Part shown: positions 1 to 64,000 of the stretch, in pieces
How the letters are laid out: each line of letters begins with the position of its first letter
How positions within the stretch are numbered: position 1 is the first letter of the stretch
Assembly (NCBI RefSeq): GCF_028583425.1
Contig: NC_072802.1
Span: 14,393,926-14,457,925, forward strand
From: Eublepharis macularius
Taxonomy: Eukaryota; Chordata; Lepidosauria; Squamata; Eublepharidae
DNA: 64,000 bases
Direction of reading: 5' to 3'
Notes under the pieces: generated by a model
Seen by the model: the letters and a program-made list of their open reading frames with translations, nothing else
The model's database searches: none
Told to the model about the DNA's origin: nothing
Translations under genes and position numbers: made by a program

Positions 1-380
1 GCCAGCAGGAGAGAGACAGAAACTTGAGTGGGCAGGAGTGCTCCGGAGATTGTGTCAGCTTTGAATGAGTGAGAGAATTCTGTGAATTGGCTAAGGGGGC
101 AGCACCTTGGGGCGCAGGGCCCCTCTCTGGGGATCTGGTGCGGGGTGCCACATCGTCTGTCTTGCGGGAGTGAGTTTGCTTCCCCATGCGCTCTGCCTGC
201 ATGCTAGTAGATAAAGCCATTATCACAGACCCCTGGAGTCTCCAGGACTCTCTCTCAACCAACCAGAGAGCACTGACCCTGGGACTTCTCATCTGTAGAT
301 GCTTGCATTTTCTTGGGCATTGTGAAAAAGTGGGATATAAATATAATAAATAAATATTTTGAAGTAGAGATTAACTATAC
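1..380. other. Unassigned intergenic DNA, possible LTR-like remnant
   Basis: No coding exon is recognised. The stretch around 150-290 has a GATAAA-like signal followed by a CT-rich segment, the kind of layout seen at the 3' side of a long terminal repeat. No partner repeat, primer-binding site or coding domain is visible, so an LTR identity is only a guess. Confidence 0.2.
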
Positions 381-383
381 TAA

Positions 384-471
384 CAGTCCAATCCTAAGGA
401 GAGTTACTTCAGTCTAAGCCCATTGATTGTAATGGGCTTAGACTGGGGTAACTATGCGTAGAATTGCACTG
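384..471. mobile_element. 88-bp foldback MITE, copy 1
   Basis: The two halves are inverted copies of each other, with ends near CAGTGCAATCC and GGATTGCACTG. The element is flanked by TAA at 381-383 and TAA at 472-474, a 3-bp target-site duplication. The same 88-bp unit recurs at 1122-1209. Three-bp duplications next to short TIRs suggest PIF/Harbinger-type mobilisation, but no transposase is present to confirm it. Confidence 0.65.
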
Positions 472-582
472 TAAGTACTGCTCTACATCAGGGAGTAAAT
501 AACAAACTAAAAAAGGACTTCTTTCTCCATCACACCTATGCCGTACTCTTCTTCTTAGAAGTTCAGAGTGTCCTTAGAGGGG

Positions 583-935
583 GCGGGGGTCTAATTTTAT
601 CTTCAGAGCATCCCTGCGAGGTAGGCTAGGCTGAGAGGCCACGCCTTGCCGGTGGGAGAAACTACAAAGGCACTGATCCAGCAACTCCTGACCTGCATGT
701 AATGGGGCCTTTATATTAAAAATAATTCTAAACATTTTTAAATGCGGAAAGTATTTCATAAACATTACCATGCTGTAATGTTTCTAACCACCCTGCAAGG
801 AAGAACCCGTATTCTTCCTATATTTCAGGGTCTAAAAAAGATTGGCCAGTTCATGGCACTGGCGGGATTTGAACCAGAGACTTCCCAGCTCACTCTTTAA
901 CTACTGCTTTCTCCGCAACAGCTCCGTCTGATACC
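583..935 (-). mobile_element. Decayed tRNA-type SINE fragments
   Basis: Around 845-935 the minus strand resembles a tRNA-derived SINE head, with a B-box-like GGTTCAAATCCCGCC. Around 585-650 there is a piece of the Sauria-SINE body, similar to the segment that normally reads cctgtgaggtaggttagg. Both pieces are diverged and the boundaries are approximate. Confidence 0.35.
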
Positions 936-1121
936 GTCTCGACTTCACTTCCGAACTTCCCTGGAGTTTATGATGCACTTTTGACGTGGTACAGCAAAAA
1001 GAATTAAAAAGCCCTACTGCGTATGTAGATCCTATTGTGTGCTATTTTAGATCAGAGTTTATCTTTTCCTCCCTTTTGATTTCCAAAAGTTGGTAGAAAT
1101 GAAAATAGGTTGCTGGATTCA

Positions 1122-1209
1122 CAGTGCAATCCTATGCAGAGTTACACCGGTCTAAGCCCATTGAAGTCAATGGCCTTAGACTGGAGTAACTCTCCATAGG
1201 ATTGCACTG
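1122..1209. mobile_element. 88-bp foldback MITE, copy 2
   Basis: This is the best preserved member of the family at 384-471. It is almost a perfect inverted repeat from end to end, reading CAGTGCAATCC at the left and GGATTGCACTG at the right. It is flanked by TCA at 1119-1121 and TCA at 1210-1212. The matching length and second clean 3-bp duplication support a real mobile family. Confidence 0.75.
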
Positions 1210-1212
1210 TCA

Positions 1213-1671
1213 GAGTTTGGGGCAACAAGTCCCAAACAAGGACTCACAAGAAATTCCGGGAGCAGCCGTTCAGTAAAGGACTCTCTTGTTCACATTTCCA
1301 ATTTTGCATCTATTTCCCAATTAAATTAAAGCAGCCAAATCTGCCTACCCACTTGGGAATGATGAACAGAAAGCTGCCTGTATACGTTTGTGAAAGCAAA
1401 GACAATTAAGCCTGTTGAAATCCACTTCAAGATGAACTCCCCAACCCCTGTATGTACAGTGCCCATGCAGCCAACTACTGACGGACCATAAATGTGCCTA
1501 ATCCCCTTTTAAAGGCATCTTAGCTAGCGGCCATCGCCACATGCTGTGGCAGGGAATTCCACAAGCTAATTAGGCATGATGTGAAGCATACTCATTTTTG
1601 TTCTGATCTACCACCTGCTGATTTTATTGGACCTCAGATGGAGTAAAGAAGTGCTGGTAGGAACAGGTGGA
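1213..1671. other. Unassigned intergenic DNA
   Basis: No exon, RNA gene or repeat is recognised with confidence in this AT-rich stretch. Confidence 0.4.
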
Positions 1672-1873
1672 GTTGCCAGCCTCCAGGTGGTGGCTGGAGA
1701 TCTCTTGGAATTACAACTGATCTCCAGGCCATACATATCAGTTCCCCTGGAGAAAATGGCTGCTTTAGAAGGCGAATTCTAGGGCATTATACCCCGCTGA
1801 GGTCCCTCCCTTCCCCAAACCCTGCCCTCGCCAGGCTCTTTCCCCAAATGTCTAGAAATTTCCCAACTCGTAA
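1672..1873. mobile_element. About 200-bp inverted-repeat element, copy 1
   Basis: The sequence begins GTTGCCAGCCTCCAGG and ends with a diverged inverted counterpart. It is similar along its length to 11049-11238, where the right end TTGGCAGCC is better preserved. It has no coding capacity and is probably a non-autonomous DNA transposon or a SINE. No clear target-site duplication was found. Confidence 0.5.
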
Positions 1874-2631
1874 CATATTGGCTCAGGTAATGAGCTGCGA
1901 TTCAGAAAGTTCAGGTCCATGCCACTAACAGGCAGGTGGTCTTACGTAAGCCTTGGTCTCCCATCGGAGGGTAATACTGACATACAGGATTGTTTTAGAT
2001 ATTACAACAGAGCAGTTCAACAGATACTCCAACAGGCACAACACAAAGTACTTGGTGAATACTAAAGGTTCTAGATAAATACCAAATATGATGAAGTTCT
2101 TGAGAATGCATTCCATGAGCAAAGCTTTTCATTCAGGAATGTCTTTTATGAATGAAATCTCTACCGGCTGCTCCTGTCTGGTCTTTCCCAGAACAAAGCC
2201 AACACAGAGGCATGATAACTATGTCCTTCTGCATTTCGTCGGCAGTTGCAATTGGGGATGGTACGAAACGGCGTTATCTAAGAAAGGATATCAGATGGAA
2301 CTCATTCCAGTCCTGGGGAAGGAAATGGACATTCCCCCTTTGATCTCCGATGGAGAAAGAGGATTCTGCTTCTACATTTATTACAGGATATGGTTCTACT
2401 GCTCTGTAAGGCTCTGTAATAATACCTATGAAAGCAGCGGTCCTCCTAGAATGAGCTGATTTCATGCATCGTGCGGTCCGTTCCAGCTGCCTTGCTCCCC
2501 AGAGGTGGAGTCCCACAGTGGCTACGGTAAAGCAGGCCCCTCCATTCAAATCCCGCCTCTGCCTTAGGCAAGCCACTCACATTCCCCTTCTGGCCCCTTG
2601 GGAACAGCGCTGCCCCCTCCTGGAGAGCTGC
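1874..2631. other. Unassigned intergenic DNA
   Basis: Open frames on both strands (for example 2088-2459 plus and 2274-2576 minus) overlap each other and show no domain or exon-like homology that I recognise. They are treated as chance ORFs. Confidence 0.4.
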
Positions 2632-2842
2632 TGAAGCATAGTGGTTAAGTGGTCTGGCTGCGAATCAGCACTCTGCTGGTTCAAATCCCACTACTGCCAT
2701 GAGCTCAGTAGGTGGCCTTGAGGAAGCCACTCCTCTCAGCCCCAGCTCCCCCAGCTGCATTGTAGGGATAATGATAACATTAACTTGTTCACTGCTCTGG
2801 GTGAGGCACTAATCTGTCTAGCAGAGCGGTATATAAACACAG
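2632..2842 (+). mobile_element. tRNA-derived SINE
   Basis: It has a tRNA-like head containing GTGGTTAAGTGG and a B-box-like TGGTTCAAATCCCAC. A body follows that ends in GCGGTATATAAAC, the usual end of squamate tRNA SINEs. It is probably transcribed by RNA polymerase III from the internal promoter when active. This copy is diverged. Confidence 0.55.
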
Positions 2843-2925
2843 TAGCAAAGAGACCAGTAGCAACTTTATTGTAGCATAAGCTTTTGAAAGAGACTAACAC
2901 GGCTAACTCCTCTGGATATATAAGC
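2842..2925 (+). repeat. Dispersed repeat R1 (unnamed), partial copy
   Basis: It contains the family's diagnostic segments TTATTGTAGCATAAGCTTT and ACTAACACGGCTAACTCC. At least eight other copies lie in this window (4314, 9325, 10185, 17378, 24055, 36045, 48789 and 62737). The family name is not recognised with certainty. Confidence 0.55.
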
Positions 2926-3279
2926 ACAGTTGTTGTTGTTGTCATTATTATTACTACTACAAGATCATTGTAGGAATTACAGTAAACTAATATAGGAGTG
3001 TTATGCAATTGTTAGGCTAGGACTGTGGAGTCCTGGGTTCAAATCCCCACTCACAGGCTAGAGCAGAGGAGTGGAAAACCACATAGGTTGAGCCCCTCGG
3101 AGGCAGGGTGGGAGAAAAACGTGATAAAGACGGCCGGTGGCTGTGTTGGTCTGCAGATAAATCTCAGAAGCAAAAATTGTTTCATGCCTTTTATTAGGAC
3201 CAACAAAATTATTGCAGAATGGTATGCAAATCTGCGACCTGCAAATTAAAAGGTACTGCATCACTTTTTTTTTCCTGGC

Positions 3280-3453
3280 AAGAGACTCACAGAGGTGGTT
3301 TGCCATGGCCTGCCTCTGCAACCCTGGTCTTCGCTGGAGGTCTCCCATCTAATTACTAACCAAGGCTGACCCTGCTTAGCTTCTGAGACCTGTCAAAGGC
3401 CGTGGTCGCCATAAGTCAGCTGAGACTTGAGGGCACTCTCCACCACCACCACA
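3280..3453 (-). mobile_element. 5S rRNA-derived SINE, rearranged copy
   Basis: On the minus strand it reads AAGCAGGGTC and GGTTAGTAATTAGATGGGAGA, the internal control region of 5S rRNA, followed by the SINE body with GGCAAACCACC. The tail segment (gtcgccataagtcagctg) sits on the wrong side and in the opposite orientation, so the copy is rearranged. Confidence 0.6.
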
Positions 3454-3677
3454 TTACTTTTTTAAGTTAGGAAAAACTGTGGGAGGCCTTCAGTGCTTTA
3501 TGAAACGCAAAGGGATACTTTTTCTTTTCTGGACAGTGATGGATTTACTGGTTCTTTCCCCCCTTTTAAAACCCCAGCGGATTTTTCTCAGAATTTTAAT
3601 TCTTACATACACCAGCGTGGCTCTGAGCCTCGAACACCATACCACAGTTTAAGGTTAGAAGGCTGCCCTCTCTTTTA

Positions 3678-4297
3678 GCCAGCGTGGTGTGATGGTTAAG
3701 GTGTTAGATTAGGATCCGGAAGACTTAGGTTCAGATCTCCAGTCTGCCATAAAACTCGCTGGGTGACTCTGAGCCAGTTGAGCATGCTCTCTGTGTCTCT
3801 TAGCCTAACCTACCTGAGAGTATTGTTGGGAGCAGGGCTTTTTTTCTGGGAAAAGAGGTGGTGGAACTCAGTGGGTTGCCAGCACAGGGGGCAACTCCTG
3901 GCGGAAGGTAGTTCCCCTGGTACCACATGCATGTGTGCAAAGTGCACGCATGCTCCCAGAACCGCACAATGATGTCACTTTGGGTCAGCTGGAACAAGGG
4001 GGAAGTTTTTAAAAGTTTAAATTGCCCTCGGCGAAAATGGTCACATGGCTGGTGGCCCCGCCCCCTGACCTCCAGACAGAGGGGAGTTTAGATTCCCCTC
4101 CACGCCGCTTCAGCGGCACAGAGGACAATCTCAACTCCCCTCTGTCTGGAGATCAGGGGGCGGGGCCACCGGCCATGTGACCATTTTCAAGAGGTGCTGG
4201 AACTCCGTTCCACTGCGTTCCTGCTGAAAAAAAGCCCTGTTTGGGAGAATGAAACAGAGGAATGGAGAAAGATGTAAGCCACTCTGAACTCAACAGT
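3678..4297 (+). mobile_element. Sauria-type tRNA SINE split by a hAT MITE
   Basis: The head and body at 3678-3832 (AGCCAGCGTGGTGTGATGG onward) stop abruptly at 3832. The matching tail (gaatgatgtaagccactctg-like) resumes at about 4248. The gap is exactly the transposon at 3833-4239 plus one target-site duplication. The SINE is therefore older than the DNA transposon insertion. Confidence 0.6.
3833..4239. mobile_element. hAT-type MITE with CAGGGCTTTTTTT ends, copy A
   Basis: The left end is CAGGGCTTTTTTTC and the right end GAAAAAAAGCCCTG. It is flanked by GTTGGGAG (3825-3832) and TTTGGGAG (4240-4247), an 8-bp duplication with one mismatch, as hAT transposases produce. Inside is a long inverted repeat (about 4037-4110 against 4130-4190) around ggcggggccac, so the RNA or single strand would fold into a hairpin. 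It has no ORF of its own. Copies B and C are at 11925 and 14872. Confidence 0.8.
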
Positions 4298-4313
4298 AGA
4301 AAAGAACAAGATA

Positions 4314-4432
4314 TCTGAAGAAGTGAGCTCTGACTCATGAAATCTCCTACTCTACCACAAATTTTGTTCTTATAGGTGCTACTGGACTCTTGCTCTTTTC
4401 TGTTGCTACAGACAGACTAACATGGCTACACA
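4314..4432 (+). repeat. Dispersed repeat R1
   Basis: It reads through GAAGAAGTGAGCT, ATAGGTGCTACTGGACTC and ACAGACTAACATGGCTACA, the full order of segments in this family. It lies as a single, non-inverted copy. Confidence 0.55.
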
Positions 4433-5192
4433 TCCTGAACTCCTTAAGGAATGGCATCATAAAAATATACTAAATAAATAAGTATGCCCTCTAAGACACA
4501 AAACCATTATACTTGTTTCTCCATGAAAACAGACACAGGACTTCTGATTTGCGTGGAGATTCTTGCACAGATCTGTACCAGTCTTGGGACCTGTGGTGTC
4601 TGGGAAGGAGGATGTTGGAGTGCTATTATACAACAGTGCATTGCACATTGTGTATGCGCACATCACGAGGCTGGTAAGCATAGCTAATCTTTAAATTCTG
4701 GCTGCAAGATGCTATGCTCCACTACAAAAACCAGAAGGAACTCATGTTTCATTGTGACATTTTGAATTTCGTCTCTCTTCACTGGGCCTGTCGCTGTGAT
4801 TTTTGCTCTCTTCTAGCCCTGTCATTTGCAGGGCAACTTTTTAAAAAGGACATCCAGAACATGTTGAGCACATTCAGTGCCTTCATGGATGTATAACCAT
4901 CACAGAGATTATTAATCACCACTATACTTAGCATTTACACAGCACTACAGGAATGTTCTAAGTGCTTCATGGGCATTCTCTTTTATGGATTCCTTACAAC
5001 AACCTTGCAAGATAGGTTGGTATTGTTATCTTGGTATTGCAAATTGAGGGGGGATGGCTGACAGCGTGTGGCTTTTCTAATGGTAAAAATTGAACATTGC
5101 CACATTCATCCATGAGGGGAAAAAAATTAAATCCCCAAATAGTATTATCGTATTGCTTCTTAATTCAGGCAAACCAAGTACAAGATTTTATT
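4433..5192. other. Unassigned intergenic DNA with an MIR/L2-like stretch
   Basis: About 4925-5060 resembles ancient CORE or L2-type repeats (a run of low-order similarity around cttacaacaaccttgcaagatagg). The rest shows no recognisable feature. Confidence 0.3.
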
Positions 5193-5414
5193 TATCGACT
5201 TCATTTACATGCCACCTTTCTCCGCAGTGGGGAAACAAACAGCTTCCATCATTCTCCCTTTTTCGTTTTTATCCTCACAGCAACCCTGTGAGGTAGATGT
5301 GTGTGTGACTGGCCCAAGGTCACCCAGCAAGCTTCTATAGAGTAGGGACTTGGGACTTGAGCCTGGTTCTCACAGATCCTAGACCAGCACTCTAACCAAT
5401 TCACCACACTTGCT
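5193..5414 (-). mobile_element. Sauria-type tRNA SINE
   Basis: Read on the minus strand it goes from a tRNA-like head (GGTGAATTGGTTAGAGTG) through the body (TTGGGCCAGTCACACAC, CTCACAGGGTTGCTGTGAGG) to a tail ending in ATAAATAAA. Length and order match a near-complete element. Confidence 0.65.
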
Positions 5415-5878
5415 TAGATCTCATCAGGCTGGAAATACAAAAAAAAGGTGGGGGAACATAAAGAGAAAGACGTTTACGGAAAGATGCAATAGAAGGGCCT
5501 AAAGTCTGCAGTTTGTAACTTTTCTTAAAGTGTGGCAGATTTAATTAGATGATACGGTACTGGGAGCAAGATAGATTTCAAGACACATCAAAGATGGCAA
5601 CTAGGGAGGGCCCCGATTTGCAGCTCCATTGTTTAACCAGCACCTATATCCTTTTCTTCCTCATTGCTTCTGTAGGATATTTTAATGTGCAAACTGCTGT
5701 ACAGGACTTTATATTCATCACACTTCACTCTCTTGCTTCCCCCAATACTTGTGAAATAGTTCTCTGATGTTACAGATGAGGAAAGCAGTGTCCGTGGTCC
5801 TGTCCTAACCAAGCTTATGCTAGAAAGAAATCTCACTCATTTCAGCAGGACTTACGGTCAAGTGAAATGTGCTCAGGA
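5415..5878. other. Unassigned intergenic DNA
   Basis: No exon is recognised. Small ORFs on both strands are mutually overlapping and lack known domains. Confidence 0.4.
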
Positions 5879-5965
5879 CTGTGCAATCCTATGCAGAGAT
5901 ACTGCAGTCTAAGCCTGCTGAAATCAATGGACTTAGACTGGGTAACTCTGCATAGCATTGCACTA
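5879..5965. mobile_element. Foldback MITE, copy 3 (diverged)
   Basis: It has the same inverted-repeat plan as 384-471 and 1122-1209, with TGTGCAATCC at the left and ATTGCACTA at the right. Its length is almost identical. The flanking triplets do not match cleanly, so the duplication has decayed or the ends are slightly different. Confidence 0.6.
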
Positions 5966-6353
5966 TGAGAGACATTTCTCCAGAGTCACATATTGGGTTG
6001 ACTGAGCTTAGCTTGTGAGTTTTGGTGGAATTAAAAGTTGGATTTTAAATGCTCCTCTACTTTTAACTTTTGTAAGCATTCAAGCCTGGAATTTGGTGTA
6101 GGTCAACAGAACTGCAGAGCATTGCTGCTGGACAAAACACAGGCCATTGATATGTAAATGGAAGAATCACAAAACTTTGTCAGGCTGCAAGGTTTGGCTG
6201 TTAATTGATCAATGGGTCAAAATTTTACCTAAAATGTTGACTGGTGCGTGTGTGAAACAGAGAATGCACACACATGCAAGGCAGAATATTTTTCTTATCT
6301 TGAGTTTTCATACAAGCCAAGGCTGAACGTCCCTCAGCATTTCAACACAAGAT

Positions 6354-6514
6354 GGCCGTTTTCATACTGCTTACCGATCGTGCAAAACTCCTGGAACAAC
6401 GCGCCTTCCTGGAGCAATTTCCCACAATAACTGGAGTTATTGTGGGAGATTGCACCAAGAAGGCGCGTCATTCCAGTAGTTTTGTACAATCGGGTAAGCA
6501 GTGTGAAAACGGCC
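6354..6514. mobile_element. Foldback element with GGCCGTTTTCA termini, copy 1
   Basis: The left end reads GGCCGTTTTCATACTGCTTA and the right end is its close inverse (TAAGCAGTGTGAAAACGGCC). The inverted pairing continues inward to the centre. A different element with the same first 11 bases is at 51789-51986. A clean target-site duplication is not visible. Confidence 0.55.
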
Positions 6515-9324
6515 AATATTTTCAAAACTCAAACAAGTCTCTTTATTTCCACAGTCAGAAGCCCTGTTCACAAGTTATAGGGAACACATATACATCCTGT
6601 AAGTATGTCTGTACATCTGTTTGTAAGACTGCGCCAACATGCATGCATGAAATGAAACTGGACCAGTTCCTAGATAAATGTATGGTTTTAGTTACACATT
6701 CAGTGGTACATCCATTTAATCAAACGTGAGAATTACTCAACACGTGTATAAAGAAAAATCAAGTGTACAGTGTACGTGAATTATATGTGTGTTCACTATA
6801 ACTTCTGAACAGTGCTAGATTCTCTAGGCATCCCTTTCTATTATTTTAATGAATTCTATTCCTGCATGAAAAGAAATGCATAATCATAATTCACAGCATT
6901 GTTTAATTTCAATAAAAAATGTTTAAAAAAATAATAATAATTCATAGCATTTATATAATTATTTCAGGACTAAACCACTGTACATACAGAACTGTGTTGT
7001 AAGCCACACAACAACAAGACAAGGTAGGCCGGCACCCATATTGTAGATGAGAGGCTCAGAGAAAGCGATCTTGCAACCCAATTATCAGACTTTTCAGAAG
7101 CCCAAAAAAGAATCGTCTTCTCACAAATGCTGATGGTTGTGTCATACCAAACAGTTCTGTTTGCTGAGGTTGCTGAAAATCTTAGAACCAAGATGAATTT
7201 TTGTCCCTTATTTTGGTGATTGGCCTAGACATTTGTGGTTGTTTTCTAAATGCCTTAAATCTCCCTTCTGTACACAGCCCCCGGCACTAGAGAGAAATGC
7301 AAGGGCCTTTCCTTGATGCAGCGATGTTTGAATGACTCGGCTCAAAGAAGGTAACTGATTTTAAGACTACCCCTCTGCCCACATACACCCGGTAGACATT
7401 CCATTGAGTATTTCAGACAGAAATCTTTGTCTTGGTGAGGCAGATGATGGGAAGTAGAATAACAATGGAGCAAGATCCTTGACCACAGTGAAACCACAGC
7501 GGTACAGAGAACGGTGCCCTGGAGTCTTTGCATACCTTCCCTTTAAAGAAGCAGATTCCACTGTAAAGGCTTAAGAAGGCCCTCCATAGAGGAACACAAA
7601 TCAGTTCAAAGAGATAAGCTGCAAGAACACCTAGGTTGCTAATGGTAGATATCAGCCTCTGGGAAGAAAAATTGGTAGGGCACGTGAGCGGAGCGGAAGC
7701 CAGAACCACTGCAGGCAGGCACCAGAACTCAAACCGGCGGCACCCACATACTGAAAGTTCTGTCTCATAATATTAAACATCTGAAGGCGATCCTCTGTGG
7801 TGCATGGAAGATGCTCTTTGCATGCTCAGTTGCACTTGCATCTCCACCACTACGTTACAGGTGCTACCGCTGAGCTGTACCAATAGGTTTGGGGGCTGCG
7901 CATGGGTTACAAAGGACTGAAGAATCAGTACCAAGCCCCAAATTTCCTATGGAGCAATTTACAGGGATTAAAAATCCCATTCTGGCCACCAGTATGCGAA
8001 GAGGGAGGAAGCTCTAGCCTTCTGTGGTCTTCCACCACCATAGCCAGGAGACCTAGCCTTTCCTCCAGTGGGCTGGCACAGAACCAGAGGCAGAGTAATT
8101 AGTGAGTGTTAATGGGTGGGAGAGACAAGCCAGTGGGAAGAGCCCCAATGACAGATTGTGCTCTAGAGGGTTTTGCAACTGCAGTGTGTTTGTGTTCTTT
8201 GCTTCAGCACATCAGGTGCCAAACTAGTTTGCAAGCAGAGGGGAATACGTCTTTTGGCATAGAAGCTTAGCTGACCCATGAATGCAAAACTTTAATCCAT
8301 GAACAAATTATAATTTGGGAGCCAAAGGAGCCCTTAATGAAGTGGGAGGGGGGCCTAGGCAAGTCCGGCTGCTTGCACATGTGGGTATCAAGGCACTTGG
8401 AAGAGAAAGACAGCCATCATGTGCCAATTCGGTTCCCATGTGGGTAAAAGCCACACGGTTGACCCAACCCCACAGGCAAAGTAATTTTGGGTGCAAAAAT
8501 GCCAGCGGTAGATATTGGGGAGGGGAGGAGAGACTCTACTTCTGAAGGAGCCGCATGGCTGAGCAGCTCATTAGCTGGATCTAAGTTTGAAAGGGGTGGA
8601 CTGTAAAGTGAAAACGGCCCAGGAGGAAGTCGGGCCAGGTCGCCCCAGCTGCATTACAAGAGGCAGCTCAGGCTGGGCCAAATGTCGGCACACCTGTGGA
8701 CTTCTCCTGCACTTCCTCTGGTTTATCCATGGCCTGCTTTGGTGGTGCAGGGAGAGAGCACAGGTGATCCAACACCCCAGTGGCTGCCGCTGCCCAGGTT
8801 TGAGCCAAGTGGCTTCTGCAGCACTGGCAGAGCTCCTGGGGCTCGGCTCAGCTTGCCAACAGCCCTCCAAGGCAATGGCCCACCAAGAACTCTCCCTGTA
8901 AGTGAAATGGCTAGTCTGCCCCTGGAATCTGGGGCCACGCAGATCTGGGGCCCCTGGTATTTCAGTCAGATCTGGATTGCTGAAGGCACTGTGGTGGTTC
9001 TTCTGTTCTGCCCAGGCAAACATACGATGCAGAGGCAAATGTTAAATTGCAGAGGGCAGCCCAGAATCTTTGCTCAAGCCTAGAAAGCTATATCACTGGA
9101 GCAGGGTGGGTGGGGAGGCATTTCACACATTACAGAGAGGCCAACTTAGGTTCGCAAGCAAGTGAACATGCCATCAAAATGGAGAAACACAGAGTCAAAC
9201 ACAGCTTCCCGACTCAAGGGCCTGTATGACATTTCTTTCTGCAAACACACACTGGCTTCACTAACAAGCCTCTGTACACACCTTATAGTACACACATGTA
9301 CATCCTGCAGAAACACATACGCAT
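6515..9324. other. Unassigned intergenic DNA
   Basis: About 2.8 kb without a supportable gene. 6940-7090 has faint L2/MIR-like similarity. 7820-7890 has a possible tRNA-SINE head on the minus strand. 8570-9040 is GC-richer and open in several frames on both strands at once, which argues against coding. I recognise no protein in it. Confidence 0.35.
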
Positions 9325-9560
9325 TTTTAGAAAAAATCAGGAATCCAGTAGCACCTATAAGACTAACAAAATGTGTCGTAGCTTTTGTGAGTCCCAGCTC
9401 ACTTCTTCAGATACCCAGCCGGGCTATCTATCCAGAGGTATCTGAAGAAGTCAGCTGTGGCTCACGAAAGCTCCTACCCTACCACTAATTTTGTTAGTCT
9501 TATAGGTGCTACTGGAGTCCTGTTCTTTTCTACTGTTACAGACAAACACAGCGACCCATC
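9325..9560. repeat. Snap-back pair of dispersed repeat R1
   Basis: Two R1 copies face each other. 9335-9410 reads the family backwards (CCAGTAGCACCTATAAGACT), and 9440-9530 reads it forwards (AGTCTTATAGGTGCTACTGG). A short non-repeated loop with the bases around 9411-9438 lies between them. The arrangement would form a long hairpin. Confidence 0.6.
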
Positions 9561-9567
9561 TTGAGAT

Positions 9568-9783
9568 ATGCATTTATTTATTTACGGAATATTCCCAGTC
9601 CTCTCGTCTTCCCAGAAGGACACCATGTCACTTTCAACATTGTTCTCCCCCTTCTATTTTATCCTGATAACAACCCTGCCAGGTATTTCAGGTTGAGAGA
9701 AAAGTGGCTGGCCTAAAGTAATTGATTGCGCTTCTTCCATGGCAGAGCGAGGATTCCAGCCTGGGTCTCCCACAGTACTTGGA
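9568..9783 (-). mobile_element. Sauria-type tRNA SINE, diverged
   Basis: The minus strand shows the SINE order: tRNA-like head with the B-box-like CTGGAATCCTCGC, a body around GGTTGTTATCAGGATAAAAT, and a tail ending in AATAAATAAATGC. The many substitutions suggest an old insertion. Confidence 0.55.
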
Positions 9784-9978
9784 TACACATGGGGGTTTTA
9801 ATCACACGTTCAGCTGTACATGAGTACAACGTATGCTGAGAATTACTGAACCCTCGTGCAAAGAAAATTTACATGTGCGCTTGCACCTTAGAGACCAACC
9901 AGGACATGAGCTTTTCAGAGTCAAAGCTTCCTTCATCAGATATGAATCGGATGGATCTGGGCTCAATAACACCTAGGT

Positions 9979-10172
9979 GGAGGAGAGTGCCCTCAAGTCA
10001 CAGCTGACGCATGGTGACCTCTGGTGGGGTTTTCAAGGCAAGAGACTATCAGAGGTGGTTTGCCATTGCCTGCCTCTGCAACCTTGGGGTCTCCCATCCA
10101 ATTACTAACCAAGGCCGACCCTGCTTAGCTTCCAAAATCTGACGAGATCAGGCTCACCTGGGCTGCCCTGGG
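9979..10172 (-). mobile_element. 5S rRNA-derived SINE
   Basis: On the minus strand it starts with a 5S-like head: GATCTCGTCAGATTTTGGAAGC-type sequence, then AAGCAGGGTCGGCCTTGGTT, then GGATGGGAGACC. These correspond to boxes A and C of the 5S promoter. The body with GGCAATGGCAAACCACC and the tail follow. Confidence 0.7.
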
Positions 10173-10184
10173 TCTGGGCAATAA

Positions 10185-10395
10185 CCCCTTAAAGACCAAA
10201 TATTAAGGTGCTATTGGACTCAGCTCTTGGTTCTTCGACTGCAGATAGACACGGCTACCCACCCGAATCTGATGAAGGGAGGTCTGCCTCTCCAAGGGCA
10301 TAACCTGAAAATCTAGTTTTATCTCTAAGGTGCTGCTGGATTCGAACCTGGCTCTTCCACTGCAGACCAACACGGCTACCCACCTGAAACTGCGC
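10185..10395 (+). repeat. Tandem partial copies of an R1-like repeat
   Basis: Two successive copies of a related unit each end in a variant of CACGGCTACCCACCTGAA, preceded by AAGGTGCTGCTGGATTCGA or its equivalent. They lie head to tail, unlike the snap-back pairs elsewhere. Confidence 0.5.
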
Positions 10396-10479
10396 GCTGT
10401 AACGTTTGCACACGGCTACGCTTTTATGATTCCAGGGGTGCAACTAACCAAAGGAAACCCCCAAGAACTCAAAACCAAA

Positions 10480-11045
10480 CCTAAAGCCTGGCGAGCCACA
10501 GGCGCGTCGCCCGTCTGGGCGTCCCACTCCCGCTTTCTTCTGGCGCGAAGCGGCGGGCGGGCAGGCGGGCTGCCGGCTCTCGCAGAGGGCCCCCGAACTG
10601 CCTGGCCGCCCAGGGGGCGCCTCCTTACCTGGGCTGCTGTCGGGTGGCCTCGCTCTCGCACGGGGTCGACGGCGGGGCGCCTTCCCGGCTGCGGGGGAAA
10701 GTTCCTCCCTGGCTGGGCACCGCAACGGCGGGCGAAGCTTCGGCCACCTGCCCCTGCGCCGCCCGGCTCGTCTCCAGCCCTTCTGCCGGACCTGCCCAGC
10801 CGCCCCGCGGCGCTCTGCACCGACGCCAAAACCCGGACTGGATCGCCCGCTCGGCGCTCTCGGCCCGAGCAAACGGGGCCCGAGGCGGGGGAAACTCCGG
10901 AGCGGAGCGGCGGGAGGAGGCGGGCGCGCTCCGCGGACCGAGAGAGCCGGCCCAGCGGCAAAGCGAGGCTCGCTCCAGCGGCTCAGGGCGCGCTCTGCAC
11001 TCGCCGCCCCTGGACGGTGGGAAGGCACGGGCGGGCTCAGCACCT
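10480..11045 (-). promoter_or_regulatory. CpG-rich island, candidate divergent promoter with a first-exon donor
   Basis: This stretch is GC-rich with dense CpG, in contrast to the AT-rich flanks. On the minus strand it contains CCCAG|GTAAGG, with the exon's last base at 10629, a near-ideal splice donor. No coding sequence that I recognise precedes the donor, so a non-coding or 5'UTR first exon is the reading. In mammals SMARCA1 is divergent from OCRL, which makes an OCRL promoter a reasonable hypothesis. No OCRL exon was seen in the 10.5 kb downstream on that strand. Long ORFs here on both strands are expected from low stop-codon density in GC-rich DNA. Confidence 0.5.
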
Positions 11046-11048
11046 GGC

Positions 11049-11238
11049 GTTGCCAGCCTCCAGGTGGGGCCCGGAGCTCTCCTGAAGTTATGATGACTGA
11101 TCGCCGAGCAGCAATTCCTTTGGAGGAAACCGCTTCTCTGGAGGGTGGGCTCGATGGCATTATTGCCTGCTCAGGTCCTCCCTTCTTCGGGAATCACCCG
11201 CAAATCTCCAGGAATTCCCCAACCCAGAGTTGGCAGCC
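11049..11238. mobile_element. About 190-bp inverted-repeat element, copy 2
   Basis: It begins GTTGCCAGCCTCCAGG and ends AGAGTTGGCAGCC, approximate inverse termini. The interior is similar to 1672-1873, including tttggagg-aaacc-gcttctctggagggtgg-type sequence. It sits directly against the GC-rich island at 10480-11045. Confidence 0.55.
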
Positions 11239-11384
11239 GGAACGGCACCCACATCTCCCTGGCCAGCCCGCTGGACGTGGAAAGAGGCGGTCAAGATCAT
11301 TCTCCCCTACTACATTTTTTCCTCACAACCCTGCAACGTGGGTTAGGCTGATAGAGAATGCCTAGCCAGCTTTCACATGGTGGT

Positions 11385-11548
11385 GGAAAGTGCTGCCAGT
11401 CATAGCTGACTTACGGTGCTCCCTGCTGGGGTTTTCAAGGCAAAAGACTTACAGAGGTGGGTTGCCATTGCCTGACTCGGCACAACTCTGGTTTTCTCTG
11501 GAGGTCTCCCATCCGATTACTAACCAAGGCCAACCCCACAGTTGAGCT
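11385..11548 (-). mobile_element. 5S rRNA-derived SINE, diverged
   Basis: The minus strand contains GGTTAGTAATCGGATGGGAGA, the 5S box C region, and then the body and tail (GGCAATGGCAACCCACC). The upstream 5S box A part is damaged. Confidence 0.6.
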
Positions 11549-11924
11549 TCCATTGGAGTGGGGATTTGAACTTCCCAGATCTTAGTCTGATACAATGGCT
11601 TTCCTTGACATACTAGTTTTCTACGTGCAGGGACTTTTTTTCTGGTAGGGCATATTCAGTCACATGAGCTGCCCCCCACACCTGTATGGTGAAGAGCCAC
11701 ATTCCATGACTGGCTTTACTTCCTCATCTGAGGGCTCAGGTCACCAGTAAGAATTTCATACTAGGTCAGTCAGTCACCTCCTTGGTTAGCAAAAAATTAC
11801 CAGGAAAGGTGTTTGCTAAAAACAAAATCCTTTCTAGAATGAAAATGCCTGTTGTGTAAGAACCCGAGTAACAGGGAGAACATGCTACATGTCAAAATTT
11901 GATAGTAGTACAATGACACACAGC
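11549..11924. other. Unassigned intergenic DNA with a MITE end
   Basis: 11629-11660 resembles the left end of the hAT MITE family (CAGGGACTTTTTTTCTGG) without a visible right end. Nothing else is recognised. Confidence 0.35.
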
Positions 11925-12219
11925 CAGGGCTTTTTTTCAGCAGGAACGTGGTGGAAAGGAGTTCCGGCACCTCTTGAAAATGGTCACATGGCCGGTGGCC
12001 CCGCCCCCTGATCTCCAGACAGAGGGGAGTTTAGATCATTGTCACACCACAGAAGGCAATCTAAACTTCCCTCTGTCTGGAGATCAGGGGGCGGGGCCAC
12101 CGGCCATGTGGCCATTTTCACAGGGCGATTTAAACTTTAACCCCGTTCCAGCTGACCCAAAGTGACGTCATTGTGCAGTCCTGAGTTCCACCATCTCTTT
12201 TCCCAGAAAAAAAGCCCTG
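11925..12219. mobile_element. hAT-type MITE with CAGGGCTTTTTTT ends, copy B
   Basis: It runs from CAGGGCTTTTTTTCAGC to GAAAAAAAGCCCTG. It is flanked by a perfect 8-bp duplication, CACACAGC at 11917-11924 and 12220-12227. The internal inverted repeat around the GGCGGGGCCAC arms is well preserved. The perfect duplication suggests a fairly young insertion. Confidence 0.88.
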
Positions 12220-12227
12220 CACACAGC

Positions 12228-13093
12228 CAATTAACAGAACGTTCCTTTTCAGTTTTTCTTGGTGACCTTTTCTAGAGAACAATCAAACCCATAAAGGGCT
12301 GAGCTCTGAAACCAGCTTCCGGACAGCAACAAAACTGCATTTTTTGCTTAACACAATGCTGACTTGTATTTCTGTGTGTGGTGGTTGTGCGCTTTCTAAT
12401 CCTTGCGCGATTGTATGCCATTTAGTCCCCAGGCAAAGGGAAAGGCAGCTGTCTTCAGATCCAGTGGTACCTGTTTTTCCCTGTCTTTTAAAAGCATTTA
12501 AAATTGCAAAGATTACTTCTATTGAGTGATGAGAAGGGGCAGACTGGGAAGTTAAAATGGACCCCGTGGTGTTCCATGCCAGTGCTGCAGTGCCCACACG
12601 GCTCAGAATTGGCCAGGGGTGCCAGAATGCGGGCCACCTCATCCTTGTCCCCTCTGCTGCAGGCGCACATGGGGAATCAGGCTTCGGTTACAAACTGTCA
12701 TTCAGATACATGTTTGCCCTAAAACTTGTTTATCTGGTTATTTCTTTGTTTGCCTGATGACAGGCAAGCGATTGTTGCAATCAAGAACAAATAAACTGTT
12801 CATTCTCTCAAACTACCCCACCCTCACCCCTGTAATAAAATATTCCTTCATCTTGCTGAAAGGTCCTAATAAGTGTGCACCGTATCATATCAATTTGAAT
12901 GAATTCGGAGCCTTGCAAGTCAATTAACTTTGTCCCCATTGGTGAAGTTCTTCTTATGCAGGAAAATACACTGGCTGGTGCAACCGTGTTTAAACTGGAT
13001 CCTTAATGTAACAAGGTGCTAGTTCCCTCTAGTGGTACCAAGGAAGACCACCACTTTTAGTAACTGGCAGGTTATCCTAGATCAGGTTTTAGG
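12228..13093. other. Unassigned intergenic DNA
   Basis: No exon or repeat is recognised with confidence. Overlapping ORFs at 12283-12757 on both strands have no known domains. Confidence 0.4.
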
Positions 13094-13388
13094 ACCAGAG
13101 TGGTAAGCTGCGGTATTGCAGCCCAATCTCTACTCACGAGTCACAACCTGAGTTAGATCCTGGCGGAAGCTGGGTTCAAGTAGCCGGCTCAAGGTTGACT
13201 CAGCCTTCCACCCTTCCAAGGTCAGTAAAATGAGTACCCAGTTTCCTGGGGGTATAGTGTAGATGACTGGGGAAGGCAATGGCAAACCACCCCATTAAAA
13301 GTCTGCCAAGAAAACATCGTGATGCAATGTCCCTCCATGGGTCAGTAATGACTTGGTGCTTGCACAGGGGACTACCTTTACCTTTTAA
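13094..13388 (+). mobile_element. tRNA-derived SINE with a GGCAATGGCAAACC body
   Basis: It has a tRNA-like head including the B-box-like AGTTAGATCCTGGCGG, a long body with GGTTGACTCAGCCTTCCA, the module GGCAATGGCAAACCACCCC, and a tail ending in ACTACCTTTACCTTTT. A second copy lies inverted at 24221-24484. The body module is shared with the 5S-derived SINEs. Confidence 0.65.
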
Positions 13389-14871
13389 AATAGGAGACAG
13401 GGATCTTCTACAAATGTTTTTGTGCACAGGCGAAGGTAGGTCCAAGTTGTGGCACTGGGAGAGTAGGAAAATCTTTCCTCCCATGCCATTTCCTCTGGTC
13501 TAAATCTCCCTCCTGAAGCTACTATTGGCTAGAATTTAATGACACTTTACACATGCATATTGTTTTCATTGCATTGCTTCTTTTTAAAACTTGTAATCTG
13601 CCTCCAGTCTCAGGGAAGAAAGTAGACTAGAAATGAAGTAAGTAAATACATAAACATGCAAAGGAAAATTTTCTGTATTCTGTTGCCCCACTTAGCTTGT
13701 TCTGCTGAACTGAAGCCATTCTCTTGTTTTTGTGCCCTGTAATATTTTGGAGAGGGAAGAAGGGATGGTACAGCAGTTGTAAACTCTTCTGTTTCAATAG
13801 GCCTTTGTTAATTAGGTTAATTTTTTAAACTACACTTCTACTAATTAGGTTATCTACTGTTTTTCTTCTGTTTTTAATGTTCACTAACTGCCTTGCAGGC
13901 AATGCTAAACCACCTCAAACCCCCAGTGGGGACTGCCATAAGTCAGCTATGACTAAATGGCGCTTTCCACCACCAACAACTGCTTTGCAAATTTTTGTAC
14001 TATAAAGCAGTAACAACATCTTTCAAATGAGTAAAATATTAAACAAACACAGTTTCACGCTTCCATCTACCTGGCGCCAAGGCTTCTGGATTTAGGACTC
14101 CAGGTTAAAACATATTTGTTTTCCCAGGCATCTTATCACTTGGTTGATACTGTATTTCTCTCCTTCCTCTTATACCAAATCTTTTAATTCTGACCAGGGG
14201 ATCATTAGATTGATCGGTTTAAGAGATTACTTTAATACGGCTTACTGCTTTTATTGCATTTTGTGTTACTCGAGATAAGTTTCCAGATTTTTGTTTTAGC
14301 ATATTTGAGGATTCTGCTAGTCTGAAGTGATACGACGTCTCTTTGCTGACATTTTATTGGTCTGCTGATGAATTAGTTTAACTGGTTTTATTATTATAGG
14401 CTTTGCTTCCGTAGAAGCTACCTCAAGGGTCATCAGAGAACAAGGGGCGTAGATAGTTTAAGAATAAATTTTCCTGCTTTCATTTCTGTCCTGTCTTGGA
14501 TTTTTGTTGAACAGAAATCTCCAGGAGTTTCTCACCCAGAGGTGGCAACTCTGCTGAATCCATATGAGGGGGAGCATGGTGTGGTGGTTAGAGTACACAC
14601 AAAGTTGCATTATATTGAGTTGGACCATTGGTCTATCAAGGTCTGTATATCTGCTCTCATTGGCAATGGCTTTCTGGGGTCTCACATTTCACCTGGCGAC
14701 ATCAGCACTGAACACGTGGCTTTCTGCTTTTCCAATGAGCTGTAGTGTTGGACTATGGTTCAAAATCTTGCTCGAGAAAGATGAAAGGGAACAAAAGGGG
14801 GGTGGAGAGGAACTCAACATGAGAAGTCAGGAACCAAAAGGCTGAGCGACAACAACAACAAATGATACAAC
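13389..14871. other. Unassigned intergenic DNA with SINE fragments
   Basis: 13881-13975 matches the tail half of the 5S-derived SINE (GACTGCCATAAGTCAGC and the terminal CACCACCAAC). 14565-14720 has diverged tRNA-SINE similarity. No gene is recognised. Confidence 0.4.
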
Positions 14872-15161
14872 CAGGGTTTTTTCCTGCTGGAATGCGGTGG
14901 AACGGAGTTCTGGCACCTCTTGAAAATGGTCACATGCCTGGTGGCCCCGCCCCCTGATCTCCAGACAGAGGGGAGTTTAGATTGCCCTCCTGTTGGGAGA
15001 TCAGGGGGCGGGGCCACCAGGCATGTGACCATTTTCGCTGAGGGCGATTTAAACTTTAAAAAACTCCCCCCTTGTTCCAGCTGACCCAAAGTGACATCAT
15101 TGTGCAGTCTTGAGTTCCACCACTGAGTTCCACCACCTCTTTACCCAGAAAAAAAGCCCTA
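14872..15161. mobile_element. hAT-type MITE with CAGGGCTTTTTTT ends, copy C
   Basis: The left end is CAGGGTTTTTTCCTGC and the right end GAAAAAAAGCCCTA. A perfect 8-bp duplication, GATACAAC, lies at 14864-14871 and 15162-15169. The internal hairpin arms are present but shorter than in copy A. Confidence 0.85.
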
Positions 15162-15349
15162 GATACAACTATTTATTACACAGAATCTTAGGATTAAAAA
15201 TGACATATACAGGATGCCATTAAAACTTAGATCGTTGTATACAGCAACAAGGTGAAGTTGCATGTCTAATAACAGAGAATCACAATAATGGTTACAGATG
15301 TATATTCACTAAGAGTCAAAAGATTTCAGCTCTGAGGGCCTTTAGTAGT

Positions 15350-15810
15350 CAAAATTGTATTAACATACATGAAACAATAGCTATGTATTCCCCGGAGGAT
15401 ACTCCGATCAGGGGACAAACAGCTGTTGGTGGTCCCTGGCCCCAAGGAGGCCTGCCTAGCTTCGACTAGAGCCAGGGCCTTTTTGGTCCTGGCTCCCACC
15501 TGGTGGAACACTCGGTCTGCTGAAATCAGGGCCCGGCAGGACCTACTATCCTTCTGCCAGGCCTGCAAGACAGAGTTGTTCCACCAGGCATATGGCTGAG
15601 GCTGGGCCTCCGTCAGCCTGAAAAAAGGGGTGTATAAAATCTTAACCCTCCCTGTGAAGGCTGACCACCATCCTGTTTTAAATGTGTATGAATTTTATTG
15701 TATTTTAATATGTTTTTATTGTATTTTGTATTTTAATATGGTGTTATCTGCCCTGAGCCCACTCGTGGGGAGGGCGGAATAGAAATTTGAAATAAATAAA
15801 TAAAAGTTTT
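15350..15810 (+). mobile_element. L2-clade LINE 3' end
   Basis: The segment has the style of the squamate L2 C-terminal coding end, visible as gccaggcctgcaagacagag followed by ttccaccaggcatatgg. An AT-rich 3'UTR follows, ending in GCCCTGAGCCCACTCGTGGG, GGGCGGAATAGAAAT and AATAAATAAATAAA. It is 5'-truncated and non-coding. Confidence 0.6.
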
Positions 15811-16100
15811 TCTTTTTCAGGCCAGAAAAGTTGTATATGGGTCCTGAAATTGATTTTAAAAAATACTGATGTGAGGGAATCACAACATACTGACTGATGC
15901 CAAAAATGTAATTCTATATATAAAGAATGGTAGCTACTTTACTTAAAAAGTAAAGCTCCAAACAGGTGCAGATTTCTCCATGCGGGGGGGGGGGGTAGAA
16001 GAAACCATCTCCGGAGCATCCCAGATCAACCCCCACCCCCCCAGCTCCTTTTTGGCGCCATTTCTTACAACCAGTCAGATTCAACTTGGCAGCCTGGAAG
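15811..16100. other. Unassigned DNA upstream of the CpG island
   Basis: AT-rich at first, with a G run at 15983-15993. No feature is recognised. Confidence 0.4.
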
Positions 16101-16144
16101 AAGTTAGGGCATAAAAACAGAGGGCCAGCGTCGGAAACGGCTAA

Positions 16145-16154
16145 CGCGCATGCT
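16145..16154 (+). promoter_or_regulatory. NRF1-like site
   Basis: CGCGCATGCT matches the core of the palindromic NRF1 motif (GCGCATGCGC type). It lies in the SMARCA1 CpG island, about 560 bp upstream of the start codon. A second identical CGCGCATGC core lies 72 bp downstream, and the pairing raises the likelihood of function. Confidence 0.5.
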
Positions 16155-16216
16155 CCTCCATCTGAGGAGCCAACAGCTTCGGCGAACAGTATGGCGCGCA
16201 AGCCGCACTACTTCGG

Positions 16217-16226
16217 CGCGCATGCC
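16217..16226 (+). promoter_or_regulatory. NRF1-like site, second copy
   Basis: CGCGCATGCC repeats the core seen at 16145-16154, at a spacing of 72 bp. NRF1 commonly controls TATA-less CpG-island promoters. Binding here is inferred from the motif only. Confidence 0.5.
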
Positions 16227-16557
16227 CAGTGAGGAGTTCGGGTCGAGCGTCGGGCTGTTCTCTGGAGATAAAAAGAGAAGCCCTGTCCTCACAAAAGCCG
16301 CTGTGGGTCGCTGACTCTCTTAAGTGGCTGAGAAGCGGCGCTCGGGGCCTGTCTGTGTGGCTATTGGGAGCGGGAGCGGGGGCGGATGAGGCCTGCTTCA
16401 GCGTCGAGCCAAAGTGCCCTATTAGGGCGGTTTCTTTCTAGCTTTATGGCGGCGGCGTTACGACGCCCCACTGAGGAGAACACGAAGTACCATAAAATAC
16501 ACGAAACAATAATAGTAATAAAACTGTCCAGGTTGGCGCGCTTCCCTCGTTCAAAAG

Positions 16558-16580
16558 GGCGGCGGCGGCGGCGGCGGCGG
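16558..16580 (+). repeat. (GGC)n tract upstream of the SMARCA1 start codon
   Basis: About seven to eight uninterrupted GGC units lie 125 bp before the ATG, probably in the 5'UTR. The tract may be length-polymorphic. Confidence 0.75.
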
Positions 16581-16649
16581 CAATCTCGCGAGCGTCGCCG
16601 GAGAGGTCGCTGTTGTGGGGGCCGCGGAGGCGGGCGGCTTTCGAGGGGC

Positions 16650-16684
16650 CCCTTCCCCTCCCCCTCCCCCTCCCCCTCCCTCCC
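16650..16684. repeat. CCCCTC-rich tract
   Basis: Repeated CCCCTC units lie just before the ATG. The minus strand is G-rich enough to form a G-quadruplex, and such tracts often bind Sp1 or MAZ-type factors. Confidence 0.6.
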
Positions 16685-16704
16685 AACCGGCGGGCTGACA
16701 CAAA

Positions 16705-16833
16705 ATGGACGCCGCCGTTGCCGCCGAGACCGCCGCGGGCCCCGCCAGCCCCAGCCGGCTGGAGGGCGAGGAGGAGCCGTCCACCTCCGCCGCTGCCGCC
16801 GCCACCTCCTCACAGGAATCCAGCCTGGAGGAG
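16705..16833 (+). CDS. SMARCA1: SMARCA1 exon 1 (residues 1-43)
   Basis: This is the first coding exon of the ISWI ATPase SNF2L. The ATG at 16705 opens a frame of 43 codons, MDAAVAAETA onward, rich in Ala, Ser and Glu, that ends GAG|GTAGGG at a phase-0 donor. The region is the poorly conserved acidic N-terminus. The alternation of Ala-rich stretches with Glu and PSTS resembles the human SMARCA1 start more than SMARCA5. The start is chosen because it is the ATG in frame with the donor inside the CpG island, preceded by a good purine context (AAAATGG). The frame reads on past the donor to 17040, but conservation stops at the donor. Confidence 0.85.
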
Positions 16834-17377
16834 GTAGGGCCCGGGGGAAGGGAGGGGAAGCCGCGTCGCTCTCGCCGGCCCCTGCCGTGGACCTTTCCCT
16901 CCCCTAGGAAGGCCTCTGTGCCAGGCGCCCCTTTGCAGCCCCAGAATGGGACCCCCCGCTTCCCCAGAAGCGCTGTTGGCTCTGGCAGTGGAGCGTTCAC
17001 CACGCTGCCTGTGCAGCTGACACGCAACACGCCTGCCTGAGGAGTGAGTGATCTCTACACTGGCACAGGGCTGACTTCAAGCTTAAATAATAATAATGAG
17101 GATGATGATAATATGTGGGCTATACAGGGCTCAGTGACCTCTGCTAGGCAACCAGGGCAAGGCATTGGAAGGCTACTGGAAGAACAACCACAGAGAAAGA
17201 AATGAACATCGGAAAATAAGGCAATAATGGTTGTGTTATTATCCAGCCAATCCGTTATCTTGAGGCCCCCCAAAATGAATGTATGCTATCTGGAAAGAAA
17301 GGTTCTCTGATTCTAATGCAATGGAGCAGCCACTGTGTGACCAAAGATAATAGGAAACAAGATTGTTGTTAAATCAA

Positions 17378-17455
17378 AAGAGTCCAGTAGCACCTTTAAG
17401 ACTAACCAATTTTATTGTAGCATAAGCTTTCGAGAATCAAGTTCTCTTCGTCAAA
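17378..17455. repeat. Dispersed repeat R1, partial
   Basis: It reads AGAGTCCAGTAGCACCTTTA, then TTATTGTAGCATAAGCTTTC and the TCTTCGTC end. It is a single copy in inverse orientation to 4314-4432. Confidence 0.55.
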
Positions 17456-18299
17456 TGCATAGTACAGAAACTGTACCATGTTGTTGTTGTTATTACTACA
17501 GCAATTGTGTGACCAAATATAATGAGAAACGAGATTGCTGCTACTACTACTGCTACTTCAACAAATTTAGGATTATCAAGATTCTTTTTCAGGCAAATAC
17601 TCTCTGCCTGTCTCGTATCAAGGAACTCAGTGTGGTGTGCCTCTCCATGCAGGGACTGAGCAACCTGGCCTCCTCTCACCACTTCTCCCCTTTTTACAAC
17701 AATCCTCCCATCCCACCTGGTGTACCTCCATGTGTTGTCAAATTTGTAAAAGCAACCGGGTATCTTCCCAGTTAAGGCATTCATACTAATCCTGCCAAGT
17801 GATGCTGAGTAAGAAACATGAATTTAAGAAATATCTGGTAGGATCTGACTGCTAAGAACCCGCTTAGTCTAACCTTTGCAAGTTTGGTGGTCTTCAACCC
17901 ATGGGTCACAGAGCACTGCCTATTGGATTGCAAGACCTTTTTGGAAGGATGCATTGCTAGTGCACCTGCATAGACCACAAGTGTGTCAAAATCTATGCCT
18001 GTTTTTATGTGCTGAAAGGAACAACAGGACGGTGAGGTCACTCAGTGATGGAAGGGATTCCTTTCTATCCCAGGCAGGGCTCTTTCTTTTCCAGTCATGT
18101 GGCTGTAAATGTAACATGATTATAACATTACTACTGCATGTCACATGCTTTCAACTGCGTGGGTCCTATGTGATCATTTGGGGTATATGGTGAGTCCTAA
18201 GTCTGGAAAAGTTAACGGCTGTTGAAATAGGTGGTCCACCAGATGTTAGAAAGAACGAAGTCTGTCTTGTGCCCACCCTGGTATAGACATGGTATGGAC

Positions 18300-19015
18300 A
18301 TGGTTAGAATTCAGCTCTGCTTTTATTGGGAGCTCTATGGGGCATGTGTATTACTCTCATGGTGCAGTCACTCTGTTGGTTGCCTATCAGTTATTGGGCT
18401 CAAATTAAGGTGTCGGCTGTCACAAGGAAAGCCCTTCATGGCTCTCATATCTTGTATGTGCAGTGCCACCTCCCCCCCCCCCCCCCGTGCTCTGCCATAA
18501 GAGCTTCACTCATCCGAGCAGAGCCTTCTGCAGGCGCCAGTCTGCAAATGGGCAAAGTCAACAACTTTTTGTATATGTTCTTTTCCCATTGTGGCTCCCA
18601 CCTTATGGAATAGCCTGCCTGATGAGATCAGAAAAGCTCCTGCTCTCCTGGCTTTCTTTAAACTATACTAAACTGAATTACTCAGGAGGGCTTTTCTACA
18701 AAAGTAGAAGGGTTGTACCATACAGAATGCTTCAGAAAGCTACTTGGGTAAAGGATTAGGGGCTGTGATCTATACTACTTGTGTATAGCTCATGCTGTAA
18801 GTAGGACTTACTATGTAATGTTCTGCATTTTTAATAGGTCATGTTAAAACTTGTGTTTCATTTCAGTTCTGTTTTCAGATTTCTGGTCAATTCCAGATTT
18901 CTACAATACATATCCTATTGCATTGTTTATTGGATATCCCATCTTGTTGATTGAATTGATTTACTGTGTAATCTGCCTTGAGTTCCAGTGAGAAAGGCGG
19001 GTTATAAATAACATA
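18300..19015 (+). mobile_element. L2-clade LINE 3' end
   Basis: The plus-strand reading CWLPISYWAQIKV followed by RKALHG (about 18366-18440) corresponds to the conserved LHWLP...FKVLLLTYKALHG end of L2 reverse transcriptase. A 3'UTR follows that ends GAGAAAGGCGGGTTATAAATA. The coding part is broken by frameshifts and by the C15 run. Confidence 0.65.
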
Positions 19016-19098
19016 GACAAACATCTACTGTGCCAGGCTACCAACCTACTTTTACCTTTAAGACAGGAGTGGGCTGTACATTTATCTTGGACATTTTT

Positions 19099-19290
19099 AT
19101 CCTTCCTTTAAAGATCTTGGAGCAGTGTCTGTGTATTTCCTTTCTTTTTTTTAATCCTTAGAGCAATCCTGCTGGGTAGGGTAATCGGAGAGAATGCAGC
19201 TGGTCTAAGGTCACCCCAAAAGCGTCATGGCTGTGTGGAGGTTTGAAGCCCGGTCTTTCAGATCCTAGCCTGACCTACTACACCAGATTG
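19099..19290 (-). mobile_element. Sauria-type tRNA SINE, diverged
   Basis: The minus strand has a tRNA-like head (TGGTGTAGTAGGTCAGGCT and GGCTTCAAACCTCC), then the body. The tail lies toward 19099. Many substitutions. Confidence 0.5.
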
Positions 19291-21124
19291 ATCTCAGGCG
19301 TTCATAGTCTACTATTATTCTGTAAGAATCCCTGTAGTCTGCTAATTGCAGGTACCAAAGCAAGACTGTATCCTTAGGACCTTGTTATCAATAAGGCAAA
19401 ATGTTTTGTCTGAAGTGTTGCTTAGTGACGCTCCCACAGGTTGCCAGCTGCAGTCTGATAACCCTAGACTTCACCCACTGGCAGAAAACGATTGAGCGAT
19501 GCACCTTGCAAGTGATGCCCTCACTTCCTCTAGAAGTGTTACTAGTGATCAAAAATAGAATTGTTAGAATCGCAATGCTTAGCAGTCTGTTGGTAGAGGA
19601 GAGACAATCTGAATTTATTTAGTATATTTTAACCTGCTTTTCTCCCCAGTGGTGGCCCAAAGCAGCTTACAAAAAATACAACACAATTTAAACTAATTTA
19701 GATAAAACACAATATTATAAAATATCAAAAGTACCCAAAAGTATACTCAGCTGATGTCTGCAGCGTTAGTCCATTCGCACTCCTGGCGTCATCTAGACTT
19801 TAAATACCTGCAGCTAGCAGCCGCCTTCTCACAATTCCCCTCCTGCCCTGTATTCATTCTGAAATTATGACTACATGGTTGTATACCGTTCATTCAAACA
19901 AGCTAGAACTGGAGAGTGGGGACAGGCTAAATATGGGTGAACTTCAGACATATCTTCATTTTCCATATATCATGAAATGCTTGGTGCTGCCCTCCCACCA
20001 TAAGCACCCCCCAACATCTGGCAGTTCTTTTTGCATAGTTAAAAATTACTGATTTTAATAATCTTTTATCTGTCATATGCAGGGCCCCATCACCCATTTT
20101 ATATGTATTAATAAATAGGACAATTAACTATGCTTTAATGGCATATTCTTCTATTTCCCCCGGCTTTTCTACCTCATAACTTCCTTAGGCACGTCCAACA
20201 CTCCCACCAGCCATATATCCCAAATAAATAGCTACTGTTTTGCAGCTATCCTATTATCATTCACATTCCTGTATTCCTTGTCTGTACATAGCATATTCCT
20301 TGATGCTTTTAACTATGCCCTCTCCTTATGTTTCTTTTTTTCTGTACAATTGATTCTGCTGTTTTCTTTTTATGTCATTGAACGACACCCCCATAAACCC
20401 CTATTGTATCTCCCTGATCCACAACTAGTTCTTTAACCGGCCATGTTTTGAATTGAATAATGGCTGAAGGGTCATATGAATCATCTCCTCACTTTGTAAG
20501 ACTGACAAATAGTGTTTTATTACCCTTTATTACCATAGTTAGCGTAGGTGCACATATAATACCAAACTCTGGCCAATGACAGTGCTTGTCCGCTTATGTC
20601 ATATCCCCCCGTCTTTCTGCTCAGACAACTGTACACAAAGTGCTACTTTCGCCTCACATTTGATTTTGGGGGGTGTATCTGTAAATATTGCTCACATTCT
20701 TCAGCTGTTCAGTTCAGACAGGCAATTTGTAGTGCAAAAATGGTTAAGTACACTTTCTCACATAATGTATAGGATTATGGTACTTATGTTTTTAATTTGG
20801 AGCTTATTAGAGTTTCTATTTTTTAACTACTGATGCTTTGTATTAAGGGAGAAGAGATGGGGCGGGGTATAAGATTACAATTCTAGATTAGTGGAAAAGG
20901 TGAAAAGAGACCATAAGGAAGAAAATGCAGGCAAGCAGTTTTAAAAAAGCTGGAGTTTGTTCAGTCCAAACAGATTCACGCACTCAGGCTGAATGTTGGG
21001 ATTTCATTTTTGCTTCTTGGTTGCTAAAGGTAACTTTTAAAACACAAATTCAAACATTACTTCAGTCTACATTTCAGTGTATGGTATGGTTGTTGCTTCC
21101 CTCTTTTCAAAGAGGTATTTGGAA

Positions 21125-22049
21125 TAGGGATGTGCACTAAAAAAAATCGTATTATTTGGATCTGGGATTCAGGAATCCAATAAATATCAGTATTCCCAAT
21201 ATCTGGGTCCAAAAATACCAGTTTATTATTTGGATTCAGGATTTATTTGGGAATCCGAATATATTCAGCTATATTATTCCCTGTGGGGGAATCTTTCGAG
21301 GGGGGAGCTTGGGGGGTATTTTGGGGCCAAACCACCATCAAAATTGCAGCAGAGTGAGGCCTGGCTGTCGTCTGACACCCCCCCCCCTCCACGTTTCAAG
21401 AAATTCTCTATGAAAGAATCTTTGTGATTGGACAGACAGTTGAATAGGCTCTCCCTAACTTACTGCATTCTCTAGTGAGTGTCCCTCCCTCCCATCCACC
21501 CTGCTGTCTCCTGGGAAAGGGAGAATCCACTGGCTTCTCCAAGGCAAAGAAGCAAACACCAAACACAAAGAGCAATCACTGACTCATCCCCAAAAGAACT
21601 AACCAAGTTGAATAGAACTAGAGATCCTCCGCAAAACCAACTTTTGAGGCTTCAGCTATTTGCAACAGCTTTCCCCCCCACCCTTAGCTTTTGGAGGTTT
21701 CCTCTCCCCAACAGACAACAGTGGAGTGTGGCTGGGGAGGGGGGCACATGTTCAGAGGCCCATAGAATTAGACCCCTTGATTTTCTTGAAACTGGGTGGC
21801 CGGGGGGGGGGGAGTTTCAGATGACTGCCAGCCCGCAATGCGCTGCAATTTTGGTGTAGTTTGATCCAAAAATGTCCCCTAGCAAGATTCAGTTATTTCT
21901 GAGTATTTTCAGAATTAGCCAGAAAGGCCCATATGGGTCTATCTGAGAATCCCAGATTTGATTGGGATTCCCAGATATACTGGGAAAATACTGTTAAGGG
22001 TTTTTTTGTGTACATTTTTGGACTATATATATCATATTGCACACCCCTA
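21125..22049. mobile_element. hAT-type non-autonomous element, 925 bp
   Basis: The left end is TAGGGATGTGC and the right end GCACACCCCTA, inverted with one mismatch. A perfect 8-bp duplication, ATTTGGAA, lies at 21117-21124 and 22050-22057. The outer 150 bp on each side have repeated AT-rich stretches around ggatttggatt that pair across the element. No transposase reading frame is visible. Relatives with similar ends are at 38078-39440, 53100-53933 and 54990-55481. Confidence 0.85.
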
Positions 22050-22554
22050 ATTTGGAACTTACCTTGCGGCATGGGCAATTTTCATGGTTAGTTGATGTAG
22101 TAAAAGATTATTCTCTAACATACAGAAATGGTAGGCTAGAAATGTTGAAATGCTGATGCCTTTCTTCGAGCAGCTTTGGATTTGGTATCTCTCAGTTCTT
22201 TATGGGAAAAGTTGAACTCCACCTTTGTTCCTAAGGCTTTTGGCCCTGATTAAGAATTTATATACTAGGAATACTTAACAGTTAAATTTTTTTAATATGA
22301 ATTCATCTCCAAGATGAATAAGAATCGAAAAAGTAGTATGGCAAAGATGTGTCCTAAATCCACACTTATTCAACTTTTATATATAATTTCTTCCCAAATT
22401 TGCAAAATAATATTCATATACCATACTTAGCAAATCGTCCTATACCAGTGCTTTTATATGCCGATGATTTAGTTCTCAGCCAAACCCCAATTGGCTTGAA
22501 GAAACTTATGAATGACTTCTGTGGTTTTTTGCTCGAGAGCAAGTGACAATTAAT

Positions 22555-22693
22555 TTTTGCTCCCCTTCACTGGCAATTTTCAAAAAGAGGCTGGATGAAT
22601 ATTTGTCAGGGATGCTTTAGGCTCATCCTGCATTGGGCAGGGGTTTGGACTAGAAGGTCTGTATGGCCCCTTCCAACTCTGTGATTCTGTGAA
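22555..22693 (+). mobile_element. CR1 LINE 3' end inserted in another LINE
   Basis: It carries the CR1 C-terminal coding end (CTTCACTGGCAATTTTCAAA, frame SLAIFKKRLD) and the CR1 3' end GTATGGCCCCTTCCAACTCT plus GATTCTGTGA. Near-identical short flanks (aattttgct-like) at about 22549 and 22693 suggest a target-site duplication. It splits the older LINE at 22330-24000. Confidence 0.65.
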
Positions 22694-22856
22694 TTTTGCT
22701 AAAAAAAAGATCTTGAAATTCTTAGTCAAGATGTCTGAAGGAACATTCCTGGCAAATTTACGGAGAAACTATTGAAGAAGTTAAGATAGTTTAAATATCT
22801 TGGTGTTACCTTTAGTTATAATTTTTCCTGAAACTTCCATATAAATTTTATCATAA

Positions 22857-23047
22857 GAGCCAAGCTACAAGTGATGTAGGGTTGCCAGGCCCCCTCGATC
22901 TCCCAGCGGGAGATTGAGACCTGGCTCTTACCTGGAGGGGTAATGGAGAGCCAAGCTGTAAAACCAGGACACCTACATTTCCCATCAAAACTTGAGGGAA
23001 GCTGACAAGTGTCCAACCTGTGTCAGGCGTCACTTGTAGCTTGGCTC
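22857..23047. mobile_element. 191-bp MITE with GAGCCAAGCTACAAGTGA ends
   Basis: The left end GAGCCAAGCTACAAGTGA and its perfect inverse TCACTTGTAGCTTGGCTC at the right define 18-bp TIRs. TAA at 22854-22856 and 23048-23050 is a candidate 3-bp duplication. It interrupts the LINE frame (the LINE resumes at KKTQMT-like sequence), so it is a later insertion. Confidence 0.75.
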
Positions 23048-24054
23048 TAAGAAAGACCCAAATGACATTGATCATTCTTAACAACTTCTTTTATTCTAAA
23101 GGTGGCCAATTTATCCCACTTATGTTAAAGTTATACAAGGCCATCATTGTTCTTAAATTGCTTTATGTTTCCCCAATTTGGGTAAGTGGACCATTGGATC
23201 CTCTTGATAAGTTCCAGCAAACTTTCTTCTTTAAAATTCTTTCTCTCCTTCCAGTGTATCTTTACCCATGGTGTGGCTAGAACTTGGACTCCCCCAGATT
23301 TCAACATTAGCATGGTACCATGCTATCAAGTTCAAATTATCACTTTGTGAACCTAATGTTCTACCATCCTTACTGCAATTAGTAACAGCAGACTCCTGAC
23401 TGGAAACTTGGCTCAGCCCCAAATCCCAGGTTTAGGAATAATTTTACAAATTCCTAAATTTTAGGAATTCATGTTAAAAAAAAATCTTAACTGTATGAAA
23501 TTACTTAAAAAAAATTGAGCTAAGATAAAATTTCAAGTTGATTGGAAATGCTCCCCTATTTATTTCCATTTATCCTGTCAGAAAATGCTTGAGTTATCTG
23601 AATATTTTTTTTATCTACTGTTCCAAAGTATCGTCGCTCTTTCAAATTACTTAGATGCAGTGCATTACCTTCCACTGAGATGAAGGGCTGTTTTAGTAGA
23701 ATCCCTCCCTTGAAACGCTTCTATATTTACTGTAAAGATCAAGTTGATTCAATTGCCCATGTTCTTTTTAGTTGCCCTTGTTACATTTCACTTCGTAACC
23801 AATATATTAATCTTCGGACTGACTGGCTACAGAACATTTTAGAAAAACAGAAACTAAAGATGTTATTGTCAGGCAAGATAAAAAAAGTGCACATGTGATT
23901 TAGCCATATGGAGTTATAAACTATCCATAAAATACTTGGATGTATGGTTTGTAGGCTGTCAAGTTACAGAGAAAGGAAAGGAGATGTTGAGATGCATTCC
24001 CAGAGCATCTTTAATATTATTCACATTTAACATTATTCAGATTATTATTAAGAT

Positions 24055-24211
24055 CGGTAGCCGTGTTAGTCTGTTGGTAGCAGTAGAAAAGAGCAAGAGT
24101 CTAGTAGCGCTTAACAAAATTTGTGGTAGAGGATAAGCTCATACCCTACCACAAATTTTGTTAGTCTTATAGGTGCTACTGGCCTCTTGTTCTTTTCTAC
24201 TGCTACAGATT
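24055..24211. repeat. Snap-back pair of dispersed repeat R1
   Basis: 24064-24125 reads R1 backwards (GTAGCAGTAGAAAAGAGCAA and then ACAAAATTTGTGGTAG). 24146-24211 reads it forwards with the inverse of the same segments. The loop is about 20 bp. The two arms are more similar to each other than to most other R1 copies. Confidence 0.65.
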
Positions 24212-24220
24212 ATTATTAAA

Positions 24221-24484
24221 GGTCAAGGTAGTCCCCTGTGCAAGCAACCTAGTCATTGCTGACCCTTGGGGGGACGTCGCATCACGATGTTTTCTTGGCA
24301 GACTTTTTACGGGGTGGTTTGCCATTGCTTTCCCCAGTCATCTACACTTTACTCCCAGGAAACTGGGTACTCATTTTACCGACCTCAGAAGGATGGAAGG
24401 CTGAGTCAACCTTGAGCTGGCTACCTGAACCCAGCTTCCGCCAGGATCGAACTCAGGTCGTGAGCAGAGCTTGTACTGCAGTAT
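24221..24484 (-). mobile_element. tRNA-derived SINE with a GGCAATGGCAAACC body
   Basis: It is the inverse of the element at 13094-13388. Minus strand: tRNA-like head with GAGTTCGATCCTGGCGGAAG, then TTGACTCAGCCTTCCATCC, the GGCAAACCACCCCG module, and a tail ending GACTACCTTGACC. Confidence 0.65.
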
Positions 24485-25911
24485 CATATATATTCAGATT
24501 TCAAGATTTCTTTTGATATTATCTGTAATACAGTTTGCATTGGGTGATAGCCCCTTGCCTAAAGCTATCCTGTAAGAACTGTGGCATCAGCTCTCAGATA
24601 GGGCTGCATCTAAAATATAGCTTACTAACTTTAGAGTTGGGATGTTAATAAAGCAGCTAGTTAGATATTGTTAATAGACTGCATGTTGCTTCTGTGTAGT
24701 CCATTAATATGAGGGCCCCTTGCTCAGCTACTCTGCATGAGCCAGGGTTGATCTTTCCCATGCTCTCTCTCCCCACTTAATTATGTATATCTCTTATATG
24801 GGAGCACTTATCCTCTGCCCAGCTCTTTCCAGAAGGCTTCTGCAGCCTACCTTCCTCATAATTCTATATGATCCATATTCTCCAATTGTACACTTGTGTA
24901 ACAGCAAAAATCCCAAGTTTAGGAATAAACACAAAGCAAATATATAAATGCAGTCAGCACAGATCTAGAACTGCCAGCTTGTCAGAAGTCTATGTGCTGG
25001 TAGTACAGTGGTAGCTACTTTCGCAGTGTAGCGCACCAGTGTGTGCTCTGAGCACAAATGAATGTGATGCGTGCTGTTCCTGGTTTGTTATTGGGCTTAC
25101 TCCCTCTCGCAAGCAGAGCCACCATCTTCCTGGTTTAGTCACTGTGATACGCCGGATGCCTGTTTTTCCAGGGGCTGAATTCAGATGGCATTGACGAGCT
25201 GTAATTAAACTTCGATTGAGCACAAACACCGAGTTTGCTGTGCTTGCACACTTGACTCACTCCTCCCCATTCCCCCTTCTTGTGTGTAGCGTTTGGTTAA
25301 AAGTGGTTTGATGAAGCTTCCAATTTGTCTTTTCTGTCCAAATAAATTAGAGTTTATTCTCCCCTACAAGCTGGTATTTTAGACCTCAGAGAGCTCACAA
25401 GCATAGCAAGAAGCTGTGTTTGTACCTGGCCTGAGGTTAATTAACATCTTGCTGTGACAACTGAATGCATCCTGTAACTGCTTAATTCTGGTTTAGAATC
25501 TCAAGAGCTGGGAAGGAAATAGTGCCTAATTTCTTCAGATTCCTGCATTTGGGAAATAATAACAAATTTGAGTTCCTAAACCCGGAAGTCTAATGGAGGG
25601 GTGGGTGGGATGAAGGGAAGGTACGAGCCTAAGAATTAATCAGAGTTGTGTTACTTATAAACTAATTCTGGTTTGCTTGTTGTGACACCTGAATGGAACT
25701 TCAGACACTGTTAACTATGATTTTATTGAATTACTTTCCTTTATCAAATATATCAGCCCCACAACTTTTGGCTATTGGAAAAAATTAGAAATGGTTATAG
25801 CATATATTAACACAAAATATTTTTTTTAGTGTTCAGTGATTGTAAACAAACATGCTAAATTGGATCCTAGTTGATTTGCACCAGAAAATTTCTCAAGTTA
25901 GAATTTTCTAG

Positions 25912-25926
25912 CAAATCTACATTATT
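25912..25926. repeat. L1 target-site duplication, 3' side
   Basis: CAAATCTACATTATT is repeated exactly at 32070-32084. The last two Ts may belong to the poly(A) tail read on this strand, so the true duplication is 13-15 bp. Confidence 0.9.
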
Positions 25927-26605
25927 TTTTTTTTGAAAATTTTTTTTATTGGGTTAGAATCCGTTATTTTTACATTTACATTCAGTTTTTCCCAAATTTT
26001 TCATTTCTAACCCCCTCCCTTTCCCCCCCTTTTGTTGACTTCCAACAGCTTTCCCACCCTTTGTCCCTTTTCCCTTACTTCTATTAATTTCCTCTATCTA
26101 AAACAGATATACATTCTCCATTATGTTAGGCAGTACATCCTTAACTACTTTTCTTGTTATATACCCAAACTGTAAGTCTTTGTTTCCATCTTGGATAAAC
26201 AATTTATCCCATTTTCCATTTTTAAATATTTCTATATATCATAAACCTATATATCATAAACCATAAAAATCTTACATTTAAATCAAACAATTTGACTTAT
26301 TCTCTATATATTACTCATTCTATCTTTTTATGGTAATTCTATATAGCTCATCACATAGTCAATCAATTTGACTCTTCTGTATATTCAGTTTGGTGCATTA
26401 TATAGATCTTATCAAAGAAAGAAAATACTGTTGGTTACTCAATCCTTATATTTAAACCTTATCATTAATTATTTTCTATCAATGTTCTATCTATTAACCT
26501 ATATATATCTATATATATATCAATCTGTTAATCTAACTGCTTATAAATTCGCATTTATCTCTTCCTCCCCCGGTAAAGTCACCCCCCTCTACATTTTATT
26601 ATACT

Positions 26606-29600
26606 TCAGTAGTTCTCAAACTGCCACAGTTTTCCTCCCACCTCCCATTTCTTCTCCAAATATTGTTTCAGCTTCTCCCAGTCTGTGTTAAACTGCCCTG
26701 AGTCCAGATTTCTCAGTTTTCTTGTCATCTTGTCCATTTCGGCCATGTACAGCAATTTGTAGATCCAATCTTCAATAGTTGGCACTTCTCGTACTTTCCA
26801 TTTTTGCGCATACAAAAGTCTAGCTGCTGCTGTCATATAAAATATTAACGTCCTATGATGGGCTGGAATTCCCTCCATTCCCAAGTTTAGTAGCAGGAGT
26901 TCTGGGTTCTTATTTATTTGAAACTGTAAAATTTCACTCATTTCTCTTATTATTTCCCCCCAGTACTGCCTGGCTACCTCACATGACCACCACATATGAT
27001 AGAGGGAGCCCTCAAGCTTCTTACATTTCCAGCATTTATTAGAAGTGTTCAAATTCCCTAGCGCAATCTTCTTTGGTGTCATGTACCAACGGTAGATCAT
27101 TTTGTAAATGTTCTCTTTAATATTAGTACATGTCGTTGTCTTCATTGTAGTTTTCCACAAGTATTCCCATGCCTCCATTGTTATTTCTTTATTAAAATTT
27201 ATAGCCCATTTCATCATCTGTGTTTTAACTGTCTCGTCCTCGGTATACCATTTCAACAGTACTTGGTATACCTTGGATATTCTTTTCTTGTCTTCTTTAA
27301 GAAGGGTCTGCTCTAGTTCCGAGTTCTCTGTTCGTATACCCCCCTTTACAGAGTCCAAATTATATAAGTCTCTGATCTGTCTATACTGGAACCAGTCGTA
27401 ATTGGGTGATAGTTCCTCTTGCGTCTTTATTCTAAGTTTAGATGCTTCAGTTTTAGTTATTTCTTTGTACGTTAAACATTGTTGTTCATTATCAACAGCT
27501 CTCGGGTCTATCACCTCATATGGAACCACCCACAAGGGGGTTCCTTCTTGTAAGTAAATTCTGTACTTCTTCCAGATTATATATAGACTTCTCCGTACAA
27601 AATGGTGCAGGAACATCGAGTTGACCTTTACTTTGTCATGCCATAGGTATGCGTGCCATCCAAAAATTTTTTTATATCCCTCTAGGGCTAATAGTTTCTT
27701 GTTCTTTAGTGTCATCCACTCTTTCAACCAAACTAGGCAGATTGCATCATGGTAAAGTCTCAGATTGGGCAGTTGCATTCCGCCTCTTTCCTTTGCATCT
27801 TGTAAAACTTTTACTTTCACTCGAGGCTTCTTGCCTGCCCAAACAAAATCTGATATTTTCCTCTGCCATTTTTCAAATTGTTTAGAGTCTCTGATGATTG
27901 GTATTGTCTGTAGCAAAAACATTACTCTTGGTAACACATTCATCTTAACTGCTGCAATCCTGCCCAACCATGACAAATTCAGTCTATTCCATTTGATCAA
28001 GTCTCTCTCTATCTGAGTCCATAGTTTTTCATAGTTGTTTTTGAATAAGTCTATATTCTTTGCAGTCAGTTCAACTCCCAAATATTTCACTTTGCTTGTT
28101 ACTTCACAATCCGTTGTTTCTGTTAACAATTGTTGTTTCTGCTTAATCATATTTTTACATAATATCTTTGACTTCTTTTTGTTGATATAAAAACCTGCCA
28201 AGTCTCCAAACTCCTTAATCTTATCTATCACTTTTGGCATGTTCTCCAATGGGTCCTCTACAATTAACATTATGTCATCCGCGAATGCTCTGACCTTGTA
28301 TGAATAGTCCTTTATTTTTATTCCATGAATTTCCTCACCTTGACGTATTTGTATCATCAGAATCTCCAATACTAAAATGAACAACAATGGAGATAACGGG
28401 CAACCTTGTCTTGTTCCTTTACTAATCGTCAATTTCTTGGTCAATTCATCATTCACTACAATTGCTGCAGTCTGGTCTCTGTAAATTTCCTTAATTGCTC
28501 TGATGAATCTTTCTCCCAATTGTAGCTTTTCCATAGTGGCAAACATAAAGTCCCAGTTTAAATTGTCAAACACTTTTTCAGCGTCTACAAAGAAGAAACC
28601 AACCTCTTTGTCACAACGCTTATCATAATATTCAATAGCATTGATCACTGTCCTTAAATTGTCTCTTATTTGTCTGTCTGGCAAAAAGCCTGCTTGTTCC
28701 TCCTCTATGACTTCCGAGAGCCACCCCTTCAATCTCTCCGCCAATATCTTCGCAAAAATTTTATAGTCATTATTGAGTAGTGATATAGGTCTATAATTTT
28801 TCACGTTAGTCAGGTCTTGGCCCTCTTTTGGGATCAATGATATATTCGCTTCACTCCAAGTATCTGGAATCCTTTGATCCCTAAAAACTCCATTCATCAC
28901 CTCTTTTAGGAATGGTGCCAGTTCATTGGCCATTGTCTTATAAAATTTAGCCGTAAGTCCATCTGGCCCTGGCGCCTTTCCTAGATTTGCGGATTGTATT
29001 GCCTTGCTTATTTCCTCGTCAGTTACTTCACTGTTCAACTTATTTCTCCAAGCTTCCGAGATTTCTGGAAGTTTGGTTTTCTCCAAATATGATGCTATTG
29101 ATTCTTTGTTTACTTCTTTTTTATTATACAGCTTAGCGTAGAATTTATAAAAGGCTCTACTAATGGTAGTCTGCTCCAAATACGTTTTGTTATCTTCACA
29201 GATTTTATTTATTATTTTCTTTTCCCTTTTCTTCTTCAATTGCCATGCCAGGTATTTCCCAGGTTTGTTAGCACCCTCAAACGCTTTTTGATTCAGTCTT
29301 TTAAGATTCCACTCCAATTCTTTATTGCTCATTGCTGTTAGCTGTTCTTGAAGTATTTTGATTTCCTGGTATACCTTCTTTTTCCCTGGTCTCTTTTTTA
29401 GCTGTATTTCTTTGGCTTTTATTTTCTCCTCAATCTCTTGTCTTTTCTCCTCTTTCTTCTTTCTTGCTCTACCATTTAAGTCCATTAGTATGCCCCTTAC
29501 AACCGCCTTGTACGCATCCCAAACTTTGTTGGTTGGTACTTCTTTATTCACGTTGTATTGTATAAAAAACTTTGTCTCTCTTCTCAGTATTTCCATATTC

Positions 29601-30367
29601 TCTCTTTCCTGTAACAAGTCCTCATTTATTCTCCATGCTTTCCTTTTTCTCCTTTTTCCAAATTTCCACATAATTGGGTTGTGATCTGAGCCTACCATCG
29701 GCATTATTTCTACCTCCTTAGTCCATAACGCTAAGTCTTTTGAGGCCCAGATCATATCAGTTCTTGATAATGTAGAATGCCTTGCAGAATAGAAAGTAAA
29801 CTGTCTACTTTTAGGATATTCTCTCCTCCATACATCTTCGAGAGTCTCTTGTTGAATCAACTCAAAAAAAAACTTTGGTAATAGTCCTCTTTTCTTTTGT
29901 GCCGTTGTAGTCTTTTTGTCTAGCTCCAAATCTGTCACTCCATTGAAGTCTCCAGCAAGAATTATCTGGTCATATACAAGATCGTCTAAATGCTTCCTTA
30001 AATCCTCAAAGAAGCTTTCTTTTGCACCGTTAGGTGCATAAAGTCCGACTACCAACACTCTCTTTAAATTCCAAATGCATTCCACTGCTACAAATCTAGC
30101 TTCCACATCTCTCATAACAAATTTTGGCTGTAGCTCCTCTTTTATATACAACACCACTCCTCTTTTTTTCTTGTTAGAGGCCGCTACAAATTCTTTGCCC
30201 AGTTTTCCAGATTTTAAATATTTTACATCCTGTTTTCTAATATGGGTCTCTTGCAAACAAACAATATCACATTTTTGTTTTAGTAGCCAATGAAAAATAT
30301 TTTTCCTCTTATTCGGTGAGTTTAGTCCATTTACATTCCAAGATAATACTTTACACTCCATACTCAT
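26606..30367 (-). CDS. L1 ORF2: endonuclease and reverse transcriptase (1253 aa)
   Basis: This protein nicks target DNA and copies the L1 RNA at the nick (target-primed reverse transcription). The AP-type endonuclease spans residues 1-235. Visible catalytic positions are N13 region (SWNVNGL), E40 (LQETH), Y110, D140 and N142 (GDFNG), D204 (SRTDMIW) and S227-D228-H229. Each matches a required residue in L1 endonucleases. The RT domain (about 440-800) has KAPGPDGL, the DAEKVFD box and the FADD active site at 695-698. Near the C-terminus CWKCKK...HMWWSC is the Cys/His knuckle (CX2CX8HX4C). Length is typical for L1. The start codon overlaps the ORF1 stop as ATGA (30364-30367), so translation by termination-reinitiation is plausible. 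No stop or frameshift is seen. Confidence 0.95.
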   Translation of the reverse strand: MSMECKVLSWNVNGLNSPNKRKNIFHWLLKQKCDIVCLQETHIRKQDVKYLKSGKLGKEFVAASNKKKRGVVLYIKEELQPKFVMRDVEARFVAVECIWNLKRVLVVGLYAPNGAKESFFEDLRKHLDDLVYDQIILAGDFNGVTDLELDKKTTTAQKKRGLLPKFFFELIQQETLEDVWRREYPKSRQFTFYSARHSTLSRTDMIWASKDLALWTKEVEIMPMVGSDHNPIMWKFGKRRKRKAWRINEDLLQERENMEILRRETKFFIQYNVNKEVPTNKVWDAYKAVVRGILMDLNGRARKKKEEKRQEIEEKIKAKEIQLKKRPGKKKVYQEIKILQEQLTAMSNKELEWNLKRLNQKAFEGANKPGKYLAWQLKKKREKKIINKICEDNKTYLEQTTISRAFYKFYAKLYNKKEVNKESIASYLEKTKLPEISEAWRNKLNSEVTDEEISKAIQSANLGKAPGPDGLTAKFYKTMANELAPFLKEVMNGVFRDQRIPDTWSEANISLIPKEGQDLTNVKNYRPISLLNNDYKIFAKILAERLKGWLSEVIEEEQAGFLPDRQIRDNLRTVINAIEYYDKRCDKEVGFFFVDAEKVFDNLNWDFMFATMEKLQLGERFIRAIKEIYRDQTAAIVVNDELTKKLTISKGTRQGCPLSPLLFILVLEILMIQIRQGEEIHGIKIKDYSYKVRAFADDIMLIVEDPLENMPKVIDKIKEFGDLAGFYINKKKSKILCKNMIKQKQQLLTETTDCEVTSKVKYLGVELTAKNIDLFKNNYEKLWTQIERDLIKWNRLNLSWLGRIAAVKMNVLPRVMFLLQTIPIIRDSKQFEKWQRKISDFVWAGKKPRVKVKVLQDAKERGGMQLPNLRLYHDAICLVWLKEWMTLKNKKLLALEGYKKIFGWHAYLWHDKVKVNSMFLHHFVRRSLYIIWKKYRIYLQEGTPLWVVPYEVIDPRAVDNEQQCLTYKEITKTEASKLRIKTQEELSPNYDWFQYRQIRDLYNLDSVKGGIRTENSELEQTLLKEDKKRISKVYQVLLKWYTEDETVKTQMMKWAINFNKEITMEAWEYLWKTTMKTTTCTNIKENIYKMIYRWYMTPKKIALGNLNTSNKCWKCKKLEGSLYHMWWSCEVARQYWGEIIREMSEILQFQINKNPELLLLNLGMEGIPAHHRTLIFYMTAAARLLYAQKWKVREVPTIEDWIYKLLYMAEMDKMTRKLRNLDSGQFNTDWEKLKQYLEKKWEVGGKLWQFENY

Positions 30368-31251
30368 AGTTTTGTTGGTAAGTCTTTTTCATTGTCCTTA
30401 ATAAATCGCTCCATCTCTCGCTCAGATCTGATGCGTTTTTTTGCCCCTCCAAACTCAAAGGACACTCCTTCCGGTAGCTCCCATCTGTACCTGATTTTCA
30501 TGTCCTTCAAAATCTGAATTAGCACTTTGTATTTTTTCCGGTCCAATAACACTGATCTGGGCAGTTCCTTCATTATAATGATCGTCTTGCCATCAATCTC
30601 CAATGGATCTTGAAACTGTTTTGTCACAATCCTCTCTTTCATATTTCGTGTTGTAAACTGCACAATCACATCCCTTGGTAATTTCCTCTGGGTTGCAATT
30701 CTCGAATTCACACAGTATGCCACATCTAGGATAGCCACAACTTCCTCCTCCTCCTTCCCCAGGTATTCAGCCAACACCTCAGTCATCTGTTCTTGCGCTG
30801 ACTTCCCTTCCACTTCTGGCAGGCCACGAAAACGTAGCTGCTTCTCCATATGTTTAGTTTCTGCAACTGACATTCTCCCCTTCACCAATCTCATCTCTGT
30901 TTGTTGCATGTCTGCTAAATTCTCCATCGCGTCTTCTACTGTTTTGACTCTCTGCTGCGTTCCTTGTAGTTCACTTCGTATTGTTTCCATACCTTTTTTC
31001 ACTTCTGACAGCTCCGATTTTACTGTCTGTGTAACCTCTTTAACCTCTTTTATCAGCTCCAATTTCGTGTCCTTGAGTTCTTTAATCATATCTAAAAGTT
31101 TTTTATCCAAGTTTTTATCCAGGTTTTCTATTGCCGATTGCCACTCTTTTTTTGACATTGTGGGGCTTGCTTTAGCTCGCTCCCACGAATCCGCTCTCTT
31201 CCTTAACTCCGTGGCGTAAAATTTAACGTTTTTCTGTTTTAAATGTCCCAA
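30364..31251 (-). CDS. L1 ORF1: RNA-binding coiled-coil protein (295 aa)
   Basis: The L1 ORF1 protein binds element RNA as a trimer and is needed with ORF2 for retrotransposition. Residues 1-40 are basic, residues about 40-135 form a heptad-rich coiled coil (IENLDKNLDKKLLDMIKELK onward), and residues about 137-205 form the RRM beginning KQLRFRGLPE with ...RDVIVQF. A basic C-terminal domain follows to 295. The size is close to that of other vertebrate L1 ORF1 proteins. It ends with the TGA that overlaps the ORF2 start by 4 bp. The start at 31251 is the first ATG of the open frame after the 5'UTR. Confidence 0.92.
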   Translation of the reverse strand: MGHLKQKNVKFYATELRKRADSWERAKASPTMSKKEWQSAIENLDKNLDKKLLDMIKELKDTKLELIKEVKEVTQTVKSELSEVKKGMETIRSELQGTQQRVKTVEDAMENLADMQQTEMRLVKGRMSVAETKHMEKQLRFRGLPEVEGKSAQEQMTEVLAEYLGKEEEEVVAILDVAYCVNSRIATQRKLPRDVIVQFTTRNMKERIVTKQFQDPLEIDGKTIIIMKELPRSVLLDRKKYKVLIQILKDMKIRYRWELPEGVSFEFGGAKKRIRSEREMERFIKDNEKDLPTKL

Positions 31252-32069
31252 TCTTCTTGTAAAAATTAAATTTTAAAGAGTCCAAAATGTCGGGCGTCTT
31301 TTCTCTATGGTTTCTCTATGATTTTGTAATCCAAGATGGCCTACTTCCTCTTCCGCTGAAGCCGCGACCCTTCCCCTTTCAAAAATGGCGATTCCCTACT
31401 TCCTGTCCTCCGGCAAGGGCCGCTTCTCTCCAGCCACTCTATTGTTATTACACACTTCCTGTCTCCCGTCTTCCCACAGCAGAACTCGCGATGGTGTCTT
31501 TTTCTCACAGCTCCAAAGCCACAGGTATTCAAAACAATAGTCCGATTTCTTTAATAACTTCTTTAAACTTAGTCTCTTTTCAAATACAATTCCTGCCGAG
31601 TCTTCCCCTCCTTTTCACTAGTCTGTTGCAGTTTAAAAATCTACTTTTTTTCTTCTCTGTTTTTATCAATCTGTCCCGTATCAGAAGATAGTGATCTTTA
31701 CCTTCTCTTCACTTTTCTCGGGTTGTAATCGCTGTTTCGATTTTAAGTTCTCCTCTCAGCTTCTTCCCCCAATCGAAGCTTGGGTATGTAGGTCTTATGC
31801 CAGCCGAATTGGCCCCAAAACTGCCGCAGAGATTATAGCCGACCCGTCGCAAGGTGGGACCTCAAGGATCGGGAGGGGACCCGTTGTGTAGAGCCCCCCC
31901 TCGTCCGAGATCTAGCTCACCCTAGGGTCTTGAGCGTTCTTTGCCTGCTCCCCGCCTGAGAGCAGTCGGCCGCGGGCTATTTTCACCCCATCGGCCGGTT
32001 AAAACGGCAGTCCGGTCAGCTCCGCAAATGGAGCTGCGTTAGACCTCCATGGATCCCAAACCGGAAGTC
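31252..32069 (-). promoter_or_regulatory. L1 5'UTR with internal promoter
   Basis: The 818 bp before ORF1 are GC-rich at the 5' end (31850-32069) with several CpGs. The end is sharply defined by the target-site duplication. L1 transcription starts from an internal promoter in this region. No specific factor site is claimed. Antisense ORFs on the plus strand here (for example 31287-31691) have no recognised product. Confidence 0.75.
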
Positions 32070-32084
32070 CAAATCTACATTATT
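32070..32084. repeat. L1 target-site duplication, 5' side
   Basis: CAAATCTACATTATT matches 25912-25926 exactly and marks the end of the L1 5'UTR. Confidence 0.9.
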
Positions 32085-32489
32085 GATTTCATATAATGGT
32101 CAAAGAAGTACGTAAAAGTCCGTGTGGTAGATTTTTTTTTCATGTTTCTCTTTCAACAACAGATTACACAAGTCAACAGGCTTAGAAGGCTGTCACTCTG
32201 CTTAGAGTTACGCACTGTTTCAAGAGTGGTTTCCTCTGTAACTTTGGTGCTTTTTTAGAAATATGAATTAAAGTTAATCTTGGACAGTAGTTGTATGATT
32301 ATTTGAGCCTTGGCTAATTTACTTAGCGTCTGGCTATAGGCAATATTTAGGTACGATTGGTTGTTTGGCATTGTGCTTGAAGGCACACACAGAATCTTTC
32401 TTCATTTAGAACATATTCCGTAGATTGTTCTTTTGGTCTGTCAGCCCTCAGACATGCTGTCATAATACAATTTTGAATTTTATTTACAG

Positions 32490-32576
32490 AAAAATGATCC
32501 TCCGTTTCAACTGAAACCTCCTCCAAAGGCATCTAAACATGAAAAAGAAGTTGATCCAGAGTATGAAGAGAAAATG
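32490..32576 (+). CDS. SMARCA1: SMARCA1 exon 2 (residues 44-72)
   Basis: Acceptor TTTACAG and donor GTAAGT bound 29 codons in phase 0. The sequence KNDPPFQLKPPPKASKHEKE and then VDPEYEEKM matches the SNF2L N-terminal segment. The FQLK and the E-K-E-(M/V)-DPEYEEKM pattern is the paralogue-specific form: SMARCA5 has PDPTYEEKM instead. The segment lies before the conserved FAHFIQP motif and is highly charged. It lies 406 bp downstream of the L1 insertion in intron 1. Confidence 0.95.
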
Positions 32577-32867
32577 GTAAGTTTCCCATCTTGGAAGTTT
32601 ATCTGATAAAGAGTTGCTCTGCCTTTAAGGTACTAAGAGGAAGGAAAATATTTATATATATTATAGTTATAGCTTAAATAAGACAATAAAATTTCCTTAA
32701 GTAATTAATGTTCAACTTCAACAATCTTTAAAAGAAAGATGCATTCGTAACTACACAAATTTCCAGTGATTACAACTGGATCTTCTAATGTTTCCGTCAA
32801 CAGAAGTGAAAATATCAGAAGATGTAGCCTCCAGAAGATGTTTAACACCTAAACACCTAATTGAGAG

Positions 32868-33088
32868 CAAGAATGGTGTAGTGATTAAGAGTGTCAGACA
32901 GACCCAGGTTTGAATTCCCACTCTCCCATTGAAGCTTGCAGGCTGACTGTGGGCCAGTCATACACTCCCAGACTAACCTACTTCACAGGGTTGTTGTTGT
33001 AAGGATAAAGTAGAAAAGAGGAGAACAATATATGCCGCTTTAGGTCCCCACTGGAGAGAATGGTGGGGTATAAATGAAGTAAACAAAT
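32868..33088 (+). mobile_element. Sauria-type tRNA SINE
   Basis: Head GAATGGTGTAGTGATTAAGA with B-box-like AGGTTTGAATTCCCAC, body GACTGTGGGCCAGTCATACA and CTTCACAGGGTTGTTGTTGT, tail GGTGGGGTATAAATGAAGT. Nearly complete. Confidence 0.7.
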
Positions 33089-33216
33089 AATCAGTCATTG
33101 TAGGAAATGTATAAGCAACCTTATCCTGTGCAGACTTACACAAAATAACTATATATTTAATACTTACTGCCCAATAAATAGGCATAGGATTGCAGCTAAG
33201 ATATGATTTAGCAAGA

Positions 33217-33333
33217 AGTAAGTGGATGAATACTTGTCAGAGATGCTTTAGGCTGATCCTGCACTGGGCAGGGGGTAGGACTAGATGGTCTGTATGGCCC
33301 CTTCCAACTCTATGATTCTATGATTCTATAAGT
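33217..33333 (+). mobile_element. CR1 LINE 3' end
   Basis: It contains GTCTGTATGGCCCCTTCCAA followed by repeats of the octamer ATTCTATG, the diagnostic CR1 terminus. It is 5'-truncated. Confidence 0.7.
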
Positions 33334-34221
33334 CCCCTTAACTCAGTTAGATTATGACTGACTAAACGCAAAGGCTGACAGCAGAGTCCGTGCAGGACAG
33401 TACAAGTCTGAAGTGATGTAGTGCTGGATGTTGCCGTAGGCCTTTCTGGCCATCTTTAAAGGTGTGCTTGCTAAGCAGGCTAAAATTATTTATAGACCAG
33501 CCATCAAATAACATTTTTCCCCTCAACGTGCCAAATCAGTTCTTGAATGGCTGTCACACAGAAATTATGCTTTTTATAAAGAAGCCTTGAAAATGCTGTG
33601 TTGGAGTCCACATAGTCTCTCTTAAGCAAGGTCCTCTCCTTTTGAATTTTGAACTTTTACTTCCACAGGTGAGTAGTATAGAAAGACTTCTGATGCTCAA
33701 AAATCCTTCTAATAGGATTACCCGAGAGTGGGGGTGGGACCAGAAAGTGCAAGACTCCTGTCCTTCTAAATAATTATGTGGAACTTTTGGAAGGTGCAGA
33801 TTTTCAGATCACAATGGTACTGGGGTGAGAAAAGCTTCACCACTGAAATTTTTCTTTTTTACATCGTAGCTAAGGATAGAGGGGAACCATGTCTTCTGTT
33901 GTGTACGGTCACCCTGTTTTGCCTATGCAATGTATATCACAAGGCATATAGTGAGTAATGTTTTGGTTGTAAAAAAATTCAGTTAGAGGTGCTCAAAGCT
34001 GTGGAAATCCTTCAGATGATACTGGGCATGCACAGGGTTGCTAAAAGAGGTTCACTTTTAAGCCCAGTTACATTACTTACAACAGCTACGGGGAACGTTC
34101 CTGCGTTGTTCCCAGCAGCACTCTCAGTATTTCAAGGGCTGGTTGTCGCTGTGCTCAAACCCGTTAGCAGAGAGGCTCTGGTACCCTTGCTTACCTGCTG
34201 AAGGTCCTGCCATCACCCGTT

Positions 34222-34371
34222 AAAAGGATCTTAATAAGTATTTTTGGGGAAAGACCATCCTGTACCAGAAACCCTGAAGAACCTCTGCCAGTCAAAGTAG
34301 GCTGTCCTGAGCTAAATGCACCAGTGATTCTGCTTCTCACTTGGTATAAGGCAGAGCCATATGTTCTTTAA
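34222..34371 (+). mobile_element. tRNA-Ala-like SINE, body fragment
   Basis: It matches the body of the SINE at 50036-50225: GGGGAAAGACCA, CCTCTGCCAGTCAAAGTAGG, then GTATAAGGCAGAGCCATATG. The tRNA head is missing. Confidence 0.5.
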
Positions 34372-34551
34372 TGTATGCTTTAAAATATTGATCGTTTTCA
34401 CTGGCTGCTGGAACATTACTTGGTAATGCCCTCAGAGTAAGACTTCCATGTCATTCTTCCTGTCTTGGGCTTATGTTACATATTCCCTCCCTATTTTGGA
34501 TAGATGTTTGGTCCCACCAGCAGTCCCTTAATACTGCAGAGGCACAGAATT

Positions 34552-34965
34552 GATAGAAAATAATAATAATAACATTCGATTTATGTACTGCCCTTCAGGA
34601 CAACTTGACATCCCCCCCATAGCGGTTTTTGGTGTAGTGGTTAAGAGCAGCGGGACTCTAATTTGGAGAACCGGGTTTGATTCCCCCCTCCACTTGAAGC
34701 TGGCTGGGTAACCTTGGGTCCGTCACAGCTCTTTCAGAGCTCTCTCAGCCCCACCCACCTCACAGGGTGATTGTTGTGGGGAAAATAATAACATACTTTG
34801 TAAACCGCTCTGAGTGAGTGTTAAGTTGTCCTGAAGGACAGTATATAAATCGAATGTTATTATTATTATTATTACAAAGTATGTTATTATTATCCCTTCA
34901 GAAGTCACTCTGTGAGGTGGGTGGGACAGAGAGAGCTCTGGAAGAACTTTGAGAGCTGTGTAAAA
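34552..34965. mobile_element. Sauria-type SINE with inverted partial duplicates on both sides
   Basis: The complete forward element runs from 34621 (GGTGTAGTGGTTAAGAGCAG) to 34873 (ATCGAATGTTATTATTATT). 34558-34607 is an inverse copy of its tail. 34874-34965 is an inverse copy of its middle (TACAAAGTATGTTATTATTA, then GTGAGGTGGGTGGGACAGAG). The block can snap back on itself twice. Confidence 0.65.
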
Positions 34966-35068
34966 AGTAGAGAAAGCTTTTAAAAAGGCAGAAAGTTCAT
35001 CTTGAGAAAACTCTTTAAACAAATAGGCAGATGTTCAAAAGGGTTTTTTTAATTTATAAAATCTAGAG

Positions 35069-35520
35069 ATGGTAGTAGACATGACACCTGGGTGGCTAGT
35101 TGACATTGACAGAGAGGTTGTGGAGAGGCACCTGGCTGCACTGGACGAATACAAATCCCCTGGGCCGGATGGGGTGCACCCCAGAGTGCTCAAAGAACTA
35201 TATAGAGAACTTGCAGAGTTTGCAGAACTTGCAGAGCCTCGCTCTGTCCATCATCTTCAAGGCCTCCTGGAGGACTGGGGATGTGCCACAAGATTGGAGA
35301 AGAGCGAAGAACTTAGGAAAAACTTTTTCATGGTCAGAGTAGTTCAAAGGTGGAATCAGCTGCCTAGGGAGGTGGTGAGCTCCCCTTCACTGGCAGTTTT
35401 CAAGAAGAGGCTGGATGAATCTTTGTCAGGGATGCTTTAGGCTCATCCTGCATTGGGCAGGAGGTTGGACTAGAAGGTCTGTATGGCCCCTTCCAACACT
35501 GTGATTCTGTGATTCTATGA
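35069..35520 (+). mobile_element. CR1 LINE with internal deletion
   Basis: The first part encodes RT-like sequence, HLAALDEYKSPGPDGVHP, part of the CR1 palm region. At about 35310 it jumps to the C-terminal end, LPREVVSSPSLAVFKKRLDE, leaving out most of the RT. The 3' end is GTATGGCCCCTTCCAACACT plus GATTCTATGA. It is not a functional gene. Confidence 0.75.
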
Positions 35521-36044
35521 AATAACAAAGATCAGTGGCATAAAATACACCGAGCAAATGTACACACAGACACAGTACACATGCAGAGCTAACTAGAGAA
35601 ACAGTGAGGAAAAGGGGAATAGAATTTCAAGGGTTGAGTTGTATTTACCACTTCCAGCAGAGGTTTGAAAATGAAGAAAGTTCCATGGAGAAGCAATATG
35701 GACAGCCTCATAGTAGATGGCCTCACTTTTTATCTTGACATCAGTTTTTAAGATTTTCTCAAAGTCATAATTTTATGTTTGATAAATGGTGTTTGTAGGA
35801 AAGCTTGAACAAATTCTGTTTGTTGTTATGTTGCCCTCATGTGGTGAAAAGATGTTTTGACTGGAAGGATGGTGGCAACAGATTTGAAATGGTAATATTA
35901 GCACTTATGTAGCACTTCGTGTTGTTCAAAGCACATCTTGTAATCCTTACAACAATATTTTGAAGTAGATCAGTATTTGTACCCCCATTTTGAATATTGA
36001 TAAAAGTGTTATACCAGTTATTTATCTGAGTCATGCTGTTCTAA

Positions 36045-36146
36045 AAGTAGTGGAAAAGAGTAAGAGTCCAGTAGCACCTAAAAGACTAACAAAATTAGTG
36101 GTAGGATATGAGATTTTGTGAGCCATAGCTCACTTCTTCAGATATA
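36045..36146 (-). repeat. Dispersed repeat R1
   Basis: It reads GTAGTGGAAAAGAGTAAGAG, CCAGTAGCACCTAAAAGACT and GAGCCATAGCTCACTTCTTC, the inverse order of 4314-4432. It ends exactly where the palindrome at 36145 begins. Confidence 0.6.
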
Positions 36147-36237
36147 AATTAATGTATACTTTATTTTCATTTTTGAATAAATACTATTCTAAAAGTAGTA
36201 TTTATTCAAAAATGAAAAGAAAGTTTACATTAATTTA
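36145..36237. repeat. Long AT-rich palindrome
   Basis: Arms of about 43 bp (36145-36187 and 36194-36237) are inverse copies, from TAAATTAATGTA at the left end to TACATTAATTTA at the right, with only a few mismatches and almost no spacer. It lies about 256 bp upstream of exon 3. Confidence 0.8.
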
Positions 36238-36493
36238 TGCAGTGTGTGTTAATTTAGTTTTTCCAAAGATAAAATATATTAATGCATGTTTAGCTTGCAT
36301 CTACTCCAGAGAAATTCGCCCCAGATTGCCCTTTCAATGTCAACAGCGGTTACAAAGGTATCTGCCCCAGACATATTCAGAAGGGGTCACGTTCTTATCT
36401 GTGAGCAGGGAGAACTGCTTCTCTGGGTGTGTTTTCTAACATAACGAATAATAAATTTCAGACATTATGATGTTTTTATGGCTTTGCATGTAG

Positions 36494-36660
36494 AAAACAG
36501 ATCGAGCCAAAAGATTTGAATTCCTGCTGAAGCAGACAGAGCTTTTTGCACATTTCATTCAACCTGCAGCACAGAAATCACCAACGTCGCCTCTAAAGGT
36601 GAAACTTGGACGACCTCGGATAAAGAAGGATGAAAAGCAGAGCTTACTATCAGCTGGGGA
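36494..36660 (+). CDS. SMARCA1: SMARCA1 exon 3 (residues 73-128, split codon)
   Basis: Acceptor TGTAG, donor GTATGT, 167 bp, ending two bases into a codon. It encodes [34 protein letters not shown] and [16 protein letters not shown]. This is the conserved ISWI segment ahead of the AutoN region. [17 protein letters not shown] is nearly invariant in ISWI proteins. [16 protein letters not shown] follows the SMARCA1 pattern (SMARCA5 has [15 protein letters not shown]). The first residues after the acceptor continue the frame of exon 2 exactly. Confidence 0.96.
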
Positions 36661-37357
36661 GTATGTTTCATTTTTACATTAAAAATGCTTTAATGTTTAA
36701 ATATTGTTACCATTTGCATATTGTATAGGTATTTTTATGTTACATAATTATAGGAGATATTCAGCTAATGTATTGTGTAAGCCTTAATTATGACTGGAAT
36801 CCATTTGAAAGAAATACATTAGGATGGTGTTATCTTTTTAGCATGCTTATATCCAGTTACATACTCTAATAAATCCCCATGGGTAAGACTATATTACTAA
36901 GTGCAGTGTTGCAACCTTAAAAGATGTGTCTCACTTATTTGGATTGCTGTTTTCCATGTGCCATTTAAAAAATTTGCATGTCACTTAAATATTTTTGAGA
37001 CCAAAATATTTCATTTTAAAGTTGTTTCCGTGTGTCTGGTGTTGTACTGAATGATTCTTTGGCTACAATTAACAAGCACCTGCGTTAGAATCTTATCAGG
37101 ATGTTATACCCTCATGTACTGTAAGTGTACTGAATAGACTGAAAATAACATGTTAGGGAGCAGGTTGGTTTAAAATACGTTCTCCTGACATGCTTGTTTT
37201 CTACATGCGGAGACTTCTACAGAAGTATGTTCCATCAAGTGAGCTCTCACTTGCAGTCTGTTACAGCAGCACACTTGTATGCCAGTATGGGTGCTTTATG
37301 TTGGGCTTGATCTGTGAAAGGGTCTGTTGAAAGTCATTGACAGATATAGATGAATGG

Positions 37358-37404
37358 CTATGGCTGTTATGCCTGTGGAGCTTACCGTGGCATAACAGCC
37401 ATAG
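37358..37404. repeat. Perfect 16-bp inverted repeat in intron 3
   Basis: CTATGGCTGTTATGCC at 37358-37373 is inverted without mismatch at 37389-37404, with a 15-bp loop. It lies about 105 bp before the exon 4 acceptor. Confidence 0.8.
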
Positions 37405-37508
37405 ATGATCTGAATATCAAGGGAACTCCAGTTTGCATACTTAATATATAGAAGGATCTTGGCCAGGAGAACTTTGCACATGAGCTTAAGTGTAGTTTCT
37501 CCTTGCAG

Positions 37509-37609
37509 TTATCGCCACAGGCGCACAGAGCAAGAGGAGGATGAAGAACTTCTTTCTGAGAGTCGAAAAACCTCCAACGTGTGCATCCGATTTGAGGAAT
37601 CTCCTTCTT
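37509..37609 (+). CDS. SMARCA1: SMARCA1 exon 4 (AutoN-like segment, residues 128-162)
   Basis: Acceptor TTGCAG, donor GTGAGT, 101 bp. It completes the Asp codon from exon 3 and encodes [33 protein letters not shown]. The RHR basic patch followed by acidic residues is the AutoN element, which in ISWI ATPases mimics the histone H4 tail and holds the motor inactive until a nucleosome is bound. [12 protein letters not shown] is the SMARCA1 version (SMARCA5 has SSKATNVCTRFE). The exon ends one base into the Tyr codon completed by exon 5. Confidence 0.96.
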
Positions 37610-37706
37610 GTGAGTATACTAACTGATAACTCCCTTAAATTGTTTAGACGGCTCTGATGTAAGACAAGAGATTAGATAACTAAATAACATTTTATGTTTT
37701 TTGAAG

Positions 37707-37807
37707 ATGTTAAAGGAGGAACATTAAGAGATTATCAGGTTAGAGGTTTGAACTGGATGATCTCCCTGTATGAAAATGGCGTGAATGGCATTTTGGCTGA
37801 TGAAATG
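37707..37807 (+). CDS. SMARCA1: SMARCA1 exon 5 (start of the ATPase, residues 162-195)
   Basis: It lies only 97 bp after exon 4. Acceptor TTGAAG, donor GTAAGC. It encodes [20 protein letters not shown] then [25 protein letters not shown] is the Q-motif-like entry to lobe 1 of the SNF2 motor, and ILADEM is the first half of the Walker A motif, completed by exon 6. KGG before LRDYQ agrees with SMARCA1 (KWGK in SMARCA5). The frame reads on into the intron to 37936 without meaning. Confidence 0.96.
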
Positions 37808-38077
37808 GTAAGCAGACAGTTTTTTGAATGCATGTTTTTGGGGTGTGTGGGAAACATATATGCCTCTTGGAACAAGTTTGGTTCCAAAGGTGGAAGCATA
37901 AGCACTGAGGTTTATAGTAGCCTATATACAAACTGAGAAGAACTGAGTCTCAATCATAGGGCAGGCTGCATTGGAATCATTGGCCACAATCCAGAGGCAT
38001 GCTTGTGTTTCTTCTTATAAGTGACATCCCTGTCAAATCTCCAAGTATTTTTAAAGCTCTCTTGAATTTAAAATCAC

Positions 38078-39440
38078 CAGGGGTGTGCAATTCGGGTTTC
38101 TGATTCGGGTAAAGTACCTGAATCGGACCCGATTTGCAATGATTCAGGATTTCCTGATCAGGCCCAGCATGCTGGACCCGATTCAGAAACCCCAAAACAA
38201 AACTTGCTTCGGGAAGCTTCGGGTCAAGGGGCTTAAATGCCCCTTTCCGTACGACTGCGAAGCGGCACGGAAAGGGGAATTCCACAGATCAGCTGTTTGG
38301 TGGGGAGATCCCCGCCAAGCAGCTGATCTATCTGGTGGGGTTTTAAAGGCCCTTTCCGTGCCACTGCAAAGCAGCACGGAAAGGGGCATTTAAACCCGCA
38401 GATCAGCTGTTTGGCGTGGAGTTTCCCGCCAAGCAGCTGACCCAGGCTTTCCCTGCCGCCCAGCTGGCTGCTTCGGTGATGGAGGCGGCAGCGCAGGCCC
38501 AATACAAGCCAGCTCTGGCCTTCCCCACCGCCCAGCTGGCCACTGTGGCAGAGGAGGCGGTGGTGCAGGCCCCGGAGGAGCTGGCTCCGGGCTTCCCCAC
38601 CACCCAGCTGGCCACTGCGGTGGCGGAGGCATCGTGGGCCCCACAGGAGCTGGCTCCGGCCTGGCCCGCCGTCCAGCTGTCTGCTGTGGTGGCGGAGGAG
38701 GCGGCGCAGGCCCCAGAGGAGCCGGCTCCAGGCTTCCCTGCTGCCCAGCTGACCCCTGCAGCAGCGGAGGGGGCAGTGCAGGCCCCATGGGAGCCAGCTC
38801 CGGGCTTCCCCACTGCCCAGCTGGCTGCTGCGGGGGTGGTGCGGGCCCCGCAGGAGCTGGCTCTGGGCTTCCCCGCTGCCCAGCTGGTTGCTGCAGCAGC
38901 GGAGGAGGTGGCGTGGGCTCCACAGGAGCCGGCTCCAGCCTGGCCTGCCGCCTAGTTAGCCGCTGGAGTGGTGGAGGAGGCTGTGTGGGCCCCGCAGGAG
39001 CTGGCTCTGGCCTGGCACGTCTCCCAGCTGGCCGCTGCGGTGGTGGCGGAGGAGGCCGTGTGCGCCCTTCAGGAGCCGGCTCCAGCCTTCCTTGCTGCCC
39101 AGCTGGCTGCTGCAGTGGCGGAGGCGGTGGCGCGGGCCCCGGAGGAGCCTTCCCTTCCACCCAGATAATCGCCCTCCCCTCTCCCTGCCAGCCATGTAAG
39201 TGGGGGTGGGTGGGTGGGTAGGTGTAGGTGTGCTTGCCTCAATGGGGGTGGGGAGCTTGGGGTTTGCTCTCCCTTGCTTAAGTATGCTCCAAATCTTTAC
39301 AGAGCATACCGAAGCGAGCTAAATACCAGAATCCCGAAGTGGCCTGCCCCTTTGGGATTCTGGTAATTCCAGATATTTTTCCTGCTTGAGGTAAACCCAA
39401 AGTGGGAAACCCGAATTTTTTTGGGGGGTGCACACTCCTA
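38078..39440. mobile_element. hAT-type non-autonomous element carrying a minisatellite, 1363 bp
   Basis: The left end is CAGGGGTGTGC and the right end GCACACTCCTA. A perfect 8-bp duplication, AAAATCAC, lies at 38070-38077 and 39441-39448. The outer parts hold GAATCGG/CCGATT-type repeats and several inverted copies of ctttccgtgcc(a/g)ct. The centre (38430-39165) is a GC-rich tandem array. No transposase is recognised. Sequence shared with 54990-55481 confirms a family. Confidence 0.85.
38430..39165. repeat. GC-rich minisatellite of about 10 units (63-75 bp)
   Basis: Units recur around CCCAGCTGGCYGCTGCGG and GAGCTGGCTCCGGGCTTCCC. Because unit length is a multiple of 3 and stops are rare, long ORFs appear on both strands (179 and 195 codons plus, 256 codons minus, all Pro/Ala or Gly-rich). 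Simultaneous openness on both strands points to repeat structure, not a gene. Confidence 0.8.
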
Positions 39441-40894
39441 AAAATCACCTTTCTTCCTATGGTTCAGTTGATTTTAATTTAGTGTTGCAAATAGGTTTAA
39501 AGTTGTTTACCCATAAGTCTTGCCCGTTTAGGCAGCATATCAGAGAAAACGTATTGGTGGCCAAACTCCCTTCATCTCAATTTGGAATCAGCTCCTTAAC
39601 GTCTACTTTCTCAGCTAGGTTCTTAACCTCATTGTCTCGTGGAACTAAGAGAGCCACTTGGAAATTCAGCTGCTTCCTTCCTTTTAAGTATGCTTTATCA
39701 CTGGATGTGGGCCAGGGAACACATAATATATTTGTAAGAAGAAACATTCAAGTGACTGGATCTCAATAGAAAGGTTATTCTCCATATAAAAGACCGCTTG
39801 TCGTGTGGCCATAACAATAGCAGAGTTCAAATCCATCAGTGAGAATAAGAGATTTAACATTAAATAACTTCTGCACATATGCCTTCAAAGCAGTGGGTCT
39901 GAGTTGCCTGGTCTGCTGAAATGGTCTGCAGAGGTCTGCTGTAGATGCACAGAAAAGGTGTTTTGTATTCATACAAGAGATTTTAGAGGAGTGAGGATAC
40001 TCGATTTGTAACATACCTGAGCAGAACAAGCTGGACAAATTTGTATTCTGAACCAGGAAAATACTGACTTAGGCAATGCCCTCTAGTAAGACGTGTTTCT
40101 TCCATCTGCCTCAGTTGTCCTGGAACCATTCATAATAATGATGGAGTTTCTGTTGGCGTTGTCATTCCCAGTAAACCACAATACATTCAGGTGAAATTGC
40201 AAGACAGTAAAATGGTTATTTACAAATTCGCTAATAAGATTGTTGAAAGGGATTGTGGATGGCATCCTTAGGGTGCAATCCATATCCTGCTGAAATGCAT
40301 GGCAAGTTTTGCATAGATTTTGTTGATTGGGCTATAGGGATTTTATCCAGTGTCGAATGTGATTGCAGAAGACTTCTCACTGGATCGCGGGTAGTCACCT
40401 CACTTGGAAATAATATGGGGCGCTACAACATGTCCACCTTTAGTGTCTCCCATTATTTTGTAGAGTGTGCATCCCTTTTTTATGCAAAAAAAATTAATGG
40501 ATCTACAGGTATCACAAATAGTAAGGGAAGAAGATTTTTATGTGACTCTGGGGGAAAATGCATAATGCATAGCAGCAGTGCAGAGTGCAGACTGAGATTC
40601 GAATGTTCAGTTGCAGCACAGCTCGGAGCAAGCTGTAATTAAAATTTAATTCTCTGTAATATTTCTTTTATATACAGCAGAATGCTAAAGAGAAGTTGTA
40701 GTTTTATAGTTTCAAAACAAATTCTAACTAGAATGGTAATTTACATATTGCAATATATTGAAATTATGGCAGATTGCTCCCCCACAGACTGTACTGTGAT
40801 CATAGACTTTTTCCATGCACAGATTTAAATGGAAATTAGTTCAGCGCTGCTAGCAATGTTGCATAACATTTAAGTTGTTGTTTTTTAACTATAG

Positions 40895-41074
40895 GGTCTA
40901 GGTAAGACTTTGCAGACTATTGCTTTGCTGGGCTATCTGAAGCATTATCGAAACATTCCTGGCCCCCACATGGTTCTGGTTCCCAAATCAACTTTACACA
41001 ACTGGATGAATGAATTTAAACGCTGGGTTCCTTCTTTACGTGCCGTTTGTCTCATTGGAGACAAGGATGCTAGA
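40895..41074 (+). CDS. SMARCA1: SMARCA1 exon 6 (Walker A, residues 196-255)
   Basis: Acceptor ACTATAG, donor GTAAGT, exactly 60 codons in phase 0. It begins [25 protein letters not shown] with Lys199 is the ATP-phosphate-binding Walker A motif of the SNF2 motor. The next part, [20 protein letters not shown] then [20 protein letters not shown], includes helicase motif Ia ([10 protein letters not shown]). GYLKHY, WMNEF and GDKDAR fit SMARCA1 (SMARCA5: GYMKHY, WMSEF, GDKEQR). Confidence 0.97.
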
Positions 41075-41635
41075 GTAAGTAAGAGCACAGATCGTCAATC
41101 AGTGTTACATTTAACAAGTCAGGGTGATCCCTGAGAGAGGACTTTTTTTCTTAAGAAGTTCAATTTAATGTAAGTTGTAGGTATAGCCTCTTTGAAATTA
41201 TTCTAATTTGCCTCCAGATTCTTTCAGAAATTTTGCAAAATCTCATAGCATGCATTTAGAACATTTAAGGTCTTGTATAACCCTTTATGGAACTTGATTG
41301 TTTTTCTTTCTGCAGGCGGAAGGTAGCGCTGATCATTTTTTTTGTTCTTGCTGATCTTTCCTCCTGGTAGATGGCTGTGGCAGTAGTCTCCAAATGAGTC
41401 TGATAGCCCTACCATACTCTTAGTTCTTCTAAAATATGTAACACGATTATACAAAAATACATTAAGAATACAAAAAACCTCAAAATACTCTAAGCATATT
41501 CATAGGACTCAGGATTATATCGTACAGATTTACTGTAAAAATGCCATATTCCTATATTACTAATTTAATTACAGCTTGTAGTTTATAATCTATGACAAGA
41601 TCTTAAAACCATCAATGAAATTAACTACATTAAAT

Positions 41636-41703
41636 GCAGTCCCATGCAGTGATTGTAATGTGCTTAGACTGGAATAACGCTGCATAGGATTGTACTGTAA
41701 GTT
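41636..41703. mobile_element. Foldback MITE, degraded copy in intron 6
   Basis: The right half, GGATTGTACTG preceded by ctgcata, resembles the 88-bp MITE at 1122-1209. The left half is shortened. No target-site duplication is visible. Confidence 0.45.
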
Positions 41704-41843
41704 CTGGGATAGAACAAATCTACTGTGTTTTAAGGGATATAACAAATCTACAGACAAGGAAGTGTGTAGGGTTTCATAAACTGAACTTGCTGCTGGTCCT
41801 GCTCTACTTAGAAGTGTTTGCTGCCACCTCCGTTTTTCACTAG

Positions 41844-42023
<180 letters not shown>

Positions 42024-42341
42024 TAGTTCATACTAAAGCAGTGAATATCTTGGGGGCTGGGGGGGGGGCGTGATATGGAAACTCTTGGGGTAAAGGAAAA
42101 CTTCATGGCATGTTGCCAAAAATCATGGTTTATTACATACTTTGTTTCAGAATGATAGGTGGAAAAACAAAGTAAAATTTCAAACAGTAACTGTTAGGGA
42201 TGTTTTATTCATATTAAATTAAAAACAATATTAGGAAGGTACAGTAGCTAGGAGCATAATCTTGAAATACTTACAACTTACATTTGTAAAAATGGAACTT
42301 TTTGTATGGTGGCAATAAACGTTCTTTAAACATTTCCCTAG

Positions 42342-42551
<210 letters not shown>

Positions 42552-42641
42552 TAGCTCTGTTGTGAAATAGCTTTTTGCACTAATTTTAAGTGATGATAAC
42601 AATGAAATTACAATCAGATGTAATATCTTTTGAACCTGCAG

Positions 42642-42710
42642 GACTTTGACTCATGGTTTGACACTAAAAATTGTCTTGGTGATCAGAAACTTGTAGAAAG
42701 ACTTCATGCA
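42642..42710 (+). CDS. SMARCA1: SMARCA1 exon 9 (residues 352-374)
   Basis: A 69-bp exon, 23 codons, acceptor CTGCAG and donor GTAAGT, phase 0. [20 protein letters not shown] then LHA lies at the end of motor lobe 1. DTKNCLGD and LHAV match SMARCA1 (SMARCA5: DTNNCLGD, LHMV). Introns 8 (168 bp) and 9 (620 bp) are short and free of recognised insertions. Confidence 0.96.
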
Positions 42711-43330
42711 GTAAGTACAATGTTTTTTCTTGCTGCAGTAGAAGAAAAGATTTACTAATTCCATTGCCCTAGTCATTATAAAAATGTACAGACAACATAT
42801 AATCTGTGAAACAAAGTATTGTTTATAGTAATGAAAAATAAGCCAGTGTTTGTGGAATTCCAATGATACAGTCATTTGTTTACCTCTGATTTAGCATAGC
42901 TCTTGAGAGAGGGGATATGTCTGTTCCTAAAAGCAAATTACTTTGGTTAACACATATTCCCTTATTTATATTATACGTTCAGTAAGTTAATCATTTCACC
43001 AGTCCGAATTTAGGGAAGAGTCTTGATACACTACTTCAGAAGGAACCAACAGTCATTGTAGGTAATGCCATTTTCAGCAGAGGAAGTGTTATTCCTTTGC
43101 TACTGTTGGCCATGGCTACACTATATAAAATGGTAGAACATGACATTCTCCATGGATTGTGTAGCTTGTCTTGATCTTTATTTTTCAGTCTCAAGTTAAC
43201 AGGAATTATTTAGGATGGGGTACTTCAAGAGCAGAGTAAGGAACCCAGGATTTTAACGTAATTAAATACTGAGTCATTGAATATATTAATCCAAGAGTCA
43301 CAGCAATCTGTAAAAATTGTTGCTTCTTAG

Positions 43331-43441
<111 letters not shown>

Positions 43442-43556
43442 TAAGGAGTCTTTTTTATCTTACTTGAATTTTAAATGGGTCTGCTGGGCTGGTGCAGCAT
43501 GTGAGCTGAGAGGAAGGAAGACTCAGTTCAAATCTAACCTATGCTATAAACCTCTG

Positions 43557-43772
43557 GCCTGGATTGCCCGGGTGAGCCTGATCTCATCAGATCTGGGAAG
43601 CTATGCAGGGTCAGCCTTGATTAGTGATTGGATGGGAGACCTCCAGTGAAGACCAGGGTTGCAGAGGCAGCCAATGGCAAACCACCTTTGTTCGTCTCTT
43701 GCCATGAAAACCCCAACAGGGGTCGCCAAAAGTCAGCCATGACTTGACAGCACTCTCCACCACCACCATTAT
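43557..43772 (+). mobile_element. 5S rRNA-derived SINE, near-complete
   Basis: The head closely follows 5S rRNA: CCTGATCTCATCAGATCTGG, GAAGCTATGCAGGGTCAGCC and TTGGATGGGAGACC (with a small change), containing the 5S box A and box C control regions. The body GGCAAACCACC and tail GTCGCCAAAAGTCAGCCATG end in CACCACCACC. It lies in sense orientation to SMARCA1. Confidence 0.75.
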
Positions 43773-44393
43773 TTTACATAGAGACTGACCTGCTTGTCCT
43801 ATGTTGAGAGCAGGGCATTGTTGACACACAAGGACACATTGGAGGATGAGCCCATCTATGAGCCCAGGGTGGCATATCTGATGTTGCTTGGTACTGTAAT
43901 AGTGAAGGATCTTATGAGGATAGAACTGACATCAGATTTTGTTGTAGGGACTGGTCCCTGGGTTAGAGTTTTTATCAGATGGCCTACTGTTGTTAGTAAG
44001 GAGTTATTTTTGTTTGGTAGTCTGTGCCCCAGGGTCTGGGAAAGAGAAAAATTCGGTTATCTATGAGGGCCGTTGATCATTGCTGTTATGTTGGGCTGGT
44101 TTAAGCTGTGAGTGGTAGCACGACATTCTGTTGTTAACTTTTGGGGACCTGTCTTTTAGTAGAGTATTTCTGGGGACCAGCCTGGTCTTCAGGTGTGACT
44201 TGCTGCCTAAGGATTTGGAGTAAATGCAGTTGTAACACACCATGTGCTCCAGGTGGTATATGGAAGCATGTAGATATGTGTTGTAGAGGGTGAGGTTTTG
44301 CTGTAATGTGGGTTTATGTGTTCATCATGTATTTCCACAGTGGTGTCTAGAAAATTGACTGGTTGTGTGAGCTATTCCAAACTCTGATTGATG

Positions 44394-44396
<3 letters not shown>

Positions 44397-44457
<61 letters not shown>
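44397..44457. repeat. (CT)n microsatellite, 61 bp
   Basis: An uninterrupted run of about 30 TC units abutting the L1 fragment side of intron 10. It is likely length-variable. Confidence 0.95.
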
Positions 44458-44460
<3 letters not shown>

Positions 44461-44589
44461 GTAATACAACAACCCAGTTTCCAAACGTCTACGCAGAGGT
44501 TGTACTGTGAGCAGTGGGCAGGGCTTTTGGGGAGAGGCACAGCCAGCCAATTTCCTTATTTTAAAGAGTAAAAATTTCCAACACTTGTA

Positions 44590-45335
44590 AAGCCTCTCCG
44601 CCAATATTTTCGCAAATATCTTATAGTCATTATTTAACAATGATATAGGTCGATAGTTTTTAACATTGCATAAATCCTGCTCTTCTTTTGGAATCAATGA
44701 TATGTTAGCCTCATTCCAGGTTTTAGGAATCTTTTGTCCCTTTAAAATCCAATTCATCACTTTTTTCAGGAAAGGCACCACTTCTTTTGCCATTACTTTA
44801 TAAAATTTAGCCATTATTCCATCAGGTCCTGGTGCCTTCCCCAATTTGGTCGATTGTATTGCATCCATAATTTCTGTTTCTGTTATTTCAGCATTTAATT
44901 TTTACTTCCACTTCTCAGATATCATTGGTAAATTAATTTTGTCCAAATATCGATCAATAGCGTTCACATCCACCCTTTTACTCTGATATAATTTAGCATA
45001 AAATTTATAAAACGCTCTACGTATAGCTGGTTGGTCCGTTAACATTTTGTCATTCTCCACAATCTTGGTTATCATTCTCTTTTCTCTCCTTTTTTTCAAT
45101 TGCCAAGCTAAATATTTCCCCGGTTTATTGGCCCCTTCAAATGTCTTTTGTTTTAATTTTTTCAATTCCCACTCCAATTCTTTGTTCTCCATAGCTCTTA
45201 TTTGCTCTTGTAACATTCGTATCTCCTGATGTAATTTCTTTTTTCCTAGTCTTTTCTTTAATTGCATCTCTTTGACTTTTATTTTTTCTTGAACTTCTTT
45301 CCGTTTTTCCTCCTTTCTTTTTGCTGAAAAAGCAA
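44590..45335 (-). pseudogene. L1 ORF2 fragment (linker and start of RT)
   Basis: Minus-strand reading shows AWQLKKRREKRMITKI, then KAPGPDGIMAKFYKVM, then NVKNYRPISLLNNDYKIFAK, parallel to residues about 300-560 of the intact L1 ORF2 in intron 1. One in-frame TAA at 44902-44904 breaks it. Both ends are truncated. Divergence from the intact copy is clear, so it is an older, different L1. Confidence 0.85.
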
Positions 45336-45589
45336 AAGCACTCGCTTTATTTGTGCCCATCTGGAATTGGCCAAGATATCAGAGATGCATTCCCTTCCCC
45401 CAACCCAGGAATTAGCTGTGGAATGTATGCATGTATTGGGAGGGGGCCGTGTATCTCTGGTGTGCTGCTTGGCTATGCAGCATTACAAATTATGAATTAG
45501 GCTTCTGGATCATGTTTGACCTGGGCTGGTAATAGAAGCCTATATCTCACCAAAGCCAAGCAGTACCAGCATCTCCCCCCGCCCCTCAT

Positions 45590-45810
45590 GTGTGTGTGGA
45601 GAGTCTCCTCAAGTCATAGCTGACTTATGGCGACCCCTGGTAGGGTTTTCATGGCAAAAGACTAACAGAGGTGGTTTGCCATTGCCTGCCTCTGCAACTC
45701 TGGTCTTTGTTGGAGGTCTCCCATCCAATTACTAACCAAGACCACCCCTGCTTAGCTTCCGAGATCTGATGAGATCAGGCTCACCTGGGCCATCCAGGTC
45801 AGCTCCCCCC
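45590..45810 (-). mobile_element. 5S rRNA-derived SINE, near-complete
   Basis: On the minus strand: GAGCCTGATCTCATCAGATC, TCGGAAGCTAAGCAGGGGTG, TTAGTAATTGGATGGGAGAC, then the GGCAAACCACC body and a GTCGCCATAAGTCAGCTATG tail. It is the least diverged 5S head in this window and faces the copy at 43557. Confidence 0.75.
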
Positions 45811-46191
45811 CCCCCCCGCCCCCATGCTTGGTTCAATTTAGTACTTTGGGGTAAATTCAGCTGGAGCCAGAAGGATGTTCCCCACCTGACTATCCATTTG
45901 TCGGGTTTGGCATATCCGTCCGTCCTTCTAACATGATCTGAGATTTGGCCTTCCATACCTGTGGTAATTGGTAGGCCTATAACTAGTGCTAAAGAATCCT
46001 CAGATTTATTCCAAATTACTTTCTTTTTTCTACAGTTTGATTCTAACAGAACAAACTTGTACACACAATCTTATTTGGAAGTTGTGTTCCCCTTAAATAG
46101 CGTTTGCTTTTGAGTAAGCATACCTGCAGTTCATATATATGAGTTTTTGCAATTAACGGCGGTTGTTCATACATTGCTAATACTGTTACAG

Positions 46192-46418
46192 GTATACAAA
46201 GATTCTGATGAAAGATATTGACATCCTAAATTCAGCTGGCAAGATGGATAAGATGCGGTTGTTGAACATTCTGATGCAGCTACGAAAGTGTTGCAACCAC
46301 CCCTACCTCTTTGATGGGGCTGAACCAGGCCCTCCATATACCACTGATACGCATCTTGTGACCAACAGCGGTAAAATGGTTGCCCTAGACAAATTGCTAT
46401 CAAAGCTCAAAGAACAGG
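46192..46418 (+). CDS. SMARCA1: SMARCA1 exon 11 (residues 411-487)
   Basis: Acceptor GTTACAG, donor GTAAGG, 227 bp. After the last base of the Trp codon it encodes [40 protein letters not shown] and [20 protein letters not shown], then [29 protein letters not shown] and SGKM(V)xLDKLL are conserved SNF2 segments at the entry to lobe 2. Compared with mammals, Ala replaces Val in KMVALD. The final G pairs with AT of exon 12 to give Asp where mammals have Gly, a small lineage change at the junction. Confidence 0.96.
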
Positions 46419-46689
46419 GTAAGGAACAACTGAATTATATGGAATTATATACAGTGATTGAAACTGGCAGGATCTGGTGATGAGAAGGCCATTTCTAATT
46501 TTGTGCTTTGGAAGGTGGAATGTGTAGATGAAGGTAGCAGGGAGAGAGGAGAAGGCATTGGGTTTTGTTGAATGTAAGGGGCTGATTAGGGATATGGATA
46601 GATATCTTGAAAGCTGCATTGAGTTCCTGCAAGGTACAAAGGTGGCTAATAATTTTTTCAATAAATAGTGAAGGAAGGCGTATAAAGCA

Positions 46690-47400
46690 CGAGAAGAATG
46701 AACAATGGTTTGGCTAGGCTAGGTAGGGACTTGATCACCAGGTGAAACAGCAGCAAGAACAGCTGCAAACCTCTGCTCATCACCATGTAATGGTTCCCGG
46801 CAAGCTTGCCTGGATCCTCTGTCAGTCACTTTTGGTGGTGTCAAAGGCAAAATTCTAAAAAGTCTCACTAGCCGGGATAGTATGTTGCCACCAGCTGGTG
46901 AATAGGAAGGCAAGTTCCCAGCTCTACCAGGTTTTAAACAGCAAGTCAACCTTGCAAGGTAAATCACCTTGCAGATTGAGTTCCACCACACAACTATTTG
47001 GGTAGCTGTGACCAAAATGGGTCAAAGTACTGAATTCAGATTGAAGCCACGTCCACATAAGAGAAGGAGGGCTGCCCCGTCCAGGATCCCCCAAGAGGAC
47101 TGCCTTTGCTCTCAGTGGTGTCAGGAGCAAGAAAGCAAAGCTAGGAAGCGAACCCCCCACTTTCTCCGGTAGCAGCCGCCAACAGCCCTTCTGACTAGCC
47201 CACAACTAGAGACCGAGAGGTGAAACTCCAGCCCTAAGAGCTCTAGGCAGACAGAAGTCAATCTGGCAGGCTGAGTCCAAAAATAAGTTGACTGGGTAGC
47301 ATATTGCAAAGTGGCTAAGGTACTGGATTCAGACTGAAGCAGCAACTCAAATGACTCCACACAAAGTTTATCTAATAGAATTTATTAAAGATGTGCAAAA
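46690..47400. repeat. Unassigned intron 11 stretch with internal duplications
   Basis: Segments such as GGTCAAAGTACTGAATTCAG (about 47012) recur in altered form as gctaaggtactggattcag (about 47317). A short inverted pair around CCTTGCAAGGT lies near 46950. The GC is higher than in the neighbours. It may be a decayed retroelement, but the family is not recognised. Confidence 0.35.
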
Positions 47401-47593
47401 TGTCAGTTATCAAAGTGATTTAGAAGAGTGCAGCAGAGAAGCAATACAACAAAGTCTAATTATCTTGACTAGTGTACTCTAGAAATCCCTAAGCTTATTC
47501 CAGATGTTACCTTTTCGCCTTCTCTCTGTAACTCAGCATGCCCTGAAAACCCCAAATACCTTGGCAGCCATCTTTGTTAGTACCATGTTTTAG

Positions 47594-47800
<207 letters not shown>

Positions 47801-48084
47801 TGACTTACTTGAATTTGTATCCCATCCTGTCCCCAAAGGCAGCTGTCCTATGGCTCTGATTTTAGCAGCAAGTCAATCTTCAGCTTGCATTTGGGTTTCC
47901 CATCAAACTAGGTAAGGATTTCTGTTGCTGCAGAGCTTGTAAACAGAAATTGGTCCAGGATTATTGAATCATCTCCTGTTTTTCTTTCATGTCATTCATC
48001 TTTCTGATTTAAGGAGTTATAGGGGTGAGGGTGGGGAATAAATGAAGGGTGCAGATGCCAAAAAAGAAAAAGACATTATGGAAA

Positions 48085-48200
48085 AACTAATGTGGTATAG
48101 TAGAGAGAATGGGCATTTGGTTCAACCACTCAATCACTCAGTGATCTTGGGCCTAACCTACCTCACAGGGTTATTGTATGGATATAATGCTGGAGTATTT
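48085..48200 (+). mobile_element. Sauria-type tRNA SINE, partial
   Basis: It has a head-like TGTGGTATAGTAGAGAGAAT, a short body, and CCTAACCTACCTCACAGGGT. It stops before the usual tail, where LINE sequence begins. Confidence 0.5.
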
Positions 48201-48204
48201 TTAT

Positions 48205-48480
48205 CAGCTGACAGTACCAAAGCTCAGAAGAGCTTTTACACTGGCAAGAATGAATGCTCTTCCCTTGGCATTTTTTGGAGGGTAAATACAAGAAAGTACC
48301 ATACGCCAACAGAACCCGCAGATGCCAAGACGATAAAATTGAAACCGTTGAACATATGATTATAGAGTGTCCCATACTTAATGAGCTGAGGGCCAGCTTA
48401 ATCATCCCTCTACTTAAAAATATGGAACTATCTAATATGAGGGCCCAGGTGACGTGGTCACTATCAGATAGCAATAATTA
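48205..48480 (+). mobile_element. LINE C-terminal fragment
   Basis: The frame KVPYANRTRRCQDDKIETVE then HMIIECPILNELR (about 48293-48400) resembles the C-terminal Cys/His region of a LINE reverse transcriptase, similar to the piece at 23720-23790. Upstream bases in the next frame read ARMNALPL, so a frameshift is present. The clade is unresolved. Confidence 0.5.
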
Positions 48481-48788
48481 AACATCAGAGACATGATACC
48501 AGGTAAGGTTCTTCCCATTAAGGCAATAGCCATAGGAGCAGATAGTATGGATATAATACAGGTCACAAGGAGCCCTATTGAGCTCCCTGGAGGAAACGTG
48601 GAATAAAAACAGGACAACAGGAGTTAACAACATAAAGGGAAAAAGAGGTCTCTGTAATTTATAAATTGGGTTCAGGTGCACTTTTAGTTCAGATGGTGTT
48701 CTTGAAGAAAATCATTTTGGATTGCAGTGTTCTTATCTTGATTCCATTTAGCCCTATAGCTTGCCATGAAAATATGCTAAATAACTCA

Positions 48789-49072
48789 ATAAAAAAGAGT
48801 CCAGTAGCACCTTTAAGACTAACCAATTTTATTGTAGCATAAGCTTTCGAGAATCACGTTCTCTTCGTCAGATACATGGAGGGCAGAAGGAAACTGGTCA
48901 AATATAGAGGAGAAGAGGGGGGGAGGGGGAGGAGGAGAGGGGGGATGTAAACAACTCCTTTGATATGGAGATGCAGACAGCTCCTTTTGGTGTGGGGATC
49001 AGTTTGCTTGTGTTTTTTTATTTTTTTATTTTGCTACTACAGACTAATGCGGCTAACTCCTCTGGAGCTAAA
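48789..49072. repeat. Dispersed repeat R1 with a G-rich insert
   Basis: 48789-48880 carries the segments GAGTCCAGTAGCACCTTTAA, TTATTGTAGCATAAGCTTTC, TCTTCGTC. 49038-49072 carries CTACAGACTAATGCGGCTAA. Between them is unrelated sequence with a purine tract (48908-48946) rich in GGG runs on the transcribed-RNA strand. Confidence 0.55.
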
Positions 49073-49135
49073 TAACTCGGCACTGTTTTCAAGGAATTAC
49101 TGCCTTTTTAATAAAATATGTTTCCCCCTTTTTAG

Positions 49136-49429
<294 letters not shown>

Positions 49430-50035
49430 TGACTGCTCTGCCCTGGAGGATTGAACACTAACGAGGCTGTTTGCTAGAGTGGGCCCTAAGAGTTTTCCAG
49501 AGGGCAACAGATGCTCTACTAGCTAGACCTTGTTCATGTAATTGGGCCGTCAGCTGGGGTTGTGTTGCTTGCAGTGTCTTTTTGTTTCCCTTCTGCTTGC
49601 CTTGGACCCCATAGCCCTGGTGGCTGCTTTCAGGTTGATGCTTTTAAACATCTGTTTTGTTAACATGCAGTTACTGCTTGTGCAGAGTTGTGGGTGGGCA
49701 AATTGAAAGTCCCTTGGCTCCAAGGGTTTGTTCTCTCCCTGCCTTTTGGCTCCAGAGGAGGAGCTTGTTCTACTGCTGACTGCCTTGCCACCTCAAAGAA
49801 GAACAGAAATTCCCGGGCAACTAGAGAGAATTTCCTTTGGCCAGTGCTAAGCTTATGTGACAAGATTGATACAACTTGGTCTTCTGGGGATGGAGATGGC
49901 AGCAGATTTTGTTTTCCGAAGTCCAAGTTTGTCTTTTTAAAGGAACAGTGAGATGAACTGCCTTGTCCATTGGTTTGTTGAATAGTACAAAAAATGGACA
50001 GCATCTTTGTAGTTATGTTGGAGTATGGATACATT

Positions 50036-50225
50036 TCATTGGCAGAGCATCTGATAGGTATGCAGAAGGCCTCAGGTTCAACCCCTGGCATCTCCAGTTA
50101 AAAGGACCAGGCAGTAGGTGATGTGAAAGACCTACCTGAGACCCCGGGGAGTGGCTACTAGACTAGACAATACTAACCTTGCTAGATCAGTGCGCTGACT
50201 CAGATAAGGTAGCTTCATGTGGTGT
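50036..50225 (+). mobile_element. tRNA-Ala-like SINE
   Basis: Head CATTGGCAGAGCATCTGATA with anticodon-arm-like TATGCAGAAGG and B box GGTTCAACCCC. Body CCAGTTAAAAGGACCAGGCA and GATGTGAAAGACCTACCTGA, and end TAAGGTAGCTTCATGTG. A body fragment of the same family is at 34222-34371. Confidence 0.7.
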
Positions 50226-50303
50226 TTTGATTTGGTGCTGCAAAACTATGTATTTTGTTTCATTACTTTGAATATAGTACTGTACTAGTTGAGTATAGTA
50301 CTG

Positions 50304-50539
50304 GGAGCCAGTTTGGTGTAGTGGTTAAGAGCAGTAGGACTTTAATCTGGAGAACCGGGTTTGACTCCCCACTACTCTGCTTGAAGCCTGCTGGGTGACC
50401 TTGGGTCAGTTACAGCTCTCTTAGAGCTCTCTCAACCTCATCCACCTCACAGGGTGATTGTGAGGATAATAATAACACTTTGTAAACCACTCTGAGTGGG
50501 TGTTAGGTTGTCCTGAAGGGCGGTATATAATGTTATTAT
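50304..50539 (+). mobile_element. Sauria-type SINE, near-complete
   Basis: Begins GAGCCAGTTTGGTGTAGTGG, has B-box-like GGGTTTGACTCCCC, body GGGTGACCTTGGGTCAGTTA and CACCTCACAGGGTGATTGTG, tail GGGCGGTATATAATGTTATT. The same subfamily occurs at 34621 and 53069. Confidence 0.75.
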
Positions 50540-51100
50540 ACCATGAGTTAGATGTGGGTAGAGAGGGTGTTGCCAGATAGGCTTGGCCTGGCAGATAGGA
50601 TGTGGATGTGGAGACTGAAAATATAATTCTATTGCTCTCCATAGGAACAACAATCCCTTTCTCCCTTTCCAGTCTGTGGCAGTTCAGTCTTGTGAGCACA
50701 TCTGAGAATTAACCCATAGCCTCTAGAGAGGCAGACACAGAAATTCCATTGCTGATCCACAAGCTGAATATGGAACGTAACAATGGCATGCTTTTGACGT
50801 GTTCACAGATTCTGCTTCTTAGAGCATAAAAGGAAGGGTCTGGGAATGGACAGTCAGCAGGGCTGAACAAGGATCACGGCCATTGCGGGCACAAAGATGC
50901 CGGTTGCTTTATGTTGATGCAAAGTGCTAGTGCAACTGTAATTTTTAGGATCAAGCTGTGAAAACAGAAAACAAAGGAAGAAAAAAGTTGATCTGTACTA
51001 ATCTTAATACTATAAACAAAAAACCCTTGAATCTTGAGATGCCTCTGTCAGTTACGGCTGTGCCTACTGCGCTATTTAAAAGTGCTATTGTTTCAATTAG

Positions 51101-51241
<141 letters not shown>

Positions 51242-51788
51242 TGATGCTCATTCAGATGCCTGTGACTAAAATGCTGTTTATTTATTTTAAAAATACACAT
51301 ATTGGACAAGATTCACTGCCCCCTCCACATCCCATGTGGGAGCTGAAACAACTTCTGCGCCTTCAAATGGGGAAGCGTGGGAGCAAAGTTACCTTCCAAC
51401 TGCAGCCCTGGAAGAATCACGGGGTCCCATTCCGAAAGCTCCTCCACAGCCTTCGTAGGGAAGCTGCTTCTTGAAGAGGAGATGCTTAAAGGTGCCAGGT
51501 TGGACCTCAGTCACACAGAGTGAGGGATGGGACAGTCTGAGAGAGTGTTCTCAAGTGGATAAAAGCACTGAAGTAGGTTTTCTGTCTATAAAACATTGTC
51601 CCGGCCACGCTATTTTTTACCAGCTAGGATTTAAATATGTAGATATTGAGCAGCCAACATGGAACTCTCAAATTTTTCTGTGGTCTACAATATCTTGTAG
51701 GGCTCCTGATCTAAAAACATGGTGATAAAGTAGATGAGGAAATGCAACAGTTACTTATTCTATTTTTATCCTGCTTTTCAGGCCAAAA

Positions 51789-51986
51789 ATGGGCCGTTTT
51801 CATGTGTCTTTAAAATAGCGCAAAACTAAGCAGGCTTCGTCGTGTCATTTCTGATGTCACCCTGTCATGATGCCGTTTTCATGGCACCCTCGTAACTGCT
51901 TGCATCTGAGTGACATCAGAAATTGTGCTACGAAGCTGCCAGCATGTGATGAGTCTTGCGCTATTTTAAAGACGTGAAAATGGCCA
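51789..51986. mobile_element. Foldback element with GGCCGTTTTCA termini, copy 2
   Basis: The left end GGCCGTTTTCATGTGTCTTT is inverted at the right as AAAGACGTGAAAATGGCC. The pairing extends inward through AAAATAGCGC. It shares the first 11 bases with 6354-6514 but not the interior. It lies in intron 14. Confidence 0.6.
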
Positions 51987-52673
51987 TTGTCTCATAGGAT
52001 TCAACATTTAAATCAAATGCCAACATTCAATGCAGCTGGATTTCCAGCTGAGCTCCATTCAGGCTTAATTGGGTGGGTGGGTGGGGGGGGAATGGAGCCT
52101 GATTGACTATAGCTTTCCTTTTGGCTCCATTGGCGGCAGGAGTGAGAGAGGGAGGGAGGGGAGTCCTCAGCTGGAGCTGGATTCAGGTAGATTGGAAAGG
52201 TTCGTGGCTGTTTCCAACTGGACGTTGACCACCAATTTTAGTCGGACATCTGCTCTGTTAATTAAAATGATATCCAAGTTATATTAATTATGTGTGCCTA
52301 ATACATTCTAATGGTTTTGCGTTCTTCCAGTGCATGTTCTATTTCACATGTCACCCTTAGTGCGAAACCAAGTTGCTCATATCTGATAATATGTTCCGTG
52401 CTGGATAGCAAAATAAGGGATACATTAGTCGCTTGTTGAATTATTGCATCACATTACTTTCATTTGATCCTTTCCTTAAGTTTGTAAAGATGACAGTAGT
52501 GTTTCCATTGGGAGGGGTATCCATAATAAATTAAAATCCATTCTCCTCCCCTCCCCCATTACAGCAAGTGGGATAAAGTCCTGGTTAGGTAAGAAAAGAG
52601 TGTCTTTCTAACTCTGGTGCCAAAACAGCGAAGAGGCTTTGGATTAGAACTCTCTTTGTGTTCCCTGTGTTAG

Positions 52674-52822
52674 GAAGGCTTATTGACCAGCAGTCTAACA
52701 AACTGGCTAAAGATGAAATGCTGCAGATGATACGGCATGGAGCAACCCATGTATTTGCTTCTAAGGACAGTGAACTGACTGATGAAGACATTACCACTAT
52801 CTTGGAGAGAGGTGAAAAAAAG
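52674..52822 (+). CDS. SMARCA1: SMARCA1 exon 15 (residues 623-672)
   Basis: Acceptor TGTTAG, donor GTGAGA, 149 bp. It completes Gly623 and encodes [40 protein letters not shown] and TILERGEKK. This is the conserved post-motor region. [15 protein letters not shown] and [12 protein letters not shown] match SMARCA1 (SMARCA5: LVDQNLNKIGKDEML, DIDGILERGAKK). Confidence 0.96.
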
Positions 52823-53068
52823 GTGAGATGATATGGGGCATGTTTATCTGTAAAAGGTGGTGTGTACTTGGGCTGTGTGGGGGTGGCCCCCATCCAGGCA
52901 CTGACAAGACCTGTGATAGTTCCAGTATTATGTGCCTTCAGATGATGCCTTGATCTTTTGTAATAAGCTAGTGCATTTTCATTCTTTTACTTATGTTTGT
53001 GCCTAATCATCATTCTTTGTTCTTTATGTTTCATCATTGTTCTTTATGTTTTGTTCATGGCAAATGAT

Positions 53069-54148
53069 ATGAGAGCCAGTTTGGTGTAGTGGTTAAGAGT
53101 AGGGATGTGTGATTCATGTTTTCGGTTTGGAGAAGACACTTGAATCGAACTCGATTAGGAAATATTCACAATTCCCAAATCAGGCCCAGCATTGCTGGCC
53201 TGATTTCGGAAATATAGAATCAAAGCTTTCTGAAGTGATTAGGACTGCTTTGGAAAGCTTTGAGTCAAGTAGGAGCAAACAGCTATTGCTGTTTGCAACA
53301 GCATTTGCAAACAGCCAGAATAGTGCTGCTTGCTTTCAAACTTCTTGCCTAGCTGCTTTTTTTCCCCAATGGGAGGGGGAGGAGGCTTCTCCATGGTGGG
53401 AAAAAGCAGCGGGACTGGAAGTTTGAAAGCCACCCTTTTCATGTTGCTTGCAAACAGAACGAAAACGGTCACTTTCAAACACCCCACCGCTAGCTTCCCC
53501 CATGGGGAAACCTCCTTCCCTTCCCATTGGAGGAAAAAAACAGCAGGGCAGGAAGCTTTCCCCCATTGGTGGGGGAAGCAAGCTGTGGGGCGTTTGGAAG
53601 TTAAAGCACCTCTTTCTGTGCTGCTTACACGGAAGCTGAAGCAAATGGCTCGGGATGAAACTTAAAGCACCCTGCCTCTTACTTCACCCAATGGGAGGGT
53701 GAGAATAAGCGGCGGGCAGGAAGTTTGAACTCAACACTTTTCTCGCCACAAGAAAAGTGTTGCTTTCTGGTGTGCTCCGAATCTTTACAGAGCGTAATGA
53801 AGCAGGTCAATAAACGATTTCCGAAGGGGCTTGCTTCCGAAGCTGCTTTAGAAATTGCTTATTTCCAACTCTTTTTCCTGTTTCTGAAATTCCAAAGCAG
53901 GAAACCTGAATATTTTTTTGTTGTACACCCCTAGTTAAGAGCAGTGGGACTCTAATCTGGAGAGCCAGGTTTGATTCCCTACTCTGCCGCTTGAAGCCAA
54001 CTGGGTGACCTTGGGTCAGTCACAGCTTCTGGGAGCTCTCTCAACTTCATCCACCTCACAGGGTGATTGTTGTGGGGATAATAACAGCATACTTTGTAAA
54101 CCTGAAGGTCTTGAAGGTCGGTATAGAAACTGAAATTATTATTATTGT
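53069..54148 (+). mobile_element. Sauria-type SINE split by a hAT element
   Basis: The first 31 bp, GAGAGCCAGTTTGGTGTAGT and GGTTAAGAG, end at 53099. The SINE continues at 53942 with CAGTGGGACTCTAATCTGG and runs to the ATTATTATTATTG tail. The split is explained by the insertion at 53100-53933 and its duplication. Confidence 0.8.
53100..53933. mobile_element. hAT-type non-autonomous element, 834 bp
   Basis: The left end is TAGGGATGTGTG and the right end TGTACACCCCTA. A perfect 8-bp duplication, GTTAAGAG, lies at 53092-53099 and 53934-53941, inside a SINE. The interior contains repeated gggaggggga / ttttcccccaatggg-type segments. It has no recognised transposase. Same TIR family as 21125-22049 and 38078-39440. 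Confidence 0.88.
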
Positions 54149-54190
54149 ATTTCTTGAAAGTGTCTGCCTTTTTATTTTTACTTGCTTTAG

Positions 54191-54310
54191 ACTGCTGAAA
54201 TGAATGAACGTTTGCAAAAAATGGGCGAGAGTTCCCTTCGCAACTTTACAATGGACACAGAAATGAGCTTGTACAATTTTGAAGGTGAAGATTACAGAGG
54301 GAAACAGAAG
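54191..54310 (+). CDS. SMARCA1: SMARCA1 exon 16 (residues 673-712)
   Basis: Acceptor GCTTTAG, donor GTATCC, 40 codons, phase 0. [40 protein letters not shown] lies between the motor and the HAND domain, near the NegC negative-coupling segment described for [14 protein letters not shown] and [11 protein letters not shown] follow SMARCA1 (SMARCA5: [21 protein letters not shown]). The Gly in RGKQK replaces a mammalian Glu. Confidence 0.95.
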
Positions 54311-56298
54311 GTATCCTTTCAGTGTGCTCTAATGTGTTTGCGTTGTAACTGTAACCTAAGTAAATCAAACTTTGGTCAAAAATCTCAACTTTATAGGCTG
54401 GTTTATGTTAGAAGGAATTTAGGATTTTGTTGTATTTTTAGCTTTCTTCTCTTTACTTTATGCACAGCCCTTTGTATGGCCATGACCAAGCTAGACTGTA
54501 ACTGTCTCAAACAGAAGCTTACTTGATTTGTTTTCAGAGTCATTTTGATGTAGTTTACAAAGAATAGTCTAATCTTTGCAGGACACAGAAGTGAAAGATA
54601 GTAGCCCAGGCACCCTCAGAGGCAAGAACCACTGGTGGGGGTGGAGGGGACCCACTCCTCCTCAGTACCTTTTAATGGGACCATTGCTCCAGAGTAAGCG
54701 GAAGTTAGCTATAGAATAACAGAAGGTAGAAAACAAGTGTTTCCAGACTGTATGTTTGTCTTGTGAGAATGATACCTTAGTTTGATTAAGGCTGCTTCCA
54801 CATGGACATTTAGGTCTGCCTTGAGTCCCCTGCACCAGTTTCTGTACAACATTGTTGTGCAGTTGTTTACCTTCTGGAGTTTTCCCTGCATCACTGCGCT
54901 TTCCCCCTAACCTGCTTTGGTTCAGTTTTTCTGAAAATACCATACTCAGAATTGGTTTAGTTGCTGCATGGATGGGAAGGTTTAGGTTTCCATTGGCGGG
55001 GGGAGGACCCACCTACATCAGCACCATCTCCCATTAGTATCACCAGCTGGGTGGTGGGGAAGGCTGGAGTTGGCTCCTCCGCCGCCCATGCCACCTCCTC
55101 CACCACCGCAGCAGCCAGCAGGGCAGCGGGGAAGGCCTGGATCAGCTGCTTGGCTCCCCGCAAAACAGCTGATCTGTGGGTTTTAATGCCCCTTTCCATG
55201 CCACTTTGCAGCGGCACGGAAAGGGACATTTAAACCCCCGCTGGCTGGATCAGCTGCTTGGCGGGGATCTCCCCACCAAACAGCTGATCCACAGGTTTAA
55301 ATGCCCCTTTCCGTGCCGCTACAAAGTGGCACGGACAGGGGCATTTAAACCCCTGTCCTGAAGCTTCCTGAAGTGATACAGATCACTTCGGGAAGCTTTG
55401 ATTCGGGGTTTCTGAATCATTGTGAATCGGGTCTAATTTGGATACTTTACTTGAATCGGAAACCTGAATCACAGACCCCTATTCATGGGTATTTGTCAGT
55501 TACAGCATGACACTACAATAGCAGGAATGGCTTTTAGGAAATTGAATATTATTTTAGGAGTCTACTGAGAAATGCAAAGTTTTCTTTACTGCTCTTTGGG
55601 TTAAAAGGTTTATATTTACAAAGCAGCCCAAAACAAGCCTACCAGCACTCTAACATGAAGTGGGAACAACTCATTGGACTGCAAACTTAGTCCCAGTTTA
55701 TAAAAAGAATCCTAACACGGCTAAATCTGATCAGAATAATCAGGTTTCTCAGAGGCTGAGTTTAGGTTCAACTTAAGTGTTCATGATATCCTGTGTCTCT
55801 CTTTCCTTGTTAGGGTGTTTCAAATTCAGTAATATTGTACATTGAGAGACAGGAATAAAAACTTGTTTGCACAATCACAATGTAACTACAGTTTATGTCT
55901 GAATACTAGCTAGTCCACCTGCCTGTTCATGAGGATGGCAAGAAGGACACAAAGCACATTTCTTGTGATAATTCAGCAACAGTTTAACTTGCAGTTTAAA
56001 ATATATGGGGGGAAATTCTCCTCTTTCAGCTTGTTTCTTACGTGGTTTGTGGATTGATTAGTGCTATTCTGAAGCAAGACCTCTTAAACCTTGATATTTT
56101 TTTACTATACATCTACATAGCAATTTAGATATTGTAAATTTGATCTGACTGTTGAGATGTTTTTTTAAACAAGCATCTCTGTTGACAGCACCGTCTCCAT
56201 CAGTCAGTGGAATTGTGGTCATTTACTTCAAGCTTTCTTGCTTTTTGAAGAAAAAAAGACTTGAACCTGCTTGAGATTAATATGCCTTCTGTTTCTAG
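54311..56298 (+). other. SMARCA1: SMARCA1 intron 16
   Basis: 2.0 kb. It contains the truncated hAT-family element at 54990-55481. 54790-54950 may be a decayed MITE (gctgcttccacatgg). 55490-56298 shows nothing that I can support. Confidence 0.7.
54990..55481. mobile_element. hAT-type element fragment, inverse to 38078-39440
   Basis: The right end is GAATCACAGACCCCTA, and the preceding 120 bp (TTCGGGAAGCTTTGATTCGG and GGGTCTAATTTGGATACTTT) are the inverse of the left end of the 38078 element. It also holds ctttccgtgccgct repeats and one piece of the GC-rich minisatellite (55040-55140). The left TIR was not found, so the copy is truncated. Confidence 0.65.
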
Positions 56299-56409
56299 CT
56301 GAGCATGATGGAATGGATAGAGCCTCCGAAACGGGAGCGTAAAGCCAACTATGCTGTGGATGCATACTTCAGAGAAGCTCTCCGTGTCAGTGAACCCAAA
56401 ATTCCAAAG
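56299..56409 (+). CDS. SMARCA1: SMARCA1 exon 17 (HAND domain start, residues 713-749)
   Basis: Acceptor TTTCTAG, donor GTGAAA, 37 codons, phase 0. [58 protein letters not shown] is the signature at the start of the HAND module, which contacts nucleosomal DNA with SANT and SLIDE. SEPKIPK is the SMARCA1 form (SEPKAPK in SMARCA5). Confidence 0.97.
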
Positions 56410-56672
56410 GTGAAAGAATCTAGCTTTACAATGTATATTGTTCTTTCCTGTGTTATAACTATGCTACGTATTGCTTTTTCTGAATGTGCAGTAGTAACTA
56501 TGATACATAATAGTAAAGTGTGGTTTGATGCATCTGAGTGCACCTGGGAAATTTTCAGGCTTGCAAACTCCCACCTCTTCCTCCTCCTCTTTGCACATGA
56601 TCAGTGATTTTCATTTTTGTGTGCAAGCCACAGTCTGCTATTCCATCCAAACAGGCAGCCTAAGATTACTAA

Positions 56673-56870
56673 CAGTGGGTTAAACCAGTGGGTTAAACCA
56701 CCCAGTGGGTTAAACTGGCATCTTCAGAGGTGTAGCACTAAAAGACAGAGATCTCTCAGTGTCACCTCTGAAGATGCCAGTCACAGCTGCTGGCGAAACG
56801 TCAGGAACTACAATGCCAAGACCATGGTTATACAGCCCGGAAAATCCACAACATCCATCAATATAATTGT
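56673..56870 (+). mobile_element. Penelope-like retroelement tail with inverted repeat
   Basis: A 13-bp unit (CAGTGGGTTAAAC) occurs three times at 56673-56715. A perfect 19-bp inverted repeat (56714-56732 against 56763-56781) follows, then the hammerhead core, then CATGGTTATACAGCCCGGAA. This order matches tails that are common in squamate genomes and that I associate with Penelope-like elements. No RT or GIY-YIG domain is present here. Confidence 0.6.
56763..56807 (+). ncRNA. Hammerhead ribozyme-like motif
   Basis: CACCT, then CTGAAGA (CUGANGA core, 56768-56774), stem II TGCCAG / CTGGCG with a short loop, then GAAAC (56795-56799) and GTC followed by AGG. CCT before the core can pair with AGG after the cleavage triplet as stem I. 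The minimal ACGU stem III is typical of Penelope-type hammerheads, which work best as dimers. All core bases are present. Cleavage is inferred, not shown. It is in sense orientation in SMARCA1 intron 17. Confidence 0.6.
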
Positions 56871-57000
56871 TAGCAGAGGGGAGAGAGATAAGGAGAGTGT
56901 GCAAGCCTAAGGATCTCCCAGGTTGCCTCCCATAGCTGCAAATCCTGGCTTGCTATTGCATCTGAATCATTTAATTAGAACCTAAGTATAGTATTTATAG

Positions 57001-57216
<216 letters not shown>

Positions 57217-57258
57217 TAACATTCAGAATGTTTTTCAGAGCAGTGGAAGGAAGCACAA

Positions 57259-57376
57259 ATTCTCTGGTGGTCCAGAGGGAGTGGGACAGTCCCTACAAAT
57301 GGGAAGTAGCCCCTCCTCTTCAGTGCAGGATCAGTCAGAAAGGGAGGGGCTCTCTCACAGCTCACCAGTTTTTTCT
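57259..57376. repeat. DIRS left inverted terminal repeat
   Basis: The outer 45 bp (ATTCTCTGGTGGTCCAGAGG onward) are complemented at 62066-62110. The inner part (from CAGTCCCTACAAATGGGAAG to the CTCACCAGTTTTTT side) is inverted at 62390-62507 with moderate divergence. Confidence 0.85.
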
Positions 57377-57801
57377 GGCCCTGCCCTGGTGCAGGATGTC
57401 GACTGCGCTCCTTAGAGCGCAGGATCCCCAAACAAAAAAAAGAGAGAAGAAGACGGAACACTGAGGCAGTGCTCGCAGGGAAGGAAGGGTTTCACAAACC
57501 ACCCACCCACCTCAATGGCGGCAGACATGACTGTGAGCGGCGGAGCCAACAACACTAGGTGCACCTAGCTTCCACGGCTCTCGCCCGAGACTGCCACGCT
57601 GAGATCCAGCCTCTAGGCACAAAGATCTCTCCCGTCTCTCCTACCTTCACCTTCTTGCCTCAGTTGGGGAGCGGTAGAGCCTGAAGAGCCAGCGGAGTAA
57701 CGTCGGGGCTGAGACGGCCTCCTACAGCTCGGTGTGGCTCTTTTCCCCTCTCTGCTTAAAGATCTGGCTGGCAACGTAGAGGGGCAGCCCTTTCTGGCAA
57801 A

Positions 57802-59147
57802 ATGGGCAGTAAGATACCCCTTTTTGGGCTGTTTTCTGATAACCCCACCTCCTTTTCATTTGTCCTCTCCGGCCTTAGACTCCATTTTCCTGCCCTTTAT
57901 TCGGAATTCAGGGAAGTGTTAAAGGAACATGGCCCCATCAGCCAGGGTCCTGTTTCCTCAGAAGGGCAAGGAAAGCAGTCCAATAGGGGGCGAGCTTCCA
58001 AGAGAGAGAAAAGGAGGAGTGCTTCTCCCTCTTCACCTATACCTAAAAGGAGGAGAGAAGAGGAATCTGTTGCTGATAGGTTTCTTAGCCCCTGCAGAGA
58101 TGATCATTCAGACTCAGAGATGTCAGACCCATCCTCCAACGAGGAAGGAGAGCTTTCCGAGGAGGAGGAGGATACCTTGGCCCCTTCTCAAGTCAGGCTT
58201 TTTCCTCAGGAGGTGTGTGCTAGACTGTTGCCTAAGGTCTTAAAGGTGCTGGAAATTCCACCTGTACCCTCAGACAAGCAAGAAACTGACCCTGCCTTCC
58301 CTCAAGGGTCAGAGAGGGTGCTACCCAAGAAGGGCAGTATGCAAACTGGCGTGCCCCTGCCTGCAGTTTTCTATGACATTATGAAAGCAGAATGGGAGGC
58401 ACCAGCAAAATCAAAGACTACCCCCCTATTGTGAACAAGCTTTACTCACTGATACCAGATCCAACTAAGAAAATAAAACTACCCACTGAGGACGGTCTGG
58501 TACCCAGCCTTGCGACTACTTCAGTCTTACTCATGGAGGCAGATGGACTTCCTAAAGACCCTTGCGATAGAAGGATTGAACAGACAGTACGTAGAAACTT
58601 TGAGGCCTCGGCAACTTCATTCAAAGCTTCAGTAACTGGCTCCTTATTTGCAAGGGTGGCTTTCTCTTAGGCTTCTGACTTGGCGGCTGACTTGAAGGAA
58701 ATCAAAGATGAGGTTAAGAAGATTGCTCAGGCGACAGCCTTTGCGGCAGATGCCTCCTTGGATGCTCTTCAATTTTCCTCTAGAGCCATGGGTTTAAATG
58801 TTGCGTCTAGAAGGAATACTTGGCTGAGGAAATGGGAGGTAGATCCTTCAGTGGAAGCCAAAGTTGCAGCAATTCCTTTTAGAGGGACTAACCTTTTTGG
58901 TGAGGCACTGGAAAGATACCTAGTAGAAGATAAGGAGAAGGAAAAGGTCTTACCTTCTAAAAGGGCAGGAACCGCAATCGAAAAGGAGGTTCCAGTCCTT
59001 CGAGACCCCAGGAGGACTCAGCAATTCAGGAGCTCTAGACCTTTCAAAGGATTGTGGCAACCCAGAACCAGGTCCGATAACAGAGCCTCAGCCTTCCCCA
59101 AATCCAATCAGTTCAACAAGGGACAGAAGAAGGAGTCTTCTGCATGA
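57802..59147 (+). pseudogene. DIRS gag-like region, frameshifted
   Basis: Frame 1 from 57802 reads MGSKIPLFGLFS and then an acidic, Ser/Glu-rich stretch to a stop at 58434. The protein-like signal continues in frame 3 from about 58410 (PIVNKLYSLIPDPTKKIKLP, then FRGTNLFGEALERYL). There is a TAG at 58668-58670 and the end is at 59147. LFGEALERYL is typical of DIRS gag proteins. At least one frameshift and one stop disable it. Confidence 0.7.
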
Positions 59148-59217
59148 CTATGATGCCCCAAGGGAGACATCGAAGATAAGGGGCAGGTTACAGAGATTCG
59201 CAGGCATATGACATCAA

Positions 59218-60864
59218 ACAATCTCAGACAGATGGGTGCTGGACACTGTAACAAGTGGATACTCTTTGGAATTCAGATCAATCCCACCATGATACGTGCT
59301 TCTAATGCCAAGGAATCCATTGAGTCTAAAACATCATCTGCTACTAAAAGCAATCCATCACTTACTCGACATTGGTGCCATAGAGCCTGTTCTTCCAGAC
59401 CAGAGGAACCAAGGGGTTTACTCAGTGTTCGTCATAGTACCAAAGAAGAACGGAGATGTCAGGGGCATATTAGATCTTCAGTGGCTGAACAGACACATCA
59501 GGACGCACAGATTTCGGATGGAGAGCCTGTGATCCGTAGTGTCCACCATTCAAAAGGGAGACTTCCCAGCCCCCATCAATCTGTCGGAAGCGTACCTACA
59601 CATCCCTATAAAGGTGACATATCGAAGGTTTCTCCGCTTTGCTTACAATGGAGAACATTTTCAGTATCGAACACTCCCCTTCGCTCTCAAGTCGTCTCCC
59701 AGAGTATTCACCAAGGTCCTGGTAACCCTGATGGCTCTCCTCAGGCTTCAGGGGGTCACATTATTTCTGTACCTCGACGACATTCTAGTAAGGGCATCCT
59801 CCTTACAGTCAGGCGTAGAGGCAGTAAGAAGGACATCAGAAGGAACATGGGTTCATAATCAACACGAAAAAGAGCAGTCTAGTACCGGTTTAGAGGATCA
59901 TACATCTGGGAGTACTTATAGATACGACAAAGGACAGGATTTTCTTATCCCCGGAGAGACAAGAAAAGATAAGATCCATGATAGTACAGCTTCTAGAGAA
60001 CCAACATCAGGAACTGATGTTCCTGGCCCAACTCACAGGAATGCTAGTCTCCTGTCAGGACATAGTTCAGTGGGCCAGATTCCACACCCAGCCACTCCAG
60101 TGGTTCCTCCTCCCTTACCAGAGAGCCATTGCCCACAGGAGACACTTTCTGGTAAGGATACCAAGAGGTCTTCTGAAAGAAATCAAGTGGTGGATGCACC
60201 CTTGCAGGTTCCAGTTGGGCATCCCTCTCCAAAAACCGAGGAGAGTGGTGATAACAACAGACGCCAGTTGGTGGGGCTGGGGGGCCCACTCTCTGAGCAG
60301 GATGGCCCAAGGCACTTGGTTGGAGGAAGAGAGATCCAAGAGCATGAACCTGCTGGAGCTGAGAGCCATCAGAAAGGGACTAATGCAGTTTCAAACAACT
60401 TTCAAATACTCATGTCTTAGTTCAGACGGACAACATGATGGCGAAAGCATACCTGAACAGAAAAGGCAGGACCAAGTCCAAGTCTTTACACAAGGAGGCC
60501 AGTGCCATAATGGAATGGGCACAAGCCAACGGCCAGTCTCTAAAAGCGGTACGTGTGGCAGGACAGAACAACGTTCTGGTGGACCGACTAAGCCGAGGAA
60601 AAAGATCAGTTGGAATGGATGCTGGACAGGTACATATTCCAAGGGATATGCAACAGGTTCAGCACACTGCTCATCAACCTTTTTGCAATGCAGCAAAATT
60701 TCCAGGTTCAAAGGTTCGTGTCCAGAAGAAGGAACTCCCAGGCCCTGAATTTCTATTGGCCACGACAGCTACTGTATGCCTTTCCACCAATACAATTAAT
60801 CCTCAGGGTAATACAGAAGATATTAGAACAGCAGGCGAAGGTGATACTCATAGCACCTCATTAG
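59218..60864 (+). pseudogene. DIRS reverse transcriptase and RNase H, broken
   Basis: RT in frame 1 starts near DRWVLDTVTSGYSLEF (about 59218) and includes GVYSVFVIVPKKNGDVRGIL, DLQWLNRHIRTHRFRMESL, and the active-site YLDD with the Asp pair at 59776-59781. In-frame TGA codons lie near 59290 and at 59530. After about 59800 the signal moves to frame 2, with RNase H TTDASWWGWGAH (about 60254-60290) and NLLELRAI. It then moves to frame 3 (QTDNMMAKAYLNRKG, from about 60420) and to frame 1 (LYAFPPIQLILRVI, ending at a TAG at 60862). Confidence 0.8.
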
Positions 60865-60869
60865 CCATG

Positions 60870-62019
60870 AAGGACATGGTTCCAGGATCTGTTGAGGCTA
60901 TCAACTATGGAGCCATAGCATCTACCCATCACGGAGAATCTGCTGATAGAAGGGAACCTACGTTGCTCTCAACCAGAGGTATTAAACCTTACTGCTTGGA
61001 AACTGAACGCGACCAATTTAGGAGCTTAGGTTATACAGAGGAAGTCATATCCACCTTGCTAGCCTCAAGAAAGAAGTCAACAAGCAAAAGTTATGACAAC
61101 ATATGGCAGGTTTTCCAAGAATGGTGTCTGAACAGACAGAAAGACCCAATGTCAGTTAAAGTTAGTAAGATCCTGCTCTTCTTACAGGAAGGCTTGAATA
61201 AGGGCTTGAGTAATAGCACCTTAAAGCGTCAGATGGCAGCCATTTCAGCTATTAGAGGAAGTAGGAAAGGTAAATCTCTTGCCCAACACCCACACATTAA
61301 AAGATTTCTTAGGGGCACAACACTCATTAATCCTCCACAGGTGCACAGATTCCCTACATGGAATCTTAACTTAGCATTAACGAAGGAGCCTTTTGAGCCC
61401 ATGACGACATGCCCCTTAAAGGCGCTAACATTTAAAACTCTGTTCCGGGTAGGAATATCCTCAGCTAGGAGGGTGTCTGAGCTAAACTTGCTGTCAGTAG
61501 ATAAAGAACTGTGCATTTTTCACAATGACAGAGTTGTGTTGCGGCCAGACCCAACCTTTATCCCCAAGGTTAACTCCACTTTCCATAGAGGTGCAGAGAT
61601 AAACTTACTTCCTTTTGCTCTAATCCCAAGCACAGGAAGGAGAGGGAATGGCATTACCTAGATTTACATAGAGCCTTAAGTTTCTACATAGATAGGACTA
61701 GGCAGATCCGCAAAATGTTCGTTTCCTTCAGAAAGTCATCCCTGGGCAATAGTCTGCCTCTACTTTAAGTAGATGGATCAGAGGATGTATCATTGTGGTC
61801 TATAAGGCCAGGGGTTTGGAACCCCCTGGAGGGATAACGGCCCGCTCTCTCCGAGGGGCGGCTACTTCAGCTGCGTATAGATCTTTTCCTTCCCTGGAGA
61901 TGGTCTGTAAAGCTGCCACTTGGAGGTCAGTGCATTCATTTACTAGACATTATAAAGTAGACAAGATAGCCTCGGCTGAGGCTTCATTTGGAAGGAGGGT
62001 ACTGCAGCACACCCTCTAA
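60870..62019 (+). pseudogene. DIRS tyrosine recombinase, broken
   Basis: Frame 3 carries the N-terminal SAM-like part (STSKSYDNIWQVFQEWCLNR, SNSTLKRQMAAISAIRGS) and the first catalytic region (FRVGISSARRVSELNLLSVD, with the Arg of ARR). A stop at 61661 and a frameshift move the rest to frame 1: GGITARSLRGAATSAAYRS, then WRSVHSFTRHY with the catalytic Tyr. The His of the usual HxxR box appears to be Arg here (ARSLRG), a further loss. Family members overlap the RNase H frame at the 5' end, as seen here. Confidence 0.8.
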
Positions 62020-62065
62020 ATCTGACAGTTGAGTAATCCTCCCTGGGGCACACTGCTTTTTATGT

Positions 62066-62174
62066 CCCATTTGTAAGGACTGTCCCACTCCCTCTGGACC
62101 ACCAGAGAATGGAAGATTTGTGTTCACTTACCGTGAAGCTTCCTTTCTCGGTGGTCCAGGAGTGGGACAGTCCT
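62066..62174. repeat. DIRS internal complementary region
   Basis: 62066-62110 is the inverse of 57259-57303. 62108-62174 is the inverse of about 62486-62555. The two halves meet at AAT (62108-62110), the complement of the ATT at both element ends. Confidence 0.88.
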
Positions 62175-62389
62175 ACCCACCCTTTAGACGGAAATGGTGT
62201 GCTGACGTACCGAGGTTAAATTTGCAGGATCAAGGTTTATAGATTGTTACTTTAAAAAAAAAAGCAAAAGGAGAGGACAAAATGTTTCTGGTTGTAAGTT
62301 TTTGTTATTGATGACAAGTTGAGTTTTGACAGAAAGGTGGAGGGGAATTCTCTACATTGGGCACGGCAACTTACAGGAACACAAGGCTT

Positions 62390-62555
62390 GGAAAAGAACT
62401 GGTGAGCCGTGGGTGAGCCCCTCCCCTTCCGGGATCATTCAAGTCGACTTACCCTGCACTGAAGAGGAGGAGCTACTTCCCATTTGTAAGGACTGTCCCA
62501 CTCCCAGACCACTGAGAAAGGAAGCTTCACGGTAAGTGAACACAGATCTTCCATT
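62390..62555. repeat. DIRS right inverted terminal repeat with extension
   Basis: 62390-62507 is the inverse of the left repeat (CCCTGCACTGAAGAGGAGGA and CCCATTTGTAAGGACTGTCC). 62508-62555 is the right-only extension (AAAGGAAGCTTCACGGTAAG to CTTCCATT) that is complemented in the internal region. Confidence 0.85.
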
Positions 62556-62736
62556 CTGTTCTCTGTTTCTTGTACTTCAGACTTCTTAGTCATTTTTTAA
62601 TTTAGTTCCAGTATGTATATAGCAGGATCAAGCAAATTAGTCAACAGAGGGCAATGTTGGAAATGTATTATTAATTGAAGGGCTACAATAAATATGTTGA
62701 TTCAAGTTCTGATACATTAGTAGACATTGATGCAGA

Positions 62737-62894
62737 GGAGTTAGCCGTGTTAGTCTGTGGTAGCAAAATCAAAAAGAGTCCAGTAGCACCTTTTAAGACT
62801 AACCAATTTTATTGTAGCATAAGCTTTCGAGAATCAAGTTCTCTTCGTCAGATTCTCGAAAGTCTTAAAAGGTGCTACTGGACTCTTTTTGATT
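62737..62894. repeat. Snap-back pair of dispersed repeat R1
   Basis: AATCAAAAAGAGTCCAGTAG and CACCTTTTAAGACT at 62766-62799 are inverted at 62860-62894 as AGTCTTAAAAGGTGCTACTG and GACTCTTTTTGATT. The loop carries TTATTGTAGCATAAGCTTTC. The near-identity of the two arms suggests that one was copied from the other. Confidence 0.7.
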
Positions 62895-63822
62895 AGTAGA
62901 CATTGGAACTCAACTACACGTTATCTGGAACGCTTATGATTCCTGGCGTTAAAAAAAGCCCTTTAAAAGCAACAACAAAGATTTTTGGATGAGGGCTGTA
63001 GCAGTGGGAGGGGGATGTAAAACTCTTCCCTCATACCATTTTGCCTGTAGGAATCAGCCCTTCTCCGTTGTCCTGCTATTAGCACTATTAAGGAAAAAAA
63101 CGATACATACAATACCTTGTCTTTTTCTTCCTACTGGGATTACTAGCATGGAAGGAAAGAGTTAATTCTTCTGTCCCTCAGTGCTGTAATCCATATTGGG
63201 CCCCTTCAGTTTTAAGAAAAAGAAAGTATTGTGTAATTGAGTTTTTAGAGAAGATGATTCTACTCAGAGTTGTTCATGAGCCCTGGCTGTACTGCCACAT
63301 AGCTGGGTAATTTACATAAGGATTGTTTGCTTTATTTAAGAGGAGAGAATATGAATATTAATATTTTAGGAATACACGTCTGTGCTAGATAAATGAATGT
63401 ACATTGCCAGCAGTGAGGTTTGAGCATGTATCATGTAGGCATCTAATTTGGAAGGTATAGAACAGAATTTGTGCAAACTGATTATTGTCTGGGGCTTTTA
63501 TTTGATGTGGTGTAACATTTGATTCAAGGCTACAGGTTGCTGTTCAGAGCTTGTTCAAAATTCCAGCCAGCAAAGGGTATGAAAATATTTCCTGTTTCCC
63601 ATACTTTGTGGAGGCACCATGCAGACACAACACTGCTGATCTCTTAGCCAAGCTACACTACGAATTCCCTCCACCTTTCCTTTGCCGTTAATGTTGTTAT
63701 CAGGATGGCAAAAACTGGAGTGGACTGTGAAGCAGTCGAGAAGTATCTTTCTAAATTGTTGCATGGGGAAGTAATGGGACCTTGAGGTTATGTGTAATTA
63801 ATTGGAAAATGAGTATGTACTT

Positions 63823-63858
63823 GGACACACACACACACACACACCATACACACACACC
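63823..63858. repeat. (CA)n microsatellite
   Basis: About 11 CA units, one CATA interruption, and then about 5 more units. Confidence 0.9.
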
Positions 63859-64000
63859 TAGCTTCATATATATGCTGTCGAGGTTTGAATTTGGTGACTA
63901 ATCATAGAATAGGTCTTGGAGGTCCATCGTCAAATCTTAGTGAAATGTCAACTTGGTATGTGGAGGTAGTGAAAACTTCAGATTATTAAGGAAAGGCAAG

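Follow-up and report, generated by a model that had tools for sequence, protein, structure and literature searches.

A full-length L1 retrotransposon in an intron of SMARCA1 in the gecko Eublepharis macularius, one among many alike

A 64-kb stretch of the Eublepharis macularius genome (the window, here and below) carries an L1 element with both reading frames open inside an ISWI gene, and such a copy raises the questions of how it came to be there, whether it stands out among its relatives, whether it can still move and whether it matters to its host. The element is real and well preserved, but it is ordinary. It is very probably a full-length copy of a young and abundant L1 lineage that was inserted into an intron of SMARCA1 by target-primed reverse transcription, and the features on which this reading draws are listed in Table 1.

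Table 1. Positions in the window of the L1 element, its parts and the flanking exons.
Feature	Position	Strand	Remarks
SMARCA1 coding exon 1	16705..16833	+	Predicted by eye; GT donor at end
Target-site duplication at element 3′ end	25912..25926	.	Exact 15-bp match to 32070-32084
Complete L1 element	25927..32069	-	6,143 bp; both boundaries shared with 11 other full-length copies
L1 3′ end: AATAAA, short A/T run, A tail	25927..25950	-	8 A here plus 2 A inside the duplication
Two G-quadruplex-type motifs near the 3′ UTR end	26011..26074	-	Element positions 5996-6017 and 6041-6059; pattern search
ORF2, 1,253 aa: endonuclease, reverse transcriptase, Cys-rich C-terminus	26606..30367	-	Open frame
ATGA, ORF2 start overlapping ORF1 stop	30364..30367	-	In 12/12 full-length copies and 3/3 further ORF1 loci
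ORF1, 264 aa from the ATG at 31158: coiled coil and RNA-binding part	30364..31158	-	
L1 5′ UTR, 911 bp	31159..32069	-	CpG observed/expected 0.90; ETS-type motif at position 3
Target-site duplication at element 5′ end	32070..32084	.	Exact 15-bp match to 25912-25926
SMARCA1 coding exon 2	32490..32576	+	Predicted by eye; AG acceptor

Structure and insertion of the element

The element is flanked by two mismatch-free copies of the 15-bp repeat CAAATCTACATTATT, which does not extend beyond 15 bp at either edge, has no third site in the 64-kb window even when two mismatches are allowed, and is never matched exactly in 100 shuffles. The exact direct repeat of the first-pass annotation is thereby confirmed, the two L1 junctions being its sole sites in the window. 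The 5′ UTR was likewise described as complete, and it is: in 11 of the 22 other loci that were fetched, the alignment starts at position 1 or 2 of the element and runs through the 3′ end, at 96.8–99.5% identity, and the 5′ UTR aligns end to end with those of other full-length copies. These 11 loci were used alongside the window copy as a set of 12; eight others are 5′-truncated, and three were left out because of an internal deletion (L029), two opposite-strand matches (L025) or truncation at the fetch edges (L037). The poly(A) remnant noticed earlier is also borne out as a tail of 10 A following AATAAA, two of which belong to the duplication. No Rfam family matches the window at its gathering threshold.

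Of the 41 L1 copies examined, 33 have a target-site duplication measuring 9 bp or longer, and tails range from 4 to 17 A in 38 copies (L037 and L038 were left out of both counts). Four of the 21 copies in the first set have no duplication of this length; in the second set of 20, the 3′ end is missing from its expected position in three, and one more has no duplication. The cleavage context of the 33 duplications is a T and a pyrimidine followed by an A-rich stretch, with T at -2 in 24, a pyrimidine at -1 in 30, and A-rich sequence from +1 to +5. The base at -1 is C in 17, T in 13 and G in three, where A is impossible by construction because any A adjoining the tail was counted as part of the duplication. 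A strong preference for cleavage at TC/AAAA seemed likely from the first 17 duplications, 11 of which have C at -1, but it weakened when all 33 were considered.

The open frame of ORF2 is confirmed at its full length, and alignment to human L1 ORF2p finds the signature motifs of the endonuclease and reverse transcriptase (RT) present, as had been claimed; we take their residues to have the catalytic roles usually assigned to them. ORF2 matches the Pfam families RVT_1 (3.2e-38) and Exo_endo_phos (7.1e-15), and its best relative of solved structure is the human L1 ORF2p chain, which matches residues 6–1237 (E 2.9e-165; R2, 4.4e-26). ORF1 is matched by human L1 ORF1p chains (E 1.4e-7) and, below the family cut-off, by the Pfam L1 RNA-binding family Transposase_22 (E 0.017). 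With an AP-type endonuclease, an RT nearest to that of L1, an ORF1 that combines a coiled coil with RRM and C-terminal RNA-binding domains, a 3′ end with a polyadenylation signal and an A tail, and target-site duplications at an A-rich endonuclease site, the element belongs to the L1 clade, an assignment that comes from Pfam and solved-structure matches.

ORF1 was initially annotated as 295 aa, but it has 264 aa when read from its ATG (human ORF1p has 338 aa). The longer frame begins at a TTG that is allowed by the bacterial table, and in two other sub-lineages the stretch upstream of the ATG contains stops, at differing codons. Eleven of the 12 full-length copies preserve the 264-aa frame from the ATG; in the twelfth, L017, it is broken early. 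A mildly notable feature of the gecko L1 is that the ORF1 stop and the ORF2 start share an ATGA in all 15 copies inspected.

The SMARCA1-intron copy is not unusual in its own genome, which holds many copies that are equally open. The general rule that most L1 copies are broken, on which the first-pass annotation had drawn, fails among the best-matching places, for 34 of the 37 ORF2 places scored (all at least 98% alike) are free of stops. So are 143 of the 145 ORF1 places scored (98–100% identity), and both frames are intact in eight of the 12 full-length copies. For each ORF, dN/dS lies at 0.03–0.21 in 28 pairwise comparisons between intact copies. The sister copies have different duplications and flanks, which argues against their being segmental duplicates of one insertion.

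Insertion by target-primed reverse transcription is the reading best supported by the complete ends, the exact duplication, the A tail, the L1-type cleavage context, the open frames and the existence of near-identical copies taken together. The source RNA would begin at the G of GACTTCCGG and would be translated into ORF1p and ORF2p, the latter perhaps by means of the overlapping stop and start in ATGA. The ORF2p endonuclease would nick an A-rich site, the poly(A) would prime reverse transcription, and second-strand joining would leave the 15-bp duplication. The window copy would then be the offspring of an active lineage.

Substitutions and present mobility

That the insertion is recent, as proposed, is supported: the nearest sampled copy, L017, differs from the window copy by 0.46%, and 14 near-private substitutions, absent from L017 and from nearly all other copies, are present over 6,143 bp. 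The coding changes common to the window copy and L017 are all silent (0 missense, 8 silent), whereas those on the window copy's own branch are nearly all missense (9 missense, 1 silent), a contrast (Fisher p 0.0004) that is drawn from 18 changes at sites kept only where at least nine of the ten other copies agree. Of the eight silent changes that are shared, two (element positions 3853 and 4564) are found in one further copy as well, and the window base at both the ORF2 203 missense site and the single silent site is also present in L026. Some of the nine missense changes fall at conserved sites. One adjoins an Asp of the endonuclease active site, and another, in RT motif A, places Val at ORF2 residue 599, where Ala is found in human ORF2p and in all 17 other loci that span this residue. 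The ORF1 missense change is probably tolerated, since its residue recurs in two more distant loci (L039 and L040) in which ORF1 is intact.

Across the 12-copy set, private changes comprise 80 missense and 95 silent, versus 13 and 86 among shared changes (p 1.7e-8), although the private changes, at 46% missense, remain below the 75% expected without selection. In three copies (L038, L031 and L030) private changes are far more often silent than missense; both observations we tentatively read as change that preceded insertion, along long branches each represented by a single copy in the sample. The substitutions suggest that the window copy has probably been evolving without selection since it was inserted, as would an unselected, decaying copy.

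Is the element itself a still-active source? Its small age, complete 5′ UTR, open frames and retained signature motifs are what such a source should have, and it had been called possibly retrotransposition-competent. The frames and motifs are indeed intact. However, nine of its ten own coding changes are missense (all eight among those private within the 12 copies), and these include the Val in RT motif A. Furthermore, there is no evident daughter, as none of its 12 changes that are private in the 12-copy set is present in any locus of the main comparison (the ORF1 one does recur in the more distant L039 and L040), and six of the 14 changes, counted from their sequence contexts, are CpG transitions, as in methylated DNA. 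Competence thus appears weaker than was first suggested, and while it is uncertain whether the element is still mobile, we consider it unlikely to be an active source. The contrast between shared silent and own missense changes offers a small example of the point that open frames alone do not prove activity.

The element in its host gene

The element is read from the minus strand and occupies the intron that separates coding exons 1 and 2 of an ISWI gene on the plus strand. We identify this gene as SMARCA1 by paralogue comparison. SMARCA5 lies on another contig, and the exon structure and the separate paralogue both support the earlier placement of the element antisense in SMARCA1 intron 1, a number that assumes no non-coding exon upstream. 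An influence on SMARCA1 expression could be imagined, for example through an antisense promoter that lies in the 5′ UTR and transcribes into exon 2 or through premature polyadenylation: the 5′ UTR end of the element faces exon 2, which begins about 405 bp past the duplication, and the 5′ UTR contains two antisense-oriented YY1-type motifs, which are motif matches and not a demonstration of function. Against this, a 134-aa antisense ORF in the 5′ UTR, considered as an ORF0-like gene and rejected, is without coding constraint (30 missense versus 5 silent changes). We regard an effect on SMARCA1 as very unlikely; the insertion is most likely neutral for the locus, and the element is presumably passive in the intron and spliced out with it.

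An assembly chimera or mis-joined repeat is highly improbable, since despite the many near-identical copies that are able to mislead assemblers, the exact duplication is confined to the two junctions, the cleavage context is of the L1 type, exons of one gene lie in order on either side, and the element carries private substitutions of its own.

Comparison with known L1 and other non-LTR elements

One possible reading of the lineage, which we offer tentatively, is a very recent L1 expansion with many stop-free copies, ORF2p made by ATGA-coupled reinitiation at the ORF1 stop without a spacer of the human kind, and very short A tails. If this is true, the copy in the SMARCA1 intron would be a natural instance of an ATGA-coupled, short-tail L1 strategy. 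The insertion represents one locus of a very young lizard L1 expansion; it helps in marking insertions that are polymorphic and in setting L1 translation strategies in which the frames overlap by ATGA against those that use a spacer.

Stop-start translational coupling has been described in SART1, a silkworm non-LTR element (Kojima et al. 2005, as cited in PMC5972666). The gecko L1 is similar in that the ORF1 stop overlaps the ORF2 start, but the overlap is AUGA rather than the UAAUG given there for SART1, and whereas SART1 is described as needing a downstream RNA structure, the predicted fold of the 301 nt around the gecko junction is no more stable than those of shuffled sequences (z 0.63). 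The resemblance to human LINE-1 is extensive: ORF2 aligns almost entirely, ORF1 aligns over the coiled-coil end of the protein and the RNA-binding part, and the hallmarks of target-primed insertion are common to both. The differences are the shorter ORF1, the ATGA overlap, where the human element is described as having a 63-nt spacer (PMC5972666), and the short A tails of the gecko copies.

Among the systems compared, the L1 families of Anolis carolinensis, L1AC1-15 (Novick et al. 2009; Boissinot and Sookdeo 2016; both as cited in PMC5389967), are of the same clade and are described in PMC5389967 as having long 5′ UTRs, with 170 full-length copies over 20 families in the published anole genome. 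The gecko lineage, likened to them by description, differs in that nearly all of its scored ORF2 places are stop-free. Like the Anolis elements as described there, it mixes full-length and 5′-truncated copies, and both its length and its 5′ UTR fall inside the Anolis ranges (total length 5.2–6.8 kb; 5′ UTR class 800–1,500 bp).

A complete L1 in an intron of SMARCA1

The first-pass annotation had placed a full-length L1, bounded by an exact 15-bp direct repeat, antisense in SMARCA1 intron 1, and each of these features is borne out. The repeat, CAAATCTACATTATT, cannot be extended on either side, and no further match with up to two mismatches was found in the window beyond the two junction copies. 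There are two G-quadruplex-type motifs close to the 3′ end of the element, which is a real, young, and complete L1 of known kind.

The plus strand of the window carries the coding exons of an ISWI ATPase, reaching to about 47.7 kb. A genome search with a 73-aa exon gave 11 matches, with one other close match (93% identical) on contig 10, and because this paralogue fits human SMARCA5 better than the window gene does (153.2 versus 144.9 bits), the window gene is regarded as SMARCA1. Its intron between coding exons 1 and 2 holds the L1 on the opposite strand, with the L1 5′ end about 400 bp before exon 2. A second CpG-rich stretch is located at 10251–11250, about 5 kb upstream of the one at SMARCA1 exon 1, and two stretches with similar degenerate translation, at about 22599 and 35419 (minus strand), are probably another dispersed repeat.

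Features of the L1 and of the host gene, in window positions
Feature	Position	Strand	Remarks
ISWI gene coding exon 1	16705–16833	+	ends by eye from splice signals
Target-site duplication	25912–25926 and 32070–32084		exact 15-bp repeat
Complete L1 element, 6,143 bp	25927–32069	-	between the two duplication copies
ATGA	30364–30367		ORF2 start overlapping ORF1 stop
Antisense ORF, 134 aa, in L1 5′ UTR	31287–31691	+	same length in 10 of 12 copies
ISWI gene coding exon 2	from 32490	+	start by eye from splice signals
ISWI gene exon 3	from about 36494	+	by eye from splice signals

ORF2 is open over the 1,253 aa originally described, aligns with human L1 ORF2p along residues 6–1237 (E 2.9e-165), and contains both reverse transcriptase (RT) and endonuclease/exonuclease/phosphatase Pfam domains. 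ORF1, for which human L1 ORF1p is a match (E 1.4e-7), is 264 aa from its first ATG at 31158 rather than the 295 aa previously given, as the longer frame opens at a TTG permitted by the bacterial table. The 264-aa frame is retained in 11 of 12 full-length copies (the window copy and 11 others), and the stretch upstream of the ATG is unlikely to be coding, since two other sub-lineages have stops in it, each at a different codon. Tests of the 134-aa antisense ORF revealed no coding constraint.

Copies, insertion marks and age

The window L1 is one of many in the same genome. Copy counts are lower bounds biased towards good copies, as only the best candidates were scored: from 3,013 first-look candidates for the 5′ UTR the best 40 were scored, and each matches at 98% identity or more along no fewer than 768 of 770 bases; 143 of 145 places scored with ORF1 (best 145 of 20,909) lack stops at 98–100% identity, and 34 of 37 scored with ORF2, window included (best 37 of 78,258), lack stops over 1,253 aa. 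Eleven of 22 loci fetched by likeness to the window 3′ or 5′ UTR are full-length, and both ORFs are intact in eight of the 12 full-length copies.

The A tails are short, 4–17 A in 38 copies (the window copy, at 25927–25950, and 37 others), including those less than 1% diverged from the window copy. One to four extra Gs, as expected from the copying of capped RNA, precede the 5′ GACTTCCGG in four (L052, L054, L056, and L082) of the 16 duplication-bearing copies of the second of two sets scored (21 and 20 copies). Of the 41 copies scored, 33 have duplications of at least 9 bp. Among these 33, position −2 is T in 24 and −1 is a pyrimidine in 30, and the sequence from +1 to +5 is A-rich; an A adjoining the tail was scored as duplication, so that the scoring itself rules out A at −1 and favors A at +1. 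This T-pyrimidine|A-rich pattern is close to the bovine L1 cleavage site, 5′-TT|AAAA-3′ (PMC13295347).

The nearest sampled copy, L017, is 0.46% different and groups with the window copy at support 0.997. The window copy has 14 substitutions absent from L017, and 12 of these are in none of the other 11 full-length copies (counting only sites at which at least 9 of 10 other copies agree), in accord with the recent insertion originally proposed. At a substitution rate of about 1e-9 per site per year its age is approximately 2.3 million years. The rate of 1.1e-8 in a figure legend of PMC13148402 gives approximately 0.2 million years, and the copy would be younger than these estimates if closer unsampled copies exist. 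Between intact copies dN/dS is 0.03–0.21 (28 pairs for each ORF), so purifying selection acts on the lineage that propagates.

Coding changes in the window copy

The earlier suggestion of possible retrotransposition competence is less secure than first put: both frames are open, but the coding changes on the copy's own branch are nine missense and one silent, one of them inside RT motif A. Those common to the window copy and L017, which predate their split, are eight silent and no missense (Fisher p 0.0004; two of the eight are also present in one further copy). In the absence of selection, missense changes should make up about 75%. L026, another full-length copy, has two of the ten, one missense and the silent one, and the changes private to the window copy within the 12 are eight missense and none silent. 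Position 599 of ORF2, inside motif A, is Val in the window copy and Ala in human ORF2p and all 17 of the other loci that span it. ORF2 203 is Thr, as in L026, directly before an endonuclease active-site Asp. Cys at ORF1 149 is probably harmless because the same change is present in two more distant loci (L039 and L040) with intact ORF1. CpG transitions, counted from sequence contexts, account for six of the 14 window changes.

Since the own-branch changes are nearly all missense, open frames are insufficient to show that the window copy is active, which resembles a recent offspring that is no longer under selection. Across all 12 copies, private changes (80 missense, 95 silent) include more missense than shared ones (13 and 86; p 1.7e-8), yet remain below the neutral 75%, and those of L038, L031, and L030 are mostly silent, which counts against a simple unselected reading. 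We take the silent-rich private changes to be older ones on branches with one sampled copy.

The ORF1/ORF2 junction and other L1 elements

The ATGA overlap is present in all 15 copies examined, namely the 12 full-length copies and three further ORF1 loci, two of which come from a lineage whose ORF1 C-terminus differs. A search for a supporting RNA structure at the junction found none. ORF2 may be translated by reinitiation at the ATGA.

Judged by titles, the four papers listed for LINE-1 and the leopard gecko include none on this lineage, nor was one on the ORF1/ORF2 junction of squamate L1 among those listed for that subject (4, and 10 of 17,277). The squamate LINEs that PMC6050309 gives as usually abundant and active are CR1, BovB, and L2. 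Anolis offers well-documented cases of full-length and of polymorphic L1 insertion, with 20 families of 5.2–6.8 kb elements and 2,508 polymorphic insertions, 1,089 of them full-length (PMC5389967). Stop-start coupling is known in the silkworm element SART1, to which the overlap of ORF1 stop and ORF2 start may be compared. In mammalian L1, by contrast, a spacer of 63 nt separates ORF1 and ORF2 (both from PMC5972666), where the window L1 and its sister copies have the ATGA.
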